Assembly (NCBI GenBank): GCA_004764695.1
Contig: SMSO01000014.1
Coordinates: 5,024,345-5,088,344, forward strand
Source: Schizochytrium sp. TIO01
Taxonomy: Eukaryota > Sar > Bigyra > Thraustochytrida > Thraustochytriidae
DNA: 64,000 bases
Direction: 5' to 3'
Part shown: one piece after another, positions 1 through 64,000 of the stretch
Numbering within the stretch: the first letter of the stretch is position 1
How the letters are laid out: the number at the start of each line of letters is the position of its first letter
Position numbers and translations under genes: made by a program
The notes under the pieces: model-generated
What the model saw: only the letters and a program-made list of their open reading frames with translations
The model's database searches: none
What the model was told of the DNA's origin: nothing

Positions 1-23
1 GCGAAGAAGCGAAGCGTTGAATT

Positions 24-103
24 AATGAATGAATGAATGAATGAATGAATGAGTGAATGAGTGAATGAGTGAATGAATGAATGAATGAGTGAATGAATGA
101 ATG
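24..103. repeat. (GAAT)n microsatellite
   Basis: About 20 near-perfect copies of the tetramer GAAT, with some units changed to GAGT. The same motif or its complement recurs near 16700, 17414, 24262 and 24641, so this is a genome-wide favoured tetramer. Confidence 0.95.
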
Positions 104-136
104 GGTTCGAGGTTCTGCGATGGCCGCGCCGCGAGA

Positions 137-165
137 CCGCCGCCGCCGCCGCCGCCGCCGCCGCC
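137..165. repeat. (CCG)n trinucleotide repeat
   Basis: Nine to ten tandem CCG units inside a very GC-rich patch (about 115-290). It gives long frames in several registers, encoding Pro or Ala runs, that I regard as artefacts of composition. Confidence 0.9.
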
Positions 166-298
166 CGGCCGGCCTCGGGCGCCGCCCGGCCGCCGCCCGC
201 TCCGCCCGCCCGCCCGCGCCCAAAGGCGGCCCTCCGAGGGAGGCCTGCGAACGGTTTGCGCCCCGCTAAGCAGCCGTTGGCGGCGAATTGGTCCTCCT

Positions 299-300
299 CA

Positions 301-352
<52 letters not shown>
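299..352. repeat. (AAAG)n microsatellite
   Basis: About 13 tandem AAAG units forming a polypurine run. Related purine tracts occur at about 1312-1373, and the complementary (CTTT)n is at 16938-16966. Confidence 0.95.
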
Positions 353-491
353 GTGAGCTTTGGTGAGATAATGTAATGGAATGAATGCCTTCAAAAAGTG
401 ACTGTTGGCTTTCCTTTCTTTTTTAGAACATTTTAGTTTTAATTTTAATTAAAAGTCTATGGTTAAGTTTTTTTTTTTTTTAATTTTAGGT

Positions 492-544
492 TTTTGTTTG
501 TTTGTTTGTTTGTTTGTTTGTTTGTTTGTTTGTTTGTCTGTCTG
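492..544. repeat. (TTTG)n microsatellite
   Basis: About 12 tandem TTTG units, ending in TCTG variants. Shorter copies of the same tetramer lie at 1917-1938 and 2168-2196, and the complement (CAAA)n lies at 16077-16120. Confidence 0.95.
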
Positions 545-897
545 TGTATTTCTTTCTTTTGTGTTTGGTTTTCGAAGTACATCGATCATGCTCTCCGTTC
601 ATTCACTCACGGCGGTGTTTGCATATGCTCACACGGCAATTCGCTCACGCCTTCGCTCACTCTTCCGCACATGCTGTGGAATGTGTTCATTCAGTCGTTC
701 GCATGGCAGCAGTATCTGATTATCGAGGGTAATGTACGCTGTAGGCTCGTGCGCTGCGCTTCGGGCGCCAGAACAGGTCTCTTGAGCCTCGCTTTCGTAG
801 CGTGGCCTGCCACGCCCAAAGCCTTTCTCCTCAGCGCGTTCATCTCCATCCACTCTGCGCGAGTCGATGTTTGCAAGGCACTCCATTGCAAGTTTTG

Positions 898-1078
898 CGT
901 TGCATTGCATTGCATTGCATTGCACTGTACTATACAGCATTAAATTGCATTAAATTGCATTAAACTGCATTGCAATGCATTGAATTGCATTAAACTGCAT
1001 TGCAATGCATTGAACTGCATTGAACTGCATTGAACTGCATTAAACTGCATTAAACTGCATTAAACTGCATTGCATTGC
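898..1078. repeat. Pentamer/decamer satellite based on TGCAT
   Basis: It starts as perfect TTGCA pentamers and becomes a 10-base period alternating TGCAT with TAAAC, TAAAT or TGAAC. About 18 decamer-length units are visible. A sister array of perfect ATGCA pentamers lies at 16782-16852. Confidence 0.9.
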
Positions 1079-1469
1079 AAGGCCACTAATCGCAGCACAT
1101 GGCATTTAATCGCAGTTCAACGCCGCATCGCTCGACTCTGATTCCGTGCCATTGGCAGCATGGGCTGCTCATGAACGTCCCAGTCGCCGTCCCTGCTCTG
1201 ATCAGAGGCAGCCGCGCCTGTCTTGGCCAGCGCCTTGCCGAGTTTCTCGCAGAGGATGAGGGTTTCCGCGGGACCATAGGCGTATGCATGCTTTCATAAA
1301 GAAAGGTCTCCCGCGAAAGAAAAGAAGAAATGAAAAGAAAGAAAGAGAAAGAAAGAAAGAAAGAATGGAGAAAGAAATGTCTTCTCACGGTTAGAGCAGA
1401 GGCGCTGCTAAGGACGGGCTCAGGGTGTCCAGTGAAGGGCTGGAAAGTGCGGTTGGCCTGCGTGGATAT

Positions 1470-1515
1470 ATGTGTGTATATATATATATATATACATAGG
1501 TATGTATATATGTAT
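1470..1515. repeat. (TA)n and TATG-rich tract
   Basis: An alternating TA run flanked by TATG and TGTA units. It is purely AT dinucleotide sequence with no associated gene, so I do not call it a promoter. Confidence 0.8.
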
Positions 1516-2765
1516 GGGAATTAAGTACGCTTGCTTTGCTGCTTTCTAGGTTCGTCTGCGATGCGATAAATGCGTGCGAAACTAGGCGGAAAGGGAGCTA
1601 GTTTGCATCCTGCAGAACCACTGATTACGTTCGCGTTTGCGAGGAAGAATCAGCACTGCCGCACGGAACAAGCTCTCCATCTTACAATCCCGATTGAACT
1701 ACTTTTCTTTACTTTACTCCATCTCATTGTTTTATGTTCAGAGTTTAGTTTCACAGAAATGACATTGAGTGAACTCTGCCTGGCCTTGGATACCGTTTTG
1801 CGTAGGCGGTTCCTAGCGAGGACCTGTTCGATCACTCTTTCTTTTCTTTCACTCACTCACTCACTCTTTGAGTGGTAAGAAGAAGGAGGGGGGCGATTGG
1901 TCAGTGAAGTTCTGTCTGTTTGTTTGTTTGTTTGTTTGTGAATGCGCGTAGAAGCGAAGCCTTGCCTCCCTGTGATGTGAAGGGTCCAGGACAACTCGCG
2001 ACGACGATTTCAGTACCAAGCGCGACGATTTGGCAGGCCCAGCTCGATTGAGTTCGAGTCAATTCATCGGGTCAGCTCAGCTTTTGCTTTGCTTTATAAG
2101 AAATAAAACTAAAATAGAACTAAAAATAACACTAAAAGCTAAAATGCTTCTTTCTTTCTCTCTTTTTTTATTGTTTGTTTGTTTGTTTGTTTGTGTTGTT
2201 TTCTCTTTCCCGGTTTACTTCAGAAAAAGAACTTCGGACACCAACTTTTTTGAAGTAAAATGAAAAGTTTTAACATAGGTTAAACAAATAAATCGCAGAC
2301 TTGTTAGAAAAGCAAAGCTAAAGTAGAGTACAGCAAAGCCGAGTTCTGCGAGCCTCTGCGTCAGCAGCACCGCACAGAGCGTCGGGCAAAGCTGGCCACG
2401 CGGAGAGAGAGGGCGGCAGCAGCGGTAGACGCCTCGCGGCCGGGAGTCAAGCCAAGCCTCACTCGCACTCGCACGCAGCAGAGGCCAGCAGGCCCTGCCT
2501 GCAATCGTTCGTTCGTTCACTCGTTGCCGTGTCTCCCTACCTGTGCAGACTAGAATCATATAGGGTTTACTGTAGGGATTGCAAAGTCCTGGCGAGAAGG
2601 CAGGCAGGCACTACGGGGAATTAGTTGCAGGGTTTGAGGCAACAAGGACCTCGACAAGGTCTTGCGGGCAGGAGGATATTGTCAGCCCGCAACAGAAAAT
2701 AGTATCTTCTGATAAGCAGATCTCCTTTGTGCGGTTTGGTTAAAGACTGGGTCCACCACGCAAAG

Positions 2766-4134
2766 ATGGCGGCCAATTTTACAGTAGGCATCCCACTGCC
2801 TGAGGAGCTCGTGTGCCATGCACTGAGTTTCCTAAGCGTGGGCAGTCTACTCACGCGCGTGAGCTCGAGTTCAAAAAGAATGAACCGCTTGTCAATGGGT
2901 ATTATTGGTGCAAATGAAGGAAACAAAACTGACCTTCTGCTGGAAAAGGAATACGGCGTGGAGCTCACCCGAGTTGAGCCAGTGCCTGCGCTGGCAACGC
3001 GGTATCGGCTGCTGCAAAGACTTTACGAAACTTACGGCCAACTGTCTAAAGAAGCATCTCGCCATAGTATCAGATCGATTTCACCTGAAGCCACAGTGGA
3101 CCAGGAACCACTCGAAGAACCTTCTGAACCTAGCTTGTTTCGTGTGCTTGAAACACTCTGCTTTCATTATGCAGCGTCCAAATTTGGAAAAGTTGTCACT
3201 CTTGATGATCGCGACGTGCAAATTGCAGCTGGAGTCAAGTTACTTGAGTACAAACGGCATCTCGTGCCATTTTACCAATTTGTATATCTTCACGATACCA
3301 TTCGCAGTATAGTCACCGCTCGCGAGAAATATCTACTCGACTACTTTGCATTCCCTGGGGAAGGGAAATGAGGATGGCGAAGACGCGTCTGGGAGTCAAT
3401 CGCCACGGAAGAGAGCCCGTACTCAGGAAACCCGTGGCCAGCGCCAAGCTGATGCACGTGAACATTCAGGAAAACTGACAAAGTTTGGCCTTGAAATGTG
3501 CGACCAAATCTTTGACTTTTTTGATGCCGACAATGATAATCTTCTGGGTTGGGAGGAACTCTCAGCCATCAACCAAGCAGCAGGTCTTCCGCTCAGTCTC
3601 AGTGCGTACCTCTGGGTGCAAACCTCATATGAAACTGGTGCGCACGGCCGTTTAACTCGTACAGGCTACCAGCAAATGTTTCTGGAGAACTTTGTTCGAG
3701 TGCCACGTCTCATGTACAAAGATCTCGTTCGGCTTACCGCCTACCTTGAGGTTTGCGACCGGCCTAAGCTTATTAGCCACATCCTCGCACAGATGCAGCA
3801 TAACATCGGTCGTGCTGGTGCCAACAACAACAATAATAATAATGATAATAACAACAACAACAACAACAACAACCCTGACGATGGTAACAACAATCGCAAC
3901 AACGCTGAAAACACTAGAAATGTCAACGTTGGGCCTGCCACCCCTCATGCGCTTTCTAATTTGCAAGTACAGTTTCTTCCTGCTGCGCTTCATACTACTT
4001 CTGAACAAAGCAGCGGCGTTTCAGCAACCATGGAGGCCCAGACGCTCTACACTGGAGAAGATACCGCTTTAGACAGTCGTATCAGATCTCTGACAACACA
4101 TGGCGAAAGCAGCTTGCAACCCAATTCTCAATGA
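2766..4134 (+). CDS. F-box and EF-hand protein, apparent +1 frame change
   Basis: The first frame starts at the ATG at 2766 (good context, AAAG before ATGG) and runs to TGA at 3369-3371, 201 codons. Residues 9-45 look like an F-box (LPEELVCHALSFLSVGSLL), the motif that binds Skp1 in SCF ubiquitin ligases. A second frame, open from 3313, runs to the stop at 4132-4134. It has a basic nuclear-signal-like stretch (PRKRAR), a canonical EF-hand calcium loop at 3523-3558 (DADNDNLLGWEE), a weaker second helix-loop unit, and a polyasparagine tract. The frames overlap only at 3313-3371 and no second ATG lies at the junction, so I infer one gene. The break fits an extra base in the GGGG/GGG/AAA homopolymers at 3357-3369, a real frameshift, or an unseen intron. 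F-box plus EF-hand is my reading; two separate genes remain possible. Confidence 0.6.
3819..3896 (+). repeat. AAC/AAT tract coding polyasparagine
   Basis: A run of AAC and AAT codons interrupted by single GAT codons, giving about 16 Asn with one Asp and then a second Asn-rich patch. It lies in the C-terminal third of the F-box/EF-hand gene and is probably a disordered, length-variable linker. Confidence 0.9.
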
Positions 4135-5856
4135 GGAACGTACTGTTTGTCATTGATAGAGGTTCAATATCTTTCAAACTGAGTTCTCTATATGACGACT
4201 CTCCCTGAAATCCATTTTTTTTTAAAGGAAAGAGGCGTAAAGAGGTAGCACCTATCTAAACACATACATAGGTTCATTTGGGGTCTGCTACTATCTCAGC
4301 ATCTATGCAAAGCTGTCAGGTGCGAATGCACATATAGAAGATTATTGAGCTCGAGTTGCAGATGATCCAAATCGACAGAAACTGATAGACTCCCGAAACT
4401 GCTTGTCAACGCACCATCGTCATTAATTGTACTATCCTTATATCCCACTAACCTGTACAAAGCAAAACAACATCTTTCGAACAATCGTTTTTAAATGTTC
4501 TACGCCAATCTTGCCAATAAATAATATATACATACATGCGACTTAAATTGCATATACACTCTCTAGAGATCGTCAGTATACTAATTCTAAGCAGAACAAA
4601 TAGCACCGTTGTTTGAGCTGCAGAGATTACTAGAGCTACCCTTTGTGTGTGTGTGTGTGGCTCTCAAGGAAAAGGGAAACTTGTTTTGATTTTCGCTGGG
4701 TTATATAAATCGATAAATACTGAAAACTCCTGGAAACTCCTTTTGTTTCATAAGCTAGATAATGATTTTGTTTATGGTGCACCTTCGGTAGGTTTACTTG
4801 AAATATGGGGCCCCAATCCTCTCTTTCTTCAAGAGAAATTTTTAAAAATGTAACATCGTGAGTTAACGACTCTTTGGTACAAAACATCTCTTGTTTGTTT
4901 TAAATTATAAAAAATAATTGAAAAATTAATTGTAAACAATACATATGTATATATATATGTTACATACCTGAAGTGAAGTAAAAGTTAAATAACAATATGA
5001 TTTTCGGGAACTTTGCCAAAGCTTTTCCAACAAAACAGCTTTCGCTTTCTTACAAGTATGCGAGACGAATCGAAATTACTTGGCAAGCCCACTCACTTAC
5101 TTACTAACTAGTAGTTAGTTTATCTACTGATAAGATTATCTATTCTAGCTAGCCTAGATTGTCTATCTACCACATGGTTGGTAGGTAACTAAGTTAGTTA
5201 GTTAGTTAGGAGCTTAAGAGTTAGTTCTCTAAAAGTCAAGCTTTTTGACAGAGTATAAGCTTTTTGACACAGTAGCGCGTAAACAGCCGGGGCTATCAAT
5301 AGTGATTTCCAAATAAACACCTCTATTAGACAAATGTATTCATGACTTCAAAGATAGTTCTGAAGATCAAAAACGTGAGAATTTCAAAAAGTAGTACATA
5401 TTATTTGCGATTTTAGGCACCACTGCCATAGGAAATATTAGGGGGAGGGGTTCTCGGAACCAAATGGGGAGGGTAAAAAAGAAGAGAGCGCTTTCAAACG
5501 CGTGCTCTTCTCTGCAAGTATGAACACAAGCAAGCCTCGGCGAGTGATGCATCGCGTGATATTGGGTATTACTCACCGATGTAATTTAAGTAGTAAGTCG
5601 GCAACCCTGGTGGTAGATAATCATTGACAGGAGAGAAAAGAGGACAGACACGAGTGGCGGCGGCGGAAGAACTAGCAACAGTAGAAAGGGATGACAAATC
5701 CCGCCATACCAGCAAATGTCAACCAACAACAAAGAATTTCTCACGAGGTCAGAAACGGTGCAAGAATATCAAATCTCGTCCGCCCGTGTCAATCATTTGA
5801 GAAAAAGTTGGGACTAGCTAGGTAGTAGTAGCAAATGAACCGAACCAACCAGCAAC
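4135..5856. other. Spacer between convergent genes
   Basis: AT-rich sequence between the 3' end of the F-box/EF-hand gene and the 3' end of importin-alpha, so it should contain two 3' UTRs. It holds a TG run near 4641, an AT-rich tract near 4950, and a GTTA-type repeat with small palindromes (ACTAACT-AGT-AGTTAGT near 5105, GTTAG units at 5192-5210). No coding signal seen. Confidence 0.6.
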
Positions 5857-7542
5857 TTAGTTGAAGCTGATGGGTGCGAAGTTGAAGCCACTGCCGGCGG
5901 CACCGCCCTGGGGCATGTCACCGAAGGAAACGGGCTTGTTAGCGTTGCTGCTGTTGCTGTTGTCCATCATGCTGCCGAAGGAGAACATGCTGCCAGACTC
6001 GTCAAGGCCAGGTGCCATGGAGGCGTGGTTCTCATCGTCGTCCTCTTCGCCACTGAAGAAGTTCTCAATGAGCTCGCGGGCCTTCTGGTACACCTCATCA
6101 CTGGAGTTGGACTGAAGAGCCTCAATGTGCTCAAGGCCGTTGAACTCCTCGACCTGGATCGCGTAGCGCTCCTCGTCGATGCGGAGGATGGACTCGAGGC
6201 TGCCGAGCATGAGGAGGAGAATGCGAGTGTCAGAGACAGTGAGCATCTCGCAGATAGCGCGGATGGCGTTGTAGCGCTCAACGATGCTGACGATGTGCTC
6301 AGTGGAGCCTCCAGAGCAGATGTTGGCGATGGCCCAAGCGGCCTCCTTGCGCACGTGCCACTCGCCGTTCTCGAGAGCGTCAACGATGGCCTCAGGAAGG
6401 CCCGGCATGGCGAGAAGGGCACCGATCTGCTCCTTGGTACCGGCAGTAATGTTGGAGCAAGTCCATGCGACCTCCTTGCGGATAGACATCTTCTGGTGCT
6501 CAAAGAGCTGCACGAGCTCACGGAGAAGTCCGGCGTCGAGGGCGGCCTGGGTGTGCTTGTCCTCACCGGTCACAATGTTTCCGAGAGTACGAAGGCAAGG
6601 CGGCACGCACTTGGACATGCCAGCGCGAAGAAGCTTCACGAGGGTCGGGCAGACGCCGGTGCCCACAATGCAGTCGAGGCGCTCGTTCTCGCCGTCACTC
6701 ACGTAAGAAAGGGCCCAGCATGCGTCGACGGTTGCCTCCTCGTCGCCAGAGCTCTCGATGATCCGTGCAAGCACAGGCACGTACGGTGCGACCATGTTCA
6801 ATGCCGGGCGCGGCTTGCTTCCGCGGCACAAGTTTGACACAGCCCAGGTAACGTTGCGCATCATGGACACGTTTGCCGGCTGCTGAAGGTTAGCGAGGAG
6901 ACCCTCGGGAAGGCCCGGAGTGGCGAGAACAGCGTCGCGGAGCTCAGAGGAGTCACCAGCAACGTTACCCACACACCAGGCGGCCTGCTCGCGCACGGAT
7001 GCCTCGTGGGAGTTGAGGAGCGGGACGAGGAGCGGGAGGACGCCGGCATCCACAATAGAGTCAGTGAGCTCGGAAGAGCCAACGTTGGTGAGAGCCCAGG
7101 CGGCCTCAAACTGGAGAGCGGTGTTGTCATGGCACTGCAAGAACTGGCAGAGGTACGGGAGGAAACCTGCGTCAATCACCTCCTGCACGGGCGGGTCTGT
7201 GGGCTTGGAGAGGAGCTTGCGGAGAGCCTTAGTGCCGGCGAGCTGCTGGTCAGGCTGGCCATCCTGCATGGCCTGAAGCATCTGAGGGAGTGCGGAGAGA
7301 CGGGCCGGAATTTCCACGGCGTCGCCATCGCTCTGCTTGTTGGGCGTAGAGGGAGCATTCTCCTCGGCGGCAGCGGCGGCGGTAGTCTGGCGGCGCTTGC
7401 GAAGGTTGTCCTCTCGGCGGGACTTGCGGATCTGCACGGAGACCTCCTGGCGCTTCTTGCGGCACTCCTCCTGGTCGATGCCGGCCTTGGCGGCGTTGCT
7501 CTTGGCGGCGGGTGCCTCCATCTGAAAGTCACTAAAAAGCAT
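5857..7542 (-). CDS. Importin subunit alpha (karyopherin alpha)
   Basis: Adaptor that binds nuclear localisation signals and links cargo to importin-beta for transport through nuclear pores. The 561-residue frame has the expected order. An N-terminal importin-beta-binding domain (about residues 25-55, rich in KKRQEV, RKSRRE and LRKRR basic clusters) is followed by about ten armadillo repeats (80-500) with repeated AAWALTNV, AAWCVGNVAG and EVAWTCSNI motifs carrying the NLS-binding Trp and Asn residues. An acidic stretch (EEDDDE) and a Gly/Phe-rich tail follow. Length matches the family. The first ATG is at 7542. The second at 7521 (MEAPAAK) fits a normal importin N-terminus better, and the bases before it (TTTCAG) resemble a splice acceptor, so the real start could be 7521 or lie after an unseen upstream intron. 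Codons are strongly GC-ending, consistent with high expression. Confidence 0.95.
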   Translation of the reverse strand: MLFSDFQMEAPAAKSNAAKAGIDQEECRKKRQEVSVQIRKSRREDNLRKRRQTTAAAAAEENAPSTPNKQSDGDAVEIPARLSALPQMLQAMQDGQPDQQLAGTKALRKLLSKPTDPPVQEVIDAGFLPYLCQFLQCHDNTALQFEAAWALTNVGSSELTDSIVDAGVLPLLVPLLNSHEASVREQAAWCVGNVAGDSSELRDAVLATPGLPEGLLANLQQPANVSMMRNVTWAVSNLCRGSKPRPALNMVAPYVPVLARIIESSGDEEATVDACWALSYVSDGENERLDCIVGTGVCPTLVKLLRAGMSKCVPPCLRTLGNIVTGEDKHTQAALDAGLLRELVQLFEHQKMSIRKEVAWTCSNITAGTKEQIGALLAMPGLPEAIVDALENGEWHVRKEAAWAIANICSGGSTEHIVSIVERYNAIRAICEMLTVSDTRILLLMLGSLESILRIDEERYAIQVEEFNGLEHIEALQSNSSDEVYQKARELIENFFSGEEDDDENHASMAPGLDESGSMFSFGSMMDNSNSSNANKPVSFGDMPQGGAAGSGFNFAPISFN

Positions 7543-9626
7543 TCTGTTGTGGCTGTCTTCTGTCTGGTTGGTCCACCTATGTATATATATGTATGTGTAT
7601 GTACTAAAAGAAAACCTGGGAAACGAAGCGGAAGCCTGGTCTCCTCTGGTACTTTGCTGTCGCTGCTGTTGTAGTTTGGAGTCTTAGTTTGGGGTTTGTT
7701 TGAACCTTTGTTTCTCTGCTCGCTCCGAAGAGTCGAGTTGCTTTGAAGAGGCTTTCTTCGAAGTCTTGTTTTGGTTTTGCTTCGCTTCCTTCGGCCTCCG
7801 CGAGGGCCTCTCCGATTTGAATTTTTGAATATTTGAATTTGAATATTTGAATTTTTTCGAGCTGGCATTCTGCGTTCCTCTGGCAATCCACAATACGAGG
7901 ATATCACGGTTTACCGAGGATATCTCGGAATTGGCACACGCCTCTGGGGCCAGTTTACCCTAACCAGGTTAATACGCATCTAGTACCCCGCGGTGGGGGG
8001 GCGCGCGGTAGTTACTTTGGCCCTACAGGCTCTTATAAAGGCCTATGGTGCACACTCTCTGCCGATGCCTTCTGACTACAGCGGATTTGGCGATCCCACA
8101 ATCTCACGGAATGAATCGCGGTCAACCGAAGTAAGTATATCTTCGGCTGTAGACCGCCTCCCTCGCCGGAGGACCGACCTGGCTGGCGGTCGTTGGCGTC
8201 CTGGCGGAGCTAAGTGAGTCTTCGCGGGCGGAGGAGCGGTGGTTAACTCGATTGCCTTTTGGAGCTTCGGCACTCTCAGGCCCTCCGGCACGGCCTGATT
8301 GGAAGTCCGAGAGGCGTTCTTTGGCCAGCATTGCGAAGCAGGCAGTTCGCCCTCATAAGCCGACTGATAGCAACTCCCGGGAAGCGGCTCTGGCGGGTCT
8401 TTCAATGGTGGTTGGGAATTGGTCGCATAGTTTGTCATGAAGCAGAAGACATTTATTTGCTTATTTGCTTATTTGCTTATTTAGTTATTTAGTTATTCAC
8501 TCGTGGACCTACTCTCTTATTAGCTTGCTCGCCTTGGAGTTTGCGTGGTCGCGGAGAAGAACTTGAAGGATTTGCGCGGCTTTCTGGCGGGTGGCGGCGG
8601 GCTAGAGCGATTGGTCGAGGAGCGACGACGGGGGCTTTTGTGGCTTGTTCGTTGATTTTGTTTTACAAGGAGAACTTCGCTCGCTTGAGAGCGAATTGCG
8701 GAATGTAAGAGGCAATGGAGCCAGCGAGCCCTTGGGTCGATGACGGAGGTGTACTTGAGAGCGGGGAATGATGGCACCAAAAGGCTGGAGCAAGATGGAG
8801 CGCTTTCGATGACAAAACTGATTCCCGGAAGCTGACTGACTGACTGGCTGGTAGACTGAGGGTAAACACGAGAGTGCAACTTTATATTGGAGTAGGACCT
8901 GACACCGATTGCAGTGCAGCTTAGCTGCTATGGAGAGTGGATCAAGGTTTGGTCGATGCCTTAAAATAACCATCTGCAGGGAGGCTGTGGTTTTATTGTA
9001 GATATCAAATATTATTACATAGGGTGAAATCACTATTTTAGAAAAGTATAGAAGAAAATATTTTTGAGAGCGGATGGTACAATTTTGGAAACCTATTAGT
9101 AGTACCAATTGGATGTAGGAATTACAAGGCATCTGGGGAATGGAAAAAAAAAAAAAAAAAACACCAGTCCAAGTTAGGAGCCCCAAACCACAATCTCTGT
9201 CACCGCTCTCGAAAACCAATAATGATAGATTCTCGTATGATTTACTCAAGTTTCTTTGTAGTGGTAGGGATGGTATTCCTGACTGACGCAAGGGAATACG
9301 GAGAGGGGGGAAAGATAAACCATGGATTTCAACAATCATCAGCATCTTCGGCAAGAGTATAAAGAGTTTCTTTAACTCTGTATCCTATTTATTGTTTTTC
9401 ACACACGTTGCAGGGGCGCCAGTAGAATGGAGGAGTAGAGCCCCATAATTTCCATGGACTTAAATCCCAATAAACAAGAGAAAGAACGACACAAGGATTA
9501 AAAAAAAAAAATAGAAAAAAGGGAATAAAAAATGCGTGCAAACAAAAGATAGTTAAGCAATGGCCGTGTAGCGCAAATGAATATGAATAGGGACAGGGAA
9601 CAAAGACAGTATTAAGCACCATCATA
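7543..9626. other. Spacer between importin-alpha and GCN5
   Basis: Contains the importin-alpha upstream region and the 3' UTR of GCN5. Visible features are an irregular TTGAATA/TTTGAAT repeat at 7816-7860, a TTATTTGC octamer array at 8452-8507, and a run of about 19 A at 9147-9166. Frames here are short, start at non-ATG codons and show no domain, so I call no gene. Confidence 0.55.
8452..8507. repeat. TTATTTGC octamer tandem repeat
   Basis: Four to five copies of an eight-base unit (TTATTTGC), decaying to TTATTTAG at the 3' end. Flanking sequence is ordinary. Confidence 0.9.
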
Positions 9627-11867
9627 CTATTTTGAGGGATCTGAGGGCTGGTTTTCAGACTGTGCATTGGGATCTCCTTGTTCTTCCGGGACCTGCGGAG
9701 CGAATTTAGGGGCCGCCTCCGGATCCAGGTCAAAGTGCTCTTTGAATAGATTAAGGATGTAGGAGCGCAAATTTGACGCAGACTGATAGTACGATGTTTC
9801 TGGACCATTATAGATGCAACAGTTATCACACATGCGCAGCATATCATCTCGGAGTGGCTCGGGCGATTTGTAGTACTGCCCATGGTCCAGACGTTTTTTA
9901 ATGAGAGAAATATCAATCGGGTCACGAATAATATCAAGATAGTCAGCAACAACATCCCCGACAGGTTCCTGAAATGGCCAAGCCTCCCGGTGAGCCTTGA
10001 CCAAACGTGCAACTGTGTATAGACGGCTTTGCATTTCATAATATTCGGCATGGTCCTCTGGATCGCCAGTACCTTCGAGGTTATGATGGACCATGCGAGA
10101 GAGAAACCGAACTGGCATAGCCCAGCCGGCCTCGCGCACGCCACGCACTTGGTCTTGCAAGTGTGTGATAGTTAGACCATCGCGAAAGTTCAAACCAGGG
10201 TACACCCGCTCCGCAGTCGAATTCTGCTTAATTTTTTGAAAGAGGAACTTGCGCTGCGAGGCGATCATTTCTGGGATATGAAGGTAATCCACATACTCAT
10301 TTACGCTACATTCCATCAAGGTTCCACCATCGTAGTCCTTAATATAGCCCCGCCAGCGCTCTCGTGGCATTGTGATGATTTTCGTAAACCCTTGCTTGCG
10401 AAAGTAGCCGATCGCAAAATTGTCAGCGTAGGTTAGGAAATGTGTAAGCTGAACAGACTTGACCCACTGCTTCAAGTGGTTCATGAGTTTGGTACCCACG
10501 CCCTTCACTTGGCGCGCGGCAGACACTGCAAGAAAAGCGATCTCTGCAAAACGCTGCTCCATGTACGGCCGAAAGCAAATACCGCCAATCACGTGCCCTG
10601 CGTCAATACAGACCAGCGAGTAATGCTTGCGATCCATCACGAGACGGACGATATATTCTTTTGGCATTTTGGGAAGTTGCTTGGCAAAGATCTCCTTCAC
10701 ATTAATGAGCCACACGAGGTTTTCTTCGGTACCGTCATTAGTGATGATCCTAAATTCAAGACCATCTTTGTCTTTCGCTGCTCCGGCTTCCTGTCTGCGC
10801 CGTTTGGTCGCCGGCTCGTCCGCAGCGCTGCCCTTGTCTGAAGGCTCTGAAGTAGTTTTCTTCTGGCTCGATGAAGTCTCAGTAGATGTGCCGTGACCAT
10901 TAGCTGCGACAAATGGTTTTGTTGTGGCCACAGAGGACGGCGCCGAAGCTGCACTACCCGGTTGCTTCGCATCAGATGGCATCGGTCTTGACTCGTTTGC
11001 CCCAGAAGGTAAACCTGAGGCTGTTGATGACGTAGCTGTTGTCGTTGGTGCTTGCGATGTTGCTGCTGGGGCCACATGTGTTGTAGACACTGCTGGGGCA
11101 GTTGCAGTAGCCGTAGGAGCTGTCTTTGGAGCTTCAGATCCAGTAGCCTTTGCATGAGTCTTCGCATCCGTTGTCTCTTTGAGCATACCTTCGGCCTTTT
11201 GTGAGTCACTAGATCCACTTTTGGCCTCTCCAGTCTCGCCAGACCGGTCTCTCATCTGAACTTCAGCCGCCACTGATGGATTCTCTCCCAGAAACCGTGC
11301 AGCATCCCCTGCTAGTGGCATTGTTAGTCTTGATGTATGAGCTAGCAGGATTTTAGATGCTTGCTCCCACGAATCACAAGCAACTCCACTCTCAAGTACC
11401 ACTTGAGCCATGTCCAGCATCGCTAGCTCTCGCGTGTCTTTATCCACCGACAAAGATGAAGACGAAGACGAAGCAACAGCGTCTGCAGAGGACATCGTGG
11501 TATCCCCTTCATTATCTACGGGTTTCTCAGAAGATAATTCTTTCGCGTCGTTTTTTGCGTCGTTGTTGGTATTGTTTTTGGCTTCGAGCATAGCGTCCAG
11601 CACTAAACTCAGCTTGGCCCGCAACCATGCCGGCGTAGAGACAGACTGCGATGGCGGTTGGGAGTCTATCGCAGCTGTGTTACTTGCTGAAGAGTTCGCA
11701 GTTGGTGTCTCTTTTTCTGCGGCGGTGGCGCCGGCTTCAGCGCCATCAAGGGAAACGGCGGAGGCCTCCGCCGAAGATGCAGCTGCTGGCAGGTTTGCGC
11801 TCGCGCCCGTACTGGCGGAGGCAGCAGGGCCGGGAGAGGAGGAGGAGGAGGAAGGAGCGTCTCCCAT
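9627..11867 (-). CDS. GCN5: GCN5/PCAF-type histone acetyltransferase with bromodomain
   Basis: Catalytic subunit of SAGA-type coactivators, transferring acetyl from acetyl-CoA to histone H3 lysines. The protein is 746 residues. Residues 1-370 are Ala/Ser/Thr-rich and mostly disordered, with a basic cluster (TKRRRQE, 354-360) that may be a nuclear signal. The GNAT domain spans about 371-525. It contains FAEIAFLAVSA with the catalytic Glu at 442, the acetyl-CoA loop RQVKGVG at 452-458, and YFRKQGF. The GCN5-specific helix region with PRERWRGYIKDYDGG follows. The bromodomain is at about 613-715 and keeps the acetyl-lysine-binding Asn (CIYNGPE, Asn687). A PCAF-N region is absent, as in fungal and plant GCN5. 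The start is the first ATG of the frame (11867). Confidence 0.95.
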   Translation of the reverse strand: MGDAPSSSSSSPGPAASASTGASANLPAAASSAEASAVSLDGAEAGATAAEKETPTANSSASNTAAIDSQPPSQSVSTPAWLRAKLSLVLDAMLEAKNNTNNDAKNDAKELSSEKPVDNEGDTTMSSADAVASSSSSSLSVDKDTRELAMLDMAQVVLESGVACDSWEQASKILLAHTSRLTMPLAGDAARFLGENPSVAAEVQMRDRSGETGEAKSGSSDSQKAEGMLKETTDAKTHAKATGSEAPKTAPTATATAPAVSTTHVAPAATSQAPTTTATSSTASGLPSGANESRPMPSDAKQPGSAASAPSSVATTKPFVAANGHGTSTETSSSQKKTTSEPSDKGSAADEPATKRRRQEAGAAKDKDGLEFRIITNDGTEENLVWLINVKEIFAKQLPKMPKEYIVRLVMDRKHYSLVCIDAGHVIGGICFRPYMEQRFAEIAFLAVSAARQVKGVGTKLMNHLKQWVKSVQLTHFLTYADNFAIGYFRKQGFTKIITMPRERWRGYIKDYDGGTLMECSVNEYVDYLHIPEMIASQRKFLFQKIKQNSTAERVYPGLNFRDGLTITHLQDQVRGVREAGWAMPVRFLSRMVHHNLEGTGDPEDHAEYYEMQSRLYTVARLVKAHREAWPFQEPVGDVVADYLDIIRDPIDISLIKKRLDHGQYYKSPEPLRDDMLRMCDNCCIYNGPETSYYQSASNLRSYILNLFKEHFDLDPEAAPKFAPQVPEEQGDPNAQSENQPSDPSK

Positions 11868-14542
11868 AGTGCGATAGTCGGAGCGACAACTGGCGCCGCG
11901 GCGCCGGAGCGGTCTGGCTGGCGGCGGGCGGCTGCTGGTTGATTATCTGGACTGATCTAGCGACGTCTTTTTTCCTTTTACTTTCTTCGCTTTACTGCCT
12001 TCGCATTAAAGGTAATAAATACTAGATAATGCATAGTAGTCCCTACATCAAGAAGAAGTAGTCTTGGAGTAAACACGCAAAACTTATATAAAATCAGAGC
12101 ACAAGCCAAAGCTGATCTCATCACCGACGTCCATATTACAGACTTTTTGGAGCGTAGACATTTGTTCGCAAAGAATTCCTTAGATTTCATGAAGGTTTAG
12201 ATCGTTTAACTATTGACATTTTAAAATTGGGTGTGGATACGGATATTTTTTGCAACTGGCACTGACAAGAAAACTTAGTCTGTTGCGGACTGTGAGTTGT
12301 GGAGATGGGAGGAAAGGAAAAGTGCTGATGACATGGAGCGAGGAAGAAAGTTAAGGGAGGTGATAGAAGGAAATTCGGGGCAGAATCTATGAACATGCGT
12401 TCTGCGCTATCTTGTTTCGAGTTGTAAAAAGAAAAGCGGAAACGAAAAATGAGCAAGATCCTTTTTTTTTTCTTCTTTTTTTTCCCAAGCTGTTGTTGAA
12501 CGTTGAACAATCTACGCACACCAAAACGTACTGTACATTCGGTAAAATGTAATGCAGGGTCGCCAAAACGACATGGAGGTATGGGTGAGATTCAGAGGAG
12601 AATTCCAGTCCTGGTTTGGGTGTAAAACTGATTGAAATGGGTGAGAAATGGGGGTTTATGTGAAGATATGGTCGAGAGGGGACGATTTGACAGTCCTTCA
12701 GAAGATGGACCGTGGTCACGAGAAACCATGTTGTGCCGCGAGAGCTTTCTGCCTTGCGGAATCAAAATTAGAGGCGAATAACTGGCATCGAGCTGGTGGC
12801 CGGGAAGAGTGCTGCAGTGCTGTACTTCTTCACGGAACTCCAGGACACTATTTGACTCGCGCGCAAGAAGGTAAACGGGCGCCAAGCTATGATTAAAGAA
12901 ATACACGGATAAGTTTCGTTGAACATGTACTTTGTTATGGGTAAAGGGAGCCCTGCGGAAAGTGGGAACACGAGTGTATGAGGACTAGAAACTGTAAGAT
13001 GATCGTGGTTTGAAGTAAGTGCACACACTGTAAAATGTCTGTATGTGTCTTGGAAAGGACAGTGTGAGAAGCAGGAAACGCGCTGGTCGTCTGGCATGGG
13101 GATACGGAAGCGGGTTGGGTTGCAAAGGGTTGATTGGGGCTCCCAATGGCATTAGAGGGGGCGGGAATACCGGTGTTAGAATCTCTGTGAGGTATTTAGC
13201 TTCATAGCCTTCGAGTTTGTGTATATGTACTAGCATCAACACGGAGTTTGAGAACCAGTCTCTTAATCGTAGCGAGATTGCACGTAACCTGGTAATGTTT
13301 CTTATTTATACGTATATAATTGTGTGTATATGAAGGCCAACAAGAAGGAAGCAAGCAAGGAGGTCTTGCGAACAAGCTTTTGGCCGTGGAAAGTAGAGAG
13401 ATCCTGGGAGGCAAAGAATTGTAGACGGAGAATGAAATGGTCTCAACAGGCATATTTAGGATAAGAAATATCATGGCTTTGCGTAACGAGGCTCTCCATG
13501 TGAGGCTCTTCTTTTTTACTTACTCTGCTTAGCTTGCTTTGCTAAGCAAGGTTAGTCAAACCTGCAGTAGAATGACGATTCATTTTTCGCAGGAGTAGTT
13601 TTCAAGGTCCGAGGTTTAAGGTATTTTGCTTAGCTTGTTTGCTAAGCAAGGAAAGTCAAACCTGCACTAGGATTCCCTTTTCGCAGGAGTATTTTTCGAG
13701 GTCCGAGGTTTAAGGTATTGCACACTCTATCTCGGTCTTCCTACCTAAACCAAACAAACGTATTCATGTCTGGGGCTGAGCAAGGCCCAAAGTCCACGCC
13801 ACAAGCAAAGGGCAGTTACAAATCGTAGAGGGACATACAGGGCGTTAACAGCTTGTTTCTCTCTAGTCCAGCACCAGTATTTGAAACCAATATTAAGATT
13901 TATGTATCTGATGATGGTCTCAATATCAAGTTAAATATGCAATGTGAGCAGGAAAAGTATTAAATCCCAAGAGATAATGAGAACAAACAGAAATAAAAAA
14001 CTACCTGCATACGCCAAGGTATATGAAGAAAGGATGAGTTTTGAAATATAGATAAAGATTATATGATAACTATCAGCAGTAGGTAACGAGTTCTTACATT
14101 ATCTCTACAGCTAAGCGGTCGTAATTTTCACAACAAAAGATAGAGACATTCTGTTAAAAATTGCTTTTGCACGAAGCATGAAGCCGCCAGCATCCTCGCA
14201 TCCATAATGCATAATGAAATCAATAAAACCTCTAGAGGAAATAGAGTTTCAAGGTGCAGATGATGATGATGATGATGATATGATGATGCGTGGCGCGCAA
14301 AGAGAAAGATAACATAATGCAATTAGATGCAGGTTTGTATGGGCCATGGTAAAGAGATTGTGGGTGGATTGTTTTTTTGGAGGGGGGGGGAGGGTTCTGT
14401 GTGTCAAGAAATTCTTGAAAACAGAAGCAAGTAATGGAGGGAGGGTTCATCGTCGGAAGAAGTATATAATCGTCGGAGATGGTTTGTTTTGCGAGTGCGT
14501 GAGCGATCTCTCGCGAAACCGCACTGACTTGGTGGTGCCAAT
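11868..14542. other. Spacer between GCN5 and SHMT
   Basis: Contains the GCN5 upstream region and the SHMT 3' UTR. Several 60-110-codon frames occur but they overlap one another on both strands, lack domains and have no convincing start. Notable content is a diverged tandem duplication at 13526-13719 and a short GAT repeat at 14259-14280. Confidence 0.55.
13526..13719. repeat. Diverged tandem duplication of a ~95-base unit
   Basis: Copy 1 (13526-13625) and copy 2 (13627-13719) share the same order of blocks. These are a hairpin (CTTAGC, short loop, GCTAAG), GTCAAACCTGC, TTTTTCGCAGGAGTA or similar, and GGTCCGAGGTTTAAGGTATT. They differ by substitutions and a few small indels. No coding frame runs through both copies. 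Confidence 0.85.
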
Positions 14543-15910
14543 TTAGAAGCCGAGGCCAGGCATGGGGAACGGGTTGGCAAATGCGTGGACGTCCTCCTTG
14601 AGCTGCTCAAGGTCAGCGTTGTTGTCAAGGCCGGCCTTGAAGTCCTTGAGCGCCTTTCCGCGCTCCTCCTGGATCTTGGCGGCAATCTGCACGGCGCGGT
14701 GGAGGAATTCGGCAACCTTCTCGAAGTCAGACTCCACAAAGCCGCGGGTGGTGAGGGCAGGGGTTCCGATGCGGACTCCACCGGGGGAAAGAGCAGACTT
14801 GTCACCAGGGACAGCGTTCTTGTTGAGGGTGATGTGGCATCTGTCACAGAGGGTCTCAATCTTGGATCCGGTGATGCCTTGCGGGCGAAGATCCCAGAGG
14901 AGGAGGTGGTTGTCGGTACCGCCGGTAGCGAGGCTGTATCCGTACTTGTTGAGGGCGGCTCCGAGGGCCTGGGCGTTCTTGCGGACCTGGACTGCGTACT
15001 GCTTGAACTCGGGGCTCATGACCTCCTTGAGCTGAGTGGCGATGGCTCCGATGGCGTTCTCGTGGGGGCCACCCTGAAGACCGGGGAAGACGGCAGCGTC
15101 AACCTTGGGTCCGAAGTTGCGCTCGTCCTTGCGGTAAAAGATCATAGCAGCGCGGGGTCCACGGAGGGACTTGTGGGTGGTGGTGGTGACGATGTCAGCG
15201 AAATCGAAGGGGCTTACGGCCTCCTCGGTGGCGACGAGGCCAGAAATGTGAGCCATGTCGCAGAGAAGGAGGGCTCCGTTCTCGTCGGCGATCTCGCGGA
15301 AGCGCTTGTAGTCCCACTCGCGAGGGTATGCAGAGCCACCGCAGATGATGAGGGCGGGCTTGTAGGTGCGAGCGAGGTCGGCAAGACGGTCGAAGTCAAT
15401 GAGGCCGGTCTCGGGGTGCACGGTGTAAGGAAGACTCTCGAAGTAGACTGAGGTAGCGGAGATGGCCTTGCGCTCGCCGGTCTTCTTGTCGAGCGTGTAG
15501 AAGCCGTGGGTGAGGTGGCCTCCAGAGGGAAGGTCAAGGCCCATGATGCGGTCGTGCGGCTTGAGCACGGCGGTGAAGGCAGCAAAGTTGGCGGGGGATC
15601 CACTGTACGGGGCCACGTTCACGCCCCAGTTCTCGGGGTTAAGACGGTATGCCTTCAAGGCGCGGTCCATGCACATGGTCTCGACCTTGTCAATGATCTG
15701 GTTGCCACCGTAGTAACGCTTGCCGGGCATGCCCTCGGCGTACTTGTTGGTGAGGCAGCTGCCGAGGGTCTCCATGACGGCAGTGGAGGTGAAGTTCTCA
15801 CTGGCGATGAGCTCGAGACCGCCGCGCTGACGGGCACGCTCATCGGCGATGAGGGCGAAGAGCTCGGGGTCGTGCTCTTCGAGCGACTTCTGGCCAATCA
15901 GCTGCGACAT
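14543..15910 (-). CDS. Serine hydroxymethyltransferase, cytosolic type
   Basis: PLP enzyme interconverting serine plus tetrahydrofolate with glycine plus 5,10-methylene-tetrahydrofolate, the main source of one-carbon units. The 455-residue protein covers the whole fold with no N-terminal extension, so it is probably the cytosolic form. Recognisable motifs are LELIASENF (31-40), [16 protein letters not shown] (54-69), [11 protein letters not shown] near 127-137, and the PLP-lysine motif [13 protein letters not shown] with Lys247. [15 protein letters not shown] follows, as in eukaryotic SHMTs. The start is an ATG at 15910 giving MSQLIGQ. Strong GC-ending codon bias matches high expression. No intron is evident. 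Confidence 0.96.
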
Positions 15911-16076
15911 TGTGCAAGAAAAGAGAGTCCGGGATCGACGTGCAAAAAGCGGCGATAAAGGGGTTGATTACGGGTTTGCTGCGATCCACCTCGATCTGCT
16001 TGCTCTCGTTTCTTCTTTCGCTCTGCTTTGCTGTGCCAATTCCTTTATCATGCCTTACACAGCCTTAGTCACATAC

Positions 16077-16120
16077 AACAAACAAACAAACAAACAAACA
16101 AACAAACAAACAAACAAACA
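16077..16120. repeat. (CAAA)n microsatellite
   Basis: Eleven tandem CAAA units, the complement of the TTTG arrays at 492 and 2168. It lies about 170 bases upstream of the SHMT start codon. Confidence 0.95.
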
Positions 16121-16223
16121 GCCAAAGATAAAACTATTGTAACATTTAAAAAGCAACAAAACATTTTTTTATTAAAAGCGCTTTATTTCTAAAGCTTTAT
16201 TTAGAACGCTTTTATAAAATAAA

Positions 16224-16250
16224 AGTAAATTAAATTAAATTAAATTAAAT
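16224..16250. repeat. (AAATT)n pentamer repeat
   Basis: About five perfect AAATT units in an AT-rich stretch. Confidence 0.9.
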
Positions 16251-16503
16251 CAATAAATAAAACTTTTGAGAAGTGATCCTTCTCCACTTTTAGCCATTCT
16301 GCTATTGCGGCGCTTAGCACGTGTAATGAAAGGCAGTTTAGTGTACTCTTTCTTTTCCAACATTTTTACGATCGACCGCTGCGCTCGCTGCTTTCTGCCC
16401 TTCCCCTGTCTGTACTTGGCTGAGCTGCGTCGAAAGCAGGCAGCCAGCCAGAGGCCTGGCGAGGCGGCGAGGGAGCGCAGAGACACCCTGCTTCTCGAAG
16501 GGC

Positions 16504-16532
16504 AGCTAGCTAGCTAGCTAGCTAGCTTGCTT
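16504..16532. repeat. (CTAG)n then CTTG tetramer repeat
   Basis: Six self-complementary CTAG units followed by CTTG units. The array is palindromic and could fold on either strand. Confidence 0.9.
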
Positions 16533-16781
16533 GCTTTCTTCGAACGCAGCAGTAGCGGCAGCCGCTTTGGAGGACTCCGTTGTTTCGGTAGTTTGGATTC
16601 TCTCTCTGTTCCTCCTAATTGGAGGATCGAAGTCCTCTCTTCGGCATAAATGAGTCAATCTATGGCTCAATCAATCAATCCATCAATCCATCAATCAATC
16701 AATGAACGAATGAGTGAATGAGTGAATGAGAGTAACGAATGCGTACGATGAACAGACTCATATTGGAGAAGCGAAGAAATC

Positions 16782-16852
16782 AATGCAATGCAATGCAACG
16801 CAACGCAATGCAATGCAATGCAATGCAATGCAATGCAATGCAAAGCAAAGCA
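16782..16852. repeat. (ATGCA)n pentamer satellite
   Basis: About 13 tandem ATGCA or ACGCA pentamers, ending in AAGCA units. It is the same unit, on the opposite strand, as the array at 898-1078. Confidence 0.95.
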
Positions 16853-17413
16853 AAGCATGATATAACTGGCCCTTCTCTGACGCCTAAGACTACCTACTGC
16901 GCAATAGGCCCCTGGAGTGGCCAGAGATGAAAGTCCTTTCCTTTCTTTCTTTCTTTCTTTCTTTCCTTCTTTCTCTCAGAAGGCTTTTGGAGGGAGCGCA
17001 TGTAATCTTTTACATGGCGGAACAAAGATGGGTTTGCGGTAGCCGCCCCCTAGGGTGTTCTACGGCGCCGCCAGTTAGTTGGAGACTTTGATTCTTCTTT
17101 TTTAGCACCACGAGTTATGTATGTATGTATGTATGGGAAACGTTTTTGTTTGATTGCATTAGTTTTAATAGAAATCATCGATGGGCGAGTTTCTTCTTTC
17201 TTGCGAGTTCTATGTTGGCTGATTGATCTCCCTCCAGCCGTAGCCTGGATGGACCTCGAGGCCAGGCTCGCGAAAGGACAGGCAGCCGGGGCCAGAGCCT
17301 GCGGCGCCTCGACCACGGCGCGAGAGCAGCCGCCCGCCCTCCGCCGCGTCTGCAGCGGCGGAAACTGTCTGTCTGCCTTCTCTCGCGCGATGGAGACTGA
17401 CAAAGCTACAGTA

Positions 17414-17440
17414 TCATTCATTCATTCATTCATTCATTCA
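17414..17440. repeat. (CATT)n microsatellite
   Basis: Six tandem CATT units, followed by a TTC-rich polypyrimidine tract at 17450-17482. Confidence 0.9.
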
Positions 17441-18897
17441 TATTTACATTTCTTCTTCTTCTTCTTTCTTTTCTTCTTCTTTTAATTGAAACTAATTTAG
17501 CGCTTATCTTTCCAATGGAATCATCGACTTTTAAAAGGACCAACGAAAGGACTTCGAACGTTTCTTTCTTTTTAAAAGAAACAAAGAAACAAAGAAAGAA
17601 AAAAAGGCACTGGACTCCGAAGGATTTTGTGCCCCAGAAAGGCGGAAAAACCATCATCTCCCGCAGAGGGCAAGAGCTCGCACCGGTAGGGCCATCCCAG
17701 CCTAAACGCTAGGAGTGTCCGAGGGCGCCCTCCTCGATCGAGGGCCCAGCGCCAGCCCGCCTCAGGCCGTGCAGCCGCGGCGGGAGGGGCAGAGGCGGGC
17801 TGGCGAGGGAGCCTGGCCCCCAGGCGGGCCCCAGGGGCTGCCGGGCGCCGGCCTGCGCCAGGAAACGCGCCCGGCGGCAGCCCTTTGGCAGCGCTGCGGC
17901 AGTTCTGCGGCGCATTGCAAAAGGGCAGACATAGCTTTCTGCCCTTTGGCCAATATGGGGCGCCGCGCGGGTGTGCGGCGCAGGATTAGATACAGGTTTA
18001 ATAGGGGGCCCGCGCGCCAAAACTCGTGGCCACGCTCGTTCCTCGCGGTTCGCCCCCGGAAGACCGCCGCTCCCGCCGTGGCAGCCAGGCAGACGACAAG
18101 GCAGGCAAGAAGGCAGGCCAGGCCGCCTCGCAGGAGCGGCAGCCTGCCACAGCCAGGCCCGCGGGAGCGGCAGCCGGCTCCGGAGGCGGCGCAGGCCCCC
18201 CCCCCGGAGCGCTCGCAGCCACACATCGGCGCAGCAGACGGAGAATATAGGGACCCGCCACCAACTCCCGCCGTGCCATTTAGAGACGCCAGAGCCGGTA
18301 CTATATACCGCATTCCGCGCGGTGAGTGGCGGGGGAGTTTTGGACAGAGGGGGGCTGGATGGGGTTTGAGAAACAGCGCCTGATTTTGGACGCGGCGGGG
18401 TCCCTTTTAGACGTACCGGAGCGGGTTTTAGGACGTGGGACCCAGGCGCGGGGAGACCATGGTGGCGAGGGGAGGTGTGTGCTGAGTGCCGTGAAATGAC
18501 GATGATGGCGAAAGAAGCAGAGAAGAGCAGAGAAGAGCAGAGAAGAGCAGAGAGCTCGAAGGGGAACGAGTGACGTCGCGAACGATTGATTGGCTGGCGT
18601 GGCCGGCTTGGAGGGAGCGGGTGTGGCAGCGGGCAAAGAATCAGGCACGCAGACAGGCACGAAGCGAGAGAGAGAGAGATCTCTCAATTGAGCTCGTGCA
18701 GATTGACGCTTGGAGCAGGTACCTTTTTTTGCTTTTTGGAGATGACTTGCACACGAAGCAAGCAATTGTGCGCTGCAGGGAGCAACGTTCGCAATACCTT
18801 TGGTCGACGGGCTGCTAACTAGGTGCGGCAGACCGCGGTGACTTCTCGATTGGCGGGCATCGATCGACAATGCATGCTTGACGATGAGGAGTGGGTC

Positions 18898-18970
18898 GTG
18901 TATCTACCTCTATATCAATCTATCTCTATATCGATCCATCGATCGATCTATTCATCCATCCATCCATCGA
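18898..18970. repeat. CTAT/ATCGATC/CATC tetramer mixture
   Basis: Imperfect tetramer repeats that drift from CTAT to ATCG to CATC along the array. The central part (ATCGATCGATC) is self-complementary. Confidence 0.8.
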
Positions 18971-19896
18971 GGTCTTCTTCGCTCGTAGGCAAGTCGAAGT
19001 AGTCAGAGGGAGGTCATCTGTGAATGCATGGTGACTGTAAGAGGCGGCTTTCGCAGAACGATGCGCAGCGAATCACAGGCGACGAGCTGCTCCTCCGTTG
19101 ATAGTCACGTCGAGGATATTTGGGAACGAACCTTGACCTTCTACATTCCTTTCAGGCTCATGCACTCTGCAGAATGTAGCTGCAAAGTACGACTTATGTG
19201 ACACCCCCCTCTAGGCGATGGAAGATGGAGGCACCAATCCCGCAACCTTGCCTGGTGTTGCAAAACGTGCTTCTCGAAGGATCCCAACAGCAGCAGCACC
19301 ACCACCACCAGCAGCAGCACCAGCAGAAGCACCAAGCGGCAAGTGGCATTGGCACATTCACAGCATGTATCAGACGAGGCTTCTGAATGGCGAGCCTGGA
19401 CCCGGAAAGTTAAAGCCCCATAAACCATGTCTTCGCCGAGAGCTGTGTTTTGCTTTCGTGAACTTGGGCCATGATCCGTGATCCGTAGCCCCGTGTTCTC
19501 ACAATGTACTACGACTACCACCTCCCGAGTGCTCACTCACTCCTTCACGCGTGGGATCTGCGTTGCAGTCGAGCACCCGAGGCTGAGTGCGCTCTTGTTC
19601 TTCCAGGCGCGGTGCCAGCGTACCATCAGCAGAGCAGACAGTGCGGCCAAACTAAACGAGGCGGCATCCCCTTTGAAAGGGGCTGCTGCACTGACTCGGA
19701 TTGCGCCTACTATTGCAAGAACTTACAGGATAACCAATATAAAGTCCCGACCAATCGTCCTATCCTTTGAAGGTTGCTACCATGATGGTCTCACACCAAG
19801 AAATCCCTATTGCACCTTTTAAAAGGCTCACTCTGCATTCAGCGAATCATATTACTATAGGAAGATTGAAGATCTACTAAAGGGCCAGCAAGAGGA

Positions 19897-19948
19897 AAGT
19901 TTTTAGTTTTTGGTTTTTAGTTTTTAGTTTTTAGTTTTTGGTTTTTTA
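19897..19948. repeat. TTTTTAG heptamer repeat
   Basis: Six to seven tandem copies of TTTTTAG with TTTTTGG variants. It is followed by a T-rich, A-run-bearing stretch up to about 20045. Confidence 0.9.
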
Positions 19949-21035
19949 ATAGGCTAAAGAGAACTACTTTATTTTTATATTGTTTTGTTATTTTTTAGTT
20001 TTTAAGTTTTTCAAAAAAAAAAGAAAAAAATGTTTTTTTTTTGTATCACTTTTATCATCATACTCTAGAGGAGATGATCGTATGATTTAGTTTTTATTTT
20101 TTGTAATCAAAATAACAATAATGGCGTTTGTTTACAAGCTTGACCATCAACCATCGTGTTCATGATCACTCATCATAAAATAAACATGGTATGGAAAGAA
20201 ATCAGGAGGCAGGGTGGCAGGGAAGGCCTGCCTGTATCAAACAGGCGAAAGACCGGCTGCAGCGATGGCGAGCCGGATTGGCAGCCTAATTCCCGTCTGT
20301 GCTTTGCTGCCCAACTTGACTATCGTGTTTTCGCGCAATCAATATAATACTACATTGGCCCATAAAAGATAGGACAAACAAGACTACGTTTGTACGGGAA
20401 AATGTTTATTCTTCTCTTTAAAATTTCAAGTTCTTTAATATGTTTGTATGCCAATACTTTTCTTTTGATGAATTAACAAGGCTATATGTTGCTTACGAGT
20501 GCAGAAAAGACAACAGCGGCCAGAGTTTCAGAAAATATTGAGCTATTTATCAGCATCAAAAATTAGTCCAGAAGCAGATTATTGCCACAAATCACTCCAC
20601 CTGTTCTACTCATTATTTTCGCTCACTGCAAATCCCGTCTTCTTTATTTCCTTCAATAGGTTTTGGTTGGAACAACACGGTTGGACATACTGCACACTGC
20701 TTGCTATATGAGACTTTCATACAAAGTTAACAGTCACGAACATGTGAGATTTCCCACAAATGTTTGATGTCCAACCACACACACCTACACCGCATTTTTA
20801 GCAGCTTTACAGCCCTTGCTACATAGGAAAAGGAAACGAAATAAAATCTCACAAGACGTCCGCGCTACTTGCAAGTAGTGTAATTTGATCAGCTTTCCCT
20901 TGAGGTTTTCCGTGTTGCGAAGCCAACTCACTAAGTGCGTGCATGTGTGCTTGCGAGCATGTAGTGAAGTCTGATCGTCGCTTAAGGCAAAGCAAAATGA
21001 AAGTTGAACTTGGTGGTTGCGCACGCAATATATAT

Positions 21036-23069
21036 TTATGCAGGGAGGTTTTGAATAAGAAGTGCCTCTCGAAGGATACCATTAATCACGCCAGCAACCA
21101 CGTTTTTGTTTGAGGGAATATTAAGAATGCGCCTGTTCCCGGAGCCATCGGAGCTCCCGTCGCTGTCAGAGTTGAAAGTATCAAAACCTTCATTGCTATC
21201 ACCCTCGCCAGCGGGACCACCACCACTATCGTACTCACCACCGCCACCGCCCCCGCCACTACTGCTGCTACCAACAGCTTCTCCCTCGCCATTTTCATCG
21301 AACGAAGCCGAGGGTGATGAATCTTGATCATTGTTGCTGCTACTTGAGCTGGAGCCAGAAGGAGAACCAGAACTCTTCGACGGAGAAGTGTCTGACAGAG
21401 ATACTCGGGGGTCCACAATCGTCTCTTGGAAGTTGAAAAGAGGTGCAGCTTCACGAAGAGACTTGCGAATCTGCATTTTATTTTGAGGATCTAAGGTCAT
21501 CGCCTCAAGTGTGTGGATTTCCGACAACCTATCAGAGAAGCATGAAACTCCAGCTGTAAGATACGAGATTGCTTTCCAGTCAAGCTGAAGCCTGAAGGGT
21601 AGCGGGATATCATCAAAAAGTAAAATTGGCACACAACCAGCTCGAATTGCGTCATACAAAGTGGCGATACCCTCAATAAACGGATGGTCATTGCCACGGC
21701 GCATCACAAAGCAGTTCTCCGAGTGTTCCATGTTAAAGGCGTGCTGCTTTCTTGCGTCTATAAGACCACTAGGATGGTTGCGTCCCGAGATACGAGCCCT
21801 AGACTCAGTCAACTGGAACCCTATTGTTTTTAGAGACTTGATGGTGCTCGAATCCGGAAAGACCTCTTCAAAGAAGAATTGCGTACTGCGATCCATAATC
21901 TCGTCCTTTGATACATCAAACTTGATATAAGGGTTTGGCAAGAGAGGAACTGTAATGGCTTTATTTAAAACCGCCTGGCTGACTGAGCTCGACTTCCGTG
22001 CTTTTTTGCGCAGCTGCTTCTTAAATTGTTTGGGCATGAAAATCTCAGAGCTCATCAAGAAGTAAACATTTCCAAGCACAAGCTGCTGGAAAAGTTCGGG
22101 AGGCATGGAGTCTCGGCAACCTACCTCACCGTAAGGCCGAGAGTGAATGACCATGAAACGCCCACGGAGACTTTTGTCTGCCCACATGGGAAATTTATTC
22201 AGTGCATCCATCGCAGAGATCATGCGGTCTGTATGTGTCAGTTGTGCATCAGTAAGGAATGGGCAGTAATCTTGAAGCAAGCTTGAGTCGGGAAGCTCAT
22301 ACGAAACGTATGGCAGCAAACTAGGAATGATAAAATCTGCATCCTCCACTTTCGTGACACGATTTGGGTGTCGCTTGAGCCCGTCCAAGAGTGCAATATC
22401 TGTCAATGCGTATCGGAAGTTCTGGTTCTCGTGCACATTGGTGTTCATTAGGAGACTCTTCAAATCAAGTTCATTGCCCTCTTCAGGCAAAGGGACTTCC
22501 AAAACTGAGAAAAGACACTGAACAATCAGATTGGCATCTATTGCAGAACCCTCCTCATAGATATAAAACCTTCCATTGGGAATACTTGAGAACGGCTCCT
22601 TTACGAAATGATCCGCCTTGGTGGCCCACGTCGGAAGGTATGGATCTTCTTTAGAATGAATACAAATCGGTACTGGAGACATTGTGGGCGCAAGCATCGA
22701 ATCCTCGTCCTGTGTCGAGCCCTCGCCCGAAGATGGCGACCAATTCTTTTGGAAATCTAGATTTGAATCACTTGATCCAGAGGCTTCCCCTGCTTGGAAT
22801 TCAGTTTGCTGATCGTAGGCATCTAACGAGGGTGTGCTGACGGTCACAATCGTCGGTGCAAAATATTCTAGCAATTGAACACATACAAAACCAGCCAAAA
22901 CTCCAGCAGCGCAAAGCTTCAAGAATTCGAACATCGTCATACCTCCGCCACGCGTGCTGGTGCTTTGATTTCCCGATGTTGAGGACGTCGTACCCGCATT
23001 GCGAAGTGACCTGGCTTGCTCAATATCCTGATTGTAATCATCGCGATGCAATCTTCGGGTGCTTGACAT
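21036..23069 (-). CDS. Exostosin-family (GT47-like) type II membrane glycosyltransferase
   Basis: Predicted Golgi glycosyltransferase of 677 residues. A short basic cytosolic tail (1-45) precedes one membrane anchor at about 46-66 (FLKLCAAGVLAGFVCVQLL), as in type II Golgi enzymes. A Ser/Glu-rich stem follows, then an exostosin-like region from about 160 to 530. The family signature is clear near 450-498. CFVMRRGN corresponds to the usual CPRGD segment, and YDAIRAGCVPILLFDDIPLPF is the conserved nucleotide-sugar-binding block, followed by LDWKAISYL. The tail (550-650) is a Ser/Gly/Asp-rich low-complexity extension not typical of the catalytic core. The acceptor sugar cannot be inferred. The start is the only N-terminal ATG that leaves the anchor intact. 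Confidence 0.85.
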   Translation of the reverse strand: MSSTRRLHRDDYNQDIEQARSLRNAGTTSSTSGNQSTSTRGGGMTMFEFLKLCAAGVLAGFVCVQLLEYFAPTIVTVSTPSLDAYDQQTEFQAGEASGSSDSNLDFQKNWSPSSGEGSTQDEDSMLAPTMSPVPICIHSKEDPYLPTWATKADHFVKEPFSSIPNGRFYIYEEGSAIDANLIVQCLFSVLEVPLPEEGNELDLKSLLMNTNVHENQNFRYALTDIALLDGLKRHPNRVTKVEDADFIIPSLLPYVSYELPDSSLLQDYCPFLTDAQLTHTDRMISAMDALNKFPMWADKSLRGRFMVIHSRPYGEVGCRDSMPPELFQQLVLGNVYFLMSSEIFMPKQFKKQLRKKARKSSSVSQAVLNKAITVPLLPNPYIKFDVSKDEIMDRSTQFFFEEVFPDSSTIKSLKTIGFQLTESRARISGRNHPSGLIDARKQHAFNMEHSENCFVMRRGNDHPFIEGIATLYDAIRAGCVPILLFDDIPLPFRLQLDWKAISYLTAGVSCFSDRLSEIHTLEAMTLDPQNKMQIRKSLREAAPLFNFQETIVDPRVSLSDTSPSKSSGSPSGSSSSSSNNDQDSSPSASFDENGEGEAVGSSSSGGGGGGGEYDSGGGPAGEGDSNEGFDTFNSDSDGSSDGSGNRRILNIPSNKNVVAGVINGILREALLIQNLPA

Positions 23070-24261
23070 TTTGATGCTGTCAGTTTATTAGTCCTCTTCA
23101 AGTGCAGTAGAGCGAATGGACAAAATTTAAGGTAAACTCGAGGCACGTCGTTTTTATATTATCAAGACTGTTTTTCCTTCTTCTCCTGCTCCGGCAGACC
23201 ACGCGATCGCTGATGTCCCAAAAGCCGTCACCAACCTCACTAATAATGTTTCTCACAAGGCAGGTACTGCTGCCTTAGCAAAAGGGTCGTTTGCAGGTCG
23301 AGAATTGCAATTATGAGCGCGCTGGAATGCGTAATTCAATCCTGCCAATGCAAAACAACCTGGCGTCAGCCCGCTCTATCGCAGGAAACACAGCGAAGAG
23401 CCCGTGCGTGAGGCAGTGATCCAAGCGTTTAAGAGAAGCCTCAGTACCCGTATGGTGAGAATGAGCGATAAAGCACAGTTTTAAGCGCGAGCTACAGCGG
23501 AACGCTTCGAGGATAGGTGGCTGAGATGAGAGAAAGACCGCAGATTTCAAATGAAGTGATTGAAGTGCTCACTCGCTGCGAGCGTACCGTGTTCCCTAGC
23601 GCTATGAAAGAAGGCTATCGCAGCGACAAGAAGTCCGACCAGAGGCCCAAGCCCACCAGGCTCGTTACCTACCCCGTATCACGCCCGAGGCACGGCGCGT
23701 TCGAGGTTTCCCGCGAGCCGACGCCGGTGAAGACAGTTTGAAAGAAAGATCAAACGATCTTTCAAGCAAGCGGACAACCTCCAAATAAGACCCAACTCCT
23801 CCCCAAAGACCAAGCAACAAGCCAAATTATGGCACGAGATCAACTCCGGGAACCCAGTAGGAGCAGGTCTCGGACCCTTGATTTCCAGTCCTGCCTTGGG
23901 CACCTGAGGTGTCTTCGAACCTTCGCGTGGATTGTTGTGCAATCGCTCGTGAGAGGGAGAGAGAGAAAAGCAGCACTGGTCACTTTAAACAACATGCAAA
24001 CACCCAAAGTACCATTGGTAGGCACACTATTACTTTCATGACTCATATAATAATAACAGCAACAGGCAGCAATCAATGCCAAGAGTCAAAATCGCATTAA
24101 ACCCTTCGAAGGATTCGGCACCCGACCAGTGCAACGGAATTGCAGATCCTCGCCCTCCCGGCTTCCCACCGCAGGCCCTTTCGCGAGGATTTGCACCCAG
24201 CCAGCCGAGCCTCAACACGAGCGGGTGAGCGATTTCGTTGCTTGTGCTCCAAGTTCTTATT

Positions 24262-24326
24262 TATTCATTCATTCATTCATTCATTCATTCATTCATTCAT
24301 TCATTCATTCATTCATTCATTCATTC
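24262..24326. repeat. (CATT)n microsatellite
   Basis: About 16 perfect CATT tetramers. It is the inverse complement of the (GAAT)n array at 24641-24709. Confidence 0.95.
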
Positions 24327-24640
24327 GAGTTGAGTGCCTCCTACTAGGACTCCTAGCCCTGCCTACCTCTCCTGTAGTACCTGCTTTCTAAATGACGATC
24401 CCTTTAAGACCTGACTCGCTCCCTACCCGCGCCTAATAAACCCTTACCAGTACTCACAGCCACCATAAAAGGTAGCAGTGGCGGCTCCTAGAGCTATAGG
24501 TAGAAGGGCCGTAAGATGCGGCGGAGTAGAAAGAAAACCCCAGTCAGCGTAAACTATAGCAGTGGCAATAAGACCCCTCTCTTTCTTTGTTTGTTGGTTT
24601 GTTTATTCGATCAATGAGCGAATAATTGAATAATTGAGTC

Positions 24641-24709
24641 AATGAATGAATGAGTAAATGAATGAATGAATGAATGAATGAATGAATGAATGAATGAGTG
24701 AATGAATGG
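24641..24709. repeat. (GAAT)n microsatellite
   Basis: About 15 GAAT tetramers with two GAGT variants, lying about 315 bases from the complementary (CATT)n array. Confidence 0.95.
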
Positions 24710-25065
24710 ATACTGCTGTGGCGATCTGGCTGTTTCCTGGAGCGGGAGGCAGCAAAGAAGAGAGTGCCAGCGAAGAAGAGCCCGCTGCTTCGAGGCTGGA
24801 GCTGCGGCGACCGTGTCCGCAGAGAGGTTTTCTTTCTCTTGTGGATGAAGCCACGAGAAACCCCTCTTCTGTATCCTCCTCATCAAATGCCGGCTTTATC
24901 TATCTCTGTCTGTTTTCTATCTTTTTCATTCATTGTACCTTTTTGGAATTCATATCATCACAGAGACTGAGGGCACTAGGAAACGCTAAGAGACTGCTAT
25001 CAAGAGCTTTCTTTACATAACTGAAGCAGAGGCCTAGCGAGCGGCTATGTGGGTTCTAGCGAGCG

Positions 25066-25066
<1 letters not shown>

Positions 25067-25103
<37 letters not shown>

Positions 25104-25206
25104 TCTTTGTTTTTGTTTTGTTTATTTATTTATTTGTTTGTTTATTTGTTTGTTTTTGTTTTGTTTGTTTTTTGTTTATTTGTTTTGTTTGTTTGTTCTG
25201 TTTGGA
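25067..25206. repeat. (CT)n followed by TTTG/TTTA tetramers
   Basis: About 16 CT dinucleotides lead into a T-rich stretch of mixed TTTG and TTTA units. The whole tract is pyrimidine-biased on the top strand. Confidence 0.9.
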
Positions 25207-25965
25207 TATTGGGCTTGGCATTATCTAACTCGTAGAAGGAGTAGAAATGCAGATATTTATTGCTTACATACACTATAAGAAAGAAAGAAAAAGAAGAAAA
25301 GAAAGATATGATGATAGTTTGGATTTGGTGTTTGGAGGTCTCTTGCTAGGTAGGTATTAACACAACGTCAGGCCTCGTGGGGCTACTGACGCGAGCACTG
25401 GCCTCGAAACCTAGTCGGGTAGAGGGTTGGTTCCCTTGCAGGAGTGGCGCGCTAGTGCGCAGTTCTACTTCAATATCTTCAGGCTTCGTTCGTTACTTTT
25501 AGCTACCAGGTATCTCTATCTATCTCTCTATCTACTGAGCTGTAGGTTTAGAGCGAGGCAAAAGAAAGCCGAAGAAGTCTTGCTTGCTTGCTTGCTTGCT
25601 TGCTTTGCAGGAATTCGAGGACAGGGACGAGGGCAAAGGCTCATTATTGATCAGCAAAGGCGCCTTCGTAGTTGTGTCGTGTAGCTCAATTCACAAGATT
25701 GTGTGGTGCAAAGTTCTGAGGGTTTGACTCATCTGCAACGAAGCTCGCTCGTCGAAGTAGCGGAAAGCAAGCAAGGCTGTAACTCGTGTGACGCCTTACG
25801 GTTGCTCTGGAGTCTTTAGGGGCACTGTCCTGGTGGCGAGCTGGAAAAGGAATCCCAGCCTATCATACATCTTCTAGAAATTACGCATAAAACCTCTGTG
25901 ACAGGCTCAGATTAGTCAGAAGTAGTCTTAGTTCGCTGCTTTGATCAATTGCGAGAGTGGACAAA

Positions 25966-27843
25966 ATGTCGAGCCCAAGCCCGAAGAATGCTGACAGGTC
26001 GCACTGGGTTAAGGACGAGTTTGTTCTTAGTTGCGATGCCTGCGACACCAAGTTCACCATGTCGATTCGAAAGCACCACTGCAGAAAATGCGGATCTGTG
26101 TTTTGTGCTCGCTGTGCATCAAAATACGCGCCCCTCCCAGAACTTGGTTACCCAAAGAACTCACCACAGCGTGTCTGTGAAAGCTGCTATACCAAGGTAA
26201 CAAGCGGTGAGTCGGGTGCCACGAGTACTAATGTGGACCACTGTGACGCCACTGTTGAAGGCCTCAAGCGCCTGTACCGCGCAGGCATTAAGCCGCTCGA
26301 AGTGCAGTTCAAGTTCGGAGAGTTCTACTCGCCAGTCATGACGGATGCTGACTTCGATGCGAAACCTATGGTTCTGCTGATCGGCCAGTACTCCGTGGGT
26401 AAAACATCTTTCATCCGCTTCTTGGTAGGCCGCGACTTTCCCGGCCAGCGAATTGGACCAGAGCCCACAACTGATCGGTTTACTATTGTTGCGGGAACCG
26501 ATGATCCTACCGCAAGCGACAGCGTAATTCCTGGAAATGCCCTTGCCGTTCAGTCTGACAGGCCTTTTCGATCTCTCCAACGGTTTGGTGCTGCATTTCT
26601 CGATAAACTCGAGTGTGCTCAAACAAGTACCTGCGCTGAGGGCGGTAAGGCTGATATTCTCAACCTCATCACGTTTGTAGATACCCCTGGTGTATTGGCT
26701 GGCGAGAAGCAACGCATCGGACGCTCTTACGACTATACTGGTGTTGTGGAATGGTTTGCAGGCCGATGTGACCGCATTCTGCTTCTTTTTGATGCGCACA
26801 AGCTTGACATTAGCGACGAATTCCAAACCGCTATTGCTGCACTTCGAGGACATGACGAGAAGATTCGCGTTGTCCTTAACAAAGCAGACTCCATCGACGC
26901 GCAGCAGCTCATGCGGGTGCACGGCGCACTCATGTGGTCATTGGGCAAAATTATTCGTACCCCCGAGGTCGTGCGCGTTTACGTGGGCAGCTTTTGGGAC
27001 AGCCCTGTGCAAAACCGCCTATTCGAGGACCTCTTCCGCAAGGAAAGTAAAGACCTCATTGACGATCTAAGGTCCTTGCCTGGCTCTGCCGTAACCCGAA
27101 AGGTTAACGAGGTAGTAAAGCGTGCTCGTGCGGCCAAAACCCACGCTCTTATTGTAGATCACCTTCGAAACAAACTTCCTTTCTTTGGCAAAGAAAAGGC
27201 TTTGAACAACATGCTTGACAACCTTGAAGCGGAGTATGAAGAAGTTCATCGCAAATATGGTGTTCCCTTGGGCGATTTCCCACGCCCCGAGACATTTCGC
27301 CGAGCGCTAAAGACCCATACGGACAACGACTTGTCTCAATTCCCGCCCCTCAACCAACGTATGATTGTGGAACTTAATGAAATTCTCTCGTCGCAGCTTC
27401 CTCGCCTCCATGCCCGCCATACAGCCGAGGCAGGCCGAAAGCGGGCTGCTGGTTTGAAAAAGGTCAATGGTGAGGATAACCCGTTTGGTTATGAGAGGGG
27501 TCATGAGAACAGCTCCAATACTGGTCAGTGGGCTATTGACCCTGAATCTTTGGCTGTTTACGCTGGTGAATTCGATGCGCTTGGACCTGTTGCCGATGTG
27601 GACGGTAAGCGCAAAATCCCAGGGGCTCAAGTTCGCGATGTATTGTTGGCCTCTGGAGTTCCCAAATCGAGCCTCCGCCAAATTTGGGAGCTCAGCGATC
27701 TTGATCAAGATGGCTCTCTCACCCTAGATGAATTTGCGATCGCCAAGCACCTGATCGAGACTATTGCTCTCAAAGGAGAGCCTCTTCCTGAGAAGCTTCC
27801 GGCTTCTTGGATTCCTCCTGCCCCAGCACGCAGAGGTGCCTAA
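25966..27843 (+). CDS. FYVE-EHD-EH fusion: membrane-remodelling dynamin-like ATPase
   Basis: EHD proteins are dynamin-related ATPases that tubulate or cut endosomal membranes. This 625-residue protein starts at the ATG at 25966 (AAAATGT). Residues 14-77 form a FYVE zinc finger with HWVKDE, two early CxxC pairs, the phosphatidylinositol-3-phosphate-binding RKHHCRKCG and the closing RVCESC. The EHD core follows. P-loop GQYSVGKT is at 140-147, switch residues at EPTTDRF, DTPG at 239-242, and NKAD at 305-308. Helical-domain sequence and an internal NPF (505-507) come next. A C-terminal EH domain spans about 520-615 with EF-hand loop DLDQDGSLTLDE (578-589), and LPASWIPP ends the protein. Animal EHDs have the C-terminal EH but no FYVE. 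The extra finger suggests PI3P-directed targeting to early endosomes, which is inference. Confidence 0.95.
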   Translation: MSSPSPKNADRSHWVKDEFVLSCDACDTKFTMSIRKHHCRKCGSVFCARCASKYAPLPELGYPKNSPQRVCESCYTKVTSGESGATSTNVDHCDATVEGLKRLYRAGIKPLEVQFKFGEFYSPVMTDADFDAKPMVLLIGQYSVGKTSFIRFLVGRDFPGQRIGPEPTTDRFTIVAGTDDPTASDSVIPGNALAVQSDRPFRSLQRFGAAFLDKLECAQTSTCAEGGKADILNLITFVDTPGVLAGEKQRIGRSYDYTGVVEWFAGRCDRILLLFDAHKLDISDEFQTAIAALRGHDEKIRVVLNKADSIDAQQLMRVHGALMWSLGKIIRTPEVVRVYVGSFWDSPVQNRLFEDLFRKESKDLIDDLRSLPGSAVTRKVNEVVKRARAAKTHALIVDHLRNKLPFFGKEKALNNMLDNLEAEYEEVHRKYGVPLGDFPRPETFRRALKTHTDNDLSQFPPLNQRMIVELNEILSSQLPRLHARHTAEAGRKRAAGLKKVNGEDNPFGYERGHENSSNTGQWAIDPESLAVYAGEFDALGPVADVDGKRKIPGAQVRDVLLASGVPKSSLRQIWELSDLDQDGSLTLDEFAIAKHLIETIALKGEPLPEKLPASWIPPAPARRGA

Positions 27844-28497
27844 TTTGTACCACTCTTTACACAACTTCACGCATTCCTCCCATGTTTGCTCTTCATCTAA
27901 GCTGGGACACAGGAATTCTACTATTAGAACAGATTTATTTCACGTGTAGCCTTTCTTCTTTTCATTTTTCAAATTCTTTCCTTGTAACGCGCATATTTTC
28001 TTCATGTTGTCAGGCTGAAGAGCACTACATTTAATTCCTGTTGAGGCTTATTGTCATCCAAGCTGGCTTCACAATATCTTAGTTTTCAACTTCAAGTATT
28101 GAAATAGGTTTTCTCCCTCTCTGAACAACCTTATTATTGTGTTATAAGAGTTGAGGATAAAAGAAACTAATCTGAAAAATTCAAGAGCCTGCCTGGAGCT
28201 GTTCATGTGTTGTCCAATTTGAGTCTGTAAGATCATTCTTGTAGACTAGCTTCCGCGTGCTGTTCTTCATTTGTGTGATTTCATCAATACTATACGGAAT
28301 GGAAGCTATACAAAATGACTCATAAGATTGTCTATGAACAGGATGTCAGAAGAATAAGCAAGAAAACCTCGCCATGATCTCGATTACCTACTTGCTAATC
28401 ATACACTACAAAAGCTTTTGAGGCGAAATAATCTTTGAGGGGAGGGGTGATCACGATTATATTGGCGAATGCAGACAAAGATTTGACTTTTCCTCAT
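27844..28497. other. Convergent 3' spacer
   Basis: AT-rich sequence between the stop of the FYVE-EHD gene (+) and the stop of the TVP38-like gene (-). It should hold both 3' UTRs. No coding signal or repeat stands out. Confidence 0.6.
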
Positions 28498-29364
28498 CTA
28501 CTGCCGCTTTCTTGAGTCAGACTTATCTGTTGAGATACTTTCTCCTTTACTGCCTTGCTCTTTCTCATCATCGATGCCTGCATCCTTGAGTGCTTTGCTG
28601 CTTACATCAGAGAGGATTTTTACAACAGCAAGGCCGGCGACAAGCCCGAGCGCCATCACACCCTTTTGCAAAGGCGTGGTACCTTTATCAAGAGCAGTTT
28701 TGCCCATCGCACCGACATTGCAATACGCTGTTGTACCAGGAAGCACCCCCAGCCATGTACCAACAACAAATTTCCACAGCTTCATTTGGGTGATTCCACA
28801 AAGATAGTTATTCATACCAAAAGGAATTAGAGGAGAAAGGCGCAAAAGCAAGGTGATTTTAAGACCTTCATTGCTGACAGCTCGGTCAATCGCATCAAAC
28901 TTCTTGCCATACTTACGCTCCAGAAAGCCTCGTACATAGGGGCCTAGAAAAACAGCCACGAGTCATTATAAATCATGTCAGACAAAAATTACATTCATCA
29001 CACCTAAACCAGATCTACAAGTATAACTTACCAACAACGTAACGCGACATAGAGAAGGCAGCACCTGCAGCAAGTGCCTGAGTAAAGCGATGAGAAGAGC
29101 TGCATAGAATGTGCCGTAGACATAGCCCGTTGTCATGTGGAAGCCCCAGAGCGGAAGCATGAAAACTGTGGAGATTACGTAGATTACGAAGAGCAGTAAA
29201 GGACCTTTCACAGGGCCAAGCTCCCCGAGCACATCCTCCAAGTTGTCCATATAGCTCTTGCCAAGCTCTACAAGCTCCTCTACAGTCATACCGCTTTGGA
29301 CAAAGGCGGCACCGCCAACACAAGCCGCGGCAACAGCTCCAAGAATAGCTACCTTGAGACTCAT
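28498..29364 (-). CDS. TVP38/TMEM64 (SNARE-associated, DedA-like) membrane protein, one intron and one frame break
   Basis: Polytopic membrane protein of the family that includes yeast Tvp38, with scramblase-related folds. It starts at the ATG at 29364 (MSLKVAILGAV), with a first membrane segment and then the family core (LPLWGFHMTTGYVYG). An 88-nt intron at 28944-29031 has donor GTAAGT and acceptor TTTTTCTAG, and splicing joins SRYVVG to PYVRGFLERKYGK. Later membrane segments include PLIPFGMNNYLCGI and VVGTWLGVLPGTTAY. Before the intron, about 29085, the frame must shift once: GYVYGTFYAALLIA lies in one frame and TQALAAGAAFSMSRYV in another. Family spacing fits one missing base, probably a T in the TTT run, better than removal of a 44-nt stretch. 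Expected product is about 260 residues. Confidence 0.75.
28944..29031 (-). other. Spliceosomal intron (88 nt)
   Basis: Read on the minus strand, it opens with GTAAGTTATAC and closes with a pyrimidine-rich TTTTTCTAG. It is phase 1 (G|GC). Both flanking exons read as one conserved membrane-protein segment after removal. It is the clearest intron in the window and a template for judging others. Confidence 0.85.
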
Positions 29365-30093
29365 TTTCACAGTTGCAGATGTACCCTCAACGAAGACTTT
29401 CCTTAGGTTCAATGTATGCACTCGATACCAAACAAGCGTCTCTGAGCGTTTCTAATTACTACACAGATCTCACTGCTAATTGGGTGGTTTATCGTTTCGT
29501 TGTTGCGCTTCTTCTGTTCGACGAACTAAACCGAAGTAGACAAGAAAATAGAATCCACCTCGCGCCGCTAATCAGACCAGTAACTTCTGCCAAAGATACA
29601 ATCACGTTTTACACCTATCGAGAGACTTTTATGAATTAAAATCACAGGCTAAACCTGAACCAGCATAAAGCTCTGAAGCAGCGGGCGTGCCACCTCGACA
29701 GCTTGGAGAATGATCTTGGTCCCCAAGATTACCTACCTAAGTAGGTACAGTCTTTCCATGCAAAGCCTTGGTGAAGTGGAGACTCGCATTCTTCACATGC
29801 CCCCCCACATCTCATCGCTTTCTCTATAATACTCGCCAGGTACTTTCCACATTAGGGTTACAGTGCACCTTTAGGAAAATGAAAGTTATACCCCCCCGTA
29901 GATTCTGTTTAACCTGGGAAAGGGGAGTATATTGGAATAGTATGCGAATGGGGTGTGCGCTACTTGCCTCCGCGCTTGTCCCATTTTGAGGAGGCATGGC
30001 AGCGTTCTTGAGACTTCAATCACAACTTACTGATTGTGCGCTGCAGAACCCTTCGATGCACGACAAGATCTACAAGCTGCGGCCCCAGCGGCC
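29365..30093. promoter_or_regulatory. Divergent intergenic region, putative promoters
   Basis: The region of about 730 bases separates the TVP38-like gene (-) from the TPR-IQ-LRR gene (+), so it should contain both promoters. A perfect short palindrome lies near 29725-29745 (TACCTAC, CTAA, GTAGGTA). Just before the downstream ATG the sequence TTACTGATTGTGCGCTGCAG ending near 30046 resembles a branch site and splice acceptor, so the downstream gene may have an upstream exon. Assignment of any element is speculative. Confidence 0.3.
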
Positions 30094-32532
30094 ATGAAGA
30101 CATTAGGGGAGGAGCTACAGAAAGCGAGAAGCATTGTTGAAGCGCACAGGCATCGAGCTCTAGGTAAAATCGAACCTGTGAGTATTGATGCTGAAGGCAA
30201 TAGTAGCGCAGACGTGGAGACTAGCATTGAATCGCAATGGGTTGAGCTAGAGAAAGCGACACGCATCTTACAAAGATGCATCAAGGATCTAAGCAAAGAA
30301 AAACCTCCAAAGAAAGCACGAAAAGCTGTGCAGGCTGGTAATAAAATTGCGAGGTTGCAATTGCAACTTGCACAATTACTTTTGCTTCAGAGCAAATTTG
30401 ATGAAGCTAAGAGGTCTCTCAAAACAGCCTCGGGCCTCGCTCAAGGCGAAATATCAAAGAGTATAAATGTCACTACAGCAAGTGTTCTGTGGAATACTGA
30501 TGCTTTTGATGACGCTGTAGAGATTATCTTAAATATTATAGCTGTAACGGAAGGTGACAGTGATCAGAAACAAACCCTCCTTAGCGAGAGAAATCTACTT
30601 CTTCTCATGGGAATTTGTCTAGAAGAAGATAAAGCACGCTGCGAAAGTCAAAATCTACGATGGCGAAGCCGATATCGTGATTATGCTGATCAGGTTTTTC
30701 ATGAAGCTTATACCAAGGGGCCTTCTCGTAAACTGCAACACTCTGTGCAAAATGCTCAAGATTGGCTTGATGATGCTGAGCCATGGCTAGACTTAGCAAC
30801 AGCTTGCTGGGATGCCGGCGAGGTCCATCTTTCTATCAAAGCAGCTATAAGGGGCCTTTATTCTCCGAAGGGTCAACAGAATGCGCAACTATGGCGACAC
30901 CTCGCTCAACAATATCGAATGTTGTTTGATATTGAACATGCGTTGGAGGCCGCCACATCTGCTTTTCACCTCGACCCTTTCAACTTTGAAACACGAAATT
31001 TGCTTACTCTTTGGAGCCCGCATGAATGGGGAGAGTACTTTGCTTATGAACACAGAATGGTATCAAAGATCCAGGCCCGAGTTCGAAGTATCCTTGCACG
31101 GCAAAAGTTTCGTAGCATTCTAAAAGATCGACAAGCCCATATTGCTACAGTTCGCATCGTGATCACACAGCTGTGGCGCGACGTACGAAGCTGTGTCTTA
31201 CGTCGACAAATAATCATGCGCCATGGCTATACAAAGTTACAGGCACAATGGAGGGGTGTATGCACTCGGAAAGCTATGCAAGAAGAGCTCAAAGTACGAG
31301 AACTGAATCTACGTCGAACCCGAATGGCAAAAGAGATTCAGCGCGTATACCGTGGCTATCGGGCTCGTCTTGCGTATCATATTTCGTTGCATGAAATTAG
31401 GCGCCTTCGTCATGCAGCAACCCAAATTCAAAGAATATTTCGAGGGCACCGAATTGCAAAGCAAGCTTCAAAATTAAGAAAGTGGCATCAATCAGCTCGT
31501 AAAATACAAGCTATAGTGCGCGGAAAACTTGCTCGCAGCTCTGTAGTACGAATGCGAGAGCAAAGATTTCATGAAATTGTCATAGTTCCACTTACACAGA
31601 TGCAAGCTCTTCATCGTCAAAAGTTGGTCGCTCGAGGATTTCGCGACGCGTGTTTCCATAACCGAGGGAAAGCGGAGATACTGAAGTGGAACTCAATCGA
31701 TTTTCGCGCCTCTTCTTTTATAGGGAAGAAACCTCTGGGACAAAGTGGGGCACAATACCAACATGGACACACGGCGCCAAAGATCCACGCTCTTGTTACT
31801 GGAACAAATGCTATCGCCTCCCGGGAGGCTCTTGAAGACATGTTACGATTCGATAATCACATTGAAGAGATTGGATTAAGTGGTGTTATCGCTGATCCCT
31901 TGGTTGCTGATGAGATGATATGGGAGCGTGTTGAAAGAGGGGGTCTCCAGAATGTTCGAAAAATCTCTATCCAAGATAGCGGATCAAAATATAGCGATAT
32001 TCGTTTTGCGAAGTCATTACTTCCTCGACTTCTTCAAGCAAGTCATCTCCGAACTCTTGATCTCGGAAACATGGGCCTTGCAGATATGTCGTGTGAAGCT
32101 TTAATGTCTGCTTTTGCTGGTAAGCCGGTGCTGCGCAGGCTTGGGTTGGAAGGAAACCAAATTAGTGACCGTGGAGCCATGGCAATTGTGTCGATTGTCA
32201 TGCAAGGTCTCGAAGAACTTGATCTTCGGAACAACAGAATCAGTGATCAGGCAACCAATTCCCTCGCGAACGCTGCAACCTGTCATTTGCGCTCATTGCA
32301 CCTTGCCGATAATTTCATTTCAGAACTTGGGGCCTTAGCTCTGCGTCGTCTGGCTAAGCTAGGCTTCCTATTCGAGGTTTCTTTGTATGGGAACTTCATT
32401 TCTATTCGCTTATGCCATGAAATATCAAACATTTGTGCGGACGCAACCCTCCAGGCATTCCATCGTCCAGCACCTAGACTTCGCAGTGGCCGGGCAACGG
32501 TGCTGCGACCCCTGCCTACCCTTATAGTGTAG
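30094..32532 (+). CDS. TPR-IQ-LRR protein, probable calmodulin-binding scaffold
   Basis: No single known ortholog is recognised. The 812-residue protein has three parts. Helical repeats of TPR type lie at about 80-300 (LQLAQLLLLQSKFDEAKRSL; LWRHLAQQYRMLFDIEHAL). Five or so IQ motifs follow at 322-510 (KIQARVRSILARQKF, KLQAQWRGVCTRKA, EIQRVYRGYRARLA, QIQRIFRGHRIAKQ, KIQAIVRGKLARSS), which bind calmodulin or related EF-hand light chains. Ribonuclease-inhibitor-type leucine-rich repeats lie at about 620-770 (LRTLDLGNMGLAD, LEELDLRNNRISD). TPR/IQ/LRR mixtures are typical of ciliary and cytoskeletal scaffolds, so such a role is plausible but inferred. The start is the first ATG after an in-frame TGA at 30031; a spliced upstream exon is possible. 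Confidence 0.8.
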   Translation: MKTLGEELQKARSIVEAHRHRALGKIEPVSIDAEGNSSADVETSIESQWVELEKATRILQRCIKDLSKEKPPKKARKAVQAGNKIARLQLQLAQLLLLQSKFDEAKRSLKTASGLAQGEISKSINVTTASVLWNTDAFDDAVEIILNIIAVTEGDSDQKQTLLSERNLLLLMGICLEEDKARCESQNLRWRSRYRDYADQVFHEAYTKGPSRKLQHSVQNAQDWLDDAEPWLDLATACWDAGEVHLSIKAAIRGLYSPKGQQNAQLWRHLAQQYRMLFDIEHALEAATSAFHLDPFNFETRNLLTLWSPHEWGEYFAYEHRMVSKIQARVRSILARQKFRSILKDRQAHIATVRIVITQLWRDVRSCVLRRQIIMRHGYTKLQAQWRGVCTRKAMQEELKVRELNLRRTRMAKEIQRVYRGYRARLAYHISLHEIRRLRHAATQIQRIFRGHRIAKQASKLRKWHQSARKIQAIVRGKLARSSVVRMREQRFHEIVIVPLTQMQALHRQKLVARGFRDACFHNRGKAEILKWNSIDFRASSFIGKKPLGQSGAQYQHGHTAPKIHALVTGTNAIASREALEDMLRFDNHIEEIGLSGVIADPLVADEMIWERVERGGLQNVRKISIQDSGSKYSDIRFAKSLLPRLLQASHLRTLDLGNMGLADMSCEALMSAFAGKPVLRRLGLEGNQISDRGAMAIVSIVMQGLEELDLRNNRISDQATNSLANAATCHLRSLHLADNFISELGALALRRLAKLGFLFEVSLYGNFISIRLCHEISNICADATLQAFHRPAPRLRSGRATVLRPLPTLIV

Positions 32533-33577
32533 TTAAGTTACCTTTTGTTCTGTTGTCTATTTGAGACATAAATTTGTATACTATGTAGGTTTTGCCTGAA
32601 AATGTCTATAAGATTTGAGCGACTTGAAATTTTTATAAGCTACCTTTCCACTATCCCCCGACTCTGCAAAATCAACATCATCTCAAAACTTGTGATTTGC
32701 ATGATTTGTTTTCTTTCAAAAGACCCTGGACATTACGATGCCTAGATAAGCTTCCAACCTTCAGTTCTCAACTGTCCTCATTAAGATGCCAGTCATTAGA
32801 TTTAAAGGAGATTACAAGTTATCGACGAGCAACTAGGCGTACTCCTCCAGCAAAGCCAAAGTTATGGGCAGAAGGAATAATCAGTGACGAATCGTGTTTT
32901 TGTATTGAAGACCAAAGTGAATCTGCTTCAGTACCTTTCAAAATAACACCGTGGAATGAAGCTACCTATGTTCAGTATAAATGTTATGATTGTTTGCTCA
33001 ATCGAGTGATAAGTCTTTGGACACTAACTGGCTGCGCCAGAGTCGCTTGTAAATGGATTGTCATAATCCTCAAACTGTTTACAACATTATAGGGCTTTAT
33101 TCCACGTTCACAAAATTTACAGAGATGAGTCTACCTTAACACCCAACCTTCAATCAAGTCAACTCTTAGAGAACTCTCGCTTTCAAAGTGGCATATTATT
33201 AATATCATTTAGTGAAAGGAGCCTTACTTAACATAATGATGGCTTCTTAATTTGTGATGTCTCTTTATTGTTAGAATCGATTTAACCTTCGTGTCTAGAT
33301 TTGTTAACCATTTTTGCGCAACTGAAGATGTTTGTGCAAATGTTTTACTGTGATCAGCATGTCGTGGGCTAACTACTCCTTGGAATTATATTGCTCTGCG
33401 TTGTTATTTATCCGCTTGCGTGATTTCCCTTGCTTGATTTTTTAGTGTTTTGACGGTCTTCTTCAGATTGTTGCATCGATATGAATAATACCTAAGAGTT
33501 TTTACCAAGGAAAAGGATGAATCAGCCTCTGGCTAGGGTGAGTGAGTGTCTTGTATGCATTTGTACTTACCAACAAA
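32533..33577. other. Spacer, one weak open frame
   Basis: Mostly AT-rich. An open stretch at 32697-33092 (+), about 131 codons, has no ATG near its beginning and no domain. Its middle part (YRRATRRTPPAKPKLWAEG) could be an exon of a neighbouring gene, but no convincing splice sites tie it to one. Confidence 0.4.
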
Positions 33578-33906
33578 GACCCCATGCACTACCTCGAAGA
33601 TCCCTACGATTGCCCACCTGGACTGTACCTGACGTAACCAAATATCAACAAGCGCATGGGGCAAAAACCACTTCAAGGAGAACGCTTCCGTTCAGATCAC
33701 GGAGTACATCAACGTAAGATTGTGCTTCTATTGGCCTTTTCAACCTAAAACGAGCGATAACTCCAAGCCCATTAAACTCGTGATACCTCTGCCCATGACC
33801 AATCACAGTCCTTTGAGAGTGCCTAATATATTAAGCAACTTGTTTCTTCATATATACTCTCTAATCTACTTAGGATACTTTTGTTGGTTTCAAGTTGAGA
33901 GCGTAG
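33578..33906 (+). CDS. Candidate small spliced gene, 3' portion only
   Basis: Not recognised. A short coding-like block at 33654-33713 (AWGKNHFKENASVQITEYIN) ends exactly at a donor GTAAGAT (33714). A matching acceptor (CTCTCTAATCTACTTAG) ends at 33873. Joining them in phase 0 continues DTFVGFKLRA and then stops at 33904-33906. Upstream, 33578-33633 reads DPMHYLEDPYDCPPGLYLT in a frame that would join the block if the 19 bases 33634-33652 (GTAACC...CAACAAG) were removed. Such a tiny intron is unusual, so this join is doubtful. The first exon is not defined. The intron 33714-33873 (160 nt) resembles the verified one in style. No function can be proposed. Confidence 0.35.
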
Positions 33907-34341
33907 CGACAATGGATTCCAAAACAGAAATACCTACTTAACGACCGCACTTGAAGTTTTGGCGCAAGAGTTTGGATACCCTGCTGAAGCCTTTCGTGGC
34001 CACTTAGCGCTGTGCAGGATCATCCTCGCTCCTGACCTTCTACGGCTTCGTGGCGCTTTGGTGGCTGATTAGTTGGCGTTGGTTAGTCACGTGGCTCATT
34101 GGAGACTGTTTTTTTCGTCAGCGTTGATTAGTCAGTTCGTTAGGTATCCGTTTGGACACGTGGAACGTACTCTGTGCAGCTTGCCCAATATCTCGGATAC
34201 CACTGGACTGTAGAAGAATCTTCCAGGCGCGTGAAGGAAAGTAAGGGGGCAACCGTCTTTGTTGTGATCTGTTTTGATTTGAAGAAAATACATGCCTCTG
34301 CAATAATAATATTTTGAAGCGCGAGTTATTATATCAACACG
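33907..34341. other. Upstream region of the oxygenase-like gene
   Basis: About 430 bases without coding signal, presumed promoter and 5' leader of the gene at 34342. GTTGGTTAGTC-type short direct repeats occur at about 34060-34135 (GATTAGTTGGCG, GTTAGTCACG, GATTAGTCAG), of unknown meaning. Confidence 0.4.
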
Positions 34342-36186
34342 ATGCCACAAAATTGTGGGCCGAAGAGCAAACGTACTGTATCAAAGCCCAATGATCTCTG
34401 TTATCTGTCTGACAGTGAAGATGAAGACCAGGACGTCGTTGCAGAAGGATCGCAGCGAAAAGATCGGGCAAAACTATCAACTGCGCAAGATACAGAATTT
34501 AGTGCATATTCGAAGGTTGCCGACACAAGCTATTCATGCAATGAGGTAGCTAACCTGATGGACACCGGCGGCCCTGCTAAGACATCAAGAGATAACTCAA
34601 ATCATGCGGCCGGTTTAGGCAAGCCCCTCCCAAGAGAACATCGATCAGAGGATCTCTCCGTGAAGAATCATGGGAAACGAGACGCAGAAGTACTCAAAGA
34701 CAATATCACTGGCACAGGCACACACAAACCTAAGAAGGCCAAAGCCAACAAAAAAAATCAGAATATCAGAGTTAGCCAGGAATCTGAAGATAGCCCCACT
34801 GCACTTTATAGGTCCTCGCTAAATTCAAAGGATATTTACCAGGCATCAGTTCCATTGCCCTCCAAAGCATCGAAGATCCCTTCAAAGGAGCACGAACCTG
34901 TTTTACCAAAGAGAGGAGACAATGCAGCAGCTCTACCAAGGTCGAAGATTAAGAGTACCAAACTCACAGCAAGTTCGAAATCGACGTCTCGTCCACAAAT
35001 TAGTGGCCGTTCGACAGGGTCTGGTCTGCAGGCCAGTCAGACTCACTCATCAAACTCGGCAACACACGCCAGCGAAGAAAGTGTGAGAATAACAAAACCT
35101 AGTTACAAACATGTTTGTCATACATTGGGATATAACCCAGGTAATCTTGCAAAATCTTTGCATGACGATGGTTATATAGTTGTTAAAGTACCATGGTTGA
35201 CCACAAAGCGTCTCCATGATCTGCGAGAAGAACTTCTTAGGGAAGTTCGTTCTTTTCCTGAGTTCAAGCCTGGAGCAGAGAGTTTTGTAATGGGTGGTTT
35301 TTCTGCTTTGGGTAACCCGTCATCGTTTCATAACAAACCGGTACGCCAGCTTCGCCAGTTTGCCATGGCGGAAATGATCCCGATGTTTTCCGCATACATT
35401 AATAGATACTTGAAAGAAGTCGAACATGGCTGGGCTTTGGAACAAATTATCGACCGCCTCATGATTCGCCCCAAAGGCATTGCCCCCTCTGCAGAAGCGT
35501 GGCACCGCGACGAAGCACCTAATGCAAACTCCGAAGATTGTATATTTGGTGGATGGTGGAATTTGAATGATGAAGATCAATATTTCTCATGTCTGCCTGG
35601 GAGTCATACAAGCGAGAAGAAAAGGCAAGGTTTTGCAACTGTAAAGTCGAAGGAAGAGAAAGATCATCTTTCTTCGTTGAAGCGAAAAGTCATTGTTCCT
35701 CGGGGCCACATCCTGATTTTTCAAGAAGACATCATGCACGAGATTGTGGCCCATAAAGCAAAATTTCTGACAATCCGGCTTTTTATAGGCTGGCGTTTGT
35801 CATGCGAAGAAGGAAACGAGGATCGTCCATTAGTGTCAGATCTCAAATCCTTATTGCGCGAGCAAGCTGTCGTAACCCTTAAATCTAAGCAAATACCTCC
35901 CATGTACGCCAAACTCCATTGGACAAACTGGCGAAGTAGAATTGTGGAATTTACTCAGAAAAACATCAGTGATGCTTGTACTGAAGAGCGAATAGTAGGG
36001 TCAGGAAAGGACAAAGGCACGAAAGTAAAGGTCGTTGCACAACATATGAAGAGTCTTGTTGCCTACAATCTTCCCCTCTACCCAGACTATGAACAGGAAG
36101 AGAGTGAGATACTTTTCCCAAGAGCAGAATGGAATTTAAAGTGTGGCTGTGGAGAATACTCGACACAGTTTCTTGAGGATCCTTAA
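34342..36186 (+). CDS. Fe(II)/2-oxoglutarate oxygenase-like (phytanoyl-CoA dioxygenase-type) protein
   Basis: A 614-residue protein beginning at ATG 34342. Residues 1-250 are charged and disordered, with an acidic patch (SDSEDEDQD) and several Lys clusters (HKPKKAKANKKNQ) that could be nuclear signals. A folded region from about 255 to 500 looks like a double-stranded beta-helix oxygenase. It contains a possible facial triad AWHRDE (His388, Asp390) and MHEIV (His466), with Arg479 in LTIRLF at the place expected to bind 2-oxoglutarate. Supporting blocks are GGWWNLND, YFSCLPGSH and PRGHILIF. This arrangement suits the phytanoyl-CoA dioxygenase superfamily. The Cys-containing tail KCGCGEY (600-606) is unusual. 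The substrate is unknown; a nucleic-acid or chromatin role is only suggested by the basic N-terminus. Confidence 0.65.
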   Translation: MPQNCGPKSKRTVSKPNDLCYLSDSEDEDQDVVAEGSQRKDRAKLSTAQDTEFSAYSKVADTSYSCNEVANLMDTGGPAKTSRDNSNHAAGLGKPLPREHRSEDLSVKNHGKRDAEVLKDNITGTGTHKPKKAKANKKNQNIRVSQESEDSPTALYRSSLNSKDIYQASVPLPSKASKIPSKEHEPVLPKRGDNAAALPRSKIKSTKLTASSKSTSRPQISGRSTGSGLQASQTHSSNSATHASEESVRITKPSYKHVCHTLGYNPGNLAKSLHDDGYIVVKVPWLTTKRLHDLREELLREVRSFPEFKPGAESFVMGGFSALGNPSSFHNKPVRQLRQFAMAEMIPMFSAYINRYLKEVEHGWALEQIIDRLMIRPKGIAPSAEAWHRDEAPNANSEDCIFGGWWNLNDEDQYFSCLPGSHTSEKKRQGFATVKSKEEKDHLSSLKRKVIVPRGHILIFQEDIMHEIVAHKAKFLTIRLFIGWRLSCEEGNEDRPLVSDLKSLLREQAVVTLKSKQIPPMYAKLHWTNWRSRIVEFTQKNISDACTEERIVGSGKDKGTKVKVVAQHMKSLVAYNLPLYPDYEQEESEILFPRAEWNLKCGCGEYSTQFLEDP

Positions 36187-37277
36187 TCGGCAGCAGTCAG
36201 TTCCAGAGTACACAATTTATTCAAAGTTAGGTAAGAGCGTAAACGCATATTCAATACATAACTCAGCGAAGCATATTCTTGAAACTTTGTTTTCTAGGTT
36301 GAAATTATTTCTTATCATTAAAGGGCCAAATTCTGGTTTGAGAATTTTTATTTAAAAAGAAAATTAAAAATCAGAATAATGCAATGTGTGCCTGCCTATC
36401 TAGGACTGCTTGGTTAGAGTTATGGATAAAGTATGAAAAGGGTAAAATATTACACTTGCTCATCTCTCAAAGTTTCGATTCTTTGGTACAAAACAAAAGA
36501 TAGCAATAATCATTTACTGCCCAAACAACCCAACAGAATAGTGACCACACTTTTCTAGACCAACGTATCTACTTTTCAGCAAACACAGTGCATCATTCAG
36601 CTTTTCTTCAAGAACATGTGAACTCTATCGCTACTTCAGAATTCAAGTCTAGTTTACACAACAGATAGTGGAAAATTATTGCAAGGTAAGGTAACTTTTA
36701 AAAGCCACGCCTAATCTAGCTAGGTAATAAGTTTAAAGACGAGGCAATGTTGCCTGACGGTATGATAAACATCTAGCAACAGTTTAAGAATGGGTTTATC
36801 AAGTTAGCGATCTGTTCACTCGAGAGTTAAATTCCCGACATAAACAGAAACATGCAGCCTGTTGAATAGAGTACGTCTCACAAATTTGAAGAGTCCTTCG
36901 GGTTTCATTACATTTCTACCAAACAGTTATAGTCTTGAAAATTTAATTATATAGAGACATGATTATACAGACGCCGCATCTTCATGTCCAGGTATTGGAC
37001 CTATTGATGTGTTGGAGACTCTTTTGATCAAGGCCACCAACTATTTCTTCTCCTTCAGTGCTAGCGTCAAAGAAATAAGAAATTTGTTTCATGCCTTCTC
37101 CTCGGGCGACGTTTTCGAGCGTGAAGATCTTAAACACCTCTCGCGCATTGCGCATTCCAGAGGATCAGATAATAATCTCTAGCATGTTTATATGCCAACC
37201 TTTTGGAGAGCCGCAAATACAAGCGCAGGTGTTTTTGTGTTTTGGGGGTGTGTGGAGGGGGGGAGAGAAAACGCTTG
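36187..37277. other. Convergent 3' spacer
   Basis: AT-rich sequence of 1.1 kb between the ends of the oxygenase-like gene (+) and the 730-residue LRR gene (-). A G-rich patch (GGGGGTGTGTGGAGGGGGGG) lies at about 37244-37264, just past the LRR stop codon. No gene seen. Confidence 0.55.
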
Positions 37278-39470
37278 TTAATCACTTGCCGCCCCCCCGA
37301 TATTTAAAACGAGATCGTCTTCACTGGACGAATCTGTGTCTGGGCTCGATACACGGGCTTTCTCACTATCGCCATCAGTGGCTCCCCCTGAAGTACTGCC
37401 ACGAACCTCTTGAGTTTGTTCGCGCGAATGTTCCTCACTTTGGAGTGGGTTAGGCGGGTTTTCTTGCGTTGGGCTTTTATCTCTCATAGCCAGATTATTA
37501 TCGATATCAAAGGCTTTCCTTGCCCCATTAAAAGGAGCCTTTCGGACTGGGTTTAGGTTGAGTATCTCAGGTTGGACATCACGATCTCGCTTCCTGTTTT
37601 CAATTCGGAGTTGCGGGGCTTGATCATCCAGCTCTATATCGTCATTACTGACTTGCTTTGACACCATGCTAAAATCTAGAGCGCCTTGGTTCGATGTCAC
37701 ACTAAAGTCACCAGAGTTACTAGAGTTGGGCTTAGACGAAGAACGTGTATAAGATGATAGATTCTGAAGAACAAAGAGAAGGAAGTTTGTGCCATCCAAT
37801 CGAAACGGTTTTAAACATAGAACTCCGAAGGTGTCGGATCGGAAGTTAGCTGAGCCAATTTCACGCAATGATTTAAGTTGTTCAAATGACTCAACATCAT
37901 CTTCTGCTATCATGACGAGGAAACGGTTTATAGGTAGTTCTGAGTCAGGACGAATGTGCACTTCAAGCATGTTTAAGTTTGAATTCTTACGCGAGGCCTC
38001 CAGAAGCAGAAGGGGAATTCTGCTGGGTTTTGAGCCATCTGAGTTCCTTTTAGATCCATCACTGGTGAGGTCCAACTGATGTATCATTTTTTCCAGGTTG
38101 TAGACAGATTTACTGTTATGCTCGTATAACTTATTCAATCGTCTTGAAAATATTTCCTCTAAAACGATGAGTTCTTTTTCGGGGTTTTGCTCTAAGGTAT
38201 CCATGATGGTGCCAGATTTTTTACCTGGTATATAGATGACTTTCAAGTAGTCATTTGGCATCTCAGAGAAGGAACATCTGCACTGGTATTTAACGTCGAA
38301 TGAAAAAAATGATTGCATGCGTTGTTCGTCCTTTTCGCGAACCAGGATAAGGACATCCTCAGTTTCATCCCAAATTTCACATTCAAATTCGTTCATCTTC
38401 TTGCAGCGTTCACAGTCCTCGTCCAGCATACAGTCTTTGCAGTCTTGGCTCTTTAAATCCTCGATAAAACGCACTGTTAAAGGTAAGATTGGCACATTGG
38501 CTCTTTGCTGTGTAAGTTTAGGAAACGTTGATTTAATTGTGCTTTGCACGTTTAAGGCCCAGAGGTTTTCTGGAGGGGCTTTATCCTTCAACGATTGAGA
38601 AACAATAGGATAGATCGTTGTGCTTGCATTCCTCATAAGCATAGCAAGAACTTTAGGTAACTCCCAAACTGCTTCTCCACGCTTATTTATTTGATCAATA
38701 TCATATCCTAGTCTCTTTCGGAATATATCAATCCAATCCTCAGTTTCCATTGCCTCATCATCATCAAAGTTGGCCTCTAGGGTGCTTCTCGTGAATTCGC
38801 CATTTGGCCCTTGGCTTGAATTGGATTGAACTACAGAATTAAACAGTGCACTACAGCCAGTTTTACCAAGACGATTCTTTGAGCAGTTCAGCTTTTCTAG
38901 ATGAACTGCTTTCTCTATAAGGCGGCATAGGGGTTCAACAGCGCTACTAGAAAGGTTGCACTCGACTAGTTGAAGATCCTGAAGGGGTGCCTCTTCCAAA
39001 GCGCTTAAGATGACCTCGACGCCAGTTTCGTCTAAATCGTTCCCAGATAAATCTAAGCGTTTTATGTTTTTGACCGCATATTTTATAGTTATAGCTGCAT
39101 CAATATTGCTGAGACAATTGTTGCGAAGATTAAGGGTTTCCAATTTTAGTTGATCGTTATTGTAAAGTGCCTTCGCCACCCACTTCAGAACATCAGCACC
39201 AAAGTTATTTTCAGCCAGATTGAGGGACTTGACCTTGCATCCTTTTTTACATAAAACCTTGTACAAAATCTTCGCATCCCATTCAGAGAGTACGAGATCT
39301 TCACAGTTTATGCATTCGAGATTATGCAGGTTTTGCAGCCATAGAGACTCATACTTCCGCTTCAGTAGCTCCAGCTCCATAGTCATCTTCGCACACTTCA
39401 ACCGGACACCACTTTCATGATTAGGCAGAGACAAGCTTGACCTTGTCTTACGACGAGGCTCCTTGCCCAT
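37278..39470 (-). CDS. Leucine-rich-repeat protein with CxxC pair cluster
   Basis: Unrecognised 730-residue protein starting at ATG 39470. Residues 50-210 carry ribonuclease-inhibitor-type LRRs (KVKSLNLAENNFG, KLETLNLRNNCLS, NIKRLDLSGNDLDETG, HLEKLNCSKNRLGKTG). The middle has a possible zinc knuckle at 344-356 (CKDC, five residues, CERC), with more cysteines nearby (YQCRCS). The C-terminal third is disordered, Ser/Asn/Asp-rich and acidic at the end (DTDSSSEDDLVLNIGG). There is no signal peptide or membrane segment, so it is probably intracellular. No NB-ARC or kinase domain is visible, so it is not a classical immune receptor. Codon use is less GC-ending than in the housekeeping genes. Function unknown. 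Confidence 0.75.
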   Translation of the reverse strand: MGKEPRRKTRSSLSLPNHESGVRLKCAKMTMELELLKRKYESLWLQNLHNLECINCEDLVLSEWDAKILYKVLCKKGCKVKSLNLAENNFGADVLKWVAKALYNNDQLKLETLNLRNNCLSNIDAAITIKYAVKNIKRLDLSGNDLDETGVEVILSALEEAPLQDLQLVECNLSSSAVEPLCRLIEKAVHLEKLNCSKNRLGKTGCSALFNSVVQSNSSQGPNGEFTRSTLEANFDDDEAMETEDWIDIFRKRLGYDIDQINKRGEAVWELPKVLAMLMRNASTTIYPIVSQSLKDKAPPENLWALNVQSTIKSTFPKLTQQRANVPILPLTVRFIEDLKSQDCKDCMLDEDCERCKKMNEFECEIWDETEDVLILVREKDEQRMQSFFSFDVKYQCRCSFSEMPNDYLKVIYIPGKKSGTIMDTLEQNPEKELIVLEEIFSRRLNKLYEHNSKSVYNLEKMIHQLDLTSDGSKRNSDGSKPSRIPLLLLEASRKNSNLNMLEVHIRPDSELPINRFLVMIAEDDVESFEQLKSLREIGSANFRSDTFGVLCLKPFRLDGTNFLLFVLQNLSSYTRSSSKPNSSNSGDFSVTSNQGALDFSMVSKQVSNDDIELDDQAPQLRIENRKRDRDVQPEILNLNPVRKAPFNGARKAFDIDNNLAMRDKSPTQENPPNPLQSEEHSREQTQEVRGSTSGGATDGDSEKARVSSPDTDSSSEDDLVLNIGGAASD

Positions 39471-39990
39471 GGAGACAAGCGAAGAGTCAAGACGCCCTTC
39501 TCACGCCTTCGGTCCAAAGCAGTTGCTGATACGCGTGCCCGTGAGCGACTTGCTGCTGCTTTGCCAGGGTTTGTCACCAGCTAGCTAGCTACTCCGCGCT
39601 GATCACATCTGATCGATAGACCTCCTTTTCCTCCTTTTGCAGTACCCTTAAGTTAATTAAAGGCCTTCTCTCAATCTTCAGGTGCTGCTACCACGGTCCC
39701 TAGTGACTGCTACGTGGCGTGGTGCAATTCTACACTCAAGGAAAAGGCTTATTATCTCCATGCTCTGACACATCGCCCAAGCGGACGGTTGACCAGGCAA
39801 ACCCACCACCCACCCATCCATCCATCCACGCACCGACCCATGCATCAGCCCTGGCCGCTGCCGCAGAGAAGACGAGAGTCGAGATCAAAACCGGCGTCAG
39901 CTGCGAGCATTAAAGAAACATCGCACCGTCGAGTGAGAGCAGTCTATAGCTAGAACGAACTACGAACCGCTAAGAGAGCGAAAGCGCTCT

Positions 39991-40091
39991 CATCTCATCT
40001 CATCTCATCTCATGACATGACATGACATGACATGACATGACATGACATCACATCACATGGCATGGCATTGCATGACATGGCATGGCATGAA
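39991..40091. repeat. Pentamer array drifting ATCTC to ATGAC to ATGGC
   Basis: Twenty contiguous five-base units whose consensus changes along the array: CATCT, then CATGA, CATCA, CATGG. The constant CAT step every five bases shows one pentamer origin with local homogenisation. Confidence 0.9.
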
Positions 40092-40747
40092 AACCATCCC
40101 ATGAAAATGAGATGACTCCAAGTTTGCAGCATTCATGCATTCATCATTCATCATTCATGCACTTCATGCATTCATGCATTCAGTTCGCTCAAGCCTCCAC
40201 CGATCGATTGGCTTGGATTCGCTCAGGTTCTTCAACTTGTGCAGGAACACGATGTGCTCCTAGGATTAAACAGAATTTACACTCAAGTTCTCGCTCGCCT
40301 GTTTGGACCACGAGGTCGACCGCTGCTGCAACAGCACGCGTGGCAGCAGGGAATTCTTCTGTTCCCAGCGAGCGAGCGAGCGAGCTCCCCTGACGATGTC
40401 ATGCTGCCTCCGTTCGCGACGACAGTTCTGAGAAGCGAGATGACAGAAGGCGTCGGCCACGAATGAATGAACTGTTTTAGTAGTCAATGGAAATGGATGT
40501 GTTAATGGAAATGAAAATGTTTATGGAAATGTTTATGAGATGTGCTACCCGCTCCTCCTTGGTTCTGTCAGAGTCAGTCACGGCAATGTCTACGAACCAG
40601 ACACTATTACACGTCTCGTTGATGCCATTTCACTTGGACGTGCGCCAGTTTCTTCAGCCGGACGCTCTCAAAACTCGCGCTGCACCACAAGGACTGGCTG
40701 CGCCTGACTTGAGAGCCCCTCTTGTTTCCATATGATCATTCTCTTTG

Positions 40748-40806
40748 CTTTTCTATTCTTTTCTTTTCTTTTCCTTTCTTTTCCTTTCTTTTCTTTTCCT
40801 TTCTTT
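40748..40806. repeat. (TTTTC)/(CTTTC) pentamer polypyrimidine tract
   Basis: About 11 units of TTTTC with CTTTC variants, all pyrimidine on the top strand. Confidence 0.9.
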
Positions 40807-41330
40807 TTAAACGTTGACAAAAATGCAGTTTACTAAGTAGCTATTAAGAGCCTGCAGAAGAAAGGGTGTGCGCTAGCAGTCATGACTGCTTACTGCCTCT
40901 TTTTGATGGGTGAGACTCTTACTTAGGCACTACTATAGAAGAATTTACCTACCACTGGACTTTTTTCTTTTATTCTTTCTGTTTCTTTTTCTTTTTTTGT
41001 TCAATTCATCTTTTAATTGATAAAAATAGGATTAAAATTGGAGCGGAATAGAAGTACTTAGTAGACACCTAGTAGATGGTCCTGCTGCAGAGCACTGAAA
41101 GTTTGTAGACTGTATGGTAAGGGAGGTCGAGCAAGCTAAGTATTCCCATGTCCTCGCCTCGAGGCTTCGCTGCGAACTATAACATGACATGAAAGCTAGT
41201 GGTCCATTTCAACGCGACGACGTGATGGTTTTTTTCTCTCTTTAGAAAAGAGAGAGTGAATGGTGACTGGTATAGATTTGGGTAGATGCTGCATAGTCAA
41301 TTGGGAAACAGATTGGATATGATGTCAAAG

Positions 41331-41365
41331 CAACATCAAACCCTCGCCAAACCCTCGTCAAACCC
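41331..41365. repeat. Three AAACCCTC direct repeats
   Basis: Three copies of AAACCCTC spaced by exactly 11 bases, about 120 bases upstream of an ATG. They resemble telo-box (AAACCCTA) promoter motifs, though a regulatory role is inference. Confidence 0.6.
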
Positions 41366-41479
41366 TCAATTGATAGAGGTGAGGACTACAGAAGCAAAAG
41401 TTAACGCTGCAGAACCGCAGAGCCTTACGTCGTCAAGGGTGATTGGGTTTGATTGGATTGTCTGGTGTAGAACGGCAGC

Positions 41480-42541
41480 ATGAGTGGCTTCACTCAGCTG
41501 CTCAAGAATGCAGTGATCAAGTTTCCGTCAACAAATGTTGAGAACAGCGGAAAGTATGTTGATGACTTGGTTGAGGGTCTGCAAAACTGCAGTGGCCTCG
41601 ACGAGATAGATTTATCAGGCAACAACATCAGCAATAATGACGCAAAGAGAATTGCTGGAGCAATTGCAAAAACTTCGTTGCACAAGATTGACCTAAGTGA
41701 AAACCCAATCGAGGGTTCTGCTTTTGCGGAGATCATTATGGCAGCATATCATAACAAAAGCAAGCACAGCTCTCTTGAACTTTGGTTCAACAACTGCAAA
41801 CTTGTACAAAAGGATCTAGAAAACGACCTCATTTGGTTACCTTTCAAGTTCGCAGGAAGCAACGCACGCAAGACAATCATTGTGCATGTATCAGACGAAG
41901 GGAATAAGCTGAGAATGCCTAAAGCGAATGTCGTTCCTGAGTGTGTCAAGTTTCACGTCAATGCCGCAGACAACATCTCTGAGCAGGACACCATTCCACC
42001 GAACTCTCCTTTACCAGATATGGATAAGGGAAAGAAGCGGCCTCGTGAAGAACTCGATGTGGAGAATTTTATCAAGGATATGTTGTTTTGCATTGATCTC
42101 AGTCCATTTGACTTTCAGCAAAGCTCCTTCGTACACCCCTTTTTCCAAGGCGACAAGAAATTCTTCGGCTCTATCCGGATGGAGGCGTTGCACTCAGCTA
42201 TTGAGCAAGGTATGTCACGCGCCAAAAACAACAATGTCAAGAGAAACCATGCTTGGGATTTGGAGGAGGAAAAAAACAACAAAAGAACCGCAAAGACGTA
42301 TTGCGAATATGACGACGACAGACGCAAAACAGCGTTTAGAAATGCATATCATGGCGCTTGGAGGAAGCGCAATGACTGGGGCAAGAAGTTTGAGGAAAAC
42401 AAGAAGAAGTTTGAGGAAAACAAGAAGCCTGAGGAAAACAAGAAGCCTGAGGAAAATAAGAAGAGGAAGATTGAGGAAAATAAGAAGAAGCCTGAGGAAA
42501 ACAAGGGGCAGGCTAAGGTTAAAAAGGAAGGAGAAAACTAA
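41480..42541 (+). CDS. Short LRR protein with charged EENKK repeat tail
   Basis: Unrecognised 353-residue protein starting at ATG 41480 (GCAGCATGAG). Residues 36-95 contain two to three ribonuclease-inhibitor-type LRRs (LDEIDLSGNNISNNDAKRI, LHKIDLSENPIEGSAF). The centre (110-250) has no known domain but holds a probable nuclear signal (KGKKRPREEL). The C-terminus is highly charged with repeated EENKK(K)PEENKK units from about 305, likely a coiled or disordered tail with length variation. It shares LRR style and lack of signal peptide with the 730-residue LRR gene that diverges from it, and may belong to the same expanded family; the rest does not align by eye. Confidence 0.75.
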   Translation: MSGFTQLLKNAVIKFPSTNVENSGKYVDDLVEGLQNCSGLDEIDLSGNNISNNDAKRIAGAIAKTSLHKIDLSENPIEGSAFAEIIMAAYHNKSKHSSLELWFNNCKLVQKDLENDLIWLPFKFAGSNARKTIIVHVSDEGNKLRMPKANVVPECVKFHVNAADNISEQDTIPPNSPLPDMDKGKKRPREELDVENFIKDMLFCIDLSPFDFQQSSFVHPFFQGDKKFFGSIRMEALHSAIEQGMSRAKNNNVKRNHAWDLEEEKNNKRTAKTYCEYDDDRRKTAFRNAYHGAWRKRNDWGKKFEENKKKFEENKKPEENKKPEENKKRKIEENKKKPEENKGQAKVKKEGEN

Positions 42542-43225
42542 GGTTAAATAAGAAGAAGATACCTGAGTTCAAAAAGGAGCAACACATCATTTTAAAGTTC
42601 AAATTGTATGTTCATGTTTTAATTTAATTCGTGGCTGGTGACAAAACAGCGCCACTCCACCCAAATAAATGAAGTCACCTTGTACACCCTTTCCAATGAG
42701 GTCTTGAACTGACTGAGTATGAAAAGCGAAATACTAGTCAACTTAGATGAATGCATGTAATCTAAAGCTAGTGATATTGGAAATCCCGACAAAGGGATCG
42801 AAACGTGGTAGGTTCGGAATTTAAATTACCACATTGAAACAGAACAACGAATCAGACTTAAAACCCGACTACTCAAATACACTACTTGAAGGCAACAGGT
42901 CAAGTACCTGTTTTGTTTTTGTTTTTGTTTTTCAGAGAACATTTCAATGACGCCGAAAATTAGCACTCGTGTTGCCTTCTTTAAAAGTTCCTCTTTTTAA
43001 AACATATCAACCAGTTGAGTTTTCGAACGAAAATTGCATGATCTCACAGCATATATATGTTTCTAGGCGACTAAATTAAAGTGCACAATTAATCTAATTT
43101 TTGATATTTGGTGTTTGGTGTAGTTCAGTCAAGGATGAAATGTATGCACGCTTGTCTATGCACTTGACGTTGATATTTACTCACGCAATTTGAAACATGT
43201 CTGTTATAAAGTTATATTTCGGGGC
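42542..43225. other. Convergent 3' spacer
   Basis: Between the stops of the short LRR gene (+) and the thiolase (-). It contains a GTTTTT run near 42911-42931 and a small hairpin (ATCCC, GACAAA, GGGAT) near 42783. No gene seen. Confidence 0.55.
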
Positions 43226-44524
43226 CTAAAGATTTGCAGTTGGTCTTTTCGAGCTACAGGCAAGACTATATTTGCGTTTTGGCTTCATATTCGTCCATTC
43301 TTGAGGCTTGCGATAAATTCCAATGACAACAAGTCCACCCAAACCAAGGTTGTGCTGAAGACCAATTCTGGCGTTCTGGACTTGGCGTGGGCCACATTCT
43401 CCACGAAGTTGCCAGCAAAGTTCGGCACATTGAGCGAGACCAGTTGCTCCAAGCGGATGCCCTTTAGAAATGAGGCCGCCACTTGGATTGACAACGTACT
43501 TGCCACCAAACGTTGCATTGCCACTTTCAATAAGCATGCCACCTTCTCCTTCTTTAGCTAAACCTAAGGATTCGTATGTAATAAGTTCATTGCATGAAAA
43601 GCAATCATGAAGCTCAACAACATCAATATCCTCCGGTGTAATTCCAGCCTCTAGATAAGCGTCATGGGCAGCCTTTTGTGCCATGGTCTTTCCGATAGCT
43701 TCAATTACAGCGCGACCCTTGGAGGCCTGGAACACTTCAGGGCTATCTGAATGTACGCTTTGAGCCACAAGCTCAATGGCTTGCCCTTGCAGTCCATGCT
43801 TAACAACAAAATCTTCGGAGGCAAGAATTGCACAAGCTGCACCGTTTGAGGTAGGTGAGCATTGTAGCTTCGTCAACGGACCCATGACTTGAGGAGAGTT
43901 TTGAATCTCATCTAGAGTGTACACATCACGAAACTGAGAATAAGGGTTATTCACGCTATGACGGTGGTTTTTCTCACCAATCATTGCAAAATGTTCGGGC
44001 TTCGTACCGTAAAGCTTCATGTGCTCCTCCCCTGCGCGGCCAAAGAATTGCGCCATGGGTGGGGCATTCGTGATACCGTGTGCCTTCTCCAAGACCTCAT
44101 AATGGTGGTCTAGGGATGTAGGGCCAATACTCTCGCCTCCACCAAGAGACCCAGGACGCATCACTTCAACGCCGAGTGCAAGAGAACAATCTGTCATTCC
44201 ACTCGCAACGTTTTGGCGTGCAACAGCAAGGGCATTCGAGCCTGTTGCGCAGGCATTGTTTACATTAAATGTTGGGATGTTGTAGATGCCACAATCGTAG
44301 AGAACTCTCTGACCAGCCCCAAGAGTGAACATGGAGCCTACACATGCGCTCTCTATCAGATCTCTTTGGTCACTGATGCACGCATCCTCTAGTGCACGCA
44401 CCACAGCCTCTGCACCTAAGGCTGTAAAGTAAGGGCTTTTCTTCGGATCCTTTGCCGGCTTCGTAAACGGAGTCATGCCCACGCCCACGACAAATACTCT
44501 GCGCTGGGGTTTCTTAGCAACCAT
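43226..44524 (-). CDS. SCPx-type thiolase (3-ketoacyl-CoA thiolase, sterol carrier protein X family)
   Basis: Cleaves 3-ketoacyl-CoA with CoA in peroxisomal beta-oxidation, especially of branched substrates. The 432-residue protein has the complete thiolase fold. VFVVGVGMTPF opens it, and the nucleophile sits in NNACATGSNA (Cys92). Later motifs are VVELHDCFSCNE (His306) and GGLISKGHPLGATG (His356). It lacks the fused C-terminal SCP2 sterol-carrier domain of animal SCPx, as in several protist and bacterial relatives. The last residues are PTANL; ANL also ends human catalase and works there as a weak peroxisome signal. Start ATG at 44524 (MVAKKPQRR). No intron seen. Confidence 0.92.
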   Translation of the reverse strand: MVAKKPQRRVFVVGVGMTPFTKPAKDPKKSPYFTALGAEAVVRALEDACISDQRDLIESACVGSMFTLGAGQRVLYDCGIYNIPTFNVNNACATGSNALAVARQNVASGMTDCSLALGVEVMRPGSLGGGESIGPTSLDHHYEVLEKAHGITNAPPMAQFFGRAGEEHMKLYGTKPEHFAMIGEKNHRHSVNNPYSQFRDVYTLDEIQNSPQVMGPLTKLQCSPTSNGAACAILASEDFVVKHGLQGQAIELVAQSVHSDSPEVFQASKGRAVIEAIGKTMAQKAAHDAYLEAGITPEDIDVVELHDCFSCNELITYESLGLAKEGEGGMLIESGNATFGGKYVVNPSGGLISKGHPLGATGLAQCAELCWQLRGECGPRQVQNARIGLQHNLGLGGLVVIGIYRKPQEWTNMKPKRKYSLACSSKRPTANL

Positions 44525-46120
44525 GACGTCCTTCGCCTTTTTCCTTTAGTTGATATTCTCTTCAATGTATTTAGGTTTTGATATCAGGAGCCATCATTCA
44601 CCCTCTATCGTATCTTGGACTGTAAGTCCTACAGTCTTGCCAGATCCAAGATCCTTTTGCTAATTCTTACTAGCAAAGAAAAAGGTCAGTCCTACAGCTC
44701 TTCACGCTTTCAGTTGGAAGTGAGGTCCTTGATTACTCTTATTCTATACGTGCGCTCCGAGCAGTATACTAGATACTAGTGTGCTCCAGCTGTCTGCTGA
44801 GCATCGCAGGTACTAGGTAGTACTATGTAATCACAAACAAGCGCGATATTGAGCAATCGTGTTAGCTTGAATTTTTGCCCAAATTGAAAAAGATTTTCAC
44901 AAAATGCCTCTAAATGAGTATAAATAACAGTATATGTTTTAAGATGCTTATATGAGATGACCCATTTCGTCAGGTTCTATACGAGTAGAAGGTGTGTGCT
45001 ACGTTTTTGTTCATGTATAGATTCTACACGTCAAGCATCTATGTATACAATAGAAAGGCAGCAGCATTAAAAAATAGGGGAGGGTCTTTGAGGATCAGTA
45101 AAAGCGAGCTTTAACTAAGGTTACATAGGGCAGATTAGCTGAGCTCATTACAAATTATTTTGTCATTAAATTAATCTCAGGCTTCAGCAGATTGTAGATT
45201 GTTAAGTTTTTGCAAGGATGGCACATTTAACCTCTTCAAGATTTTATAACGTAATTCAGCATGATAGACTTTTGGTCTTGCATGAACTGTCGGCGCGTTT
45301 TGTGATTTATTACTAAATATCAACACAAATGCATTGATACGCGAGGAATAGTTAAATCGTCCGTTTAGAATACTTTGAGAGCAATACATCTCAAGTGTGA
45401 CGTGTCCAGCATGGGTTGCAGATAGTAAATGCAAAGCATCGTATAAACATCAAATATGCGTGTTCAAAACTTCCTTTCAATGCCCTAGTAAATGTGACAT
45501 TACATTCCTATCGATAATTCTGCCTTGAATGAAACCGAAAACCCCCAAAAAGGCAGCCTTCGTGAGAAGCTGTTCGTCAGGGATTGACTAAGCAAGCTTA
45601 GTTGAAGAGCGCCAAATCGAATCTAACAGTATTTAGCCAAATAAACACCACGATAGGTAGATTCCTCTTGGAATCGTAGTACTCAGTATAGGTTTTCAAA
45701 TATGATTGTCATAATTAACGAAAATGGAGATTATGCGGAAACCAGGATATGTTATATCTAGAAAAGAAAGGCAATATGTTTTGTATCCTTTCCCTTTTCA
45801 GTGCTTGAATTGGCCACATCCGATGCACCGCATCGTCATACGCAAGGGGGGCTACAATTAACAGTGCGTAGGGGTTGTTCGCACAACATATTTGGGATGC
45901 TTGCGTTGCTGACTCCTAAGCACTTCAGTTCTATATGGGGGTGCATCAGCTGCAGCTGGTTGTTGTTGATATCATACGGTGTACATCCCATGCGGCTTCA
46001 ATAAAGATTTGGCATTAACTAGAGTGAGAACCAGGCAAGCAAACGTGAAGTGGCTGAGTTATTTTGGTGTAATTGAAGACGCGTATAGAACAAACTAAGC
46101 TGATGGTAAATACGGTCGTT
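44525..46120. other. Spacer upstream of thiolase
   Basis: It holds the thiolase promoter side and the 3' UTR of the p24 gene. One 85-codon minus-strand frame (45177-45434) begins at a non-ATG codon and has no domain. Nothing else supported. Confidence 0.5.
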
Positions 46121-47018
46121 TCAAACCCATTGCCTTTGGTAAATAAGGCGCTGAATGTAAAATATTTGCCCTAGTGTGACTCCAAGCATGAAGGCGGACT
46201 CCAGAACGGTATAGAAAGACACTTTCCATTCAATAGCGTCCTCTGTGAGCATGTGCCTGCGGACTCGGGTGACAATAAAGTTCTGTTCCGCGACAAGGTC
46301 GTTAAGATCATGGTGTGCAGCTCGGAGGGCCTCCTCAAGGGGTGTAATCTCAGCACCCTTAGCAATTTCGCGCTTGTGCACGCCCACGTGCAACGCAAAT
46401 GTGACGTGCTTCCGCTGACCAGAAGGGTTCGCAAAGCAGAACTTGTATTCACCCTGCTCGCTTACCACACCTTCGTAGGACCCCTCAGTCTTACCAGAGA
46501 CCGCATGGAGAGACTTTTCTCGCCCTCTCCCGCCCTCCGAGACCTTTGCCACACGTACATCCACCTTTTGAGAGCCTCCACTTGCCACGAAGAACGCCAT
46601 TCGAATCTTCATCGGAGCCGACTCAATTCGTTCGTAAAAGCATTCTTCGGAGCGCTCAAGGGCAAACGTGAAGACATGGCTTGGACTAAAGTCATCCATG
46701 TGGAAATCGGATTCTACGTCGTCCACGTCTTCGTAATCGTCTTCATCATCTTCATCATCGTCGTTTCCGTTTTGGTTTCCGAATCGACGGTGATTCCCCA
46801 TGCCACCTTCGTGTTCCTTGTAGCCTGCTTCGTCCTCATCATCAAGGTCTCTTGGATCTAAATCAAGGCCTGCGTAGGGGTCCTCGTCGTTGCCGGTGTC
46901 GGCGCTGATATCGTTTTTCAAGGTGTCCGGACTGCCAGGAAGCAGCTTCGGCCTGGGTCTGGAGCACCAATGAAGCCGCCAAGATGGCAGCGGAGAGCAG
47001 AAACCGCAAGCCGCGCAT
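46121..47018 (-). CDS. p24/TMED (emp24 GOLD-domain) cargo receptor, one-base frame break after signal peptide
   Basis: p24 proteins cycle between ER and Golgi in COPI/COPII vesicles and help sort cargo. The GOLD domain begins near HVFTFALERSEECFYERI and includes SYEGVVSEQGEYKFCFANPS, with the two conserved cysteines. A coiled segment follows, then a membrane span (FYTVLESAFMLGVTLGQIFY) and the cytosolic tail IQRLIYQRQWV. The large frame (to 46921) has no ATG in its first part. A proper start exists at 47018, encoding a signal peptide (MRGLRFLLSAAILAASLVL) in the adjacent frame. Dropping one A of the five-A run (46914-46918, T on the top strand) joins the frames as SGHLENDISADTG. Between signal and GOLD lies an unusual acidic insert of about 50 residues (DLDPRDLDDEDE; DDDEDDEDDYEDVDD). 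Confidence 0.82.
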
Positions 47019-47867
47019 TGAAGGAACGTGAGTGGCTTCCAGTTACCTTGTTTGTATACCTCGCGCGCGTGGGGTGGGTGGGAGATAAGCGACGTTGGAA
47101 GAGGCCAAAAATGGTTTGCTAAGAAGAGATTAGATTGACTTGAACAAATTTAGGTTCAATTATTATTTATTATCTTTCTTTTCCTCTCTTTCCTTTTTAT
47201 TTTATTTTACGAACATAAATCTTGAGTACCCAGGTAGGTGGAATCTGAAATTCTATTTTGCAGTGAGCAATAATTCATAGACACACCGCAGGCATGGCTG
47301 ATTGGTTTCTGTGAACTATTAGGGATGAAGTAAACGTGGATGGTCTTGGTTTCGAAATCCTATATTGCTGCAGTAAACAATATTGCTGATAGAATCGACA
47401 TAGCATATCAATGGATGGTGGCATGCTATTTGTTGGCGGTCGCTTATTTACTTCGCTGCACAGTCAATAAAACCGATTATTGAGCATTACTATGTTACCG
47501 CAAACTCTTTAAAATTTAGATGGTGTCATGATACGTACAAAAACACAAAATCAACTGTAGATTTAACTTCTGAGAAAACCAGATGGTGATTTCAAACAAT
47601 GATTGAGAACTTAAAAGTTAAAGAAGTGCTTGCTTGCTAGGACTAAGTTGATTCACGCAGATGAAAATCAGAATGTCAAAAAGACCCCAACTTGCAAGGA
47701 ATCAGCGTGATGGCAGTGACGAATATGCGAATGTAATGGCGGTGCCAGGTTTGAGAAGGCCTCAATCGCCAAGGCACACAAAAACAAAGAGCAAGGCATG
47801 GTAATTTTTATATCTTAGGTATGGATGACTGAGTTGCATTTTTATTATTTCTTTTAAATCCTGATGC
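47019..47867. other. Spacer between p24 and RPB1
   Basis: Contains the p24 promoter side and the RPB1 3' UTR (both genes on the minus strand). AT-rich, with a short TTTTATTTTA patch near 47200. No coding signal. Confidence 0.55.
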
Positions 47868-50800
47868 TCACTCAGCAGCAGGCGATGAGGGCGAGTACGC
47901 CGGGCTGGCCGGGGAATACGCTGGGCTAGCCGGAGAGTAGGCTCCGCCACCAACCGCTGGTGAGCTTGGGCTGTAGCTCGGCGAGGCAGGCGAGTACTGT
48001 TGGTTGTACTGTGCTGCCGGGGAGCTTGGCGAGTAAGCAGGAGACATCGGCGAGGCTCCGTAAGCCTGAGCTGGAGACGACGGGCTGTACGCTTGAGCAG
48101 GGCTGCTGGGACTGTAAGCCTGGGCTGGAGATGATGGACTATAAGCCTGAGCTGGACTGCTGGGGCTGTAAGCTGCCGCAGGGCTGCTGGGGCTATACGC
48201 TGCAGCAGGGCTGCTGGGGCTGTAGGCTGCGGCGGGGCTACTTGGGCTGTAGGCCGCGGCAGGACTGCTGGGGCTGTAGGCCGCGGCAGGGCTACTTGGG
48301 CTGTAAGCCGGACTGCTGGGGCTGGCTGCACCACCATACATGGGGCTGGTGGGGGATGCGTAAGCAGGCGAGTTGGGGCTGTAAGCCGGGCTACTGGGTG
48401 AAAAACCGCCACCATATCCAGGGGACTGAGCACCTGCAGAGCTCATGCGGTTGTACGAGGGCGAGGCACCTGCAGCAGGAGATTGCGGCTGGTACGCTGG
48501 AGAACTTGGTTGATATCCAGGCGAACTAGGCGAGAAGCCGGGAGACATTGGGGAGCCACCAGGTCCGGGAGAGAAGGCACCGTCGGCGCTGGGAGAGAAT
48601 GGTGCAAATCCACCAGGACTCATCGTGGGACTGAAGGCACCAGCCAAGGGTGTGGCCATGCCAGCGGAGGCTGACACATGTGGATCGAGGACACCCCCGT
48701 CGTTCGCCACATCCTCCTCAGCATCAATTTCAATAGCATCCTTGAGCATATCTTCGTCAATGAAGAGTTCGAAGGCACCAGTACCAATCGGCGCAAGCTG
48801 ACCAAGCATGATGTTTTCAGAAACAGCAGCAAGAGGATCACACTCGGAAAAGGCAGCAGCATCCATGAGCAGCTCGACAGTCTCCTCAAAAGAGCAGCGC
48901 TGAAGGGGTCCAGAACCATTGCGGTTAATACCATGACGTGTGACGGGCTGGAGTTCACCACGGGCAGCCATAACATCACAAAGCATTGACAAATGACGGT
49001 AGTTTACATAACTACCATCAAAGGAAATGACAGCACGAATTTCGTTCAAAAGGGAACGACGCAGGGCCTCTGCACCGAGAACTTGCCAAATCTCGATACA
49101 GTGGTTGGATACTGTACGCGTGTGGTCGACACCAGGTTGGGCCAAAATGGCCAAAAGGTTAGTTCCGTCGGTATCAAGAACCCACTCTTTCTTATCGTAT
49201 TCTGCACCGGTCTCGGGATCCCAACCCTTCGCCTTATCGAATTCACGGACAAAGCACTTTTTAATATTAGGAATACCACGAAGACGAAGGTTGTCGAGAA
49301 GCTCGGTCTCGAGACGACGAAGGAAGATAAATTCATCAATACCATGGAGCTGCTCCTCCTCGACAACGGGGGCCTGGGCCTCTCCATCCTCGCCGTTTGC
49401 CTCGCCGTCCTCCTTTGTTGGTGCACCACCAACGTTAGAACGCACAATGCGAATGTGAATAATACACTCTGGACTGTTATCATCGTTAACGATGCAGTGC
49501 AGAGTATCACCAAAGTCGTTCTGAATGGTCTTCAATAGTTCGTTGTTCGAGATCTTCTTGAAGCGCATGAGCTTCTTCTCCGCAACAATGCGCAAGAGCC
49601 ACGGGGAAAGTTGGTCAGCACGGATATCCGAGTCGCCTTCCATCTCCCAGAAACCAGAAACGAAGTCACTATCTTCTTCCACACAAGTGTTTTCTGGATC
49701 CGGATCAAAGATGATGCTGGTCTCAGTCGCGAGCTCACGCAGACGCGTGTACTCAAGACGAGACATGACCTCAGACGCACGAGCTTCCGTGTTACGGTGT
49801 TCTTGATCCAAATATACAGTAACAGAGGGTGTCTTTACGTTTTTGGCACCGTTAATCACCTCCTTGAGACGTGGCACACCAAGTGTTACGTTCTTTGCTG
49901 ATACACCAGCAAAGTGGAAGGTGTTAAGGGTCATTTGTGTAGCTGGCTCACCAATGGACTGAGCAGCAAGCACACCACACATTTCACCAGGGTTCACCAT
50001 GGATTTGAAGAAGCGCGACTCGATCTGACCAATCAGACTGCGGAAAGCATCACGGGTGAGACGATGCTTTACAAGGATAACCTTGGATGCCAGCGAGCTA
50101 CGAATAAGAATCTTGATCAGCTTGGTGGCGTTATCTTGAGCCTCACGGGAAAGAGGGTCGTCACCAAGCACAACGACAAGGCGGTCGCAGAGATTAGAAA
50201 CGTCACGCACAATTTCACATGGGTCCAGATCAGATGTACGGTTCTTGTCAATGTGGTACGTGTGTGAAACATTCCAGATCATACGCGAGACGTTGACAGG
50301 AAGATGCAAGGTCTCCTCCATTGCCATGACACCACCAGGCTCACGCTCGGCCGCAATAGTACGCAAGAGGGTTTGGTCGCGACGGAGCTGATCCGCCTCT
50401 TCGTTGAGGATCTCCACGGCTTCAGGGTCGTTGCGGAGTTTGAGCGTAATATTAGGCAACAAGTAGGGCTTTCCGTGGTGTGTGCCAAAGTCAGCATCGT
50501 CGACGCGATAAACAAAGGTATCATCAAACTCACGCTTGCTGAGACGAAGCAAATCAAAACGCTGGGACTCAACAAAAGCACCATCCATGCCGTCCTCACC
50601 ATAAAGGAATTGGATAATATCACCACGACCATTACGCACAGTGTTATCATAACGCACACTGAGATCCTCAAGAGCCTTAACGAGACGACGCTGAATATAA
50701 CCAGTCTCAGCTGTCTTACAAGCAGTATCAATGAGACCTTCACGACCACCCATGGCGTGGAAGTAGAACTCCTGAGGGGAGAGACCCTTGAGGTAAGAGT

Positions 50801-53219
50801 TTTCGACGAAACCACGCGACTCGGGACCAAGATCATCCTTGTAAAAGTGCGGCAGGGTACGGTAGCGGAAACCAAAAGGAATACGCTGACCCTCAACGTT
50901 TTGCTGACCTACACAACCCATAATTTGAGAAATGTTAATGAAACTTCCCTTGGAACCAGAGGTCACAGTGGCCTTGAAGTTGTTTTCCGCAGTAAGAGAC
51001 TTGACAGACTCCTTACCGGCGTTATCACGAGCCTCGTTGAGACAAATGTTCACATGATCCTCGAAACTCTCCTGCATAGTACGTCCGGGCTGGACCTTGA
51101 GCATTCCGCGCTGACCTTGTTTGACGAGATCAGCGACCTTGAGCTTGGCAGTTTCAAGGACGTCACGAACCTTGGCCAAGGTGGCGTCATCAGCCACTGT
51201 ATCACCAACACCAACGGTGAAACCGTAGTGGAGAATGAAGTGGTTGCTAATCTTTTGAATCTGGTTCATGAGAATACGGGTAACCTCAGGACCCATTTCG
51301 TTAAAGCACGTGTGCACCAGGCCACCCTGTTTAGCACCGAGTGTAGACTTGTCAATAATACCAGTGATGATTTCACCATTTTGAATGAGTACCTGTGTAT
51401 CTTCAGGGTTAAGATCACGCGGAAACTTCTCCTTGTTGTTATGGCCGTTAGCGCGTGCAGTCAAGTTGATACCATGCGGGACGATCTGGCTGAACACCTG
51501 CTTACCAGTCCACAGAGCATGATAGCTTCCAGCGCGTGTCTTATCTGGGACCATAATGGCTGGAATAGGGATGTTACCTGTGAAGTCCTCGACCCACATG
51601 AGTTGGTTAAAGACCTCATTGCGGTTAAGAAAAATGTCACGGCGAGTCATGCGCCACGATCCCAAAAGGGAGTCCTGCACAATACCCATGACAGGACGGT
51701 TACTTTGGGGGGAGACAATCACCTTGTTCACCATCATGTTGGTTTCTGCCTCGGCACGGGCTGTCAGGCCCTGAGGCACGTGCAAGTTCATCTCATCACC
51801 ATCAAAATCAGCGTTGTAAGGGGACGTCACACTAAGGTTCATGCGGAAAGTGGACCAGTACATGACACGGACACGATGTCCCATGATACTCATCTTGTGC
51901 AACGATGGCTGACGGTTGAAGAGCACAACATCATCGTTGGCAAGGTGACGTTCCACAATCCATCCAGTCTTGAGCACAATGTCATTAGGGTCGCTGTAAC
52001 GCAAATCCATTTTCAAACCCTGATCGTTGATAATGTAGCGTGCACCGGGGTGTTTGTCCGGACCATTCTGGACAAGAGCTTTGAGGCGCTTGAGGTTGAA
52101 CGCGGTGACTCGCTCTGGCACGGTCAGATTGAGAGCAATCGACCGGGGCACACCGACTTGGTCAATACTCAAGTTGGGATCTGCCGTAATCACAGTACGG
52201 GCAGAAAAATCCACACGTTTACCCATGAGGTTACCACGCACACGACCCTCCTTACCAACAAGACGCTGACGAAGCGTTTTCAAAGGCTTTCCGCTCTTTT
52301 GGCTCGCCTGAGCCTGGTACGGCAATTGGTTATCCACAAAGGTGGCGCAGTGGTATTGCAGCACCTGGATATACTGATCCAGCACGTGATCTGCGTCACC
52401 ATTTCGCTCACAGTGGAGCACGGCCAGGTTGGCCTTGACAATGTCACTCAGCTTGTGAGTAAGATCATCCTCACAGCGAGCAGCACCACCCATACTCACA
52501 CTGGGGCGCACCTGGGGTGGCGGCACAGGGAGGACCTGAAGAATGAGCCAGGAAGGATGGCACCACTTGGGGTCAAGGCCCAGCTTGCGAACATCATCAT
52601 CGGATATCTTTTTGAGGATCTCAAGAGCCTGCTGAGCGGTGAGTCGCTGCTTAGCCTCTCCAGTTCCAGGAATCTGATCTTTGTTTGCCTTTTCACCAAA
52701 GTCCATCATGATCTTAAGACCATCCTTGCGGTAGCGAGGCTGCGGCAGCTGAGAGCGCGGGCAGGTAGTAAAACGCGCAGAAAGTTTGCTGAGCGCTCCG
52801 AGCCGGTTCTTGCCGTCAAGGAGCTTGAGCTGTTCCCACGCGACTAGATCGTCTTTATCAGTGAAGAGAAGACCTCCATCATAGAAAGACACACACCGTA
52901 AAATTGCCAACACAGTGTTAAGAAATCCCACATGATAGACTGGCCGGGCCAATTCGATGTGGCCAAAGTAGCCAGGGTGGTTATTATCCCCCATAGCAGA
53001 ACCCATACGAGGGTCATTCACACCACCACGAACCGCCTCACCATCACGGTACGTCTCATGGGAAGTGATACCGGCTGGAATAGGTCTTTCATTCCGTACC
53101 ACGAGTTTCTGTGTTACAGAGTATCCCTTGAGCTCTTCAGGCGACATCACACTAAACTGAATGCGGTCAATCCGCTTCCACGGCACCGTGGAAAACGGGA
53201 AGAGATGAGAGGAAGCCAT
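47868..53219 (-). CDS. RPB1: RNA polymerase II largest subunit RPB1
   Basis: Catalytic subunit of RNA polymerase II, 1783 residues in one uninterrupted frame from ATG 53219. Core landmarks are intact. Switch and lid sequence includes [20 protein letters not shown] (322-341), and the metal-A motif [10 protein letters not shown] has Asp471, 473 and 475. Also present are the funnel, the bridge helix ([20 protein letters not shown]) and the trigger loop ([19 protein letters not shown]). The late [17 protein letters not shown] and [14 protein letters not shown] (1468 on) mark the class II end. VSAS... to 1783 is a proline/serine CTD. Most of the usual N-terminal clamp zinc ligands are missing (residues 69-165), and the CTD repeats are nine residues long; both are described as findings. 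The CTD is what separates it from RPA1 and RPC1. Confidence 0.97.
   Translation of the reverse strand: [1783 protein letters not shown]
48063..48305 (-). repeat. RPB1 CTD nonapeptide repeat block
   Basis: Nine consecutive 27-base units encode residues 1639-1719: five YSPSSPAAA followed by four YSPSSPAQA. Flanking CTD units are looser ([21 protein letters not shown]). Confidence 0.95.
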
Positions 53220-56200
53220 CTTGCCAGTTGTTTTTATTTATTTCTTATCCAAAACCTTAAGCTCTGCAATATCTCCCAAATTTCAAGACAAGAAGCGTCT
53301 CGAAATATGATACCAGTGTTTGACGAGCTGTCTACGAAAGTAAGTTCCTCTGCTACACGTTAAGATTGTGAGCAGTAGCTTTGAAACGTCTCTCAAGCGA
53401 AAGAAATCCTTAAATGCAAGCGACCAAAGAGAGTCCCTGGAAAACCTTGACGTGAATTGAAGTTTTCAGATATGCCTCAAATCTGTATATAGGCGCAGCT
53501 CGAGCCGCCGTTGACTACCGCGACCGCTAGGTGCGCACAGAGATCGTTGAGGGTTGCCCGGAGGGCCTTCTCAGTGGCTTCCAAGAAGTTTGATTGAAGC
53601 CTCTTTGCCGTGTGCTGCTCGCGAGCGCGCTCTTATCGGGCCGCGACGATACGGGCGTGTCGCGCGTCTCGCCTTGGCGTGGCGGGCTGTTACTGTTAGT
53701 GTTTTATATAGCTGACCACTAGACCGCCGGCCAGGGGCGCTAGAGCCGCAATACGGATGCCAATGACGGGCAGCCGGGCGCGATAGAGCCGCCGCGGGAC
53801 GGCTTCGCGACGCCGTATATGAGGGCCGCTGACGCTGGCGGCCTTCTCTTTGCCTGCGCTGCCTCCCGCGCTGCCTACGCCGCTCCGAGCCGCGCAGCGC
53901 GATCCTCCTTTGCCTGCTCGCCGCGCCTTCTCTCGCCTATTATAATACCGCACTCTCCCATTTAAATACCATACTAATCCCCTTTAATCATGAATTTCAG
54001 ACGGCCATAGGAGTTCCTATACCACCGATAGTAACCCCTCGGTCTTTCTCTTTTTTATTTCCATCTCTGTGCCCAATAGCACCTTTGCTACAGAAAACCT
54101 TAACAGGGCTTTCATGTGATCTTTATGCTTAGCGTAATCAGTATACAGATCATTAGGAGTGGCGAAGCCCGTTCTTCTTGCCCTGAAAGGAGAAGAACGA
54201 CGGCACAGAATAAGGCGAAGGTTAGAACAGGTCCCAGGTCCCGGATTCAAGCCGCCGCTTGCTGCAAGTTGCAATGGCCACCAGCTGCATTCTGGAGACC
54301 ACGGAAATGTCGGAAACCGTCCTGGGGAGGTACTCTAGAGGCTGACACAATTGGAAACCATGAAGCCAAGCTTTGGTCGAGATATACAGCAATCATGAAC
54401 GACCTTGGCGAAGGTACTGTGCTTTTCAGCGCGGCATGAAAGATTTTGCCACGAACAGCACATGGGACAGAGAGGCGGTACCTGGCTTGGTACCATATCT
54501 TTCTTCTGTGTATTGGCCTACAAAAGTACCTATGAGGTACCTTAGTAGTAAGAAGAACCTTGTAGATATTTTTATTATTATCAATTTACACTTAGAGTTT
54601 AACCTATACAATTCATGAAACTTGCATTTCCTATGGTAACAAAGTGGCCAACTGCAGGTTAAAAACTAACCCGCGACTCGACAGAGATGGCGACGTTAAT
54701 ATCTATGTAAGGATATGATTTAAGAATTGGCTTTGAGCCAGTCGCAGGTTAGTTTTAAACCCGTGATCGGGCCTTAGCCCCACTTTGTCACCATTACTAA
54801 AATGCAAGTTTTGTAAATTGTATAGGTTAAATTGTAAGTGTAACGGGTATGAATTTACAGTATTGCTAGCTACTGGTGGATATTTAAGGTAAAAGAGATT
54901 CTATGGTTTTCGATAGTAGCTACTATAACTACTCAATAGCGGCCAAGCGTTGTTCTTTGGAAAATCTGAATGATTACGGGTTGATCTAACTTTTTTAAAG
55001 ACTGAAGGATAGAAATTGCCCTGTGGAAGAAGATCTCAATGATTGATTATATGCATTAAAGAGGGTGAGTAAAGCCTAATATCTTGAAGAGCTTAGTTTT
55101 AAATTTAGGAAGTTTTGAGTACTGAGATTGCCACGAAATTGATTGATCTAGGCCTTACCTTTGTGTCTTTTTTTTTAATTTAGTGATTCAGGTGAGGAAA
55201 TTTAATTTCTTTTGAAGCATCACCTAGTTACCGCATAGGAGTAAAAAATAAATGTCATTATCCTTTCTGCATCATCTTTTCTAATTAGCATTCTGCTTAG
55301 TAAATTACGAGTAGCAATATAATTAATGTCAGTCATGAATTTCTGCAATTCTAGCTGAAAATGTCCTCCGCTCTAATCTCAACTTGAAATATCGCATGCT
55401 AATCAATGAACATCAGGTTTACTATATTAAGTGGCGAATCTTAGGTTTAAGAACAAATGTTAAGGCCTATGATTCAGCGTTCTGTTAGACTTGAAGTTAA
55501 ATTGTTTAGTGTGTCTTTAGTATAACTTATATGTATCCTCCAAAGTATGAGGCTATCAACCAAATACTTCACTAACCTTTTTTTAAACATCCATTTGTAG
55601 TATGTCAAGTTCTTTTGGAATTGTGCCACCTACTCACTTCAACGACCAGGATGCTTCAAATTGTAGCAGAAAGTTGTCTCAGGTCTTGCAAAGTGTTCTG
55701 TAGTCGTTCGGTTCGATTGTCTTATAACTCCAATCATTGACTCTGCGTTAAGCAAAAAATGCTTTTTGACTCCGTTTCTTTTTTGAAAAGTAAAGTTTGT
55801 AAAACTTTGTCGTTGTTCCCGTTTAGGTACAAAGATACGTTTGAAACCATCACGCTCACTGTTGCCTTTGCAATGATAGTCATTTCTCCTTCTGTGCAGC
55901 TCTGGCGCTGGAATTTAAGTTTCAATTACATCAGAGCTAATCTCACAAAGACAATCGATGGTTTTGAGTAGAGCGTGACCGTTCAAGCAATTCTATATTC
56001 AACCTGGTAGAATTGAATGCAATACTAGTTTAACAAAGAAAACGTCCATGACGTAACAATATCATCGCTGAGGTCATCACTGTATAACCAATTGGCCAAG
56101 CTATTGCTATAATTATTGGGAAAGTATTGTGCGTCCTCTCGAAGACTCGAACAGCGGTATGCATGAAGAACCAGAACTGGTAAACTTCTTCCATGTTGTG

Positions 56201-58284
56201 CAATATACACTATTCTTTCAAAGTATACTATGAATCACACTGCCTAGGAATTCATTCACTGGTTCGAACCACCGATCCATAGGGTGAAGGAGAGGAAACG
56301 CTTGATGAGTTGTTTCCCTGTCTGAGCAAGTGTAACTTATGGAAGTCGTTAGCGAAATCGTCGATGCCTTTAAATTGTTGCTGATGATGATTTATTGGCA
56401 TTCTAAATACAGCTTGTAAGATTGCAAAAAATTCCATGCCCTAACATAACTCTGGTAAACTTCTCAGCCATAACTCTAGGCAAACATGGGTTCTTTTTTT
56501 GGTTGCAAATATACATGATGAGACTATACAGATAGTAGCCACGAAGATAGAAGCGAATTTCAATGAATAGTGGAGCCTGTTGGTGTTCAGAAGTATTCTT
56601 CGAGCGAAATGGTTCACTAGGAGCAACATTTGAAACAAAACAAGCGTCTTCAAATTAGATTGCAGGGCATTTCCCTTTATACTACACGCCAAATCTAATA
56701 CATTCAGACTGAAAACGTAAAAGATAAGCATCCCGGAATACAAATAATCGAATGTTGTTAGCTCCTTTACATCAGGCAGCAAAACATTGCTTCATCAGAA
56801 CGTTTAACGTTATGTTGAAGGATCTACATGCTGGCTTGGTTCCGAACACATTCCAGATTATCATGTTTCCTTCTCACTTTGTACAATCAAACTTAGAAAC
56901 TATCTAACAATTCAATTGCTGAGATCTTCAATTGAAGAAACTTCTGGGCACGACACAGCTCGAGTTGTTTGCATCCCATTATAAGTTCCCATAAATTAGG
57001 ATTTACATTGGACAAGAATAAGCAACCGTATGCGTGGTTGCAAACTCGGGTGCAAACTCAGAATACGCGAGAGCTGAAAGGGGTTATACGTATTCACTAG
57101 AATCAAGTATGGTAGAATTTGAATTGGTGGTTTGAATAGTCAAGTTGACCTTAACTTTTCAATTGTTTGTAGTTCAAATTAAATATGTCTTAGCAACATG
57201 AATCAGTCGGTCCTGGAATTCATTTCCATAGACAGCAAATTACTAAGTCGCAAAGCCTAAGCTTATCAATCACTCTTGAGCCTTTTGTCTTCATTTTGAC
57301 AGTCAGCCTCTAGCTGACCAGATTCATATCTCAGCACCCATCTAAATTCGTTATCCTTTATTCTCGTTGTGGCGACTCTTGGAAAAGAATTTGATGTTGT
57401 AACAATACAGCAAAAGCTGAGGCACCAGCATTCAGATGGCGAAGATATGGCATTATTATATTCTTACTTTCAAATTTGAAAGAAGTTCTAAAGTTTAGCC
57501 CGTCGGCATCGCTGTGTGCAGAGTGAAGTTACAAAGTAGATGCCCATCATACGTGGATTACTACTGAAGAACTCCTTCACAAAAAATATAGAGTACTGAA
57601 TGGCTAGATGAGCAGCGTCAAACTCCTCACTTCAGTAAATCAAGCGTTTTTCGTTGTTACTATTGAAGCAATATACAGCTACTGCCTAACCTCACCTCAC
57701 CTAACTTAACCAAGCTCTCATGTCCGACACATACTGTGTATTGGACTGACATCATACATTCATCCCTGCCTGTATCCAGACCCCAAACCCCAATAACTCA
57801 TATATCATCCTTTTTCTCTTTCTCCTGAGTTCGCCATTTTTGTCAGACTACCTCTGCATGCTTCACAGCACAAGCTTCTCTGCAATAGTTACTCGCATGA
57901 AAGTGGGATTCTCTTATCTTAATAATGTTTAAGCACGATTTTGAAGCCTATATCTATTCTGTATGTTGCAGAGTGGATCAAGTTTTGAAAGGAGATCTAC
58001 GATGCCTTGTTTAGACGGGGCACATAATTTGCAGAAATTGGAGTACGTAAACAATTATTTTGATTCTGTAAAGTATTAAATGGTAGGATGAGTTGCAAGG
58101 CCCTATTTATATAGATTACCTGCTCCTTTTTCCCCCGTTTGATTTCACATCATACGCTGAGAATGTAGATAATGCCTGCACTTATACAAGTTTTGTGATT
58201 CGCTATGTTGTTGGAGAGAAAAAAATTGAGACCAAGCCTTTCTGCAGGGTAGAGCATTTGGAGCCAATGTCTGGTGGTCTGGGC
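53220..58284. other. Five-kilobase gene-poor region
   Basis: It starts with the RPB1 promoter side and a GC-rich patch (about 53500-53950), then turns strongly AT-rich. Apart from the inverted-repeat element at 54586-54843 there is no gene-like signal. A minus-strand frame at 56441-56782 (113 codons, hydrophobic) begins without ATG and is not called. Confidence 0.5.
54586..54843. mobile_element. Fold-back (MITE-like) inverted-repeat element
   Basis: The left arm (54586-54682) and right arm (54735-54843) are imperfect inverted copies about 100 bases long. Matching blocks from outside inward are TTACACTTA, TTTAACCTATACAATT, AAACTTGCATTT, ATGGTnACAAAGTGG, TTnAAAACTAACC and GCGACT. About 50 bases lie between the arms. 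It has no coding capacity. Target-site duplications are not obvious, so it may be an old non-autonomous element or a large hairpin of other origin. Confidence 0.6.
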
Positions 58285-58842
58285 TTACGCATATTTAGAG
58301 AAGAGAGTACCAGGTGCACAGCTGGGTATAAGCCAGGGCCGCGGATGCATCGCACGAATAACTTTGACGGAACTAGTTTTGCGTGAACCTTGATCAAGAT
58401 CCTCATCGTTATCATCTAACGTGCTACCATACTTGGAAGGGGATCCTGATCCCAGAGGCTTGACTGTCTCAAAGAACTCTCCATTGCGGACCGAAAGCCA
58501 TGGCTTCAGGTTCAAGTAGCGCTCATCGTCATCGCTTACCTCGGAGACGCGCTTCATTGCGGGCCAGATAGATCTCCCATCCATGTCAAAAAACTTTCCG
58601 TTCGGTACAGGCTCTCCTGCCACGATATGAACTTTGTTAAACCAACTCACATTGGCAGAAGAGTTCCACTTCGCGGGGTGCTGGGCGTAGTTATCTTTGT
58701 TAAGCGCAGCTAGTTTGGCTCGGTGTCGAGCAACCACTCTTTGAGTTCTCTGATGTCGCTCTTGGGCGAGGTCGATCTTTTGCTGCCTCAAGTGATCAAT
58801 CAGATCATCTAGCGATTCTTGTTCACACGTTTCGGATTTCAT
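58285..58842 (-). CDS. Hypothetical protein with repeated NG(K/E)FF motif
   Basis: Not recognised. The 185-residue frame starts with ATG at 58842 and keeps an even, protein-like composition in an otherwise AT-rich, stop-rich region, which supports it as real. Residues 1-50 are a charged helix likely to form a coiled coil (LDDLIDHLRQQKIDLAQERH). Two short matching blocks, VPNGKFFDMDG (79-89) and VRNGEFFETVK (118-128), suggest an internal duplication of a small beta motif. The acidic stretch DDNDEDLDQ precedes a Pro/His-containing end. No signal peptide or membrane segment. The C-terminus could be altered by an unseen intron. Confidence 0.55.
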   Translation of the reverse strand: MKSETCEQESLDDLIDHLRQQKIDLAQERHQRTQRVVARHRAKLAALNKDNYAQHPAKWNSSANVSWFNKVHIVAGEPVPNGKFFDMDGRSIWPAMKRVSEVSDDDERYLNLKPWLSVRNGEFFETVKPLGSGSPSKYGSTLDDNDEDLDQGSRKTSSVKVIRAMHPRPWLIPSCAPGTLFSKYA

Positions 58843-61694
58843 ATTGCCCAGCCGCGCCTACTACCAAACCCGTTGAACACTGTGACTCTCTGCCCAGGAC
58901 GGTGCACCACTGTCATGCAAGGACCATCAGTCGACTTCTACAATCAAGGATTAGAGTACAAATGACAGAATCAATTTCAGAACAAACAAAAACCGATACG
59001 CACTTGCTCTTTTATCTTATATAGTATCACCTCAAAGTATGTGTACGAATGAACAGAGTTGCTTGCGACCTATCGTTGGCCAGCGTTTTCAGTACGGTCA
59101 TATAACTGCGTAACGCTGCTGTACAAGTCCTGTTCACATATATCCGGTGAGAGATACTACTACTTGTACTAGCCTTAGCTGAAGATAGATATTTTTGTAA
59201 TATAATTAAAAAAAGCAGTCTTTTCTTATTTTTATTACATGTTTTGAATAATATTAAAAAATGAATGAATCTAGAAATTTACAAAAGTATAGAAATGCAA
59301 TAGATGGTTTCAGACACTGCTGGAACACGCAGCAGTGGAAGCGAGAAGCAAGCTATATTTTTTATCATTATTGATGAGGATTGTTGAGAACGCAGTTCAC
59401 AGGTATTGGTTTCTATACCTACTTATTAATACAAGAGAGATATACAATGGGGGTTGGGGGGTGGGCGCAATGTTTACTAAGAACACTAGCCTTAAAATGT
59501 CCACAGCACTTAATGCTGCACTGATCATTCTAGGTTTATTGATGTGTTGAATAATCTGCATAGAATGCGAGGGTTAATTTTATGTGCGAATTTCCCTCAT
59601 ACCATATTTCATGACTCCTTGGATGAATCCTTGAATTTTGTGAACGAAGCTGAGCAAATTAGCTAATAGAGTGTCAGGGTTATTTGTAGCAGCTTCGGGA
59701 GTATACCAAGCTGGTTTATGAGATGAAGGCCAACAAAAAGAATTTATTTTAGACTAACTTGTTTTCTTACCATACGAGAAAATTGAACAAGAATAGATCA
59801 AGAATATCTAGGAATGAATCACCCACTCAAAAACAAATTTAAATGCTTTGGAACACTTGAACCTCTTAAATTATTTGCTAACCCAACCGAAGTGTGCTGG
59901 TATTCATCTCATTAGAAGATTTATACGAGTTTGTATGCCGCTAAGCCTAGCATGTATATCTCCAATTTATATCGTTGTTGCCTGGACATTATGCAATGAA
60001 AAGTTCACTTGTCAGCAGTGAAAGCATCAGAACATCAAAACACTTCTTACTGAGTAACGCATAGGAAGGTAGCAGTGCCGGTATATACCTTTTCCTAGAT
60101 TCTTGGTGTTCCTCACCTCATGATTGATTTTGATCCTATGGAGCTAGATGCCGAATCGTGCTTTTGCGTGTCCCTTTTCGACTTTGGCATTTGCTGAGAT
60201 CAATAATCGAAGATACACACAAGTATAACAAGGTTAAAGTCCTTGCCAATTCTCAATGGGAACCAAAAGGCACAAAGCCACGCTTGGGGAAATTCTGACT
60301 GATGATGATCAACACTAGACGTGCGTTTGAGAGATCAATGAATATATAGCAACCCGAAACTAGAGTTAATGGTTAAGTATTTGCATAGAAGCCTGACCCC
60401 TTAAGTCCAAATGAGTCATATACATCGTTAAAAAACATAAATGACTTCCAAAATAGATTCCCAAAGTCAGCAGCGTGTTGACTTTAAAGCAGCGAACCAT
60501 ATCCTCATCTTTCTAAGCTAAGTTCTAACTTGATCACTCTCAACTTTCAGTAAAGTCTCTGCATAGATTGCTTGAAATGGTACGTCCTGTATACTCCTTC
60601 TCTCTAGCAGATGGCACATTAGAGCAGAAGGCGAAAGGTGGCTGTCCATGAGCCTCAGTTCTATCTCAAAGTTTGGCTTCCGATGACTCACATACGGAGT
60701 CGAATGAACAATTGAATTCGGCGTCAGGATATAAGTTGATCGAATAGTGTTATTAAAAGTCGTCAGAGTGCTTAAGTCTCTTGATACATTCGTTCCAGAT
60801 GCTTTGACAATCCACCAAAAGAATGCACGACAAATTATTTCACAAGAGTATAAAACTAGGTTATGAGCCGATTTTACAATGGGAAAAAATATATATCTAT
60901 AATTATTAATGAATATGCCCAACTACTTCCTTTCAGGTCAGAAATTATCGAAGCTTTTTAGTTTGACAGCATTAAAAAATAAATTAAAATATCTTGAGGG
61001 ATGATTCAGCCAGCCAACTAGATATTTTGATAATTGATAGAATCTTAATCAATGTTAAGTGAAAGAAGTGATAATAAAATGGTAGTTTGGACCAAAGGTT
61101 GGTTCCATAGCAAGGAACAGTAGGCTTTTTTGGCGAAGAAAAGTTCCTAAAGTTTCTTTGAGGATTAGGAAACAGCATTTTCTGTAGATAATATAGATTA
61201 CAATATTCTATAAACCGTGGCAATGCCACTCGTCTGAAGTAGGTTTTCATAGCGTCCTGGTAAGGAAAGACCCATCTTTCTGCTACATTCGTTTTCTATA
61301 TCAAAACTTCGAGTTTAAGCCACTCTATACGATTTCAAAAATCTTAAAATGGTACTTCTCCAAGGCTAATTTCACTGCTCTCAATAGTTAAACCTGCTTT
61401 TCGCACGGAAATGTGTGATAAGCTCCAAATCGAAGTAATGAAAAGAAAAACTTGGAGTGGTAAGATACATTTCTGCTCGTGAATTGATAGGTAGCGTGGA
61501 CCAGTTGTCCATGCAAAGTTGGAGCGCTTGTGTGCAAGGTGAAGAAGCATTCTTAACCTTTAGAAAAATGATTATATTCTCATAGGAAAGTCCTACTGCA
61601 GGTAACACGGGGAAGGGTAGCTGTCAAGCTCGTCAGCATGCTTAAAATCGAAGGTGTATCCTGAGTGCCAAGCAGTGTAGTTGTGCGTGAGCTG
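58843..61694. other. AT-rich spacer, one weak candidate exon
   Basis: Almost 3 kb with little structure. A minus-strand open stretch at 60518-60922 (134 codons) is longer than expected by chance for such AT-rich DNA and reads like protein (PNFEIELRLMDSHLSPSALM). It has no N-terminal ATG and no known domain, so it is noted only as a possible exon. Confidence 0.45.
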
Positions 61695-62642
61695 ATGAGG
61701 CCACAGGCGAATGAGAAGGTTGCTTTAGTGACCTTGCTTACAGATGATTCCTTCCTCCCTGGCGTGACCGCGCTCTGTAACTCACTGCGGAACGTGCACG
61801 GTGGTGATCTGTTGAGTCAGACAGCAAAATCTACTACTACTACTTCTCCTTCTCCTTCTCCTTCTCCTTCCTCGTCTTTGTTAACATCACTGGTTGCATC
61901 TTCGCTGTCGTCGTCACCACAGGGGAAACAGTCGTCCTCCGAAGCGTATTTTGAGGTAGAGTCAGTCCTTGAGCAGAAGGTCCCAGCAGTGGAGATTTGT
62001 GTTGCAGTAACCCCTGAGATTTCACGAACTACAAAATATGTGCTGCGGCGGAGATTAAATGTACATATCATCGAGTTAGAAGGCCTTGAAAACCCGTTCA
62101 AGGCACATGTGGAGGGGTGGAATCGGGCTGGGTTCTCAAAGCTCGAGCTTTGGAGGCAGACTCAGTTTGACCGTATTGTGTATATTGATGCCGACTGCCT
62201 TGTGGTAGGATCTATAGAGAAGCTGCTTCACGTAGACCTTGGGGATTATGGATTTGCAGCTGCTCCAGATCTCATTCCACCAGATCGCTTCAACGCTGGC
62301 GTTCTTGTTTTGCGCCCCGATGTTGCAACTTTCGATCGAATGAAGAAAGGAATCGAGGAGAACGTTTATACGAGTTATGATGGTGGAGATACAGGATTTC
62401 TAAACGCGTTCTTCGCTGACTGGTATCGCTGGCCGGAGTCAAATCGCTTGGAGTTCAAATTCAATGCGCAGCGACTTGCGTGGAGCATGACTCGCGCTGT
62501 ACCTTCGTACTGGGAAACAATCAAGCCTAGCATAATTCATTATTCTTCGAGTCCTAAACCCTGGGAAACAACAGCGAATAAGAGTGGTGTATTGGAGTCC
62601 ATGTGGTGGAAACAATTTATGCAAGCAGACAATCACGCTTGA
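61695..62642 (+). CDS. GT8 family (glycogenin/galactinol-synthase-like) glycosyltransferase
   Basis: Retaining glycosyltransferase of family 8, using a nucleotide sugar and Mn2+. The 315-residue protein starts at ATG 61695 (MRPQANEKVALVTLLTDD), the first ATG after an in-frame TGA at 61662. The opening strand ALVTLLTDDSFLPGVTALCNSL is typical. The DxD motif is in RIVYIDADCLVVG (Asp165, Asp167), followed by FNAGVLVLRPD (199-209), DTGFLNAFF and IIHYSSSPKPW, where His282 should bind the metal. A Ser/Thr/Pro-rich insert (about residues 41-85) interrupts the domain near its N-terminus. No signal peptide, so probably cytosolic like glycogenin. A glycogenin-type Tyr acceptor cannot be assigned, and the acceptor is unknown. 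Confidence 0.88.
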   Translation: MRPQANEKVALVTLLTDDSFLPGVTALCNSLRNVHGGDLLSQTAKSTTTTSPSPSPSPSSSLLTSLVASSLSSSPQGKQSSSEAYFEVESVLEQKVPAVEICVAVTPEISRTTKYVLRRRLNVHIIELEGLENPFKAHVEGWNRAGFSKLELWRQTQFDRIVYIDADCLVVGSIEKLLHVDLGDYGFAAAPDLIPPDRFNAGVLVLRPDVATFDRMKKGIEENVYTSYDGGDTGFLNAFFADWYRWPESNRLEFKFNAQRLAWSMTRAVPSYWETIKPSIIHYSSSPKPWETTANKSGVLESMWWKQFMQADNHA

Positions 62643-63490
62643 TGATGCGTTGTTTGTTGCCAAACACAATTACCTTAACAACATTATGTATTAAAAAAAA
62701 TATAGAACATCAAATTTTATTATGTGAAGGGAAAGGAAATGAGAATGAGACGCTTTGAGCGCCAAAATCTTGCAGAGCGGCAACAATTGTCATAGTGGAA
62801 TGATGTTGAGTCCCACGTATGTACTTAATAAGAATGAAAAACATATTAGGTTTACATCCGAAATAAAATGGAGGCGTTGCTCACAACTAGCAATAGTATG
62901 TTGTCTTCCTTTACTCAATTCTCATGAGAAATTAGAGAAATGTTTGGTGATGCTAAAATAAGAAAAGATGAAAAGAACAACCACCTATTTATCCTGAACG
63001 GCTCCGGAGAGGAAAGTTATTGTGTAGATAGATACCTAGAAAGGTAAGATGCCAAGTTTGGTTAGTTTGTTTACTTTAATGCATGGATCAGCAGGCAGGC
63101 ATTTCACGGGCTGGATCTGAAGATTACTGAGCCGATGTCAAGTGAGTGAAGAGCTTAAATTGAATGAAAAAAAAAAAAAGAGGAAAGAAAAAGCAGTGAA
63201 AACTTCTCACTTCGTATGATTCCTTGGTACTTGACAATTTATGGGACATAGAGTCGAGTTGCAATAGAAAAAATAGTAATCTCCGTGCCAAGGTAAGGAT
63301 CTTGCTCCAAGTAACCACTTCTCTTTTCTTAGAAAGGGTCATCTCAGGGCGTTGTAAAAGAGAACACCAGAACAAAGCAGCCCACATTTAAAAAAGAAGA
63401 AGAAGGGAATGACGCGTGAGCTCGGAGACTTTGTATCAAATGTAGTAGTTTGCTTAACAGCAGTGCGGCCACATTACTTCCAGAAGGGAT
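62643..63490. other. Convergent 3' spacer
   Basis: Between the GT8 stop (+) and the polyglutamine protein stop (-). A-rich runs occur near 62692 and 63166. No gene called. Confidence 0.55.
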
Positions 63491-64000
63491 TCACTGCTGT
63501 TGTTGGTGGTTGTTTGGCGGTTGCTGTTGCTGTTGGGGATGATGAAACATGCCGGCATATGGAGGAGCCATGTACATGCCGGGGTTCGCAAACCCTGTGT
63601 CCATGGTACCGTGGGGGACGAATCCTTGCGGTGCAGGCCCCTGGGGCTGTGCCATGTGCATCTGCCCTGGGGCGCTAACGTATGAATATGGATGTGGAGC
63701 TGGCATATAATGCTGTCCTTGTGGAGTCACAAAGTACGCACCTTGTGGGTGTTGGACAAAATGAGCCATGCCACTTTGGGGGTCATGATGTTGCTGCATG
63801 TTTGGTTGCTGTTGCTGCATGTGTTGCTGTTGTTGCTGTTGCTGCTGCATTTGCTGTTGTTGTTGTTGTTGCTGTTGTTGTTGTTGTTGTTGCTGGTGCT
63901 GCAATTGTTGTTGCATAGAGCTTTGCATTTGTTGCTGCATCTGCTGGTGATTGTGATTTTGAGGCTGCATCTGGTGTTGCTGGTGGTGATTGTGGTTCTG
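63491..64000 (-). CDS. C-terminal part of a polyglutamine protein, cut by the window edge
   Basis: The frame is open from the window edge to the TGA at 63491-63493, about 169 codons, so only the C-terminus is present and the true start is outside. It is dominated by Gln and His/Met (repeated MQQQQ and HQQQQ), followed by a Pro/Gly/Tyr/Met-rich segment (GYFVTP-like, PAPHPYSYVSAPGQM, PPYAGMFHHP) and a second Gln run. Such prion-like tails are common in RNA-binding proteins and transcription regulators, but no folded domain is visible here to decide between them. Confidence 0.7.
   Translation of the reverse strand, partial: QNHNHHQQHQMQPQNHNHQQMQQQMQSSMQQQLQHQQQQQQQQQQQQQQQMQQQQQQQQHMQQQQPNMQQHHDPQSGMAHFVQHPQGAYFVTPQGQHYMPAPHPYSYVSAPGQMHMAQPQGPAPQGFVPHGTMDTGFANPGMYMAPPYAGMFHHPQQQQQPPNNHQQQQ

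Follow-up and report, generated by a model that had tools for sequence, protein, structure and literature searches.

The clamp of RPB1, the largest subunit of RNA polymerase II (Pol II), holds two zinc sites near its N-terminus: in PMC8020760, Zn8 is given as a CxxC-CxxH site in the clamp core and Zn6 as a clamp-head site made of a CxxC pair and two cysteines further on. The clamp zinc sites are described as invariant and essential, and even the RPB1 homologue of a swine virus retains two zinc motifs (PMC10881513). Here we analyzed a stretch of 64,000 nucleotides from Schizochytrium sp. TIO01 (contig SMSO01000014.1; hereafter, the window), in which the RPB1 gene on the reverse strand encodes a protein lacking most of these ligands (Table 1).

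The protein has the domain content of a Pol II largest subunit, with 7 Pfam RNA_pol_Rpb1 families all above their cut-offs in the domain search. Its translation contains the NADFDGD catalytic motif (residues 469-475) and a C-terminal domain (CTD) of heptad-like YSPSSPA-type repeats with spacer residues. A sequence-only reading of the window had described the rest of the enzyme as conserved and the frame as unbroken, which agrees with the 1783 residues read without interruption. The top solved chains were Pol II RPB1 (~1670 bits), followed by RPC1 (729) and RPA1 (485); the RPC1 and RPA1 of this genome were identified separately, and the trees were built from RPB1 rows only. The clamp zinc sites were treated as a conserved character and not as part of the definition of RPB1. 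Among the matches listed, the closest named relative is a protein of Hondaea fermentalgiana (88% identity), a thraustochytrid of the Labyrinthulomycetes, and a 100% identical protein in the protein database (P0002) derives from a 16,930-base contig.

In an alignment of 223 proteins, 7 of the 8 clamp zinc ligands are absent from the window RPB1, with C153 of Zn6 the sole ligand left. At Zn8 the ligands C-C-C-H are replaced by gap-M-H-Y, as the sequence-only reading had noticed in reporting no CxxC, a Cys changed to His and a His changed to Tyr; we take H81 and Y84 to be the equivalents of C77 and H80 in yeast numbering. The G-to-PG stretch of Zn8 counts 8 residues and no cysteine in the window protein; in intact RPB1s it carries CxxC...C and is 18 residues long in 112 of the 126 measured (range 17-39). 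At Zn6 the ligands C-C-C-C become S-D-C-S. Both cysteines of the pair are gone (S111-F-Y-D114), as had been stated, and the neighboring C109 is a widely conserved cysteine outside the eight ligand positions. The claim that the later Zn6 segment is also lost stands for the fourth ligand, now S156, and for the loop between ligands 3 and 4, which is deleted, but not for the third ligand, C153 (codon 52761-52763), which is retained and had been overlooked. The loss is invisible to a family search alone, because the score of the Pfam domain remains far higher than the cut-off.

Table 1 Features of the RPB1 gene and its former clamp zinc sites (window coordinates)
Feature	Position	Strand	Remark
RPB1, Pol II largest subunit	47871..53219	(-)	1783 aa open frame; stop codon 47868-47870
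N-terminal clamp, residues 1-340	52200..53219	(-)	predicted by the model to fold like other Pol II clamps, zinc ligands missing
Former Zn8 site, residues 68-87	52959..53018	(-)	CxxC...C hairpin excised
Former Zn6 CxxC pair, residues 109-114 (CVSFYD)	52878..52895	(-)	ligand cysteines replaced by S111 and D114
Former Zn6 ligands 3 and 4, residues 153-164	52728..52763	(-)	C153 retained, fourth ligand now S156

The 223 proteins came from two protein searches (best 120 matches each) and are no census of eukaryotes. Since organism names are missing from many rows, the group names used here (labyrinthulomycete-type, diatom, green-lineage-like) rest partly on identity and on the tree. Ten proteins cut short across these sites (P0012, P0135, P0223 and another seven, of states ---- and --CC) and P0100, which has an odd start, were kept in the survey table and not counted for a missing site. 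Among the matches listed, all eight ligands are present in 127 of the 223 proteins. The loss is not peculiar to the window gene, as it runs throughout the sampled labyrinthulomycete-type proteins and, in part, occurs in diatoms. Twelve labyrinthulomycete-type RPB1s were found among the matches listed, including the window's own; the 11 that reach both sites lack both (11/11), each keeping C153 as its only remaining ligand, and the twelfth (P0012) starts downstream of Zn8 and lacks Zn6. These proteins come from several sources, transcriptomes included (P0004 and P0005 bear MMETSP names). A related group (P0014, P0028, P0096 and P0122) has lost both sites with no ligand left (4/4), so that Zn8 is missing from 15/15 proteins of the two groups that reach it. 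The Zn8 linker measures 7 residues in 8 of the 11 labyrinthulomycete-type proteins (8, 8 and 10 in the other three) and in all four of the related group. That this is real divergence and not sequence error, as had been suggested, is strongly supported by the same loss in all 11 labyrinthulomycete-type proteins reaching both sites. A masking intron was also considered and rejected, since the frame is open and the transcriptome-named P0004 and P0005 show the same absence.

In a tree built without the clamp-head columns, the 16 labyrinthulomycete-type and related-group rows form one side of a branch (SH-aLRT 100), and a subset of 11 of them was supported at 100/100 in a second tree. The related group is sister to the labyrinthulomycete rows at 92 in the first tree (not starred) and unresolved against P0011 in the second; its position as sister is less sure. 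Over residues 82-116, which lie between the lost ligands, the window protein shares 71-100% identity with nine other labyrinthulomycete-type proteins. The whole region 67-170 is conserved less than the body of the protein (341-1490) in 8 of 9 comparisons, and constraint is therefore clear for only part of it: the middle (82-116) is clearly constrained, with the former ligand loops varying more. Two records in this part of the sample are unusual. P0096 is labelled Batrachochytrium salamandrivorans BASA81, a chytrid fungus, and looks like a contaminant or mislabelled sequence given its place inside the zinc-less stramenopile clade. P0008, a thraustochytrid-type RPB1 of 2243 aa, carries the domain annotation PF14890, presumably an intein domain.

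Protein and domain searches of the window genome (64.06 Mb, 37 contigs) returned one Pol II RPB1. Neither a second Pol II-type RPB1, such as a plant Pol IV/V paralogue, nor a copy with intact zinc motifs, for which the sequence-only reading had proposed a search, was seen among the 23 protein and 8 domain matches listed, and a 620-bp segment matched the genome once, at 100% identity. The other polymerase subunits of the same genome retain their cysteines, i.e., CKTC...CTGHFGH and CKNC...CPEC in the Pol III largest subunit, CPTC...CPGHLGH and CPLC...CHSC in that of Pol I, and CTLC...CRNPNC in RPB2, the second subunit of Pol II. Loose patterns for both sites were matched by 105 of the 120 best RPC1-type proteins listed, including the six nearest, to which the genome's own and those of Hondaea and Mucochytrium quahogii belong (among matches listed). 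The 15 without a match are truncated (n = 6), Zn8 variants missed by the pattern, with cysteines present (n = 3), proteins with a wider second Zn6 pair (n = 5), and P0305 of Thalassiosira exigua, in which Zn8 is present and the first Zn6 pair seems absent; the other four of five named diatom RPC1s checked (P0278, P0279, P0286 and P0289) match both patterns. Since Pol I, Pol III and RPB2 keep their cysteines, the change probably concerns the Pol II RPB1 clamp and is not a cell-wide saving of zinc. Judged by alignment and gene content, the loss of both clamp zinc sites is genuine, specific to Pol II and common to the labyrinthulomycete-type proteins sampled; elsewhere, losses are partial or parallel.

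Two further observations were made in the window and its genome. An open frame at 25945-27843 (+) of the window combines a FYVE zinc finger, an EHD-type dynamin and EH domains, a fusion that, to our knowledge, is not common. Largest-subunit pieces lie at C2:108200-158433, C1:202147-233411, C31:5832388-5893410 and C30:1762991-1764835, in open frames of 844-901 aa (two with one internal stop); in three of the four sets a second piece of 520-549 aa lies roughly 28-58 kb away. The pieces resemble the split polymerase subunits of archaea and viruses, and suggest endogenous elements of large DNA viruses. Mirusvirus-like elements, which occur in thraustochytrids, are one candidate.

Among the matches listed, 62 of the 223 proteins lack Zn8 and keep Zn6 as CCCC, and the readable names among them are diatoms and the pelagophyte Chrysophaeum taylorii. 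The Zn8 linker is 7 residues in all 60 of these that could be measured. In Triparma laevis (P0181), too, Zn8 is missing and Zn6 intact; the 7-residue linker ends in a cysteine before PG (SLHELGC-PGYFGH), at the position of the third ligand, perhaps a remnant of the excision. A green-lineage-like group (P0109, P0128 and P0134) lies in the tree beside the streptophytes (land plants and charophytes), and its loss is therefore taken as an independent event. Four short RPB1-like proteins of 1477-1506 aa (P0205, P0209, P0215 and P0222), perhaps viral, have Zn8 as C-D-C-Y and an intact Zn6.

A tree of 34 rows requires Zn8 to have changed at least four times and Zn6 at least twice. In AU tests under a simple model (LG+G4), with groups named after the tree was seen, a single stramenopile-wide loss of Zn8 was rejected (p 0.0016) and a single loss among the ochrophyte rows was borderline (p 0.047). 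These results point to more than one loss of Zn8, and the excision is mostly of the same size across the separate lineages. Transfer of the clamp segment alone from diatoms was not supported, because the segment tree does not place labyrinthulomycetes with diatoms; the pelagophyte Chrysophaeum joins the labyrinthulomycetes there weakly (90/93). Given this placement and the equal excision length, some shared history is possible.

The clamp was modelled from its 340 residues, and this model was used instead of an 880-residue one (pTM 0.47), in which the domains are misplaced and the rmsd to most whole chains is about 25-26 Å. Many of the relatives aligned for the clamp model bear zinc and could bias it towards the usual fold, and the former Zn8 turn (block 71-80) is the model's less sure part, with a pLDDT of 77 (66 in the longer model). 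On this prediction, the likeliest outcome of the loss is a fold retained through metal-free packing. The zincs would have served as structural staples, not as catalytic parts. At Zn8, excision of the metal-holding hairpin would have left a short turn without metal. The Zn6 site would have lost the loop joining ligands 3 and 4, and its ligands would have decayed; the compact CxxC...CxxC of diatoms, which are not ancestral, illustrates a possible intermediate. The clamp core and head would then fold as in other Pol II enzymes, with packing in place of metal, and the clamp would continue to open and close on DNA, working with the usual factors. The cause would be specific to the Pol II RPB1 clamp, either a relaxed need for the metal or Pol II-specific contacts. 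A further-reaching account, clearly below an even chance in our view, would be that labyrinthulomycete Pol II has a naturally zinc-free clamp that arose in steps (excision of Zn8, shrinkage and later decay of Zn6), that the same excision recurred independently in diatoms and their allies, and that clamp mechanics and factor contacts on the RNA-exit side were rewired only in Pol II, leaving Pol I and Pol III with the ancestral zinc clamp.

A Pol II-specific change of partner, by which an altered or replaced factor at the clamp head or core freed the zinc knuckles, is possible but rather doubtful. It fits the confinement of the loss to RPB1 among the three largest subunits, and Donaldson and Friesen reportedly described, in 2000, a yeast zinc-site mutant whose enzyme was without Rpb4 and Rpb7. 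Altered partners had also been proposed by the sequence-only reading, but no changed partner was identified. The window genome has single matches for Rpb4, Spt4 (covering part of the model only) and TFIIE-alpha, and two for the Rpb7 family, of which L024 reads as the Rpb7 of Pol II and L023 as its Pol III counterpart; there is thus no gross loss of clamp-side partners. Those partners that were read look ordinary, and TFIIE-alpha keeps its zinc-ribbon cysteines (CPRC...CERC).

A rearranged site that goes on binding metal through C109, C153 and a nearby His, Asp or water is unlikely. The retention of C153 in all 11 labyrinthulomycete-type proteins leaves some room for a partial or different metal site, C109 is kept in 15/15, and H81 takes the place of the third Zn8 cysteine in 9 of 11. 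Against this, C109 is found in most RPB1s and lies outside the eight ligand positions, C153 is absent from all four related-group proteins, the H81 position is N in 2 of 11, and no set of four candidate replacement Cys/His ligands is conserved near either site in the labyrinthulomycete-type and related-group proteins.

Those groups with losses that can be named (diatoms, a pelagophyte, a bolidophyte and thraustochytrids) are largely marine, and this, with the apparently repeated loss of Zn8, could speak for adaptive sparing of zinc in zinc-poor sea water. We consider this very improbable: sparing should also touch RPC1, RPA1 and RPB2, so that the cysteines kept by all three in this genome count against it, as do the named diatom RPC1s, most of which match both motif patterns. 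An assembly chimera, a pseudogene or a hidden zinc-bearing second RPB1 has next to no probability, as the long frame is open, the segment matches the genome once, a single Pol II RPB1 was seen among the matches listed, P0002 on its 16,930-base contig is identical, and relatives from other sources (Hondaea and the transcriptome proteins) share the state.

No report of this zinc loss was found in the open-licence literature, as judged by titles and abstract openings among the matches listed. One or both sites appear to be dispensed with by entire protist lineages, in the window genome in Pol II only, and the generalization of invariant clamp zinc sites does not hold in the lineages seen here. 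They offer a natural test of whether the clamp zincs serve structure or the docking of partners, and bear on the evolution of Pol II in stramenopiles.

Given the observed patterns, we conclude with good, though not full, confidence that in a labyrinthulomycete of thraustochytrid type the window gene encodes the one, conventional largest subunit of Pol II, which has lost both N-terminal clamp zinc sites and would keep the fold without metal. With the RPB1 of yeast and human (PDB 7zs9_A and 9ehz_A) it shares orthology, all Rpb1 Pfam domains, NADFDGD, a heptad-like CTD and, by prediction, the clamp fold; those proteins carry Zn8 and Zn6, whereas the window protein retains one of the eight ligands. 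Diatom RPB1s (e.g., Skeletonema menzelii P0021 and Thalassiosira oceanica P0049) resemble it in the excised Zn8 hairpin, with a 7-residue linker before PGYFGH, but keep Zn6 as a compact CxxC...CxxC. The green-lineage-like proteins resemble it in the loss of Zn6 (0 or 1 of 4 ligands left), but their Zn8 is altered to C-D-C-Y or C-D-Y-Y in a stretch that is still 18-19 residues long. Unlike the window RPB1, its paralogues RPC1 and RPA1, the largest subunits of Pol III and Pol I in the same cell, keep both zinc motifs.
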